Of a DNA stretch of 33,694 nucleotides, positions 1-33,694 are shown in pieces (position 1 is the stretch's first letter; each line of letters begins with the position of its first letter). A model generated the notes under the pieces. The model did no database searches. It saw nothing but the letters and a program-made list of their open reading frames with translations, and was not told the origin of the DNA. The position numbers and the translations under genes were made by a program. This DNA comes from a virus, in the IMG/VR virus record IMGVR_UViG_3300008261_000079, positions 1 through 33,694 of that record, one strand, 5' to 3'.

Positions 1-78
1 CTGAGATGAAAAAACGCTACCGTTTTGGATAGCAAGTTGGACTAAGCCAACCTCAAAGTTAGTTGTTGCGAGTGCCAT
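1..78 (-). CDS. Major capsid protein, N-terminal 26 codons (partial duplicate)
   Basis: This is the start of the capsid gene as it appears in the left copy of the terminal repeat. It begins at the ATG read leftward from base 78 and runs off the window edge. The complete gene is at 32540-33658. An AGGAAA ribosome site lies about 10 bases upstream of the ATG, in the gap after the scaffold gene. It is a duplicate created by the circular overlap, not a second capsid gene. Confidence 0.9.
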   Translation of the reverse strand, partial: MALATTNFEVGLVQLAIQNGSVFSSQ

Positions 79-114
79 TTTTTATAGGTTTCCTTTTCGT
101 TGTTGATACCAACG
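1..114. repeat. Terminal direct repeat, left copy (114 bp)
   Basis: Bases 1-114 are identical to 33581-33694. The repeat contains the first codons of the capsid gene and the last codons of the scaffold gene, so it is not a non-coding terminal repeat of the T7 kind. The simplest reading is the overlap left when a circular or circularly permuted genome is assembled as a line. A true physical direct terminal repeat cannot be excluded from sequence alone. Confidence 0.95.
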
Positions 115-918
115 CCTCAAGTCGTCTCCTCGCAGATTCGCAAGGTCTTGACCTGATAAGTTGCTACCACTAGCCCCGCTTGATGTTCCCATTGTTGCGG
201 TAGCCTGTTTAGGTTGACGAGATACCAAGCCAATCGTAAGTTCGGGGTTAGCTTGATGTATTGCAACAAGAAGGTTTTGTGGAGTTACTTGCCCTTGCCT
301 CGGTAGGTATTGACGTGCTTTCAAAAGATGTTCTGCTTTATATTCCAGATTAGACAATGGCTTAATTGCGTTCAGCAGTTTATCTGCATTAGCGTTAATC
401 CATGCTGTATCTTTCTTCTCTTGTTCAATCGCTTGGAGCTTTTGCTCAAGCTGTGTTAGCTTTTCATTATCAGCATTAACGACTGGAGTAGTTCTTGGTT
501 TAACACCAAGCAATACTTCAGGGTCAATCCCTTTCTCCCAGAGCATATCAACAAACTCACGGACAGCACCTTCATTGCCTTCTGCAATCTGCTCTAAGGC
601 AGTAGCAAAGGACTGGGCTTGAGTAATAGCTGTTTGGACAAATTCCCTGTCTCTATGTAGCTTTTCAAATCCAGCTTCAATTTCAGTTGCTCGTCGAACA
701 AGTGCGTCCTTGTCACCAGCGTCAGCTAGTTTAACAAGGTCACCTACATACTTGAGTTCTGCGGTCTCTGGTGCTTCCACACCTACTTCGTTGTCATTGA
801 TGTCAATTACTTCAGGAACACTCGCCTCGGGTGAAGCAGTCTCCGTTTCAGTAAGTTCAATTACTGGGTCAATCTCTACGTCTGGTGTTGTCACCAGTTC
901 TTCAGTTGTTGTTGTCAT
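82..918 (-). CDS. Capsid scaffolding protein
   Basis: The 278-aa protein probably chaperones assembly of the procapsid. No sequence motif proves this; the call rests on position between portal and major capsid and on composition. The first 55 residues are very acidic and rich in T, E, P and V. The middle is mainly helical, with a likely coiled coil near residues 150-170 (EKLTQLEQKLQAIEQEKKD). The C-terminus is a Gly/Ser linker followed by a basic tail (DDLRRWYQQRKGN) of the type that contacts capsid protein in other scaffolds. The start has an AGGAGA site at 921-926. The next gene downstream, across the circle junction, is the capsid gene. A minor head protein is the main alternative. Confidence 0.75.
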   Translation of the reverse strand: MTTTTEELVTTPDVEIDPVIELTETETASPEASVPEVIDINDNEVGVEAPETAELKYVGDLVKLADAGDKDALVRRATEIEAGFEKLHRDREFVQTAITQAQSFATALEQIAEGNEGAVREFVDMLWEKGIDPEVLLGVKPRTTPVVNADNEKLTQLEQKLQAIEQEKKDTAWINANADKLLNAIKPLSNLEYKAEHLLKARQYLPRQGQVTPQNLLVAIHQANPELTIGLVSRQPKQATATMGTSSGASGSNLSGQDLANLRGDDLRRWYQQRKGNL

Positions 919-935
919 AGTCTCCTGTTGTCAGG

Positions 936-2606
936 TTACGCAAGTGGAGCTTGTACCCCACTTAAATTGGATAGCATGGCTTGCATCTCTGCTGGAATGT
1001 TGCCTTGCATTTGTGATTCTAGGTCAGGACTAGTAGTGTTTGGAGCTTGCATTGGTGGAGCCTGAGGTAGATACTTGTCAGGGTCTTCCACGTTGAACGC
1101 TTCAATCATCTTCTTGATAGCTTCTGGACTTTGAGTAAGGGCAAAAATCTTTTCGTACTTAGCAGCTTCCATGCTCATCTTAGATACTGCATCTTGACTG
1201 AACAAGGACTCATCTTCAAAGTATGGAATCTTAGCTCCTTCCCAAACTAGCTCAGATGTTCGCATAGGGTCACCATCATTAAAGCTAATAGCGGCTCCAA
1301 GGTAGTTCATGGTAAACGGAGCGTTGTCATACTTCTCTGCTACCTTAGCTAGCTTAACGCAAAATCCAGCATGACTTCTAGTAAACGTTCGTAGCAAGGC
1401 TCGGTACTGGCTATCCATTCTTGAGTCAATGCTTCGCACCTCAGTTGCGGTAGTCTCACCAGATGTTACAACTCCAGCGGCTGATGCAGATACCGCAGCT
1501 TGTTCTCTATTGTCATTGATAGAGATGTTAAGCAGGTTCATAGTATCAGGGTTAGCACCTACTCTTGGAATCTCAATAAATGGTCTAGCTCCAAGTTGAT
1601 ACAATGCTCTAGCCTTTTCAGAATCAATTTGCAAGTATTCAACTAGCTTAGTTTCGCTGTACTTAGCCAAGGATTCTGGGGTAAAGAAGCCAGGTTCAAT
1701 AGCAATAAAGCCATCGTTGCGGGACTTGTTACGGATGTCCGCAGTCATAGAAACAATATCTATTGCTGAAGATAACTGTTGCTCAATGAGTCCCATAGGC
1801 AACAACGCACCCGAAGGCTTGAAGTTCTCATACGATTGTATGGGTATGCAACCATAGGGGTTTTCGCCTTCAAGCAATGGCTCGTTACTAAACTGGTCTG
1901 GGAACGCAACGTATTGGTCTTGGCTATACCACTCAATGACTCTAACGGCTTGGGAGATATACCCAGCAGGATTAAAAAACGTTTGTTTGTATTGGTCAAA
2001 GTCTTTCCCGTTAAACTTAGATTCAAACTCTCCACGACCCATGAGAGTAACAATGCCTACTCCTTCTGAGTCATCAATGTTTCTGTAAGGGTCTGAGATA
2101 ATGTCAAGCGGAGAAACGTACTTGCCAGTTGCTCGTTGTGTACCTTCGTAGTTGTTGACGCAGATTTTAATGTATCCTACGCCAAGCATGGCAAAGTCTA
2201 GGAACGCTTGGTCTGAGTCATTCTTAAACGCCGCATACCCGTCGGAACCTTTTGAGCGTTGATTCCACCATGCTTTTCTTGCGTCATTCTGGTAGCTGGG
2301 GATACCTTGCCAGTCAGGAGTAATATCTACCCCTCGCACTTGGCTATTGAGAATACGCATATTCTTGAGAATAGGATTGCTTTGACGCATCTGCTCAAAG
2401 GTTCTCAAGATAGGTGGGAAGTATAGCAATGCTCCAGCACCAGTACCAGATGAAACCATTGGAGCCATCAACTCTGGTGCATTTTTACGAACCTCTGACT
2501 CGTCAAGACCGTAACCCATCATAATGAGTTGAAGCGTTCTGTAATGGTTCACCGTGTTAGGTGAGTACCAATACTGAAGCTGGTCTTGAATGTCAGTTAC
2601 TTTCAT
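936..2606 (-). CDS. Portal (head-tail connector) protein
   Basis: The 556-aa protein is the likely dodecameric portal through which DNA is packaged and ejected. Its length matches podovirus connectors (T7 gp8 is about 536 aa). It sits between the large terminase side and the scaffold gene, as in T7-like and related phages. Visible features are a portal-like segment with WWNQRSKG and aromatic residues near 110-120, a mixed core, a long helical region around 370-420 (IDSRMDSQYRALLRTFTRSH) typical of portal stems, and a Gln/Pro/Met-rich C-terminus. It overlaps the upstream 194-aa gene by ATGA. I identify it by context, length and general resemblance rather than by a decisive motif. Confidence 0.8.
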   Translation of the reverse strand: MKVTDIQDQLQYWYSPNTVNHYRTLQLIMMGYGLDESEVRKNAPELMAPMVSSGTGAGALLYFPPILRTFEQMRQSNPILKNMRILNSQVRGVDITPDWQGIPSYQNDARKAWWNQRSKGSDGYAAFKNDSDQAFLDFAMLGVGYIKICVNNYEGTQRATGKYVSPLDIISDPYRNIDDSEGVGIVTLMGRGEFESKFNGKDFDQYKQTFFNPAGYISQAVRVIEWYSQDQYVAFPDQFSNEPLLEGENPYGCIPIQSYENFKPSGALLPMGLIEQQLSSAIDIVSMTADIRNKSRNDGFIAIEPGFFTPESLAKYSETKLVEYLQIDSEKARALYQLGARPFIEIPRVGANPDTMNLLNISINDNREQAAVSASAAGVVTSGETTATEVRSIDSRMDSQYRALLRTFTRSHAGFCVKLAKVAEKYDNAPFTMNYLGAAISFNDGDPMRTSELVWEGAKIPYFEDESLFSQDAVSKMSMEAAKYEKIFALTQSPEAIKKMIEAFNVEDPDKYLPQAPPMQAPNTTSPDLESQMQGNIPAEMQAMLSNLSGVQAPLA

Positions 2607-3187
2607 TGTATAATTTTTGCTATCTCACTAAGTGGGAATTCATAGGTTTGAGATTCCCGAATGGTTGGTAGAACATTTAACGAATCTTTTGCTTCTTTGA
2701 TGTTCTGCTCACAACTTTCTATCAATGCGTTGTACTGGTTAAGAAAGGGCTGATAGTCGCCAAGGTACGACTCTAGTTCCTCAAGTTTCTTCTTTTCCGC
2801 TGCATAAATATCGGGTTGTTTTGCTTCATCTATTTTTGATAAGAGTGAGCGTTTACCTTCTACCTGCTCTATAGACGTTTCAAGTTTGCCAAGTGCTTCC
2901 CGCACGTTTTTTGCCTCAACTTCATTGCGTCCAATCTCAGCGTTCAACTTAGACCATTGGTCTGAGCGAACTTGGGCAAGGCTAACATCTGGTCGATAAT
3001 TTACCGCGATAACATCTTCGCCAATAATAACGCTCCAATCACAGTCAGCAATAGTAATTGAGCTTCGTACTACAAATCCAGTAGCGTGAAACCGTTGAAG
3101 GTACGCATACTGAGCAAGGAATAGAGCAAATGGCGAGGTCTGCTTGACGGGTGTTTTAGCAGTATTTAGCTGTACGGGTTTTTCCAT
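2603..3187 (-). CDS. Coiled-coil protein of unknown function between terminase and portal
   Basis: The 194-aa protein is not recognised. The first 80 residues look like a small mixed alpha/beta domain (SSITIADCDWSVIIGEDVIAV). Residues 85-175 are heptad-rich and charged, with strong coiled-coil character (NVREALGKLETSIEQVEGKR). Its start lies inside the last 22 bases of the large terminase gene and has no clear ribosome site, so it is probably translated by coupling. Its stop overlaps the portal ATG. The position suggests a head-assembly or packaging accessory, but nothing in the sequence proves it. Confidence 0.6.
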   Translation of the reverse strand: MEKPVQLNTAKTPVKQTSPFALFLAQYAYLQRFHATGFVVRSSITIADCDWSVIIGEDVIAVNYRPDVSLAQVRSDQWSKLNAEIGRNEVEAKNVREALGKLETSIEQVEGKRSLLSKIDEAKQPDIYAAEKKKLEELESYLGDYQPFLNQYNALIESCEQNIKEAKDSLNVLPTIRESQTYEFPLSEIAKIIQ

Positions 3188-4416
3188 GATAATTTTTCGG
3201 TTGAGCTTGGTGATTCTCTAGCCCAGATACTTGCAACCGAACAAGCATCTACTAAGTGGTCACGCTCGTTCATAGACTTAATGCCTGTAAACGCTGTGAG
3301 ACAAGTAAACAAGTCTTGCCAGCCTGGGTCTTTTACAATGTATAGACGTCCCTTAGCCGCCAAAGTTGCCAAAGGTAAGGCTCGCTGACGTTTGTCACCT
3401 TGTCTTCCTCCTATCTGTTGCAACTTTACCATAGTATTAAGTACCTTGTTTCGTTGCAGTTGATTAAAGATTGCATAGCCCGTATTGTGTGCCTCAATGA
3501 CTTGATATGTATTCAATCCATCTTGCATGGCTATTTGCTCGGCTCTTGTGGTTAAGTCTCCTGGACTCAAACGCATTGATAGTGGTGAACGCAAGTAGGC
3601 ATTACCATTTTCGTCAAAACCAAGTTTAACGCAAGCAGTTTCATCTGCTGTTTGTTTATCACTTGTTGCAGTATCCCATCCTCTGTACCAAGTCTTGAGC
3701 AATGGGCATTCATGTGGTTCAATGATACGGTCATGGAAGTAGGTAGCAAGGAACAAGTAGGAGATGTCATTCTCAACAAAGTTAGCTTCGTACTCTTGTT
3801 CAAAGGTGGCAGTATCCATCATAGGGTCTTGCCTTGCGTCCTCGACCTCGCTTTCTGGAATGTATGGGTTGCTTAGTGTTGGTCGTCTAAATGCTCCCCA
3901 ATCTACCTTATCTGGATTCTCGCCAAGTAGCCACGCTTCATAGAACCAATTCTTGCCCTTAGGCGTTCCATAAAAACATCCCTGACCACGAAAGTCCGAC
4001 AGAGTAGGACGAATTGCTTCTCGCCAAATAACGCCCAGATTATTGACCAGTCCAGCTTCATCAATTCCTACCTCGTGATACTTCCTACCTCGTCCTGCGT
4101 TCTCGTCTTCAAGCGTCCAGAACTCTATCTGCCCACCCGTGATAAACTCAATGACCCTATCAGTTGCATTGCTACGCTTGATAGCTGGTTTGCAGTATTT
4201 AATAATCTTTCTAAATGGTTCGTCTAGGAATTTATAGTTAGGTGCAAACCACCCATAGTATTCACCATTCAAGGCTCGCTTTATTGCCCGTATAATCTGG
4301 AATTCTGTCTTGCCCCAACGTCTGCCACAAGCGACAACGTTAAATCGCTTCATGTTTTCTTCTAACTCTTGCTGACCAGCATGTGGCTCAGGTAGTTGCA
4401 GTTCAATCTTGGGCAT
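3166..4416 (-). CDS. terL: Terminase large subunit (packaging ATPase-nuclease)
   Basis: The 416-aa motor protein pumps DNA into the procapsid and cuts it. The ATPase domain shows a Walker A motif ACGRRWGKT at residues 29-37 and a Walker B motif VGIDE at 116-120. A conserved FYGTPKGKNWFYEAW segment is at 148-162. The nuclease domain has the acidic residues of the RNase H-like fold: D248 in GWDTATS, E308 in VIEAHN, and D386/D390 in RDHLVDACS. The length is compact but complete. The start lies 14 bases inside the small subunit gene and has no strong ribosome site, which implies translational coupling. This is the most secure functional call among the late genes. Confidence 0.95.
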   Translation of the reverse strand: MPKIELQLPEPHAGQQELEENMKRFNVVACGRRWGKTEFQIIRAIKRALNGEYYGWFAPNYKFLDEPFRKIIKYCKPAIKRSNATDRVIEFITGGQIEFWTLEDENAGRGRKYHEVGIDEAGLVNNLGVIWREAIRPTLSDFRGQGCFYGTPKGKNWFYEAWLLGENPDKVDWGAFRRPTLSNPYIPESEVEDARQDPMMDTATFEQEYEANFVENDISYLFLATYFHDRIIEPHECPLLKTWYRGWDTATSDKQTADETACVKLGFDENGNAYLRSPLSMRLSPGDLTTRAEQIAMQDGLNTYQVIEAHNTGYAIFNQLQRNKVLNTMVKLQQIGGRQGDKRQRALPLATLAAKGRLYIVKDPGWQDLFTCLTAFTGIKSMNERDHLVDACSVASIWARESPSSTEKLSWKNPYS

Positions 4417-4954
4417 TGTATTCAGCGTCTATAGCGTCATCTTCGTCTATAGGGTCATCATCATTAAGAAGCGGAGCTTTGACAAACTTTACCATGATTG
4501 CAGTCGGCTCAATCTTCTGACCATCAGAGGTAATGTCCATTTGATAAAGTCCAGATACCTTGCCTAGCTCAGACATGGCACTAATCTTATCACGGTTGCT
4601 AGAACTGTCAGCATCTACAATAGCAGCCAAGACTGGAATACGCTCAAGGTAAGACATTCTTGCCACTTCTCGCACCATCTCACGCTCTTTGCGTGTGCGT
4701 ATCTCCTTGCGTTCTAGGTCAAGTTGTTCTTTCTCACGCTTCTCAAGGTCACGTTGTTTTTGCTTCTCTCGAAACAGAATAGCTTTGTGTTCACGTTCTG
4801 CCTTGAGCTTAGCAATAAGTGCCTCTTCCTTGTCCTTCTCAATCATAGCAATGGCTTTTAGCCTACGGTTAGCCTTAGCCTTACCCTTGGGTCTACCCCT
4901 TGGTCGTTTGCCTTCTGCTAAGACCTCGTGCGGATTGATTACTTCGTCGCTCAT
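4403..4954 (-). CDS. terS: Terminase small subunit (probable)
   Basis: The 183-aa protein probably recognises phage DNA and regulates the large terminase encoded directly downstream with a 14-base overlap. The N-terminus holds an AT-hook-like element, KRPRGRPKGKAK, at about residues 16-27. Residues 35-100 form a long, highly charged coiled coil (KREKEQLDLERKEIRTRKER). The C-terminal part (residues 120-140, DKISAMSELGKVSGLYQM) resembles the central region of small terminases, and the tail is acidic. The helix-turn-helix seen in many small subunits is not obvious, so DNA contact may be through the AT-hook-like segment. The call rests mainly on position. Confidence 0.7.
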   Translation of the reverse strand: MSDEVINPHEVLAEGKRPRGRPKGKAKANRRLKAIAMIEKDKEEALIAKLKAEREHKAILFREKQKQRDLEKREKEQLDLERKEIRTRKEREMVREVARMSYLERIPVLAAIVDADSSSNRDKISAMSELGKVSGLYQMDITSDGQKIEPTAIMVKFVKAPLLNDDDPIDEDDAIDAEYNAQD

Positions 4955-5151
4955 TTAGCCTTGTCTACAACTTCTACATCAATACCAAATGCGTTGAGAA
5001 ATGCAAGGGCAGGAAGTAGAAATTCCATTACGTTAGGAGTTGGGTTACCTTCAAAGGTGAGTACTTTACGCAAGTCAATGCGAAGTAGCTTGGCAATAGG
5101 AACATATCTGTCAAGGGTCTTGTGCCATAGCTTAATATAGTGAGTGGTCAA
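4951..5151 (-). CDS. Small protein of unknown function
   Basis: The 66-aa protein is joined to both neighbours by ATGA-type overlaps (with the holin candidate upstream and the small terminase downstream), which supports it as a real gene. It has a basic first half (HYIKLWHKTLDRYVPIAKLL) and a hydrophobic segment around residues 42-55 (VMEFLLPALAFLNAFG), followed by an acidic end. The hydrophobic stretch is too short to call a membrane span with confidence. No family is recognised. Confidence 0.6.
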   Translation of the reverse strand: MTTHYIKLWHKTLDRYVPIAKLLRIDLRKVLTFEGNPTPNVMEFLLPALAFLNAFGIDVEVVDKAK

Positions 5152-5348
5152 CTTACACTCTCCAAGCCAAGACCAAGCATAGCACCAGATACCGCACCCA
5201 TAAGCCAGCGTTGAACAGCAAGTGTCCAGTTGTACTTTGCCAAGATATTAAAATCCTTAGCCTTCTTGAACGCATCAAGGTCTGTGAGTGCTGATGAGAG
5301 GAAGCCAGTCAAGGCTCCAATAATTACTTTGACAATTATGTTATTCAT
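5148..5348 (-). CDS. Small membrane protein, holin candidate
   Basis: The 66-aa protein starts at the ATG at 5348, which has a strong AGGAG site overlapping the stop codon of the phosphoesterase; a longer reading frame without a site is ignored. It has two hydrophobic, glycine-rich segments, residues 4-21 (IIVKVIIGALTGFLSSAL) and 48-61 (WLMGAVSGAMLGLG), separated by a charged loop. The size and the place between terminase and lysin fit a class II holin such as T7 gp17.5, which opens the inner membrane for the endolysin. The protein at 6235-6468 is the competing holin candidate, so the assignment is tentative. Confidence 0.55.
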   Translation of the reverse strand: MNNIIVKVIIGALTGFLSSALTDLDAFKKAKDFNILAKYNWTLAVQRWLMGAVSGAMLGLGLESVS

Positions 5349-5356
5349 TGTTTCTC

Positions 5357-6220
5357 CTAAAGTATAACACGGCATTGCGTCTGAAGTTTTACACCTTCAT
5401 CAAACTTTCTTTGCCGTTGGGATAGTTCAAGTATAACCCCACCCATTTGTTGTGGGCTTAAATTCCATGCTTGAGCGTACGATGGTGCAGTTCCTTCCTC
5501 AGTTCCGTAGGTCGAGAGGTAAGAACCAGTCATAACGCACGTCACCTGCTTGCTCTTACTTGTATTCTTGACTGGATTATAGTGCATCTTAGTGGCAAGG
5601 TCAACAAACTTGTTATGTTTATGCCCAATCCAGATACCGTCTACATCTCCAAGCCATGACATCATACGCTGAAAGTCAATGATTCCCTTGGTAACTGGAG
5701 CTGCGCCCCCTGCTCCGTGGTGTCTATACATTGTGAAGCTAGTTCTGCAAGATTGACGGATTAAAGAGATATTCCAGTAGCCACACCAACCACCTGCTTT
5801 AACATTTACGTTAGGCAGTTGATTTAATCTGTATAGTAAAATTGACATAACGTCAATATGGTGCCTCTTAGAAACGTGTGCTTCGTGGTTGCCAATGCCA
5901 ATAAATTCAATGAGGTGTGCGTATGGCTTGAGAAACTCGTATGCCATTTCGATAGCAGCGTCAATGGGTTTAACTCCTTGTTGCAGTAGCTCTCTATCTA
6001 GTGCGTCAAGGTCAAAACGCTTCATGTCTGACGGTAAGATAAAGTCAAAGACATCACCATTGATAGCAATTCGGCACTCAGCTTCTGCCATTCTGTCCAA
6101 GTCGTATTTGAGTGCTAGCTTGCACATACTTGATGCTCCAAAGTGCAAGTCACTTAATAGCCCAAGCCTAAACTTCTCGTCCATTGCCGAGTACTGAAAG
6201 GTAGTTTGTATATTGTTCAA
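5357..6220 (-). CDS. Calcineurin-like metallophosphoesterase
   Basis: The 287-aa enzyme carries the full metallophosphoesterase signature: D24 and H26 in SDLHFG, D56 in NGDVFDF, N111-H112-E113 in GIGNHE, His167/168 in YRHHGAGG, and GHKH at 199-202. These residues bind two metal ions and hydrolyse phosphodiesters or phosphomonoesters; the substrate cannot be read from sequence. I start it at TTG 6220 because AAGGACACACC lies directly before it, while the alternative ATG at 6184 has no ribosome site and would leave a 50-base gap. It lies inside the lysis/packaging cassette, which is unusual. A role in nucleic-acid processing or against a host nucleotide signal is possible but unproven. Confidence 0.9.
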   Translation of the reverse strand: MNNIQTTFQYSAMDEKFRLGLLSDLHFGASSMCKLALKYDLDRMAEAECRIAINGDVFDFILPSDMKRFDLDALDRELLQQGVKPIDAAIEMAYEFLKPYAHLIEFIGIGNHEAHVSKRHHIDVMSILLYRLNQLPNVNVKAGGWCGYWNISLIRQSCRTSFTMYRHHGAGGAAPVTKGIIDFQRMMSWLGDVDGIWIGHKHNKFVDLATKMHYNPVKNTSKSKQVTCVMTGSYLSTYGTEEGTAPSYAQAWNLSPQQMGGVILELSQRQRKFDEGVKLQTQCRVIL

Positions 6221-6234
6221 GGTGTGTCCTTGGA

Positions 6235-6468
6235 TTATTTGTGTCTATCCGAGAGCAGTATATCAACTCCCGCTCTAATATGTGCAACTTCTGTATGCAA
6301 ATCTTTTAATTTGTTAACATCGTCTTGCATAATTGTTATACGTTGCTGTACTTTACCTAAGTGAAAAATTCCACCAATAGCTGGAAGTAACCATCCCCAC
6401 ACACTGTTTAGGAAGTTTGAGATTGCTGAGAATATATCGAGATTGTGGGTTGATTCTGGAGTTGCCAT
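6235..6468 (-). CDS. Membrane-anchored coiled-coil protein in the lysis cassette
   Basis: The 77-aa protein has one probable membrane span at residues 17-37 (ISNFLNSVWGWLLPAIGGIF) followed by a helical, heptad-patterned tail (residues 40-73, ITIMQDDVNKLKDLHTEVAH). It starts four bases after the lysin stop codon. The pairing with the lysin makes it a holin or a lysis accessory; single-span holins exist, and haemolysin-type XhlA proteins combine a coiled coil with one span, although in the reverse order. I cannot tell which of this protein and the 66-aa protein at 5148 is the holin. Confidence 0.65.
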   Translation of the reverse strand: MATPESTHNLDIFSAISNFLNSVWGWLLPAIGGIFHLGKVQQRITIMQDDVNKLKDLHTEVAHIRAGVDILLSDRHK

Positions 6469-6471
6469 AGT

Positions 6472-7083
6472 TTACATCCGTATAAAGTGTGTCCAAGATT
6501 TAAGTTGTCTGCTTCGTCTGTATACTCCACCACCGTCTCGTTGGTTTCCAGTAACACCTGGAGTAGCATTCCCCTCAATAGAGTTGACGTAGCCTCCTGA
6601 GGCTTGACTCACAATGCCGATATGGTTACCTGAGTCCTTAATCCATAGACACAAGTCTCCTCTAATGGGCATGGTAACTAGCTTACCGTTCGCCTTAGCC
6701 CACTTGTACCACTCGTTAACAGCGGCACTTGCTCTATCTGAGAGTCCTGCTTGTTCAAACTTGGCAACATCACAGCAGAATTCTACGAAGGCGGCACACC
6801 AAGGATAACCCTCCTCAAGTCTTACGCTCCCTAAGATAGCCTCTATCCACTCGCCATGATTATTCTCACCCTCTTCCCTTACTCTAAAGTCATCTGCAAG
6901 CACGGAGGCAGCGAGGAGCATACGCTCATTAGGGGCTAGACTCCAGTAGTTAGCATAGCGTTCTTCTAAGACTTGACGTGTCTTTGCCATTGCCTCGCTA
7001 GTAGTCATATTAAACAGACGAATAATCTCAAAAAAGGTTGTCCATTTTACCGTGACATCTCGTATAATATAGAGTATATCCAT
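6472..7083 (-). CDS. CHAP-domain endolysin
   Basis: This peptidoglycan hydrolase (amidase or endopeptidase) is about 203 aa from the ATG at 7083. Catalytic features are C96 in GYPWCAAFVEFC, H154 in GNHIGIVS and the downstream polar residue in NSIEGNATPG (170-175), with RGDLCLW between them; this is the usual order in CHAP domains. The N-terminal part is helical and has no signal peptide, so export would need a holin. The start is uncertain: neither ATG 7083 nor ATG 7008 (MTTSEAMAK) has a good ribosome site, and the 75 bases between them hold promoter-like TATAAT/TATTAT elements, so the shorter 178-aa form is quite possible. It is the first gene of the leftward late operon. Confidence 0.85.
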   Translation of the reverse strand: MDILYIIRDVTVKWTTFFEIIRLFNMTTSEAMAKTRQVLEERYANYWSLAPNERMLLAASVLADDFRVREEGENNHGEWIEAILGSVRLEEGYPWCAAFVEFCCDVAKFEQAGLSDRASAAVNEWYKWAKANGKLVTMPIRGDLCLWIKDSGNHIGIVSQASGGYVNSIEGNATPGVTGNQRDGGGVYRRSRQLKSWTHFIRM

Positions 7084-7363
7084 CAAGTCATATCGACCTA
7101 GTAGGAGAAGTTCTCTGAAGAAGCTACGGAGTGGGATGGCACTCTACGTTTAGGAATACATAACTGTTGACAATGCTTGGCTAGAATACATGGCAACGTC
7201 AAAGAGAGTAGTTATAAGGCACAAGCCACGATGCCTCAGGTTCCTTGTAAAACCATTGGTAAGTCATTCGTAAGGGGTTGAATATCTAGTGGGGCGGGGG
7301 CGTTCAGCCTTTCACTCACTAATCTAATTATAAATTCTTACCTAGTACTGTACTTACATAAGT

Positions 7364-7391
7364 GTTATACAGCTTGATTGTTTGTTGTGAA
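7364..7391 (-). promoter_or_regulatory. Candidate leftward late promoter
   Basis: Read on the minus strand there is TTCACA (7386-7391), a 16-base spacer and TATAAC (7364-7369), each one base from the sigma70 consensus. It points at the lysin and the rest of the late operon. The leader would be about 270 bases long. The match could be chance in an A+T-rich region. Confidence 0.4.
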
Positions 7392-7555
7392 CTTTATGGT
7401 GGGGTATACGCTAACGCACTGGGCCAGCTTCCCCCCCTCCCCCCCTTACCTTACACTCAACTAACGTTACAATAGCATTGATATATAGTACAACTGTTAG
7501 ATGACTTGACAGTACCAGACTCAAGTGTAGCCTCAAAATGGGATAAACGTACACT

Positions 7556-7601
7556 TTCAAAATATTTTTAGGTTCAAACCATAAATAATTCAAAATATTT
7601 T
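7556..7601. repeat. 13-bp direct repeat upstream of the early promoter
   Basis: TTCAAAATATTTT occurs at 7556-7568 and again at 7589-7601. The copies are 33 bp apart, about three helical turns, and lie just upstream of the TTGACA at 7612. They may be UP-element-like A+T tracts or a pair of regulator binding sites. Confidence 0.6.
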
Positions 7602-7611
7602 ACGATAATAG

Positions 7612-7640
7612 TTGACATACGCAACTTTAATTGTTGTAAA
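7612..7640 (+). promoter_or_regulatory. Early rightward promoter
   Basis: A perfect -35 TTGACA (7612-7617) is followed by a 17-base spacer and TGTAAA (7635-7640, four of six matches). It is about 40 bases upstream of the first early gene and preceded by A+T-rich repeats. It is the best candidate for the main host-polymerase promoter of the early operon. Confidence 0.6.
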
Positions 7641-7649
7641 GTATTGACA

Positions 7650-7666
7650 GGTTCACAAAACGAACC
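7650..7666. promoter_or_regulatory. Inverted repeat at the early transcription start
   Basis: GGTTC and GAACC flank a 7-base centre (ACAAAAC). The repeat falls within about 20 bases after the predicted start of the early transcript and just before the first AGGA ribosome site. It could be an operator or a small hairpin in the leader RNA. The arms are short, so confidence is limited. Confidence 0.4.
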
Positions 7667-7681
7667 AGGACACATAGAAAC

Positions 7682-7825
7682 ATGAAACATAAGATAGACA
7701 CGGACACAGTAACCAATTGGTTAGTTATCATCGGATTCATAGCCTTCACATTGTGGATAAGCTATTCACACTTGGAATTCGCTTCTAGAATGGAAGCAAC
7801 TAGACAAGTATTTACTCAAAGATAA
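7682..7825 (+). CDS. Early single-span membrane microprotein
   Basis: The 47-aa protein has one probable membrane span at residues 13-29 (WLVIIGFIAFTLWISYS), with charged residues on both sides. The start has the AGGACA-type ribosome site common to the early genes here. It is the first gene after the early promoter and ends 14 bases before the next gene. No family is recognised. Small early membrane proteins in phages often act on the host envelope or exclude competing phages, but this is inference. A perfect DnaA-box sequence on the reverse strand (TTATCCACA, 7752-7760) lies within its codons. Confidence 0.6.
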   Translation: MKHKIDTDTVTNWLVIIGFIAFTLWISYSHLEFASRMEATRQVFTQR

Positions 7826-7839
7826 GGAAACATAGAAAC

Positions 7840-8163
7840 ATGAACAATGCACTTACACTTAATCAACTTCAGGCGGTTAAAGCCGCTTACGCTAAGCATA
7901 GGTTTCGAAGCATCAGCACTAGGGCAAAGTTTGCTCTGGCGTTAGAAGGTCTTGTGGACCATCACGATATCCAAAGTGTACGCAATAAGCGTACAGGGAA
8001 CGTGGTGATGTACGCAAATTTGGGTGATACTTACAATACTACAATACTCTGCTACGTTAGTGATGCGTGCCCCAAAATGACTCACCCTGCAAATTGGAAG
8101 TATAAAATTCAGTTTAGACTAGGTTCGTGGGGTGACTTAGTTGAATCTGGACTTTACGAATAA
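7840..8163 (+). CDS. Early protein of unknown function, upstream of hammerhead 1
   Basis: The 107-aa soluble protein has a helical, basic N-terminal half (LQAVKAAYAKHRFRSISTR) and a beta-rich second half with aromatic residues. The start has an AAGGAAACA site. Its UAA stop codon forms the base of stem II of a hammerhead ribozyme. No known family is recognised. The gene at 10085-10411 has the same arrangement with a second ribozyme, but the two proteins are not obviously homologous. Confidence 0.7.
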   Translation: MNNALTLNQLQAVKAAYAKHRFRSISTRAKFALALEGLVDHHDIQSVRNKRTGNVVMYANLGDTYNTTILCYVSDACPKMTHPANWKYKIQFRLGSWGDLVESGLYE

Positions 8164-8218
8164 GACGAAACAGGGAATATTCCCTGTACAATGGTGATAC
8201 CATTGCTGATGAGTCTAA
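8161..8218 (+). ncRNA. Type II hammerhead ribozyme 1
   Basis: All core elements are present in type II order (stem II open). Stem II strand AGAC (8163-8166) is followed by GAAA (8167-8170). Stem III is CAGGGA/UCCCUG (8171-8176 and 8181-8186) with loop AUAU. U8187 pairs with the last A of GAAA, and A8188 is the residue 5' of the cleavage site (GUA, cut before C8189). Stem I is CAAUGG/CCAUUG (8189-8194 and 8200-8205) with loop UGAUA. The core CUGAUGA is at 8206-8212, then stem II strand GUCU (8213-8216). The conserved G10.1-C11.1 pair is present (G8213-C8166). The stop codon UAA (8161-8163) of the preceding gene is part of the element. The related copy at 10409 keeps the core and changes the stems in a compensatory way. 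Confidence 0.92.
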
Positions 8219-8237
8219 GTCAGAAACGGACATAAAC

Positions 8238-8468
8238 ATGAACCAGATAAACACAGATAAAGAGTGCGTACGCCTCTATTCATTCTCTAAAACCTACGGA
8301 CATACAACCGCTGAAGTATTCTTGCAAGCTGACGAGGACGGACGTATACAATACTTCGCGAGCCGTCAGGTAGACAGGAAAGCTGCACGGATTGCCCACT
8401 CAGTTAAGGTAAAAGCACGTGAGGTACGTGAACTTCTGCGAGTAGCCGTAGCCAGGGGGGCAGAATGA
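8238..8468 (+). CDS. Early protein, paralogue of 9823-10047
   Basis: The 76-aa protein shares a pattern with the 74-aa protein at 9823: a SKT-G-TTA core (YSFSKTYGHTTAEVFL against YTWSKTNGNTTATAYI), a central polar region, and a matching helical end (VKVKAREVRELLRVA against VEVTKAKLKELCGIA). This suggests a gene duplication inside the early operon. The fold looks like a beta hairpin followed by a helix. It is the first gene on the 3' product of hammerhead 1, starting 49 bases after the cut. Function unknown. Confidence 0.7.
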   Translation: MNQINTDKECVRLYSFSKTYGHTTAEVFLQADEDGRIQYFASRQVDRKAARIAHSVKVKAREVRELLRVAVARGAE

Positions 8469-8812
8469 GTACCATTTACAGCGAACTATATACCGTCAGA
8501 AAAGGCGGTATAGCTTACCTATTCGAAGCAAAATTCGAAACCATGCGAAAAGCTGATGAATGGGTGATATACCCCGTGTCAGACGTTGAATCAGTCATTA
8601 TTCAGTGCGGGACACGGATTGCAAGATTGAACCTACTGACGGGTGAGGGCATTCTATCGGCTAGGCGGTCAGGGGGTGCGTATAGCGTCCATTTATCCCC
8701 TGCGTTGGGGGCTAAGCCGTACCAATTCCCTAAGGGACTTTGTGAGGCTATCTTAGAATCACCCGTAGCAGGTACTAAAGTGAATCTATCTAACGGGCAT
8801 CACCATTTCTAA
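8465..8812 (+). CDS. Early protein of unknown function
   Basis: The 115-aa protein starts in an ATGA overlap with the gene before it, after a run of G that serves as ribosome site. It is predicted to be mostly beta strand (VIIQCGTRIARLNLLTGEGI) and ends in a natural histidine-rich tail, GHHHF. No family is recognised. A strong hairpin follows the stop codon. Confidence 0.65.
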   Translation: MSTIYSELYTVRKGGIAYLFEAKFETMRKADEWVIYPVSDVESVIIQCGTRIARLNLLTGEGILSARRSGGAYSVHLSPALGAKPYQFPKGLCEAILESPVAGTKVNLSNGHHHF

Positions 8813-8826
8813 CCTATTCGCCACTT

Positions 8827-8848
8827 GCTAGGGCTCCCAAGCCCTAGC
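8827..8848 (+). other. Nine-base-pair RNA hairpin without U tract
   Basis: GCTAGGGCT (8827-8835) and AGCCCTAGC (8840-8848) form a perfect 9-bp stem with a CCCA loop in the gap between two early genes. No run of U follows, so it is not a standard intrinsic terminator. It may stabilise RNA ends or be an RNase III-type processing site. Confidence 0.7.
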
Positions 8849-8867
8849 CTACCAGGACATAACAAAC

Positions 8868-9107
8868 ATGAAACGAACATTTACACAATCAGAAATCACA
8901 ATCGAACGGTCACACGGTGGATATAACCTATCGGTCATCACTGACACGGGGAACTATTACCATCAGCGGTACCTATGGTACACGAAGCGTGACGCCATGA
9001 AACAGTTCACGGATTACGTCAATGAACAAGAATTGGAATTCTCACGCTTAGACCTTTACAGTAGGCTAACACACCCTAGCCGAAGCCCGTACACTTGGAG
9101 CAACTAA
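8868..9107 (+). CDS. Early protein of unknown function
   Basis: The 79-aa protein starts with an AGGACA site 10 bases before the ATG. It looks like a small beta-beta-beta-alpha domain (EITIERSHGGYNLSVITDTG followed by a Tyr-rich loop and the helix DAMKQFTDYVNEQE). This shape occurs in many small phage proteins, but I cannot name a family. It ends one base before the next gene starts. Confidence 0.65.
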   Translation: MKRTFTQSEITIERSHGGYNLSVITDTGNYYHQRYLWYTKRDAMKQFTDYVNEQELEFSRLDLYSRLTHPSRSPYTWSN

Positions 9108-9108
9108 C

Positions 9109-9372
9109 ATGAAACCCGATATTTACATATCTGATACCCTTCACCTCAAAATCCTGCCCCTAACACGGGCAGGGGAAACACCTTACCACGAACTGATAAA
9201 AGCGTGTACCAACGTAGGCATAAGCATACATGAACTGACAATTCATGCCCGCCCAGGATTGGTAAACAGAATTGAAAACGCAGGGTATAGAGTGGCTTCT
9301 AAATTACCCAAAACAGATTTTGACAATCTGACAGATGACGAACTCATGAAAGAGCTAGGACTAGAGGCATAA
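9109..9372 (+). CDS. Early protein of unknown function
   Basis: The 87-aa protein is separated by only a base or so from the genes on both sides, so it is part of a tight operon. It has a helical centre (YHELIKACTNVGISIHELT) and an acidic C-terminal helix (DNLTDDELMKELGLEA). A GGAG lies upstream of the start. No family is recognised. Confidence 0.6.
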   Translation: MKPDIYISDTLHLKILPLTRAGETPYHELIKACTNVGISIHELTIHARPGLVNRIENAGYRVASKLPKTDFDNLTDDELMKELGLEA

Positions 9373-9373
9373 A

Positions 9374-9619
9374 ATGAAACACACAACCGACAAAAACTAC
9401 TTCGCAGACCTTCGACCCCCCGTTAAGGGGGAACCAACCCACGACCCCGATAGGTTCCGTCACGAGGTTATGGAGCGTATCATAGAATCAAGACAACTCC
9501 AAGCCGAACCCAAGCGGTATCGCAGGGTAGCAGATTGGGACAAAATCGGGTCATTCATTGGCATGGTGGTCATCATTGGCACATTGGTCTTATGGCTATT
9601 TATTGGCGGTGGTAAATGA
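9374..9619 (+). CDS. Early tail-anchored membrane protein
   Basis: The 81-aa protein has a polar, basic first part (residues 1-55) and a C-terminal membrane span at about residues 57-78 (IGSFIGMVVIIGTLVLWLFI), giving a tail-anchored topology with the N-terminal part probably in the cytoplasm. Its stop overlaps the next start as ATGA. The function is unknown; the topology would suit an effector at the inner membrane. Confidence 0.65.
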   Translation: MKHTTDKNYFADLRPPVKGEPTHDPDRFRHEVMERIIESRQLQAEPKRYRRVADWDKIGSFIGMVVIIGTLVLWLFIGGGK

Positions 9620-9783
9620 TGCTGAAGCGTAAACGGGGACGCCCTAAGGTTGAGCCACACGCCAACAGCGGGGTATCGCTTCCCGTTCGTCAATGGGTAT
9701 GGCTACGCTGCCAACCCGAACCCGTCAGGGTGCTATTGAGGAACCTGATTGAGGCGGAGATGCTCCGCCGTAGAAAAGATTGA
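9616..9783 (+). CDS. Small ribbon-helix-helix-like DNA-binding protein
   Basis: The 55-aa protein begins with an AT-hook-like basic segment (KRKRGRPK, residues 4-11). A short beta strand (GVSLPV) and two helices (RQWVWLRC and EPVRVLLRNLIEAEML) follow. That order is typical of ribbon-helix-helix repressors, which dimerise through the strand and insert it into the DNA major groove. The ATG overlaps the upstream stop. Its own stop codon overlaps the -35 box of a strong promoter, which makes it a candidate regulator of that promoter or of the early operon. The family call is by pattern only. Confidence 0.6.
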   Translation: MMLKRKRGRPKVEPHANSGVSLPVRQWVWLRCQPEPVRVLLRNLIEAEMLRRRKD

Positions 9784-9810
9784 CAATTTATATACAGTTG
9801 CGTATATAAT
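9780..9810 (+). promoter_or_regulatory. Strong internal early promoter
   Basis: A perfect -35 TTGACA (9780-9785) is followed 17 bases later by TATATA (9803-9808), or 19 bases later by a perfect TATAAT (9805-9810). It lies between the ribbon-helix-helix gene and the gene at 9823. The predicted leader is very short. This is one of the best sigma70 promoters in the window. Confidence 0.75.
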
Positions 9811-9822
9811 GATAGAGGACAC

Positions 9823-10047
9823 ATGAACAACATGAACAACCAACCAGAACGAATCGCCGTCATCAAGTTTTACACTTGGTCAAAAACCAACGGTAACACC
9901 ACCGCCACCGCCTACATCACGATTGATGGAGGGCAGCTTGTAAACACGGGTCAAGTGCAACACTCAGAGTTGCGGGTACTTGCATCAGTCGAAGTCACTA
10001 AAGCAAAGCTCAAAGAACTTTGCGGGATTGCAAAGAAAGGATATTGA
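9823..10047 (+). CDS. Early protein, paralogue of 8238-8468
   Basis: The 74-aa protein is related to the one at 8238-8468 through the shared SKT/GNTTA core and similar C-terminal helix. It follows directly on the strong promoter at 9780. Two starts are possible, ATG 9823 and ATG 9832; the second has the 10-12-base spacing from AGGA seen at other early genes, so the protein may begin MNNQPERIAV. Function unknown. Confidence 0.7.
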   Translation: MNNMNNQPERIAVIKFYTWSKTNGNTTATAYITIDGGQLVNTGQVQHSELRVLASVEVTKAKLKELCGIAKKGY

Positions 10048-10052
10048 CAACA

Positions 10053-10070
10053 GGGGAGGGTAACCTCCCC
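10053..10070 (+). other. RNA hairpin with GUAA tetraloop
   Basis: GGGGAGG (10053-10059) and CCTCCCC (10064-10070) form a 7-bp stem closed by GTAA, a GNRA-type tetraloop. It occupies most of the short gap between two early genes and lies just before an AGGACA ribosome site. No U tract follows. It could protect the end of a processed RNA or tune translation of the next gene. Confidence 0.7.
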
Positions 10071-10084
10071 AACAGGACACAACC

Positions 10085-10411
10085 ATGAACAACACAACAA
10101 CACAACACGACATTGAGCCATTGGCTTACACGACTAAGGTTAACCACCAGATTGGGGATGACGGGCTACCGTTCATTACCAGCATTGACTTCATGCCACT
10201 AGATGACATCAAGAGTTCTCACCCACGGGACGTATTCACGCTTCACTATCCACGGAAGCGTGGGATAGGTAGCGGTAGAATCCCTGGCTACATTGAAACG
10301 GGAACGTTCAACACGGGAGACCCACGAGCTATGCTAGGCAGGGCATTGGCTATGGGCGAAGCGTCCAAGATGCTTGCTACTCTCAATTACAATACGGACT
10401 TCAGCGTATAA
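10085..10411 (+). CDS. Early protein of unknown function, upstream of hammerhead 2
   Basis: The 108-aa protein starts after an AGGACACAACC leader. It has a Thr/Asn/Gln-rich start, a central beta-rich region (FTLHYPRKRGIGSGRIPGYI) and a C-terminal helix (DPRAMLGRALAMGEASKMLA). Its UAA stop codon forms the base of stem II of the second hammerhead ribozyme, exactly as for the gene at 7840-8163. No family is recognised. Confidence 0.7.
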   Translation: MNNTTTQHDIEPLAYTTKVNHQIGDDGLPFITSIDFMPLDDIKSSHPRDVFTLHYPRKRGIGSGRIPGYIETGTFNTGDPRAMLGRALAMGEASKMLATLNYNTDFSV

Positions 10412-10466
10412 GGCGAAACGGGGAGCAATCCCCGTCAGGTGGTAAAGCCGCCTCTGACGAGCCTAG
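10409..10466 (+). ncRNA. Type II hammerhead ribozyme 2
   Basis: Same architecture as the copy at 8161. Stem II strand AGGC (10411-10414) precedes GAAA (10415-10418). Stem III is CGGGGA/UCCCCG (10419-10424 and 10429-10434) with a GCAA tetraloop. U10435 and C10436 form the GUC cleavage triplet, cut before A10437. Stem I is AGGUGG/CCGCCU (10437-10442 and 10448-10453) with loop UAAAG. The core CUGACGA is at 10454-10460, then stem II strand GCCU (10461-10464). Compared with copy 1, stem II changes A-U to G-C, stem III changes A-U to G-C, and stem I is rewritten while still paired. The core varies only at the position that is free to vary. This covariation strongly supports a functional RNA. Confidence 0.93.
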
Positions 10467-10488
10467 ACCGTCAGCTAAGGAACACAAC

Positions 10489-10905
10489 ATGAAACAAACA
10501 GAACCAACCATTGACCTCACCATGAGGACGCCAATCATCAGCAGCGACAAAGAAGTTTTCACGAACAAGCGGGACTTCATCAACCATTGCTTGGAAGTTA
10601 TGGGGCATCAGCGTGGGGTCGAAGTCAAATCCCACAAGTTCAGCAAGGACACGACTGTTTACGAGCTGTTTTACCATTCTTTTGCAAATAGCAAGCATAT
10701 CTGGATGTCATCCTTCGTAAGCGAACAAGACCTATGGGACAGGTCAGAGCGTGAGGCATTGCGTATCCTCAATGAACTGAATTGCAATCGGTCTTACGAT
10801 ACCCAATACACTCTGGAGGACGTCATTGCATCAGCTAAGGCAGGAGAGGATGTCAGCTATTGGCAAGACCTCTTAGATACATTGAACGCAAGCGTAAAGT
10901 TGTGA
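10489..10905 (+). CDS. Early protein of unknown function
   Basis: The 138-aa soluble, helical protein starts 52 bases after the cut site of hammerhead 2, with an AAGGAACA site. It begins with a polar stretch and continues with helices such as KRDFINHCLEVMGHQRG and SEREALRILNELNC. The TTGAAC of the next promoter lies in its last codons. No family is recognised. Confidence 0.65.
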   Translation: MKQTEPTIDLTMRTPIISSDKEVFTNKRDFINHCLEVMGHQRGVEVKSHKFSKDTTVYELFYHSFANSKHIWMSSFVSEQDLWDRSEREALRILNELNCNRSYDTQYTLEDVIASAKAGEDVSYWQDLLDTLNASVKL

Positions 10906-10911
10906 TATACT
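10882..10911 (+). promoter_or_regulatory. Promoter for the replication initiator
   Basis: TTGAAC (10882-10887), an 18-base spacer and TATACT (10906-10911) give a good sigma70 match overlapping the end of the upstream gene. Transcription would start at about 10918, so nearly the whole leader up to the ATG at 10975 would be the structured element described next. Confidence 0.65.
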
Positions 10912-10920
10912 TATAGGGTT

Positions 10921-10971
10921 AAGGGGCGGAGGCTTGAGTACCACCAGGTCAAAGCCCTTTAGCAGTGGTAC
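10921..10971 (+). other. Structured leader (possible pseudoknot) of the initiator mRNA
   Basis: AAGGG (10921-10925) can pair with CCCTT (10955-10959), and GTACCAC (10938-10944) can pair with GTGGTAC (10965-10971). The order 1-2-1'-2' is that of an H-type pseudoknot. The second stem ends three bases before the initiator ATG, and there is no ribosome site in the usual place, so folding should control translation. The 7-bp hairpin alone is certain as a sequence feature; the pseudoknot is an inference. Confidence 0.55.
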
Positions 10972-10974
10972 AAA

Positions 10975-11787
10975 ATGGATAACTTAAACGCTTCGGCGTC
11001 ACTCAAAACTACATCTCTTTTGGGCTGGTATAAATGGTACTCCCGTGATTTCTGGGCATCCATGACCGTTCGCTCAATGTCCCCAATAGCTAGAAGCATT
11101 TACCGTGACTTGCTAGACATTCAATGGGAGCATGGGCAACTACTTCCAAAACCTAGACTACTTCGGGCGTTGGGCTGGAGTGAATCCGAATGGGAAGAAT
11201 TCGAGCCATACCTTCAGGAATGTTTTCCCAATGGCATCAACCCCAAGATGGACGAGATACGCCAACAAGCAATAGAAGACCGTGAACGACAAGCGGAGAA
11301 AGGTAGAAAGTCAGCAGAAGCAAGGGCGAGAATTAAAGAGTTTGGGAATGAACCAACCACGATTCAACCACGGTTCAACCACGGTTCAACAGATGTTCAA
11401 CGGGTGTTCAACCAAACAGAAACAGAAACAGAAACAGAAACAGAAACAGAAACAGAAACATATAAAAGATTTATAAAACCATCGCAAAGCGAGGTCGAAG
11501 AGTATCTTGTTGAAAGAAGATGGAAGAACCCTGAGCGAAAGGCAGAACAGTTTATAAGCCACTATGAATCTAAAGGGTGGAAGATTGGTAAAGCCAAAAT
11601 GAAAAGCTGGAGGTCAGCGGTTATCACTTGGGAAGGTCGAATGACTGATGACGACTTTGTACCCAAGCCTAAACCCAAAGAACCCATTGAGGGAATTGAC
11701 TTCCAGATACTACCAAGTGGACTAGAAGTTACACTAGATGGGCGTCTATGGTGCATTGATACTTGGAGAAAAGAGAATGGATTATAA
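10975..11787 (+). CDS. Replication initiator / helicase loader (DUF1376 plus DnaT-like)
   Basis: The 270-aa protein has two recognisable parts. Residues 15-95 match the DUF1376 type found in phage replication genes (WYSRDFWASM, ARSIYRDLLDIQWEHGQLLP). Residues 165-222 resemble the C-terminal DnaT/replication-protein region (FISHYESKGWKIGKAKMKSW). A basic helix (100-120) and a low-complexity linker (125-163, ending in seven Thr-Glu pairs) join them. By analogy with lambda O or DnaT it should bind the origin and help load the DnaB-like helicase encoded directly downstream. The linker DNA carries iterons and hexamer repeats that look like the origin itself. The helicase ATG lies 11 bases before its stop. 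Confidence 0.8.
   Translation: MDNLNASASLKTTSLLGWYKWYSRDFWASMTVRSMSPIARSIYRDLLDIQWEHGQLLPKPRLLRALGWSESEWEEFEPYLQECFPNGINPKMDEIRQQAIEDRERQAEKGRKSAEARARIKEFGNEPTTIQPRFNHGSTDVQRVFNQTETETETETETETETYKRFIKPSQSEVEEYLVERRWKNPERKAEQFISHYESKGWKIGKAKMKSWRSAVITWEGRMTDDDFVPKPKPKEPIEGIDFQILPSGLEVTLDGRLWCIDTWRKENGL
11361..11412 (+). repeat. Origin-like iterons, five copies at 11-bp spacing
   Basis: TTCAAC occurs at 11363, 11374, 11385, 11396 and 11407, each exactly 11 bp from the next, inside longer units close to GGTTCAACCAC. Eleven is not a multiple of three, so the encoded peptide (IQPRFNHGSTDVQRVFNQ) is not repetitive; the repeat is kept as DNA. The position inside the initiator gene, between its two domains, matches lambda ori within gene O. 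I predict these are the initiator binding sites. Confidence 0.75.
11416..11460 (+). repeat. CAGAAA hexamer array next to the iterons
   Basis: Seven consecutive copies of the hexamer CAGAAA run from 11417 to 11458. They encode (Thr-Glu)7 in the linker of the initiator. Directly after them comes an A+T-rich stretch (11460-11479, TATAAAAGATTTATAAAA). The strand asymmetry and A+T richness next to the iterons fit a DNA-unwinding element. The array may also vary in copy number by slippage; changes of whole hexamers keep the reading frame. Confidence 0.8.
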
Positions 11788-13084
11788 CGTTTCTCTAGAG
11801 GCGGAGAAAAGTGTACTAGGCTCCATGATTCTAAGCCAACGTGCCGCCACTAAGGGGTCAACCCTGCTAGATGGAAACGACTTCTTTAGACCAGGGCATA
11901 CCTTAATCTTTGAAGCTATACAAAGCCTAGTCAACAAGCGTTTAGACGTGGACTTGGTTACGCTCAGGGCAGAACTTGGAAGTGACTTGGTGAACGCTGG
12001 AGGTATGGACTATCTCATGCAGATTGCGGAATATGTACCTTCAGCAGCCAACCTTGAGACATATTCCAAGATTGTCAAGGATAGGAGCATGAGAAGGAAG
12101 CTAGTCGAGAAGGCTGGAGAGTTAGTTACCTTAGCTAAAGATGAAGAACAACCCATTGAGGACGTGTTAACCAAGTCTATCCAGAGCATCACGAGTATTC
12201 AGAAGGGGAACACTCAATCACCCTTGATTAAGTTAGGGAAAGCTATGCAGGAATGGGATGACCAGCTTTTGTCTGATGACCCGAGCAATCTATATTCAAC
12301 TGGATTCCCAACCCTTGACAAGTCTTGCGGTGGCTTTGGAGCTGGAGACCAAGTTATCGTAGGTGCGTACTCAGGCATGGGTAAAACATCGTTTGCTTTC
12401 GAGACGTGCTTATTGTCCTGCCAGAAGTCAAACAAACCTTGGGTATTTTTCTCTATGGAGATGACTGCAAACCAGTTAATCAGTCGTTTCATACAGTCAA
12501 GAACGGGTATTGGGATTAACCGCCAGAGACAAAGAGACTTTAACGAGATGGATTACACTCTCATGGCAAACTATATGGAAGAGTTTCACGCCCTTCCAAT
12601 ATACATTTTGGACTCAGGAGCCGTGACCCCTGCAAACGTGCGTCTACGGCTCTCAGAGGTGGCAGAAAAGCATGGTTGTGTCGGTGGCTTTGTCATTGAC
12701 TACTTGGGCATGGCGGTAAAGAGTCACCCACAACATAGAGCAACCGCCGTAGAACAATTCTGTTTTGAGACTAAGGAGATAGCAAAGGAGTATGGATGCA
12801 CCAGCATTATCTTGAGCCAGCTATCCCGTGAATCAGTACGCTCAGATAATAGGGAGCCAGATGCTCCAAGCCTTCACCACCTCAAGGAATCTGGAGGCAT
12901 TGAGGCAAGTGCTGACCTAGTGTTTGCCCTGCATAGACCTGAGTACTGGAAGGCAAAGAAGGAGGAGAGGAAAGAACAAGTAGCAGAAGCGTACATTCAT
13001 ATCCTGAAACAGCGGTACGGAGCTACTGGAGTGGTTGAACTAGCCTTTGTGCCAACTCAAGCAAGGTGGGTGGAGAAGAAGTAG
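11777..13084 (+). CDS. dnaB: Replicative DNA helicase, DnaB family
   Basis: The 435-aa protein starts at ATG 11777, the beginning of the normal DnaB N-terminal domain (SLEAEKSVLGSMIL). That domain covers about residues 1-105, followed by a linker helix and a RecA-like motor. Walker A is GAYSGMGKT (196-204), the FFSMEM motif is at 224-229, Walker B is FVIDYL (305-310), SQLSRE is at 347-352, and the LVFALHRPEYW segment is at 381-391. It should form a hexamer that unwinds the fork ahead of the host polymerase. It is coupled to the initiator gene by an 11-base overlap. Confidence 0.95.
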   Translation: MDYNVSLEAEKSVLGSMILSQRAATKGSTLLDGNDFFRPGHTLIFEAIQSLVNKRLDVDLVTLRAELGSDLVNAGGMDYLMQIAEYVPSAANLETYSKIVKDRSMRRKLVEKAGELVTLAKDEEQPIEDVLTKSIQSITSIQKGNTQSPLIKLGKAMQEWDDQLLSDDPSNLYSTGFPTLDKSCGGFGAGDQVIVGAYSGMGKTSFAFETCLLSCQKSNKPWVFFSMEMTANQLISRFIQSRTGIGINRQRQRDFNEMDYTLMANYMEEFHALPIYILDSGAVTPANVRLRLSEVAEKHGCVGGFVIDYLGMAVKSHPQHRATAVEQFCFETKEIAKEYGCTSIILSQLSRESVRSDNREPDAPSLHHLKESGGIEASADLVFALHRPEYWKAKKEERKEQVAEAYIHILKQRYGATGVVELAFVPTQARWVEKK

Positions 13085-13090
13085 AACGGA

Positions 13091-13138
13091 GGGGCAACCC
13101 CATGAACTAAAGCTGCCCCGCTGGAGGACAAATCCAGC
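13091..13138 (+). other. Two-stem RNA element after the helicase gene
   Basis: GGGGCA (13091-13096) pairs with TGCCCC (13114-13119) around a 17-base loop. The adjoining GCTGGA (13120-13125) pairs with TCCAGC (13133-13138) around a 7-base loop. The two stems abut and could stack. An alternative GGGG-CAA-CCCC hairpin competes with the first stem. It has no U tract and lies between the helicase stop and the next promoter. It does not match a hammerhead; its class is unknown. Confidence 0.5.
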
Positions 13139-13174
13139 ACACGAGAAACATTATATCATCATTTTATCTATGCC

Positions 13175-13204
13175 TTGCACAATATTTTGCAAAGCTGTTA
13201 TACT
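13175..13204 (+). promoter_or_regulatory. Promoter of the recombination cluster
   Basis: TTGCAC (13175-13180), an 18-base spacer and TATACT (13199-13204) precede the Gam-like gene. Transcription would begin at about 13211, just before the AGAGGAGA ribosome site. This also argues that translation starts at ATG 13220 and not at an upstream in-frame ATG at 13175, which would lie inside the promoter. Confidence 0.65.
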
Positions 13205-13219
13205 AAAAGAGGAGACACC

Positions 13220-13759
13220 ATGAACTATCAAATACTTGATAACCTAGTAGTGGACGAGAATGGCGAGGTCTTAGGACACGCAATCTCAGACGCTGGAACC
13301 ATTGACAATCAAACTTCACTTGAAGCAATCCTAGAAAAGATTGCAGACGTGGAAGCACGACTGACAGGACAACAACAACGACACCAAGCAATCTTGGAGA
13401 ACTGTCGAAAGATTGAGGTCAAGACCGCAAGCTACCTTGCCTACCTCAAGGCATTGTACGAGCCACATATTCAGGAGTATGCCAAGCAACGACTTGAAGG
13501 GCAGAAAACCAAGACATTGACTACACCATACGGTCAGATTAGCTTCCGAACCGTGAAGGGTGGGCTCAAGGTTACAGATGCAACGCTTGCTCTCGACTAC
13601 GCTCAACTCAATGGCTTTACCAATGCAATCAAGCTTAGTGCCACCTTCCAGATTAGCAAGTTAGACCCTGCTCAACGAGAACTGCTAGAAGCTAAGGTTC
13701 CAGAAGGGTTTGAGGTCGTACCTGACAAGGAATTTATGAGCATCAAGGTGATGGGCTAG
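13220..13759 (+). CDS. gam: Gam-like host-nuclease inhibitor
   Basis: The 179-aa protein resembles the Mu Gam family, which coats double-stranded DNA ends and blocks RecBCD-type nucleases. Features are a helical coiled region (residues 35-75, LEAILEKIADVEARLTGQQQ and following), a helix with aromatic residues (SYLAYLKALYEPHIQEYAKQ), and a beta-rich end beginning with LTTPYGQISFRTVKGGLKV, which is typical of that family. The length is usual (Mu Gam is about 174 aa). It opens the recombination operon and sits upstream of the annealase, a sensible pairing of end protection with annealing. Confidence 0.8.
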   Translation: MNYQILDNLVVDENGEVLGHAISDAGTIDNQTSLEAILEKIADVEARLTGQQQRHQAILENCRKIEVKTASYLAYLKALYEPHIQEYAKQRLEGQKTKTLTTPYGQISFRTVKGGLKVTDATLALDYAQLNGFTNAIKLSATFQISKLDPAQRELLEAKVPEGFEVVPDKEFMSIKVMG

Positions 13760-14037
13760 TGGCAAAGAACAAGTACGTCTTGTTTGAGAAGGACGAGTAC
13801 GGTCATTGGACTATGAACTCCAAGATTGGTTCAGCAATCAACAGCAAGAAAGAGATTGTTGACATACTTGAAAGAACCAAGGATTGGCAAGGAGCTAAGT
13901 CAATCAAGAACGTAGATAGAGGTGACTTCTTGGACGTTCAGGTAACATGGACAAACAAGTTAACAGGTGAAGACGAGACATCAACATTCAGCTACAAGTG
14001 GATGAAGGTAGATGGAACAGTAGAGGACGGAGCATGA
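13759..14037 (+). CDS. Protein of unknown function in the recombination operon
   Basis: The 92-aa protein begins at a GTG that overlaps the TAG stop of the Gam-like gene (TAGTG) and ends in an ATGA overlap with the annealase. It looks like a compact alpha/beta domain (NKYVLFEKDEYGHWTMN, a helix EIVDILERTKDW, and FLDVQVTWTNKLTG). Tight coupling on both sides suggests a partner in recombination. No family is recognised. Confidence 0.65.
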   Translation: MAKNKYVLFEKDEYGHWTMNSKIGSAINSKKEIVDILERTKDWQGAKSIKNVDRGDFLDVQVTWTNKLTGEDETSTFSYKWMKVDGTVEDGA

Positions 14038-14702
14038 ACAAACAAATTGCAGATGAATTAAACAAGCCACTGGTTTCGACCAATGTCAAACAACGTGAAC
14101 AAGGTGGCATTAAGCTATCTTACATTGAGTCCTGGCACGCCATTGCAGAAGCCAATCGTATCTTTGGATGGGATGGATGGTGGAGAGAGACAAATGACCT
14201 TCAGCTAGTACAAGCGGAGCAAAAGGGGGACAAAGGTTTATGGTACGTCAGCTACCTAGCAAAGTCAGTAGTTACCGTACATGGCGTATCAAGAGAGGGT
14301 ATGGGTTTTGGTCAAGGTATTGACCGTGACTTAGGCAAGGCACACGAGTCAGCAGTCAAGGAAGCTGAATCAGATGCCATGAAACGAGCATTGATGACCT
14401 TTGGCAATCCATTTGGGTTAGCCTTGTACGATAAGACGCAAGCCAACGTAGTCAAGGAGATAACCAAGGAGGAAGCAGACAAGGTATTTCGAGATGCTAT
14501 TGCTATCAAGTGGAGAAACATGGGCGGTAAACCTTCACAATTCAAGCAGCTTATGACAAGTCTCCAGGAGGCAGGGCATACAGTAGATGCCTACTGCTTT
14601 GTTGACCATGCCTTGCAAGAGGGTTGTGAAACCATTGAGCAAATCTACCACTACGCTATGAGCGTGAAGCCAAAACTTGCCAATCCGTTTACACTTGGTT
14701 GA
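14034..14702 (+). CDS. Rad52-like single-strand annealing protein
   Basis: The 222-aa protein starts at ATG 14034 in an ATGA overlap. Residues 25-135 carry a Rad52/22-type pattern: KLSYIESWHAIAEANRIFGWDGW, a beta region (LWYVSYLAKSVVTVHG), GxGxG-rich GMGFGQGIDRD, and the helix with AHESAVKEAESDAMKRALMTFG leading to NPFGLALYDK. These are the ring-forming and DNA-binding parts of the family. It should anneal complementary strands during recombination or concatemer formation, with SSB and RusA as partners downstream. Motif resemblance is strong. Confidence 0.9.
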   Translation: MNKQIADELNKPLVSTNVKQREQGGIKLSYIESWHAIAEANRIFGWDGWWRETNDLQLVQAEQKGDKGLWYVSYLAKSVVTVHGVSREGMGFGQGIDRDLGKAHESAVKEAESDAMKRALMTFGNPFGLALYDKTQANVVKEITKEEADKVFRDAIAIKWRNMGGKPSQFKQLMTSLQEAGHTVDAYCFVDHALQEGCETIEQIYHYAMSVKPKLANPFTLG

Positions 14703-14946
14703 CGTTTATGAAGGCGAAGCACTATTTATTGTACGCTCAGAGAGTGACTACTTTAGATGGTACGAGGTCTTCATCAACCAACACGGGCAAACAACCTGCG
14801 ATTGTATGGACTCCATCTTTCGCAGGAAAACTCCTCACTTCGTTGACCTGATAAGGGGAAACAATGACCATGCTTGCAAACATATGCAAGCTATCGCAAA
14901 ACAATACAATGAATATCATATCAATGGTGGGTCGAATCACTCGTGA
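14695..14946 (+). CDS. Small SWIM-type zinc-finger protein
   Basis: The roughly 83-aa protein carries a CxC...CxH arrangement: CDC in TTCDCMDSIFRR and CKH in NDHACKHMQA, about 24 residues apart. This is the SWIM zinc-finger pattern, a module found in DNA-binding and recombination-associated proteins. There is no ATG; the likely start is TTG 14695 or TTG 14677, both overlapping the annealase end, so translation is probably coupled. Its end overlaps the SSB start by 38 bases. In eukaryotes and archaea SWIM proteins work with recombinases, so a mediator role beside the Rad52-like protein is attractive but inferred. Confidence 0.65.
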   Translation: MVDVYEGEALFIVRSESDYFRWYEVFINQHGQTTCDCMDSIFRRKTPHFVDLIRGNNDHACKHMQAIAKQYNEYHINGGSNHS

Positions 14947-15286
14947 CCCTGAAAAAAAAGTAGTAAAAGACACTTGTGTCGTAGACTTCAGCATTGCTGT
15001 TAACAAGAAGTACAAGCCTAAGGATGGAGGGGCTGACGCTGACTTCTTTCGAGTCAAGGTTTGGGGCAAGGCAGGTGAATACGTTCATGAGTATCTAGGT
15101 AAGGGCAGGTTAATCTCCTTGCAAGGACGACTGGACACCAACACTTACGAGAAGGACGGGAAGAAGGTGACTGACATCTTTATTACCGCTGACAACGTGA
15201 CTGGACTAGACAGAGCTAGAGAGGACAAGCCAGCAGCCAAGAAAGAAGCTAAGCCTTATTGTCCCTTTGAGGATGATGACGAATGA
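14909..15286 (+). CDS. ssb: Single-stranded DNA-binding protein
   Basis: The 125-aa OB-fold protein starts at ATG 14909 (NIISMVGRITRDPE), which aligns with the usual SSB start; an upstream in-frame ATG would add residues not seen in the family. Core features are VVDFSIAVNKKYK, ADFFRVKVWGKAGEYVHEYL, GRLISLQGRLDTNTY and the second half ITADNVTGLDR. The C-terminal tail ends FEDDDE, an acidic tip that usually recruits partner proteins. It protects single strands during replication and annealing. Confidence 0.93.
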   Translation: MNIISMVGRITRDPEKKVVKDTCVVDFSIAVNKKYKPKDGGADADFFRVKVWGKAGEYVHEYLGKGRLISLQGRLDTNTYEKDGKKVTDIFITADNVTGLDRAREDKPAAKKEAKPYCPFEDDDE

Positions 15287-15651
15287 AGCAAGTCACGGTT
15301 CCAATGCCACCTTCTGTTAATGCAATGTACGTCAATGTATATCGCAAGGGCAGGGTCAAGAATGGCAAGTACCGTGATTGGCAGAAGTTATGCCACCCTA
15401 TGATTGCAGAGATGGGAGTTGTAGATGGAGAGGTATTCATTGAGTACCTCTTCAATCTTGGCACTAGCTTTCGAGGTGACTTGAGCAACCATATCAAAGC
15501 ACCAGAAGATGCACTTGTAGAAACCAAGGTACTAGCAGGTGATACTCACAAGACTATCAAGGGATTCTCGGTAACGTGCAACTACTTGAAGCAGAAAGAA
15601 TCAAGCCTTACGATTACCGTTCACCCTTTATCTCTAGCACCCGCTGAATAA
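15283..15651 (+). CDS. rusA: RusA-type Holliday junction resolvase
   Basis: The 122-aa endonuclease shows the RusA signature GDLSNHIKAPEDALV at residues 65-79, with D66, N69, K72 and D76 in the conserved DxxNxxKxxxDAL pattern; the acidic residues bind metal and cut four-way junctions. The N-terminus (VPMPPSVNAMYV) also fits the family. It overlaps the SSB stop by ATGA. Its likely role is to resolve recombination or replication junctions before packaging. Its last 38 bases overlap the leftward gene at 15614. Confidence 0.93.
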   Translation: MKQVTVPMPPSVNAMYVNVYRKGRVKNGKYRDWQKLCHPMIAEMGVVDGEVFIEYLFNLGTSFRGDLSNHIKAPEDALVETKVLAGDTHKTIKGFSVTCNYLKQKESSLTITVHPLSLAPAE

Positions 15652-15823
15652 CTTCAGGTCGTAACATTCCTGATTCAACATCTAGCCACCACTTGTCTTG
15701 TTCAACGGTGGCTATTACTTTCATTCTCTCCCTACGCTTCCTGGCATTGGACTTTCTATCAGGGTTAGGAGAGTTACCAGTAGCTTGCTCAAAGACTGAC
15801 GCTCCATCTTCACGGTACATCAT
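15614..15823 (-). CDS. Third gene of the leftward regulatory mini-operon, unknown
   Basis: The 69-aa protein is translated from an ATGA overlap with the gene upstream and ends convergently inside RusA. It is basic in the middle (DRKSNARKRRERMK) and helical at the end (PEVIQRVLEIKGER). The basic patch suggests nucleic-acid contact, but no domain is recognised. Its place behind a helix-turn-helix gene implies shared regulation. Confidence 0.55.
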   Translation of the reverse strand: MMYREDGASVFEQATGNSPNPDRKSNARKRRERMKVIATVEQDKWWLDVESGMLRPEVIQRVLEIKGER

Positions 15824-16002
15824 AAGCCTAGTGAATCCTGCTCGTAGGACTTGGCTAACTTAATCACCAAGTCTTCTGAGAGCTGCTTAATCCTGCCACG
15901 TCTTGAGAACAAGACCGTCTTACCGCCTTCTGGATTGGTAACAGTGGCGTGGATTCTATAGCCCTTGGAAAGCAAGACCTTCAATGCTTCCTCAAGCGTC
16001 AT
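15820..16002 (-). CDS. Second gene of the leftward regulatory mini-operon, unknown
   Basis: The 60-aa protein is started at ATG 16002 because AAGGAAG lies six bases upstream, whereas a longer frame would need a TTG with no ribosome site. It contains a helix (TLEEALKVLLSKGY), a beta-rich centre (RIHATVTNPEGGKTVLFSRR) and a C-terminal helix. It overlaps the helix-turn-helix gene by 11 bases and the next gene by ATGA. No family is recognised. Confidence 0.6.
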   Translation of the reverse strand: MTLEEALKVLLSKGYRIHATVTNPEGGKTVLFSRRGRIKQLSEDLVIKLAKSYEQDSLGL

Positions 16003-16159
16003 TGTTCTTCCTTGTCTTGACTCGTTGCTTAATTTTGCCAAGGTGGTAGTAGATGGTAAACCGACTGACTCCTAGCTTTCGAGCCACCTTAGAGATGGGA
16101 ATACCAAGGTCAACCATTCGTCGAACTTCATTTGCAGAAATATTTTTTGTTGCTGCCAT
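15992..16159 (-). CDS. Small helix-turn-helix regulator
   Basis: The 55-aa protein has a clear helix-turn-helix of the resolvase/Hin type at residues 10-40: NEVRRMVDLGIPISKVARKL followed by the recognition helix SRFTIYYHL. It is almost nothing but the DNA-binding domain plus a basic tail, so it probably acts as a dimer on short half-sites. A TATACT box ends six bases before the ATG and there is no ribosome site, which indicates a leaderless transcript. The inverted repeat in the adjoining control region is the obvious target, making it a candidate autoregulator that also controls the rightward operon. Confidence 0.75.
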   Translation of the reverse strand: MAATKNISANEVRRMVDLGIPISKVARKLGVSRFTIYYHLGKIKQRVKTRKNNDA

Positions 16160-16231
16160 AAAAATAGTATAACATATTTATGTTTAGTGCTATAATAAAT
16201 ATGTCAGTCACGGGATTGACACGGAATTAAC
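16160..16231. promoter_or_regulatory. Divergent switch region with 9-bp inverted operator
   Basis: CATATTTAT (16173-16181) and ATAAATATG (16195-16203) form a perfect inverted repeat with centres 22 bp apart, two helical turns. A leftward -10 TATACT (plus-strand 16166-16171) abuts one arm. A rightward extended -10, TGC followed by TATAAT (16188-16196), overlaps the other. A second, smaller palindrome AACAT/ATGTT (16171-16184) is nested. Neither promoter has a good -35. A protein bound to the arms would affect both promoters. Confidence 0.65.
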
Positions 16232-16639
16232 ATGACAGAAACACAAAAGAAACTCAAGGAATACTGGGAAGAATTACTGAACGAGACAAGCCACACCGCA
16301 AGATACGGTGACCATTCAAGCCATAACGGATACTTCAACCCAGAGAATGGATGTGGTGACCCGCCCTATACTGGTGAAGGATTGAGTGCAACAATGGACA
16401 TTCAAGAGTTGGACGAGTTTATGAATGACCCTCTCGCCATGTTCGACTGGGATTACATTGAGCAGATGCCCGAACTGGCAAAGCTAGCTTACGAGAAGTG
16501 GTTAGAAATTCAAGACTTCTCGGTGACATACGCTACTACTCACCTTATGCTAGCATACAGAGTCTTCGTAGTCCAAGCCTTTGCCCGTGACTTTTATCAA
16601 GTGGCAACTGGAAATAACTTTGAGGTGGTATCGCTGTGA
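16232..16639 (+). CDS. First gene of the rightward small-gene operon, unknown
   Basis: The 135-aa acidic protein follows the switch region; only a weak ribosome site (CGGAA) precedes it. It begins with a helix (TETQKKLKEYWEELL), has a Gly/His/Asn-rich loop (ARYGDHSSHNGYFNPENGCG), and continues with helices rich in aromatic residues. It ends in a GTGA overlap with the next gene. No family is recognised. Confidence 0.65.
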   Translation: MTETQKKLKEYWEELLNETSHTARYGDHSSHNGYFNPENGCGDPPYTGEGLSATMDIQELDEFMNDPLAMFDWDYIEQMPELAKLAYEKWLEIQDFSVTYATTHLMLAYRVFVVQAFARDFYQVATGNNFEVVSL

Positions 16640-17088
16640 TTTACATTCATGCAGAAAACCTCGGTCTACTTGACCACCTCGTTAACACAAACTTTGCGGA
16701 AACATCCGCCAAGAACTACAGTTGGAGAATCCGACTCAGCATCGAAGAGACTTCCAGCGACAAGGACACCACAGTGGTAGAGATGCCACAAAAGATGGCA
16801 CTTGATTTGTTCTGGTGGTACATGGAGAAAGAAACACCAAACCAGCTTTCAGCTCACCTTGATGCCTTGCTAAACCATGACGCAATGAAAGAATCAATTG
16901 TTACTCAACTAGAATATTCAGTTACTCTATTGGAACAGGCTCGAAACAACAAAGTGTTCGGACGAGTATTTTTGGATACTGGAGCTTACATGGCGTATGA
17001 AGTTGAAGACCACATCGAATATGGTCACGCAACCGAACTCTTTGCCCTGCTGGATACCAAGGGTTTTGCGAAGGAGGTGAAAGCATGA
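16636..17088 (+). CDS. Protein of unknown function
   Basis: The 150-aa protein starts at a GTG that overlaps the upstream stop (GTGA), with GAGGTG nearby as ribosome site. It is mostly helical in the centre (MALDLFWWYMEKETPNQLSA) and acidic overall. It is coupled by ATGA to the gene at 17085. No family is recognised. Confidence 0.65.
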   Translation: MIYIHAENLGLLDHLVNTNFAETSAKNYSWRIRLSIEETSSDKDTTVVEMPQKMALDLFWWYMEKETPNQLSAHLDALLNHDAMKESIVTQLEYSVTLLEQARNNKVFGRVFLDTGAYMAYEVEDHIEYGHATELFALLDTKGFAKEVKA

Positions 17089-17333
17089 TTGACAAAGATT
17101 CCCTCAAGCATGGAGACACCATCTGGCAAGTAGACATTAACGGTAGCGACGTCTCACTCCGAAAGATTGATGTGGGACATCTTCATTGTGTTGCTGGCAG
17201 TTACTATGTGACTGCTGGCAATATATTAATTAAGGTTGACTCTCCACATTTATTTCACACCAAGTCAGAAGCTATTGATTTTGTAATAGATTTACGAGAT
17301 AATTTGAACAAGGTGATACATGAGACTGAGTGA
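17085..17333 (+). CDS. Small protein of unknown function
   Basis: The 82-aa protein is joined by ATGA to its upstream neighbour. It has a beta-rich first half (DTIWQVDINGSDVSLRKIDV) and a C-terminal helix (KSEAIDFVIDLRDNLNKV). The second half overlaps the start of an 18-codon frame at 17320. No family is recognised. Confidence 0.6.
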   Translation: MIDKDSLKHGDTIWQVDINGSDVSLRKIDVGHLHCVAGSYYVTAGNILIKVDSPHLFHTKSEAIDFVIDLRDNLNKVIHETE

Positions 17334-17376
17334 CCTATTGATGCCGAAGGAGAAGGAAGAGGAGGAAAAGAAATGA
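17320..17376 (+). CDS. Possible 18-aa bridging microprotein
   Basis: The frame MRLSDLLMPKEKEEEEKK begins after AAGGTGATAC, overlaps the end of the 82-aa gene and ends in an ATGA overlap with the gene at 17373. It fills the only gap in the chain of coupled genes. It may be a real charged microprotein or simply a leader that carries ribosomes to the next start, whose own ribosome site (AGGAGG) lies within it. Confidence 0.35.
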   Translation: MRLSDLLMPKEKEEEEKK

Positions 17377-17723
17377 GCGAGAAGAAGTTTGAGCAATGCA
17401 CGTTGGCAGAAGCCACCAATATTGAGGTGAATGGCAAGGTGTATTTGCTAGAAAACGACAAGATTGCGTTAGAGTACTATCACGGCAAGTGCATTGGGAT
17501 TCGCTGGTGGGACACGGATACATTCATTCCAGAAGAATTGTTCTCGACTCTTGGCATTAAGCCTCTAAGAGAAATTAAGTCCGAGCCGATTGAGTTTGAG
17601 GCAACGTTTGCAGAAGTAGACAATGGTTATTGGCATCCGTTATATAGCAAGGTTAGCTTGTCGGATGAGAGCCTTAAAAAAGCAAGGTTCAAGTGCGTTG
17701 AGATTTTGGAGGATGAAAGATGA
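17373..17723 (+). CDS. Protein of unknown function
   Basis: The 116-aa protein has a strong purine-rich ribosome site. Its N-terminal half (TNIEVNGKVYLLENDKIALE) looks like a small beta domain with aromatic residues (IRWWDTDTF), and the C-terminal half is acidic. It ends in an ATGA overlap with a 29-aa membrane protein. No family is recognised. Confidence 0.65.
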   Translation: MSEKKFEQCTLAEATNIEVNGKVYLLENDKIALEYYHGKCIGIRWWDTDTFIPEELFSTLGIKPLREIKSEPIEFEATFAEVDNGYWHPLYSKVSLSDESLKKARFKCVEILEDER

Positions 17724-17809
17724 GCTTTGCACAAGGGCTGCTGGTCTTCCTAGTCGTCAGCGTTGGCATCGTTGTCTGGGCGTTTGCTACAGCGGAGGAG
17801 ATGGAATGA
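17720..17809 (+). CDS. 29-aa single-span membrane microprotein
   Basis: The frame encodes MSF followed by a hydrophobic span (residues 5-23, QGLLVFLVVSVGIVVWAFA) and a short acidic tail. It overlaps the gene before and the gene after by ATGA, and GGAGG lies just upstream. Such coupling and composition support a real protein. A role at the host membrane is likely but unspecified. Confidence 0.6.
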   Translation: MSFAQGLLVFLVVSVGIVVWAFATAEEME

Positions 17810-17997
17810 GCATGAATGAACATACCCACGTTATAACTTATTCCCAAAAACATACAGAAGAAATCAACAAACATGACCACGTTGGTTTGTGGGTAATCAC
17901 CTCGTCATTCCGTATACGAGTTCGAACAAAGCCCAACTGGTTCCACCGCCTCACGGCTCGGCTGTTGCTTGGCTGGAAGTGGGAGGATAGAAAATGA
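17806..17997 (+). CDS. Small basic protein of unknown function
   Basis: The 63-aa protein starts at ATG 17806 in an ATGA overlap, with GGAGGAGA upstream; a longer reading frame from 17623 would only overlap two neighbours. It is His/Thr-rich at the start (NEHTHVITYSQKHTEEINKH) and strongly basic and Trp-rich at the end (RVRTKPNWFHRL, LLLGWKWEDRK). No family is recognised. Confidence 0.6.
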   Translation: MSMNEHTHVITYSQKHTEEINKHDHVGLWVITSSFRIRVRTKPNWFHRLTARLLLGWKWEDRK

Positions 17998-18146
17998 CCA
18001 TACAAAGAGCGATAGAAGTACTTGATGAATTTGAGATTGTTGAGACGAGCAGAGGCATTTTCAACATCAGTTTTGATGGAGAGACCGACATCATTAGCGA
18101 GCAAACGTTAATTGACTTGGCAAGGGAAAAGGAGGAGATGGAATGA
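17994..18146 (+). CDS. Small acidic protein of unknown function
   Basis: The 50-aa protein is bounded by ATGA overlaps on both sides. It has an N-terminal helix (TIQRAIEVLDEFEIVETS), a short beta hairpin and a C-terminal helix (SEQTLIDLAREKEEME). It is strongly acidic, a trait common in small phage inhibitors and DNA mimics, though too short to argue more. Confidence 0.55.
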   Translation: MTIQRAIEVLDEFEIVETSRGIFNISFDGETDIISEQTLIDLAREKEEME

Positions 18147-18361
18147 GTGACTACTTGAGAGCATTGAAAGCCCTTGGCTGGCTCAATCTCAACACCGACT
18201 TTAGGGCGAACAACATCAGCGGAGACTATCCTCAAAGTTATAAGCAACATGTTGGCGGGATGTTTGGGTTATCAAAGTTCAGCTCAAAAGAAAGCCTCGA
18301 CATCATCACTGGCAAGGAGTTGGCGGTGGTAGCACTATATTTAGGGTGGAAGGATGAATGA
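18143..18361 (+). CDS. Small protein of unknown function
   Basis: The 72-aa protein is started by ATGA coupling with a good GGAGGAGA site. It has an N-terminal helix (SDYLRALKALGWLNL) and a second helix near the end (KELAVVALYLGW). It overlaps the next frame by eight bases. No family is recognised. Confidence 0.6.
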   Translation: MSDYLRALKALGWLNLNTDFRANNISGDYPQSYKQHVGGMFGLSKFSSKESLDIITGKELAVVALYLGWKDE

Positions 18362-18506
18362 AGAGCAAGCGTGGAATCAAGCAAGTCAACTTATGTCAGA
18401 CTTTATTAACACGTTCTTTATTGAGGCAATAGTATTAGCAGTCTGCTTGATAGCTTTAGCCAAGTGTCGAGACTTGTATAGCAAGCGAACCTCTAAGCGT
18501 ATCTAG
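18354..18506 (+). CDS. 50-aa single-span membrane protein
   Basis: The protein has a polar N-terminus (MNEEQAWNQASQ), one hydrophobic span at about residues 18-36 (INTFFIEAIVLAVCLIALA) and a basic tail (KCRDLYSKRTSKR), which predicts an N-out, C-in orientation. AAGG lies just upstream of the ATG, which overlaps the previous gene by eight bases. It is the last member of the overlapping chain. Confidence 0.6.
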   Translation: MNEEQAWNQASQLMSDFINTFFIEAIVLAVCLIALAKCRDLYSKRTSKRI

Positions 18507-18520
18507 TACGTCTTACAAGT

Positions 18521-18865
18521 ATGAAGTTCTCACCGCCTGATGCTATGATTAGTGCCTTAAAACGAGGTATGCAATTACACAAAATGGGATTGTCTGGAAG
18601 TGGATTGCAACCTGATACCGTAGCATGGGCTAAGAGATTTATTTCTGGAGATGATGCCTCAGAAGAAAAGATACGCAAAGGCAACAAATGGTGGGGACGG
18701 AATGAAAGATTCCTGAAAGAGTCTGACAAGTCACCTGCTCACGTTGCTGCCCTACTTTGGGGAGGAGCTGCTGGACGAGACTGGTTTCGCTCAAAGTACA
18801 AAGAACTTACCCATGAAAAAGATGAAGAAAAGATGGGTTACAAGGAAGAAGAAGACGACTCTTGA
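18521..18865 (+). CDS. Conserved phage protein with LLWGG motif
   Basis: The 114-aa protein has a pattern I recognise from many phage proteins of unknown function: an N-terminal PP followed by a helix with RG (FSPPDAMISALKRGMQLHK), a central SG/GLQ segment, and a C-terminal SPAHVAALLWGGAAGRDWFR block. In other phages similar domains appear as small separate proteins or attached to structural or ParB-like proteins. There is no obvious ribosome site before the ATG. A very acidic tail ends the protein. It is the last rightward gene before the terminator. Confidence 0.7.
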   Translation: MKFSPPDAMISALKRGMQLHKMGLSGSGLQPDTVAWAKRFISGDDASEEKIRKGNKWWGRNERFLKESDKSPAHVAALLWGGAAGRDWFRSKYKELTHEKDEEKMGYKEEEDDS

Positions 18866-18912
18866 CGTATACTTTAATAGGACGAGTTGAAACGTTCTGT
18901 TTGTGTTTGGTT

Positions 18913-18938
18913 AGCCCTGTGTCACAGCAGGGCTTTTT
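18913..18938 (+). terminator. Rightward intrinsic terminator
   Basis: AGCCCTG (18913-18919) and CAGGGCT (18928-18934) form a 7-bp stem followed by TTTTT. It lies about 50 bases after the last rightward gene and ends the early transcript. Confidence 0.88.
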
Positions 18939-18952
18939 AATGTATGACAAAT

Positions 18953-18983
18953 AAAAACCCCCCACCATTTCTGATGAGGGTTA
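18953..18983 (-). terminator. Leftward intrinsic terminator of the late operon
   Basis: On the minus strand AACCC-TCAT and ATGG-GGGTT can pair as an imperfect stem with a CAGAA loop, followed by TTTTT (plus-strand AAAAA at 18953-18957). It lies downstream of the last late gene and faces the rightward terminator 15 bases away, so the two transcription units converge and stop here. Confidence 0.65.
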
Positions 18984-19040
18984 GGAGGAGGAGTTTAGGA
19001 GTGTCACGCTGAAACGTCATGCTTCAACGACTCTATTCTA

Positions 19041-19301
19041 TCACACATCTTCTGCATCTGCAAACTTTTCGTCTAACTTTATCGCAGTATAGATGTTTTC
19101 TGCATCGAGATCAACAACATCATTTAGCACCACCGAGTAGGTAACAAGAGGTGCTTTGTCTGCATCTCTCGCCGCCTTGTCTTTGTAGCAAGCAAGTACC
19201 GCAACTCCGCTCTTGACACGGAATTGATAGTTGACTTCGATGAGTTTGTGGTAAGTGGCATCCACACCGAACGCCGTTTCAATTTTAATTTCTAGTGCCA
19301 T
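19041..19301 (-). CDS. Small late protein, possible virion component
   Basis: The 86-aa acidic protein is the last gene of the late operon and starts in a TAATG overlap. It is predicted to be mostly beta strand (ALEIKIETAFGVDATYHKLI, GVAVLACYKDKAAR) with an acidic end. Small proteins of this kind near fibre genes can be fibre chaperones or decoration proteins. No family is recognised. Confidence 0.6.
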   Translation of the reverse strand: MALEIKIETAFGVDATYHKLIEVNYQFRVKSGVAVLACYKDKAARDADKAPLVTYSVVLNDVVDLDAENIYTAIKLDEKFADAEDV

Positions 19302-19477
19302 TATTTTTCTGCCTCTGCTTGCTCTGGTTTTGCTACCAGTTGATTCTTGATGTCCAAAAGTTGTCCAATCGCATTGAACACTTCGGTTGCTTGACCAACA
19401 GTTCCATTGAAAGGAGCATTGTCAATCACATTGATAAGGATTTCGACTTGTTGTAAGGTGAGGTTAATAGTTACCAT
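19301..19477 (-). CDS. Small helical late protein
   Basis: The 58-aa protein fills the gap between the fibre gene and the last late gene. It is bounded by TAATG overlaps on both sides, which strongly supports translation. It is almost entirely helical (INLTLQQVEILINVIDNAPF, VFNAIGQLLDIKNQ) with a Glu/Ala/Lys tail. A fibre-associated or chaperone role is possible from position only. Confidence 0.65.
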   Translation of the reverse strand: MVTINLTLQQVEILINVIDNAPFNGTVGQATEVFNAIGQLLDIKNQLVAKPEQAEAEK

Positions 19478-20205
19478 TAGAACGCAGCTCCTAGTGCAAT
19501 TCGTCGCCAGCCTGTTGACTGCCTGACATAGAGGTAGGTGTCATCCCAAGCAATATCTCCCGTAGTACCAGCCGCCGCAGAAGTTGCTGGTGATTGAGCA
19601 GTTGTTACCCGAACGTAGTTCCCGCCAGAAATAACTGGGACAGTAAAAGCGGCAGAAACACTTGTAAGGAGCAATCGGTTTGCAAGTGTAGTAGTTCCTG
19701 GTGTTACCGTTTCAAATCCAAAACCTGTTCCTCTAGCAGTTGAAGTAAACGCTTCTGTTGCATAAACAAAAAAGTTGGCATCTTCTGAGCTAAGGTTGCC
19801 AACGGTCGTTCCCCATTGACCTGCCCAAGATACCGTTCCAAGCCTATCGTTTGTAGCAATAGCTGTTGGAACTGCATAGGTTCCATTTCGTCTTCGGAAC
19901 TGAAGATACGTTTGAGCCGCCGAGGACTCCATTTGAATAAATCCAGTAGCCGCTTGTGCGGTAATGAATTGAGCCGCAATGTTGTTACTTCCTGTTGGGA
20001 ATGCAGAGATAGTACCTTGGCTTCTAAATGATGCAGACGGAGTAGCAGTCGCAGAGGAGGTAAATGTTGCACCTCCAGTTGAAGCAAACGCCGCCGAGAA
20101 CGTGGCAGCCAAAGTGAACGTTTGTGCTGCTGCCCATGTATTAGCGGTAGCGAACCGAGAAAGAGCGGCTTGCCCTGCGGTATCAGAGAGAATTTCTGTA
20201 AACAT
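19477..20205 (-). CDS. Tail fibre protein
   Basis: The 242-aa protein has the composition and motifs of a short tail fibre. The N-terminal half is an Ala/Thr/Ser/Phe-rich repeat (TWAAAQTFTLAATFSAAFAS). The centre has the pattern YLQFRRRNGTYAVPTAIATN then DRLGTVSWAGQWG, seen in many fibre and spike proteins. The C-terminal end, GDIAWDDTYLYVRQSTGWRR, is a common fibre-tip signature. It should bind the host surface. It is much shorter than T7 gp17, so another protein may provide the attachment part. It overlaps neighbours by TAATG. Confidence 0.82.
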   Translation of the reverse strand: MFTEILSDTAGQAALSRFATANTWAAAQTFTLAATFSAAFASTGGATFTSSATATPSASFRSQGTISAFPTGSNNIAAQFITAQAATGFIQMESSAAQTYLQFRRRNGTYAVPTAIATNDRLGTVSWAGQWGTTVGNLSSEDANFFVYATEAFTSTARGTGFGFETVTPGTTTLANRLLLTSVSAAFTVPVISGGNYVRVTTAQSPATSAAAGTTGDIAWDDTYLYVRQSTGWRRIALGAAF

Positions 20206-20513
20206 TAAACAACTCCGTAGGCGTGTGCGGTAATCGTGCCAGCGTTGGAAGCGACATAAAGGTTACATCCATACGGTGGCTCATTGAGAATAGAGATAGA
20301 AACACTTGTTCCTGGATACACCCGAATCCCTCTAAGGTTTTCTGCTGCGGATGGAGCGGCTACACCAATAGGAGAAAGGTGGATAAAGATAGAGTTAGTT
20401 GTATCAGGATTAGTAACGATAATCCCATTGCTACCATTAGGAATGTTTAGCAAAGCTGGAGTGGTTGTAACACTCACGCTTGCAAATGTACCGTTTAGTT
20501 GAAAGGTTGTCAT
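20205..20513 (-). CDS. Beta-sandwich-like virion protein
   Basis: The 102-aa protein has alternating strands (FASVSVTTTPALLNIPNGSN, GIIVTNPDTTNSIFIHL) and a jelly-roll-like end (TSVSISILNEPPYGCNLYVA). The gene lies between the ejection proteins and the fibre and is linked to the fibre gene by a TAATG overlap. It may be an adaptor that holds the fibre, or a decoration protein. I do not recognise a named family. Confidence 0.6.
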   Translation of the reverse strand: MTTFQLNGTFASVSVTTTPALLNIPNGSNGIIVTNPDTTNSIFIHLSPIGVAAPSAAENLRGIRVYPGTSVSISILNEPPYGCNLYVASNAGTITAHAYGVV

Positions 20514-20560
20514 ATTTTCTCTCTTGTTCTATAGACGTTTCAAAATGTAAGTTTGTCTTA

Positions 20561-23500
20561 CTAAGGAGTCACTCCTGGAGTTACTGGTTGTCGAGCCTTG
20601 CTTCCTTTATCCTTGGTTAGCCTTGCACCCATAAATTGAAGTCCAGCTTCAGCAGTTTTTGCCCCAAGAGATTTGTCAGATTCAACAAGTTCTTTTCCTG
20701 TTTTAACGTTAATTGGAAGATTATCCATCAACACATTTAATCTGCCTTCATCAGTTCTAACATCGTAGTTTTTGCCATAAGGAGTTTCTCCTGTCATGCC
20801 TTGAAAAACATTCATTGCTGTTTTTGCAGGTGCTCCTAATTTTCCTTCAGCAAAATTAGTTATAGTTTTGTACTTAGATTCTTCTGCACCTGTAACGTTT
20901 CTCACAGGTTTGGTGTTAATAAGAATTCTATAAGGCTCCAAGATACCTCCACTCATATCCCACCACTTATCAACGCCTGGTAGTTTTATTTTGCCAAAGT
21001 ATTCAGGGTCACGAGGGTCAATCCCAACTTCAAGACCAAACATTTGTGCAACTTTAAGAGCTCCCATATAAGTTGATACATACTTAAAAAACTCAGTTGC
21101 AAATTGTCTTGCGGCTACTTTGTCTCCTTTAGCAATAGCATTAAAAAATGGAGTCATGGTTGCAGTCTTAATTCGTGACATTCCAAAGTTAGCAAATGGA
21201 GCAATAACACTAACAGGTCTTGGAAGTTCTTTGATGCCTTTCCCAGTAACTGTATTAATAAATTCAGCTTGAAGTTTGTATCTATCCAGCAATTCGCTAC
21301 GAGTAATCTTGCCTCGTAAATATTCTTTTCTACTTGCTTCAGTTAACGCATCAAAATAATCTGACCGGATGACAGCTCCAAATACTTCCATAGCAGCGTT
21401 ACTTCGCTTGAACAAGGAACCAAGGTAAGGAACTTTTTGTAGCACGGAGGCATACATAGTAGCATCTTGTAGGTCACGTTGTTTAATGCCAGCTACTCCA
21501 GCACGAACCATATCATCATAGTTATCACGAGTGCGAACACTTGCTAAAATATCTTTGTATTTACCATCAGAGATTAAAGCCTGAAAAGATTTGCTTGTTG
21601 CCTTAGTCCATTTAAGAGGATTTCTTATACTCCTAAATGCACCGTGAGTAAAAGCGGCTGAGTTGTCAAGAGAAACAAGTAATTCTGTTGGAACTTTAGC
21701 GGCTACTTCAAGAGCATTAAGGTAAGGATGTTCTTCTCTAAATTTTTTGTCAGCAAGTTCTCGTAACTTGTCATTCAATTGCCCTCGCAATATTTCACGC
21801 TGATGTACTAGGTCTTGAATATATTGTGGGACTTCACGTTGAATTCTGTCAACTAGAACAGGGTCAGCAATTTGCTCTTTAAGTTTGTCAATTTGACCTT
21901 TAACATTAGACTCTGCTTGCAAGTCATCAAGTCTATTTTGCAAGTCAATGTTTTCTTCAAAGGCTGTCTTAACTGTCTTGTCTGTAGCCTTGCGTACACC
22001 TGCTTGAACCTTTTGGCTGAGGTCTTGTATCTTCTTAATAAGACGACCACGCTCTGCAACAGAACTTCCTTTGGCTTCTTGTTCAAGTTGGCGTCGAACC
22101 ATCTTGACATATTCTTTTTCAATGTCACTAAAGTCATACAGCTTAGTCGTAGGGTAGTCAGCACTCAAAATAAGTTTAAGGTCTGTATCTGTAATGTTAA
22201 ACCCATCTGATTGCAACCGAGTCAGCAAGGTATCAAAGTCTTCAATGGCTTCATCAGTTACAAGTTTTTGAATGACCTTGCCCATGTCATTTTGTACACT
22301 TGCCAGTTGCTTGAAGTAGGCTTGGCTTGCAGGGTCATTAAGTCTAGGTTGCCATATATCTACCTCTGTTGGCACTCCCATTGTTTCAATAGTTGACGGA
22401 CGAACAAATGCGTCTAGCTTTTCTTTAACACGATTTACAACAGCTTTAAATTGTTTGACACGTTTATCATCTGCCTTAGGTTGTAATTTAGGTGCAGACT
22501 CTTTAATCCCCTTGACACGGGTGTTAGCCTTGACTGTTTCGACAGGAGTAGTTCCCTTGCCAGTTGCATCATTAATTTGCTTGTTAATGTCCTCAAGCTC
22601 TTTGCCTATATCAGTAATTGCTTCTTCATCAGCAGCTTCAAGCGTTTTGCCATAAGTCTGTCTTGCCTTAGCACGAATAGATATAACGTCTTCAGCAGCG
22701 TCTATTATCGCACGTCGTGCGTTAAGCGTTCTAGCCGTCTCACTTCCTGCTCTATTAAGTGCATTGGTATAGTTATCAATTCTATCTTCAGCTATTTTAG
22801 TTTGTTCAGTTAACCTAGCAATTTCTTCTGCACTTGTTGCTTCGTTAGTTTGCTCAAGTAAGGCACGAGCATTGCGACGTTCACGAGACAAGGCAACAAC
22901 TAGAACAGATTGCTCTGCTTCGTTAATAGCTTGCTTACTTTCAACTTTAGCAATAACATTATCAACTGCATTAGCATTAGATTGCAGTTCTTGCTTGGCA
23001 GTAGTTAATGACTCTTCCCACGCTCTACGAGTAGGTTCATCAAATTTGCCCATGTCGTACTCGTCTCGTACCTCTTGAGTCATTCGATTCTTAGCAGAAG
23101 TAAGTTGCTCGTCAGGTGTCTCAGGAATACCAGTAACCGTAGGCTCAGTAGGTGGAGGTGGTGCAGTAGACTTAGATGCAGTAGGGCTAACTGCAACTGG
23201 AGCAACAGGTGGTGGGCTTACTTCAAATGAAACATTTAACTCACGCAATTTGTTTTCTATATTTGCAATATCTTCAGCGTCAAAAGTAATGTCAAAGTTA
23301 AATTTTTGCTTTAGATATTTTGATGTTTCAACTAATGCGTCAGCTAATTTTAATCCAGTCTTGCTAATAACATACGCAACTGCACGAGCAACAAATTCAA
23401 AATGCTCAGGCTGAATATTAGCTCCCATTTTGCTACGAGCTTCTTTCCACGATTTTTGAAGTCCTTCTAGTTGGTCATCTGCAAATTGTTCTAATGTTCC

Positions 23501-25708
23501 AGGTGTAGCTCGCTTTGTTCTTGTTTTTGTTTCTCGCCCAAATAATCTAAGTTTTTCTTTATCAAACCAATCTCCATAAAATCGGTTAAACTTTACATTT
23601 GCTTCTGAAACTACGCTTGTTTCTGACCATAATTCCCACATAGCATCCATTAACTCGATGTCATTAGGGTCAATAACGTTATTGCGAGACTTTAATAATT
23701 CTTCTACTTTTTTCCATTGAGGAGTTGTTCCTTTCCCAAGGTTGCTCTTAAAATGAGATACCATTCGGTTAAAGGCTTCTTCTCGTTGTTTTAATAATGC
23801 AATTAAATCTTTATTCGCTTCTGTATCTGGAACTAATTTCCAATCCATGTTTTTGAATTCGCCATAAGTTAATTCTTCTATAGATTTTTCATAAACACTT
23901 GGAGGCAAAGGTGTTTTGTTATTAATAGGAGCACGTGTTAATTTTGGGTTAAAATTTGATTCATGTAATTTAGTAACTGCTAATAATGGCAAGTCATCAA
24001 TATTTTCAATTCCTAATTCTCCATTTTGCTTAAATAGATTTTTTAATCCTTGCAAATAATTTGTTGAATTTTGAGCAGATGTTCTATCTGTCCAATCTAA
24101 CTTAAACGGAACTTGTGTAACTGAAACATTTGGGTCAGCCAATTCTTCAGGAGTTGTATTTACAGAAGTTTTTGGAGCAATAGGTTCTGATTCTTGAACA
24201 ACAGGTGGTTCAACTACTGGCGTCGTAGGCTCTGTTGCGACTGGAGACTCAACTTGAGCCGTAAGCTCATCAACAACTGCACCCAAATCTTCATTAGCTG
24301 GAGGTGTAGGTTGTACGGTTTCCGCTTTAGGTTTACGAGTTCTAGTTGCCTTAACAGGGGTAAGTGTAGGAGCAACAGTTTCTTGGAATAATTTTTCTAA
24401 ATCAGATTCTTTAACTATTGTTGATGGTGGCACTACTGGCTCAGTTTTGCCTACAAGCTCATCAACAACTGTGCCAAGGTCTTCTACTTGAGTAGGGGCT
24501 TCTGGTGCTTTAGGAGCAGTTACATCAAACTGTGCAGGTGTAGCAGGTTGTGCTTGGTCTGCCAAGTCATTAAGGTATTTGTTGTAGAATAACTCAGGTG
24601 CTTGACCAGTAGCCTTAGCAAATGTTTTGCCACCACTTGCAAACTCTCTAGCAAGTTGCCCCCGTGTCTTACCACCCATTTGACCATTACGCTCAAGAAC
24701 GTTTACAAGGTCATTGATAGTAACCTTGCGGTCAATCCATTTGCCACCAGGAACAGTACTTCTAAGTAAGGACTTAGCTCCAGCGTTAATTCCTTTGCCT
24801 ATTCCTGCTAATCCACGAACTCCACGATATGCGTTAATGCTTGCAGATACCGCTTCTCCAACTGGGATAGCAGAAATTAAATAGGTTGCTAAATTAAATG
24901 CTGCTCCTGTTTGCTCCTCAGCAGTTGCAGTAGGGTCAGCAATATTTCCAGTTGACATTGCAAAAGTAGTCAATGGATTTGCAACAGATTCAAGTACACC
25001 TCCACCAAATTGAGCTAATGCATTGTCAGATTGCTTGGCATAATCTGCAACCTCATTCAAAGACTTGCGAATTCCAAATGTGTCAAATGGTGCAAGCAGT
25101 ACATCTTCAAAAGCCTTTACTCCCTTGCGAGTTTGCTCGTCAATAAAATTAGGATTAAGAGCAGCGTTAACTTCGTCAAACTTGTACTTTTCTTTTGTTT
25201 GCCTTTTAGGTTTTAACCCTTCTTGTCGAAATCCATTTTCAAAATCTTTGGCAATTTCAGCAGTCAATTTATTGATAGCATCAATATTTGAACCTAAATA
25301 TATTTTGCTTTCTTCTGGAGTTGCTGTATATTTAAGATTGCCATATTTAGTTTCAATAGTTTTGACAACTAAACCTTGCTTATTGACTTGAACTCTAGGA
25401 GCAACCTTAGGTTCTGTTTGAGCTTTGGCAACAGATTCTTCTCCACTCAATACTGGATTTGGTAAAGTCCCAGTATTTATTTTTCTTTCGTATGGTTGTG
25501 TAGGTACAGATACGCCACGCTTTCGAGCCTCTTCAGCAGGGTTGTAATTTTGCTTGGCAATAAATTCTGCAATCTGTTGCTCTTCAAGTTGTGCTTGACG
25601 CTTTAGTCCTTCAAATCCTTTAGCTTGTTCCTCAGGAGTAACAGGTGTGACTTTCCCTTTCTTTTTTGCAGGTTGTTTTGTAGTTGCAAGTTTAATAGGT
25701 AAAAGCAT
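20561..25708 (-). CDS. Giant internal virion / DNA-ejection protein (1715 aa)
   Basis: The protein takes the place of T7 gp16 and is even longer. The first 390 residues include amphipathic, glycine- and alanine-rich helices (FGGGVLESVANPLTTFAMS, LATYLISAIPVGEAVSASIN) that could form a membrane channel. Two Pro-rich linkers (about 385-530 and 830-870) flank a central domain encoded by unusually A+T-rich DNA. Residues 860-1290 are long charged helices. The C-terminal third (PVSVIAPFANFGMSRIKTAT, IDPRDPEYFGKIKLPGVDKW) resembles domains of large polyvalent phage proteins. It is probably injected with the DNA. I see no enzyme active site; a lytic transglycosylase domain is not apparent. It is coupled to the upstream gene by a TAATG overlap. 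Confidence 0.75.
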   Translation of the reverse strand: MLLPIKLATTKQPAKKKGKVTPVTPEEQAKGFEGLKRQAQLEEQQIAEFIAKQNYNPAEEARKRGVSVPTQPYERKINTGTLPNPVLSGEESVAKAQTEPKVAPRVQVNKQGLVVKTIETKYGNLKYTATPEESKIYLGSNIDAINKLTAEIAKDFENGFRQEGLKPKRQTKEKYKFDEVNAALNPNFIDEQTRKGVKAFEDVLLAPFDTFGIRKSLNEVADYAKQSDNALAQFGGGVLESVANPLTTFAMSTGNIADPTATAEEQTGAAFNLATYLISAIPVGEAVSASINAYRGVRGLAGIGKGINAGAKSLLRSTVPGGKWIDRKVTINDLVNVLERNGQMGGKTRGQLAREFASGGKTFAKATGQAPELFYNKYLNDLADQAQPATPAQFDVTAPKAPEAPTQVEDLGTVVDELVGKTEPVVPPSTIVKESDLEKLFQETVAPTLTPVKATRTRKPKAETVQPTPPANEDLGAVVDELTAQVESPVATEPTTPVVEPPVVQESEPIAPKTSVNTTPEELADPNVSVTQVPFKLDWTDRTSAQNSTNYLQGLKNLFKQNGELGIENIDDLPLLAVTKLHESNFNPKLTRAPINNKTPLPPSVYEKSIEELTYGEFKNMDWKLVPDTEANKDLIALLKQREEAFNRMVSHFKSNLGKGTTPQWKKVEELLKSRNNVIDPNDIELMDAMWELWSETSVVSEANVKFNRFYGDWFDKEKLRLFGRETKTRTKRATPGTLEQFADDQLEGLQKSWKEARSKMGANIQPEHFEFVARAVAYVISKTGLKLADALVETSKYLKQKFNFDITFDAEDIANIENKLRELNVSFEVSPPPVAPVAVSPTASKSTAPPPPTEPTVTGIPETPDEQLTSAKNRMTQEVRDEYDMGKFDEPTRRAWEESLTTAKQELQSNANAVDNVIAKVESKQAINEAEQSVLVVALSRERRNARALLEQTNEATSAEEIARLTEQTKIAEDRIDNYTNALNRAGSETARTLNARRAIIDAAEDVISIRAKARQTYGKTLEAADEEAITDIGKELEDINKQINDATGKGTTPVETVKANTRVKGIKESAPKLQPKADDKRVKQFKAVVNRVKEKLDAFVRPSTIETMGVPTEVDIWQPRLNDPASQAYFKQLASVQNDMGKVIQKLVTDEAIEDFDTLLTRLQSDGFNITDTDLKLILSADYPTTKLYDFSDIEKEYVKMVRRQLEQEAKGSSVAERGRLIKKIQDLSQKVQAGVRKATDKTVKTAFEENIDLQNRLDDLQAESNVKGQIDKLKEQIADPVLVDRIQREVPQYIQDLVHQREILRGQLNDKLRELADKKFREEHPYLNALEVAAKVPTELLVSLDNSAAFTHGAFRSIRNPLKWTKATSKSFQALISDGKYKDILASVRTRDNYDDMVRAGVAGIKQRDLQDATMYASVLQKVPYLGSLFKRSNAAMEVFGAVIRSDYFDALTEASRKEYLRGKITRSELLDRYKLQAEFINTVTGKGIKELPRPVSVIAPFANFGMSRIKTATMTPFFNAIAKGDKVAARQFATEFFKYVSTYMGALKVAQMFGLEVGIDPRDPEYFGKIKLPGVDKWWDMSGGILEPYRILINTKPVRNVTGAEESKYKTITNFAEGKLGAPAKTAMNVFQGMTGETPYGKNYDVRTDEGRLNVLMDNLPINVKTGKELVESDKSLGAKTAEAGLQFMGARLTKDKGSKARQPVTPGVTP

Positions 25709-27675
25709 TATTTAACTACCTCTGCAGTTCGACCTTTTGGAGAAACTTTTTTATCTCCAACTTTAGGTGTTGGCGTTGTTGGCTTTGGCGTAGGTTGTGG
25801 CTTTGGCGTAGGATTAGGAACTGGATTAGGAGTAGGATTTGTAGGTGTATTGGCTAGTGGCAACATTGGGGTAGATGCCTTAGCACCTTGTTGCTGACGC
25901 CGTTGACGATTAGCTACAATTTGTCTAGCCGCTCGAATAGTACGTTGTGCTTCTGGGTCAGCAGGGTCGCCAAAAATACCAGATGTTATTGCTTGTCCAA
26001 GGTCTGTGTACAAGAATTGAACTTCAGGCGGGGTAGTGCCACTCTTTTCTTGTATCAACAAGTTTAAGTATTCTTGTTTATCCTTAGCTCCACGCAATGC
26101 AGTTTCTACTTTAGCAATTTCTTTTGCATCACCTTGTTTAACTTTCAAGTTATATTGACCAGTCAATGATGCAACTGCACTGTTTGCAGTTTCAAGTTTT
26201 TTGTTTAAGTCTTTTAGACTTGTGCCTGGAAATGCTGACTCTGCTTGTTGAAGTCGTTGCTCTCGTGCTTGTGCAATGCCTAGTCGTTGTATTGCAAGGT
26301 TACGCATAAACTGACGGTTAGATTCTTGTTGGTCAGCAGTTTGTTTTTGCAAAGTTGTGAATGGGTCAATGACTGGAAACAACGACCGAGGTACGCCAAG
26401 TCGTTTAGCTTCTTCATCAAACTGTGCATTAACTGCCGTTGCTTCAACTTGAGTCAAGATACCGTCTCTGGTAATAGTCTTGAGATAATTCTCGACTCGT
26501 GACGTAGCTTCTTTAATACCAGCAAGACTTTGATTGGTTTGTGCAAGACGCAATCTAGCTTCGTCATTTACTTGGCGTCGTTTCATAACTTCACCCTTGA
26601 GTGTAAGTTGTCCTTCCTGAATAGCAGGGAATGCAACGCTTGCTTCAGCTTCAGAAAGACCAAGATTAGAAATAGCATACGCTCTTGCCTTAGCTATAGC
26701 TTCAGCATTGTCCTTTGTATACTTGTCTTGGTTCTTAGTCATAAACTCGTAGGAGTTTCTAAGCCTTCTTAATGCGTCTGTTTGTTTTTTGTCAAGACGT
26801 GTTTCTGCATTTTTGATAACGTCTGCTTGTTCTGCTTTTCTGCGAACAAGATTGTTATACTCAGTTCGATAATTTTGTGCTGCAATCTGCTGCGCTTGAT
26901 TAAAGACTTGTGCCTCTTTACCTACAATAGTTTGCTGTGCTTGTAGTTGTCTATTGTAGTTCTGTTGCTCTTGATTAAAGCGTTGAGTCTTCATTTGGTT
27001 AGCAAGTGCCGCTCGTTGCTGGGCTCCTGCTACTGCACCTTGTACTGCTTGAGGTACTTGTTGATTACCACCAATAAGACCAGCAAGGAAGATAAGTGCT
27101 TGGTCTGTAGTAGTCAACTCTGGTTGCTCAAGTGTTGGTGCAACTGGTGCGTTCTTCTGCATCTCAGCAAGTTGGTCAATAGATTGGATGTACGATTGGC
27201 TACTTGGTGCAACGTACTTAGCTCCAAGAATTAACTGCTCAATCTGTTTAGCTTTGTCTTGTTCTGCTTTAAGTTCTGCATCTGCCTTAGACAAGTTCTT
27301 GACTGCCTCGTCTGTAGTCTTAGCAAGGTCTTCTTGTGTCTGCAATTCTTGTTGTATAGCGTCAACTGGAGCGACACCATTAAGTGCGTACTTGGTAATA
27401 ATGCCTTCGTTAATGCTTTGATTAATTTTGTTAGCTACACCTGTGTGCATACCTACATACAAGTTGGGCAATGTACCAGCAAGTGCTACTGCTTGCATTT
27501 GTTTTGCATTAGCATTAAAAAGGTCTGGCAAAGACTCTTGAGTGTCAACGTCACTTACAAATACTGGCAGGTCTTGTGCCAATGCTTCGCCAGCTTGAGT
27601 ATCTTGGCTAGGAATTGACCCATCTAACAATACGTTAGTCTCTGAGCCAGCATAGTCGTACATTGGTGAATTCAT
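25708..27675 (-). CDS. Internal virion protein, helical with Pro-rich tail
   Basis: The 655-aa protein is predicted to be almost all helix and coiled coil, with Gln- and Ala-rich stretches (VAGAQQRAALANQMKTQRFN). Its last 60 residues are a proline/threonine repeat (PTPNPVPNPTPKPQPTPKP) ending in a basic tip. Its place between the 245-aa and 1715-aa proteins corresponds to T7 gp15 in the ejection apparatus. The assignment rests on order and composition. TAATG overlaps at both ends couple the three ejection genes. Confidence 0.7.
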   Translation of the reverse strand: MNSPMYDYAGSETNVLLDGSIPSQDTQAGEALAQDLPVFVSDVDTQESLPDLFNANAKQMQAVALAGTLPNLYVGMHTGVANKINQSINEGIITKYALNGVAPVDAIQQELQTQEDLAKTTDEAVKNLSKADAELKAEQDKAKQIEQLILGAKYVAPSSQSYIQSIDQLAEMQKNAPVAPTLEQPELTTTDQALIFLAGLIGGNQQVPQAVQGAVAGAQQRAALANQMKTQRFNQEQQNYNRQLQAQQTIVGKEAQVFNQAQQIAAQNYRTEYNNLVRRKAEQADVIKNAETRLDKKQTDALRRLRNSYEFMTKNQDKYTKDNAEAIAKARAYAISNLGLSEAEASVAFPAIQEGQLTLKGEVMKRRQVNDEARLRLAQTNQSLAGIKEATSRVENYLKTITRDGILTQVEATAVNAQFDEEAKRLGVPRSLFPVIDPFTTLQKQTADQQESNRQFMRNLAIQRLGIAQAREQRLQQAESAFPGTSLKDLNKKLETANSAVASLTGQYNLKVKQGDAKEIAKVETALRGAKDKQEYLNLLIQEKSGTTPPEVQFLYTDLGQAITSGIFGDPADPEAQRTIRAARQIVANRQRRQQQGAKASTPMLPLANTPTNPTPNPVPNPTPKPQPTPKPTTPTPKVGDKKVSPKGRTAEVVK

Positions 27676-28412
27676 TATCTTGCGTACCGAAGCGTGTTAA
27701 TAATTCCTGACAATGGAATATCTGTAACTTCACTTACATCTTTTTGCCAGTTCATTTGTGAACCGAATGGTGCTTGACTAGGAGCAGGTGGATTGTATCC
27801 AGCAGTTGTTTTTGGTTTTGGCTTCTTGAAATATTCTTCTTCTAGTCTTTTAGCAAACCCACCACCAATAAGATTTTGCATAAAGGTGTCTAAGTTATTG
27901 CCTGGCATCCTCATGCCTTCTTCTTGCATCTGCCCACCTAGACCCATTCTTGCACTTGCTTCTCTAGCTCGTACTTGGTCTAAGTAACCTAAGGCTTGTT
28001 GTTGTCTATCCTCAAATTGCTGTTGAGCGGCTAGACGTTGTGCTTGTTCTCTTAACAAGGCGTCTGAGGTCATAGCTTTAGTACCCATTTCAATAGGTGT
28101 ATCTCCTGCCTTGTACCCAAGGTTACGCAAAGATGTTAGCTGATTACCAAGACCAGTACGCAAGTTTTCAGCAGACGTGCGTCCAATTAAATCTAGTGCC
28201 TTAGTTGCATCAAACTCGCCAGCTTGTAGCCGTCGTTGGTATTCTTGAAAGGCGTCATTAGATTGCTTGGCAAGTGCATCAATAGCCATTCGACGTTGGG
28301 CAGCCGCTTGTTCAAGTTGGCGTCTACGCTCTCGGTCAGCCTCGTTAGCACCAATCAATCCTCTGATTGAGTTAATGCCACCTAATGCTACGTCTATGGG
28401 AATCAATGCCAT
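27675..28412 (-). CDS. Internal virion protein (T7 gp14 position)
   Basis: The 245-aa protein starts with a hydrophobic, glycine-containing segment (IPIDVALGGINSIRGLIGAN), as expected for a protein that inserts in the outer membrane during ejection. Basic helices follow (ERRRQLEQAAAQRRMAIDAL and a Gln-rich region). It directly follows the nozzle gene and precedes the two larger internal proteins, the T7 order. No catalytic motif is seen. Confidence 0.68.
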   Translation of the reverse strand: MALIPIDVALGGINSIRGLIGANEADRERRRQLEQAAAQRRMAIDALAKQSNDAFQEYQRRLQAGEFDATKALDLIGRTSAENLRTGLGNQLTSLRNLGYKAGDTPIEMGTKAMTSDALLREQAQRLAAQQQFEDRQQQALGYLDQVRAREASARMGLGGQMQEEGMRMPGNNLDTFMQNLIGGGFAKRLEEEYFKKPKPKTTAGYNPPAPSQAPFGSQMNWQKDVSEVTDIPLSGIINTLRYAR

Positions 28413-31400
28413 TATCTAGGTTTACCTCTTGATTGAACGCTAAACTCTAGAGTGTAACCCTTGAGACTTGCGTCACTCTCATTGCCTGTTATCTTTACAT
28501 TATGCCTAATGCCAGAAGAAACTGACGGATGAAACTTATACCATCTAGACGTTTGAACGCCCTCTAACGTACCACTAACATAAGCAGAGTTGTCTACGCT
28601 TACTCCTACGTTTACTACGTCTGTGTAGTTCTGCCCATGATATTGTACGCTTGCAAGTCTAGCCTTAGCCCCATCCCATTGTATTTGCTGAGTGGTAAAG
28701 AACCAGTTGCTAGGAACAAGACCACTATCACGGTTTGTACCACCAATAAATACACCAGTTCTAAAGTCTTTCTCAATAATGTCTAACTCACCAGTCGAGC
28801 GAAACCCAAGGTATTTACCGTTAGGGCTAAAGTTAACTTGACTCCATTGTACATTGGTTCCCGTACTTATGACCGTGTAGCAAACTTGAACTGCAACATT
28901 GTCTACTCGCACCGTTGATGGTACGACTGGAGAGAATGTAGCCGAAGCAGAGTATGTTCCTAGAATACCAATGTTTAGATTGTTTGGTGCGTCAACGGTT
29001 CCAGAGACCGCTCTTGTTATAGTATGTGTACCAACTCCAGAAGTCAATGTAACCTTAATGCGTTTTGTACTTGAGTCTGTGACTGTCACGTCAGGATTAA
29101 TTAAGTCAACGTAAACACTTCCAGTTACCGTAGAGTCTAGTCCGTTGTCAGCAGTTGCAGTACCGCTCCAAGGGGCAGGTGATGCAGGAGTTCCAGTTGT
29201 GCCAAGATACGCTTCAGTTGTTGACGTTAAGTTAATGTACGCATAAGGAGGAGGAGTGCCACCATGAGTATATGTAACTTGTGCTGTACATACTGTTGCA
29301 GTTGAACCAGTAGTAAACGTAATAGTATAGTTTGCTGGGTCATTCCAGTTGCTATTCCAAACTTCTTGAGTGTACTGAAGGTCAATGCCAAGGTGTGCTA
29401 AATTTATGTTTGATAAACTTGGAAGCGGAGATGCAAGATTGTATATTTCCTCTACATCTGAGGTCGTAACAATTCTATTTGTAGAAAGATTGCTACCATA
29501 ACTACTACCATTAACTGTCGGGTAAGCAAGTGTTTGCGTGACTTGCAAGTCGCCAACCATAGAATCCTCAACCTTCCAGCGAACGTTTGTGATAGTAGCA
29601 TTAGTTGGGATTAAAGGAGATGGCAAGTAGCTGTGACACCGCAGTTGCTTAGTCATTCTTGCAACTGTTGAGCTTGGCGATGATGGTAAGCCAAATGCGT
29701 TTAAGCAGTAACTATCATCAGATGCAAATGGAAAGCCAAAGTTTGACCAAGTGGAATCTCCTCCGTCATGGTCGTGAGCAACCGCACCATTAGTAAAGTA
29801 TGGGGTGCAAGTAGCAACCGTCACGTCACTTGACATAGTATAGTCGTACAGTTCCCAACCATTCCCTACCATGTCTTGTCGAAACACGGCGGCTCGCTTG
29901 CCAAGCATTACCCACAAACTAGACTCTTCTTCCTCAAATACTAGCTTAGTGTTAGTAATGTCAAGGTTACTTATCTCTATCTTTTGCTGAGTGTATAAGA
30001 AGTCTTTGAGCTTGCCACGAATAGGAAGACTTATCTCTTGTGGCTTTGCAGAGGCGTCTTCAATAAAGGCAGGAACAGAGTTGACTACCCAGATGTTTAG
30101 GTCAGCATCAGCATAAGCTGCTCCCCATACTCCTTGAGCAGAGCGGAATCGTGTACCAGCATAGCAACCAACAATGCCTCGACTGCCAGGAATTTGCCTT
30201 GATGGAGACATCGCACTAGGGTAGTCACCTACCATAGCATACGCCGCATACTTGCCTATAATAAACGCAGAGACGCCAGCTTGAGTTCCCCATACAGGAA
30301 CATCTGCTTGGTCATCAGCAAGCGTGTATTGGGCAGGGATAGTATTGTCTTGGCTATTGTATGCCCGTGTAGAATCAAACAACTCTAGTGGGTCGCCTAC
30401 TCTTGAAAACTGGATATTTTGAAAAGTCTGATTAACTAGCCATACCATGCTTTGTTTGTACGGAAACGCACCAACAATGCCAGCCGTTCTAAACGTAGGA
30501 GTAGGAGTAGGAGCAGTACCAGTAACACCAGTTGCTGTAGTAAGACCAGTTAACTCGTTCTCTTGGTAGGTATCAACAACGCTGAAGTCTGTGCCAGAGT
30601 TGAGCTTAGTTGCAAGTATCTTCCAAGTGCCGCCTACTTGTTGACGAAGGAATTCTATTTCCGTCCAGCTAGTATTCTGCGTACCAGAGAGCGTCACCCG
30701 TCCACCGAAGTATGGTGCTGGTGGCAACTGGAAGCCAGTCATGTTTACTTTGCTAGCATTGACAATAGTAGCAGTCGAATAAGTTCCACCCGTCTTGTAC
30801 CGAGTCGCATAGTTGACTCCGCTTGCAGAACCGTCTAGAACGTTGATGTCGAAGCTATCCCAAATACGTTTGCCGCTTGTAGTTGCATTAAGGTACACGC
30901 CACCTTGTTCAAATGGCTGAATGACCAGCACAGGAATCGTTGAGTTGGATTGATTAACCGAAGCAATGGCACTAAAGGTCACTCGCTCTAACTTGTCTCT
31001 ATCAGCAAATCCTTTGGTGAACATGAAGATAACAAGTTCTGAACCATCTTCGTTGACATACAATCTATATTCTGGATTTTGGTCAACCCCATTAAATCGT
31101 AAAACTGGCTTGTCAGAATTGGGAACGCTATAGAAGTTTTGGAAGTTATAGAAGGCTCCACCAGTAGTCGGAATCTTCACCCGAATAGCAATGTAATCGT
31201 TCTTGCTGACATCAACATTAGCAGAGAACGTGCATTGAATCCGAATACCACCTTGATTGCCCGTATCGTTAGAGCTTGGTGCAGATGCAGTTATTGTGCC
31301 AGCAGATGGAGGAGCAAATGTAATAGGAGTTCCAAGATAAGTAACCGCAGTTGCCGTAAATGTATCTGATGCGTTCCAAGGTCGTAGCGTTGGTTGCGTT

Positions 31401-31936
31401 GTAATAATGTTGGTGATGCCACCAGTCGTATTGACATAGCTAGAATCCTGAACATTTACCCAAGCATTGACGCCAGTTGTTTCGCCAATAAGGTGTTTGT
31501 AAACAGTTTTAACCGCTCCAGGGTTAATAGCGTAAATGTAGTCATTGTACGAGGCAAAGTTCCACTTACCAGCAACTAACGTATCTGTGCCAATTTGAGT
31601 AGGTGCAAAGGTAGTCGTGTTAACTGGATTCAAGACCATGCGAGAGTACGGTCGAATAACTTCAGGACTGCCAATACCCTCAATAGTAACAACTTCTTCC
31701 TTGGGAGTTGGCGAGCTTTCTGTGCTTATTTGCGAGACACCTTGACTCCAACCTAACCCATAAACTGCTTGAAAGTTTGTCTGCTTTGGTTGAATAGTTG
31801 TGTACCCATACCGCATCCAGTAGTCGTAACCTTGCAACCGTAGATTCTGAACATCATACGGGTTCTCTAGCTTTGCACTTCCATCAAGGACAGCTACAAC
31901 TCTATCTAGTCTAGGTACAGCAAAGGTTCGTTTCAT
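28412..31936 (-). CDS. Tail nozzle / tail tubular protein B-like (1174 aa)
   Basis: The protein follows the adaptor gene and begins MKRTFAVPRLDRVVAVLDGSA, consistent with tail-tube nozzle proteins that contain a beta-propeller. Repeated blade-like segments include VSAFIIGKYAAYAMVGDYPS, GVWGAAYADADLNIWVVNSV and SSLWVMLGKRAAVFRQD. It is longer than T7 gp12 (794 aa). Residues 850-1060 are Ser/Thr/Val-rich beta domains (ASPAPWSGTATADNGL, TITRAVSGTVDAPNN) that look like Ig-like or adhesive insertions. The ATG overlaps nothing and follows the adaptor by three bases. Confidence 0.7.
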   Translation of the reverse strand: MKRTFAVPRLDRVVAVLDGSAKLENPYDVQNLRLQGYDYWMRYGYTTIQPKQTNFQAVYGLGWSQGVSQISTESSPTPKEEVVTIEGIGSPEVIRPYSRMVLNPVNTTTFAPTQIGTDTLVAGKWNFASYNDYIYAINPGAVKTVYKHLIGETTGVNAWVNVQDSSYVNTTGGITNIITTQPTLRPWNASDTFTATAVTYLGTPITFAPPSAGTITASAPSSNDTGNQGGIRIQCTFSANVDVSKNDYIAIRVKIPTTGGAFYNFQNFYSVPNSDKPVLRFNGVDQNPEYRLYVNEDGSELVIFMFTKGFADRDKLERVTFSAIASVNQSNSTIPVLVIQPFEQGGVYLNATTSGKRIWDSFDINVLDGSASGVNYATRYKTGGTYSTATIVNASKVNMTGFQLPPAPYFGGRVTLSGTQNTSWTEIEFLRQQVGGTWKILATKLNSGTDFSVVDTYQENELTGLTTATGVTGTAPTPTPTFRTAGIVGAFPYKQSMVWLVNQTFQNIQFSRVGDPLELFDSTRAYNSQDNTIPAQYTLADDQADVPVWGTQAGVSAFIIGKYAAYAMVGDYPSAMSPSRQIPGSRGIVGCYAGTRFRSAQGVWGAAYADADLNIWVVNSVPAFIEDASAKPQEISLPIRGKLKDFLYTQQKIEISNLDITNTKLVFEEEESSLWVMLGKRAAVFRQDMVGNGWELYDYTMSSDVTVATCTPYFTNGAVAHDHDGGDSTWSNFGFPFASDDSYCLNAFGLPSSPSSTVARMTKQLRCHSYLPSPLIPTNATITNVRWKVEDSMVGDLQVTQTLAYPTVNGSSYGSNLSTNRIVTTSDVEEIYNLASPLPSLSNINLAHLGIDLQYTQEVWNSNWNDPANYTITFTTGSTATVCTAQVTYTHGGTPPPYAYINLTSTTEAYLGTTGTPASPAPWSGTATADNGLDSTVTGSVYVDLINPDVTVTDSSTKRIKVTLTSGVGTHTITRAVSGTVDAPNNLNIGILGTYSASATFSPVVPSTVRVDNVAVQVCYTVISTGTNVQWSQVNFSPNGKYLGFRSTGELDIIEKDFRTGVFIGGTNRDSGLVPSNWFFTTQQIQWDGAKARLASVQYHGQNYTDVVNVGVSVDNSAYVSGTLEGVQTSRWYKFHPSVSSGIRHNVKITGNESDASLKGYTLEFSVQSRGKPR

Positions 31937-31939
31937 ATC

Positions 31940-32494
31940 TTAGAATGGGAAGTCTGAGCGAGATTGAATTTGAGCATACGCCATGACACGTTGAATAGCC
32001 AATGCTTCCATCGCTTGAAGCCTAGCAAGTTGTTCTGGTGCATCCTCTTGTGAACCGCAAGCAGAACGTATAGCAAGGTACACAAGTGGTATGTGCAAGT
32101 CTGTAGGCAAGTCTGTTACTTGGTTGTTGTCAGCTACAACTGGCAAGCCACGCTTATAACCAGTCAGCGTCAAAACAGTTGAGGCGACAATAGCAGGAAT
32201 AATAGTAATCTGGTCTGCTACTTGTCCCCATTGGTCTTTGAATAATTCTCCGCCATTAAGTTTAACTAGCGTAGCAATATACAAGGGAGTAGCTAAGGAG
32301 TTGAGCGAGTAAGTCTGTACTCCTGCGGTAATAGTAACTGGAACATCAACTGCTGGATAGTTGAGCATCCTAAAAATTTGTCTCTTAGCGTTGTTGAACG
32401 CATCAAGTTTTTGAGCAGTAGTTGACGCAAACACGGGATACAAGTCGTTTGCGACTATCTCATCAAAGGTTGCAATTAGTTCGTTTCCAGTCAT
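31940..32494 (-). CDS. Head-tail adaptor / tail tubular protein A-like
   Basis: The 184-aa protein resembles T7 gp11-type adaptors in length (T7 gp11 is 196 aa) and architecture. It has a helical start (NELIATFDEIVANDLYPVFA, QKLDAFNNAKRQIFRMLNYP), a beta-rich centre (VTITAGVQTYSLNS) and a helical end (QLARLQAMEALAIQRVMAYA). It lies between capsid and nozzle, the usual place, and should join the portal to the tail tube. Confidence 0.78.
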   Translation of the reverse strand: MTGNELIATFDEIVANDLYPVFASTTAQKLDAFNNAKRQIFRMLNYPAVDVPVTITAGVQTYSLNSLATPLYIATLVKLNGGELFKDQWGQVADQITIIPAIVASTVLTLTGYKRGLPVVADNNQVTDLPTDLHIPLVYLAIRSACGSQEDAPEQLARLQAMEALAIQRVMAYAQIQSRSDFPF

Positions 32495-32506
32495 AGCAGT
32501 TAGGTT

Positions 32507-32530
32507 GCCCCCTTCCCGAAGGAAGAGGGC
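32507..32530 (-). other. UUCG-capped hairpin after the capsid gene
   Basis: In the leftward RNA a 10-bp stem (GCCCUCUUCC with GGAAGGGGGC, one U-G pair) is closed by C(UUCG)G, a very stable tetraloop. It begins 9 bases after the capsid stop codon. Only mixed sequence follows, not a U run, so it is more likely a 3'-end stabiliser or partial terminator that keeps capsid mRNA abundant relative to the tail genes. Confidence 0.7.
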
Positions 32531-32539
32531 TGTTGGTCG

Positions 32540-33658
32540 TTAGAGGGAGGTAAGACCTTCGATAAGGACGCAGCTCTTTGGATTGCGAACCAGAACTTGG
32601 TCTGGGAATACCCATCGAAGTCGGTCGGCAGCGTTGAGGTTTGCGGCTGGAATGTGCTGGATTTGGCTCTTTTGCATTGCAGTTCGTGCAATAGCGTTTG
32701 GCATACCAGGAGTTCCAAGGTCGATAAGCAACTGGAAGTTGTTCGCAGTAATGTTCGGGTCTGGGAACCAAGTAACACCAGCAAACTCAATACATCGTCC
32801 ACCATTAACAAGGAGTTTCATTTCCTCGTCAATTCGGATTTGTCCGTATTGCTGTCGAAGTGCCAACTCGAAAGCGGCAAATCGTGCAAGGGTCATAGGA
32901 GCAACGAGCTTGCCCGCACCCGCACCATAACCACGAAGAGCAGCGTTAGCAGCAATAGATTCGCTAAGGGTTGCGTTTGCAGTTGTACCTGTTCCTGGAG
33001 CCCAGATGTAAATACCAGATGCAACGGTGTTGGAGGTGCTTCGTGTTTGACCAGCATAGACCGCAAGGGCAGACTCGTTAGTTCCAATACCGCCTCGTTC
33101 AGCAACAGTCAAACCGTCAGTAATGATAGCTCGGAGCGAACCAAAGTTACCGTCACCTGGAAGACCAGTCGCCGCATTGACAAACAAGCCTTCGCTTCGT
33201 CGTCGGATGTACTCTTGAACCATTTGAGCGGCGAAGACTTCTTCGTAGCTCATGTTGGCTGCCCAACCAGCACCTTGTCCTTCTACCATTCGTGCAACGT
33301 TGATGAACTGCCCACCATCTTGGTAGTAAGTAGTTCTCAAAGCAAGGTCGGTAAGAACTTCTTGAGGAGTGAAGGTAGAGATAGTTGCCGTTTGGTTTGC
33401 ACGAGTAACACTTCCACCCAATGTGGTTTGATAACCAAGGAACGAGCGGATGATTCCGCTTCGAATTTCAGCATCAGACAACGCACCGTATGTTGGTACG
33501 CCCTTGACACCAGAAATAATGTTGTCTTGCATCTCTGCATCTTTTCCAAGAAGCATTGAGTAGGTCGGTGCGACGGGTCGCTGAGATGAAAAAACGCTAC
33601 CGTTTTGGATAGCAAGTTGGACTAAGCCAACCTCAAAGTTAGTTGTTGCGAGTGCCAT
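32540..33658 (-). CDS. Major capsid protein
   Basis: The 372-aa protein is the likely shell subunit. It follows the scaffold gene across the circle junction and precedes the tail adaptor. Features consistent with an HK97-type fold are an N-terminal arm, a helical spine with Tyr/Gln (RSFLGYQTTLGGSVTRANQT), an acidic-helix region (YEEVFAAQMVQEYIRRRSEG), and a late beta-rich part (LLVNGGRCIEFAGVTWFPDP). T7 gp10A is about 345 aa. No protease gene is present, as expected when a separate scaffold is used. A hairpin follows the stop. Confidence 0.8.
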   Translation of the reverse strand: MALATTNFEVGLVQLAIQNGSVFSSQRPVAPTYSMLLGKDAEMQDNIISGVKGVPTYGALSDAEIRSGIIRSFLGYQTTLGGSVTRANQTATISTFTPQEVLTDLALRTTYYQDGGQFINVARMVEGQGAGWAANMSYEEVFAAQMVQEYIRRRSEGLFVNAATGLPGDGNFGSLRAIITDGLTVAERGGIGTNESALAVYAGQTRSTSNTVASGIYIWAPGTGTTANATLSESIAANAALRGYGAGAGKLVAPMTLARFAAFELALRQQYGQIRIDEEMKLLVNGGRCIEFAGVTWFPDPNITANNFQLLIDLGTPGMPNAIARTAMQKSQIQHIPAANLNAADRLRWVFPDQVLVRNPKSCVLIEGLTSL

Positions 33659-33694
33659 TTTTTATAGGTTTCCTTTTCGTTGTTGATACCAACG
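33581..33694. repeat. Terminal direct repeat, right copy (114 bp)
   Basis: Identical to bases 1-114. Here it carries the complete start of the capsid gene and the last codons of the scaffold gene, cut by the window edge. Joining the two copies closes the genome. Confidence 0.95.

Follow-up and report, generated by a model that had tools for sequence, protein, structure and literature searches.

The space between two genes of a 33,694-base IMG/VR phage record (analysed over its full length and referred to here as the window) carries a type II hammerhead ribozyme whose downstream tail is complementary to the ribozyme's own catalytic core. The hammerhead is almost certainly genuine on the evidence of its sequence, and the core-tail pairing, which covaries among viral relatives, is very probably both real and under selection. 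The explanation that we prefer, and to which we give about an even chance of being correct, is that the element is a self-limiting ribozyme in which the core-tail hairpin would act as a brake and would also cap the downstream mRNA after the cut. The features of this element (copy 2) and of a second hammerhead in the window (copy 1) are listed here.

10085..10411, + strand: upstream gene, 108 aa, without a family match; its end falls within copy 2 stem II
10411..10464, + strand: type II hammerhead ribozyme, copy 2; 54.6 bits, E=2.3e-18 (covariance model R1)
10411..10414, + strand: copy 2 stem II, 5′ strand AGGC; its first A is the final base of the TAA stop codon at 10409-10411
10415..10418, + strand: copy 2 core GAAA (G12 A13 A14 A15.1)
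10418..10435, + strand: copy 2 stem III hairpin ACGGGGA-GCAA-UCCCCGU, strands 10418-10424 and 10429-10435, with a GCAA (GNRA) loop; predicted to stay at the 3′ end of the upstream product
10436..10437, + strand: copy 2 predicted cleavage site, between C10436 and A10437; H17 position in the aligned core, GUC triplet
10437..10453, + strand: copy 2 stem I hairpin AGGUGG-UAAAG-CCGCCU, 6 bp, strands 10437-10442 and 10448-10453, loop UAAAG; predicted 5′ end of the downstream product
10454..10460, + strand: copy 2 core CUGACGA (C3-A9), with N7 = C10458
10461..10464, + strand: copy 2 stem II, 3′ strand GCCU, pairing A10411-C10414 with G10461-U10464
10469..10474, + strand: copy 2 tail CGUCAG, complement of core 10454-10459, forming an alternative core-tail hairpin (fold prediction and family covariation)
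10489..10905, + strand: downstream gene, 138 aa, without a family match
8163..8216, + strand: type II hammerhead ribozyme, copy 1, predicted cut after A8188; 45.6 bits, E=7.5e-15
8219..8223, + strand: copy 1 tail GUCAG, complement of core CUGAU 8206-8210 with one U·G wobble (fold prediction)

Both copies have perfect type II cores, with CUGANGA and GAAA segments, the A15.1-U16.1 and G10.1-C11.1 pairs and an H nucleotide at position 17, and both have the three-stem layout in which stem II is open and loops close stems I and III. They share this consensus core and circular permutation with the type II hammerheads described from phages and prophages and with Rfam family RF02276 (Hammerhead_II) (Perreault et al. 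2011, PMC3088659). A preliminary description of this DNA had proposed that copy 2 is a type II hammerhead with a GUC cleavage triplet and a GNRA loop, and that its stems are rewritten relative to copy 1 while staying paired; all of this is borne out by the complete structure, in which A-U pairs of copy 1 are replaced by G-C pairs in stems II and III, and stem I differs in sequence, with every position still paired. The claimed identity of placement also holds, the stop codons ending at 8163 and 10411 and the predicted cuts following at 8188 and 10436, 25 nt later in both copies, with 49 nt (copy 1) and 52 nt (copy 2) from the cut to the next ATG. To this we add that in both copies the last A of a TAA stop codon doubles as the first base of stem II. 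Sequence, covariation and genomic context thus support two genuine hammerheads placed for cutting a polycistronic mRNA between genes.

A chance origin, already thought improbable in the preliminary description, is made more so by several observations. Strict descriptor matches in the window are exactly copies 1 and 2, and 9401 dinucleotide-preserving shuffles gave only 14 weak matches at loose thresholds, none with the observed stem lengths or of comparable strength. Covariance model R1 was built from 22 ungapped viral hammerhead relatives, with the window excluded, and its runner-up place in the window scores just 9.4 bits. In the alignment of these 22 relatives both members vary in 12 of the 15 pairs, every cell (100%) is paired, and the stem covariation score is 0.859 as against 0.192 when shuffled. 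An IMG/VR scan with the pattern TAAGNCGAAACN{20,50}CTGANGAGNCT returned at least 119 stretches; among the matches listed, 120 of 139 fold as type II hammerheads. Further IMG/VR scans (two with no stop codon specified and one for the tail motif), together with later fetches, brought the collection to 335 distinct hammerheads. The earliest sequence sets were partly selected (for TAAG or RTCAG), and the key claims were therefore rechecked on sets free of these selections and against a YTCAG control; kinship among the sequences was handled by k-mer clustering, which removes relatedness only in part. In the scans not selected for a stop codon most cases nonetheless have an upstream stop 5-11 nt before GAAA, so this placement is general and not peculiar to this phage. 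Some viral loci carry long series of these elements, with five or six type II hammerheads between successive genes in L031, L064, L082 and L095, and a maximum in the set of nine in one locus.

Two IMG/VR phages (L430 and L429) have a terminase 88% identical to that of the window. In L430 a homologue of window gene 9823-10047 is immediately followed by a minus-strand hammerhead at 4471-4417 (E=5.4e-14), the core and tail of which read CUGAUG/CAUCAG where copy 2 has CUGACG/CGUCAG, a compensatory change. The L429 record contains neither a homologue of the 9823-10047 gene nor a hammerhead. The preliminary description had made its case depend on related phages not keeping the genes while losing the core; L430, in which a hammerhead still adjoins a member of this small family of genes, agrees with this, and in L429 gene and hammerhead are both absent. 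Searches through the DnaB helicase gave no relatives. Among named phages none were found with the DNA or with the downstream protein as query, and the terminase has only distant matches there. Unusually for the core, A9 and stem II of the L430 hammerhead (4417-4471, minus strand) are separated by an additional U, and no precedent for an extra nucleotide after A9 was found in the open-access literature.

Even with permissive E-values, Rfam reported no hammerhead family in the window, and the window copies fall below the RF02276 gathering score (37 bits). In 15 related loci, too, only eight hammerheads pass RF02276, a minority of the descriptor matches there. Because the model covers the form with a short stem I poorly, the missing match is no argument against a hammerhead. 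The short-stem-I form is largely missed in L003, L020, L077, L110 and others, and many compact type II hammerheads thus escape the current Rfam model.

The feature that sets these elements apart is the tail. In copy 2 the core segment CUGACG (10454-10459) can pair with CGUCAG (10469-10474) over 6 bp; the corresponding hairpin of copy 1 has just 5 bp with a terminal wobble, and that of L430 has 6 bp, so that all three pair C3 to N7 over at least 5 bp with a covarying partner for N7. Among the 335 hammerheads, 93 have a core complement of at least five bases within 22 nt after stem II, as against 10.3 expected from shuffled tails, and when the TCAG-selected set is left out the count is 42 of 243 against 7.6 expected. 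No such excess was found upstream or farther downstream, where core complementarity in the 335 hammerheads is at or below expectation. The non-redundant counts of N7 and its partner are 28 C:G, 2 C:A, 31 U:A and 7 U:G (Fisher p=2e-10), five loci hold both C:G and U:A copies, and at L184 N7 is an A together with UUCAG. The mutual information between N7 and the tail peaks only at the base facing N7, at 0.344 bits compared with a shuffle maximum of 0.135. A control across all of IMG/VR gave 109 matches to RTCAG, which has a purine at the N7-partner position, and 15 to YTCAG, which has a pyrimidine. The first sequence set suggested the idea of the tail, which was then put to the test in additional sets that overlap in part, and by the control scan. 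Among named bacterial hosts the core-tail pattern was found in 38 genome stretches, and fold-confirmed hammerheads at one locus only (L479, in a Synergistaceae MAG). The preliminary description had overlooked the tail, which complicates its picture, the blocked form being the predicted lowest-energy one.

The core-tail hairpin is mutually exclusive with stem II and with the catalytic fold, and with the tail included the form that it blocks has the lowest predicted energy for both leaders in the window and for that of L430. The fragments used for the window leaders started one base inside stem II, whereas the energy comparison was made with complete stems, giving −6.8 kcal/mol for the hairpin and −4.1 for stem II in copy 2, and −4.7 and −2.0 kcal/mol in copy 1. 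Median secondary-structure energies are −6.2 kcal/mol for the hairpin and −4.1 for stem II, and before cleavage the hairpin surpasses stem II in predicted stability in 83 of 103 cases; nearest-neighbour energies, however, take no account of what tertiary contacts and the core add to hammerhead stability, so that the active fold may yet prevail until the cut is made. The stabilities of stem II and hairpin are weakly correlated (rho 0.30, p=0.002), which could reflect base composition. In the predicted 3′ product the hairpin is kept in 102 of 103 cases, and in 96 of 103 the first nucleotide is part of a pair; no gap separates the hairpin from stem I, and its median distance to the ATG that follows is 21 nt.

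The use of the tail differs with the length of stem I. In the unbiased sets the core-tail hairpin is found in 10 of 46 hammerheads with a stem I of 19 nt or less, where 1.6 are expected, and in none of 40 with a longer one. A complement of at least five bases between loop I and the tail occurs in 44 of 89 hammerheads with a long stem I, compared with 6 of 246 shorter ones. The loop I-tail pseudoknot belongs to the type II consensus and is known to support activity, and many of the remaining type II hammerheads use other contacts or perhaps none (PMC3088659). Unlike that consensus, the window copies have no loop I-tail pseudoknot of at least four bases on inspection (at most three bases in either copy), and the tail is instead complementary to the catalytic core. 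Because the stem I classes split between the two uses, it appears that the tail either supports the active fold, through the pseudoknot, or opposes it, through core pairing. Only about 20-30% of the sampled short-stem-I hammerheads have a core-complementary tail, which is thus not essential to that class.

We picture these elements as working in the following way. The hammerhead, positioned between neighbouring genes of an operon, would cut the mRNA after C10436, a step that its sequence and the biochemistry of hammerheads make probable. Because it is of type II, its secondary structure would place a hairpin on each of the ends made by the cut, stem III sealing the upstream message at its 3′ end, 25 nt past its stop codon, and stem I beginning the downstream message with no loose 5′ nucleotides, and these hairpins may be protective. 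As the polymerase advances, folding and cutting would have to be completed quickly, ahead of the emergence of the tail, whose hairpin with the core would then lock the ribozyme off and so make cutting partial or conditional. In cleaved RNA this hairpin could stack behind stem I and cap the downstream leader ahead of the Shine-Dalgarno sequence. That the hairpin acts as a brake before cleavage is favoured, by a little, because short-stem-I tails pair with the core and long-stem-I tails with loop I, where they support activity; the weak correlation between the stabilities of stem II and hairpin points the same way. It is a more tentative suggestion, rather less probable than the brake itself, that phage type II hammerheads include a widespread self-switching class, in which a conserved tail competes for the catalytic core and sets the fraction of each message cut during transcription, possibly under the influence of the speed of the polymerase, of upstream-gene translation or of a trans-acting factor. 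In that case the element would represent a naturally occurring, autoinhibited self-cleaving ribozyme that serves differential gene expression within an operon.

The most substantial competitor, which we consider possible and yet the less probable choice, is that the hairpin serves the product only: cutting would be efficient, and the hairpin would form after the upstream product leaves, preventing religation and giving the downstream mRNA a fully structured 5′-OH end by the ribosome-binding site. The near-universal retention of the hairpin in the predicted 3′ product, the pairing of the first nucleotide of that product in most cases, the position of the hairpin directly against stem I and its proximity to the ATG all fit such a role. 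However, a cap needs no bases from the catalytic core, the use of which must compete with catalysis, and the hairpin is predicted to be more stable than stem II already before cleavage. Plain operon processing, with the complementarity of the window tail being incidental, has a precedent in the proposal of Perreault et al. 2011 (PMC3088659), and would account for the absence of the tail from most sampled type II hammerheads and for its weak pairing in copy 1; it is made unlikely by the family-wide covariation, the YTCAG control and the compensatory change in L430.

Two further readings we regard as highly improbable. A DNA-binding site (operator) or another DNA-level signal might be read into the inverted repeat CTGACG...CGTCAG, which forms a short dyad within an early phage region, but its spacing varies continuously, U·G wobbles are tolerated and its position is tied to the ribozyme; we rejected the DNA dyad on the grounds of the variable spacing and the wobble pairs. 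An RNA hairpin is favoured by the distance between N7 and its partner, which in nearly every case falls at varying values between 3 and 14 nt. The short 4-bp stem II, and the recognition of these hammerheads from sequence alone, could be taken to indicate inactive relics or chance look-alikes, to which the perfect cores, E-values of 1e-15 or lower and the conservation in L430 with a compensatory change are opposed. The self-limiting ribozyme remains our preferred explanation. The tail also gives a specific handle on the job of the phage hammerheads reported in 2011, in the form of a covarying alternative core pairing tied to the short-stem-I class, and since N7 is free in the catalytic consensus, a tail mutation combined with a compensatory N7 mutation can separate catalysis from control.

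Mutually exclusive hairpins are familiar from attenuators and riboswitches, and the two exclusive folds described here could similarly be decided during transcription; unlike in those systems, self-cleavage would be the output, and neither a ligand nor a sensor domain was found. Engineered ribozyme insulators such as RiboJ, and hairpin-flanked cleavage sites in synthetic operons, use self-cleavage followed by a hairpin before the Shine-Dalgarno sequence to create a defined, structured 5′ leader. The phage element resembles the RiboJ insulators in its predicted self-cleavage and in the hairpin ahead of the Shine-Dalgarno sequence, and differs from them in that it is natural and of type II, and in that the downstream hairpin reuses the catalytic core itself.

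The literature on natural type II hammerheads reports that they are common in bacteria, that prophages often have several around single genes, that processing of long phage transcripts is a suggested role and that cleavage has been shown for some arrays (Perreault et al. 2011, PMC3088659). The window resembles those phage and prophage elements in having several copies flanking single genes, with the same proposed processing of long transcripts. The preliminary description had suggested that a deliberate system divides the early mRNA into units by cutting; the placement between genes agrees with this, but since transcript processing was in essence proposed in 2011 (PMC3088659), the idea is a known one and the window a new member. 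No mention of a core-tail alternative in type II hammerheads was found in the available portions of PMC3088659 or in other open-access literature, and the core-complementary tail appears to be new.

The surroundings of the hammerheads show several other features. A small gene family (about 75 aa, with the motif FYTWSKTNGHTT and no Pfam match) is found beside hammerheads, at 8238-8468 and 9823-10047 in the window, which are 33% identical, and at 4472-4711 in L430. Two strong plain hairpins without a hammerhead core are present in intergenic positions of the same operon, each shortly after a stop codon, at 8828-8847 (CTAGGGCT-CCCA-AGCCCTAG) and at 10053-10070 (GGGGAGG-GTAA-CCTCCCC). The latter resembles stem III of the L430 hammerhead, which lies after the homologous gene, and could thus be what remains of a hammerhead. 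Promoter and terminator scans of the region gave no excess over shuffles and no coding-strand terminator at the ribozymes. Finally, gene 10975-11787 contains a tandem GAAACA repeat (11418-11460) that encodes a Thr-Glu run.
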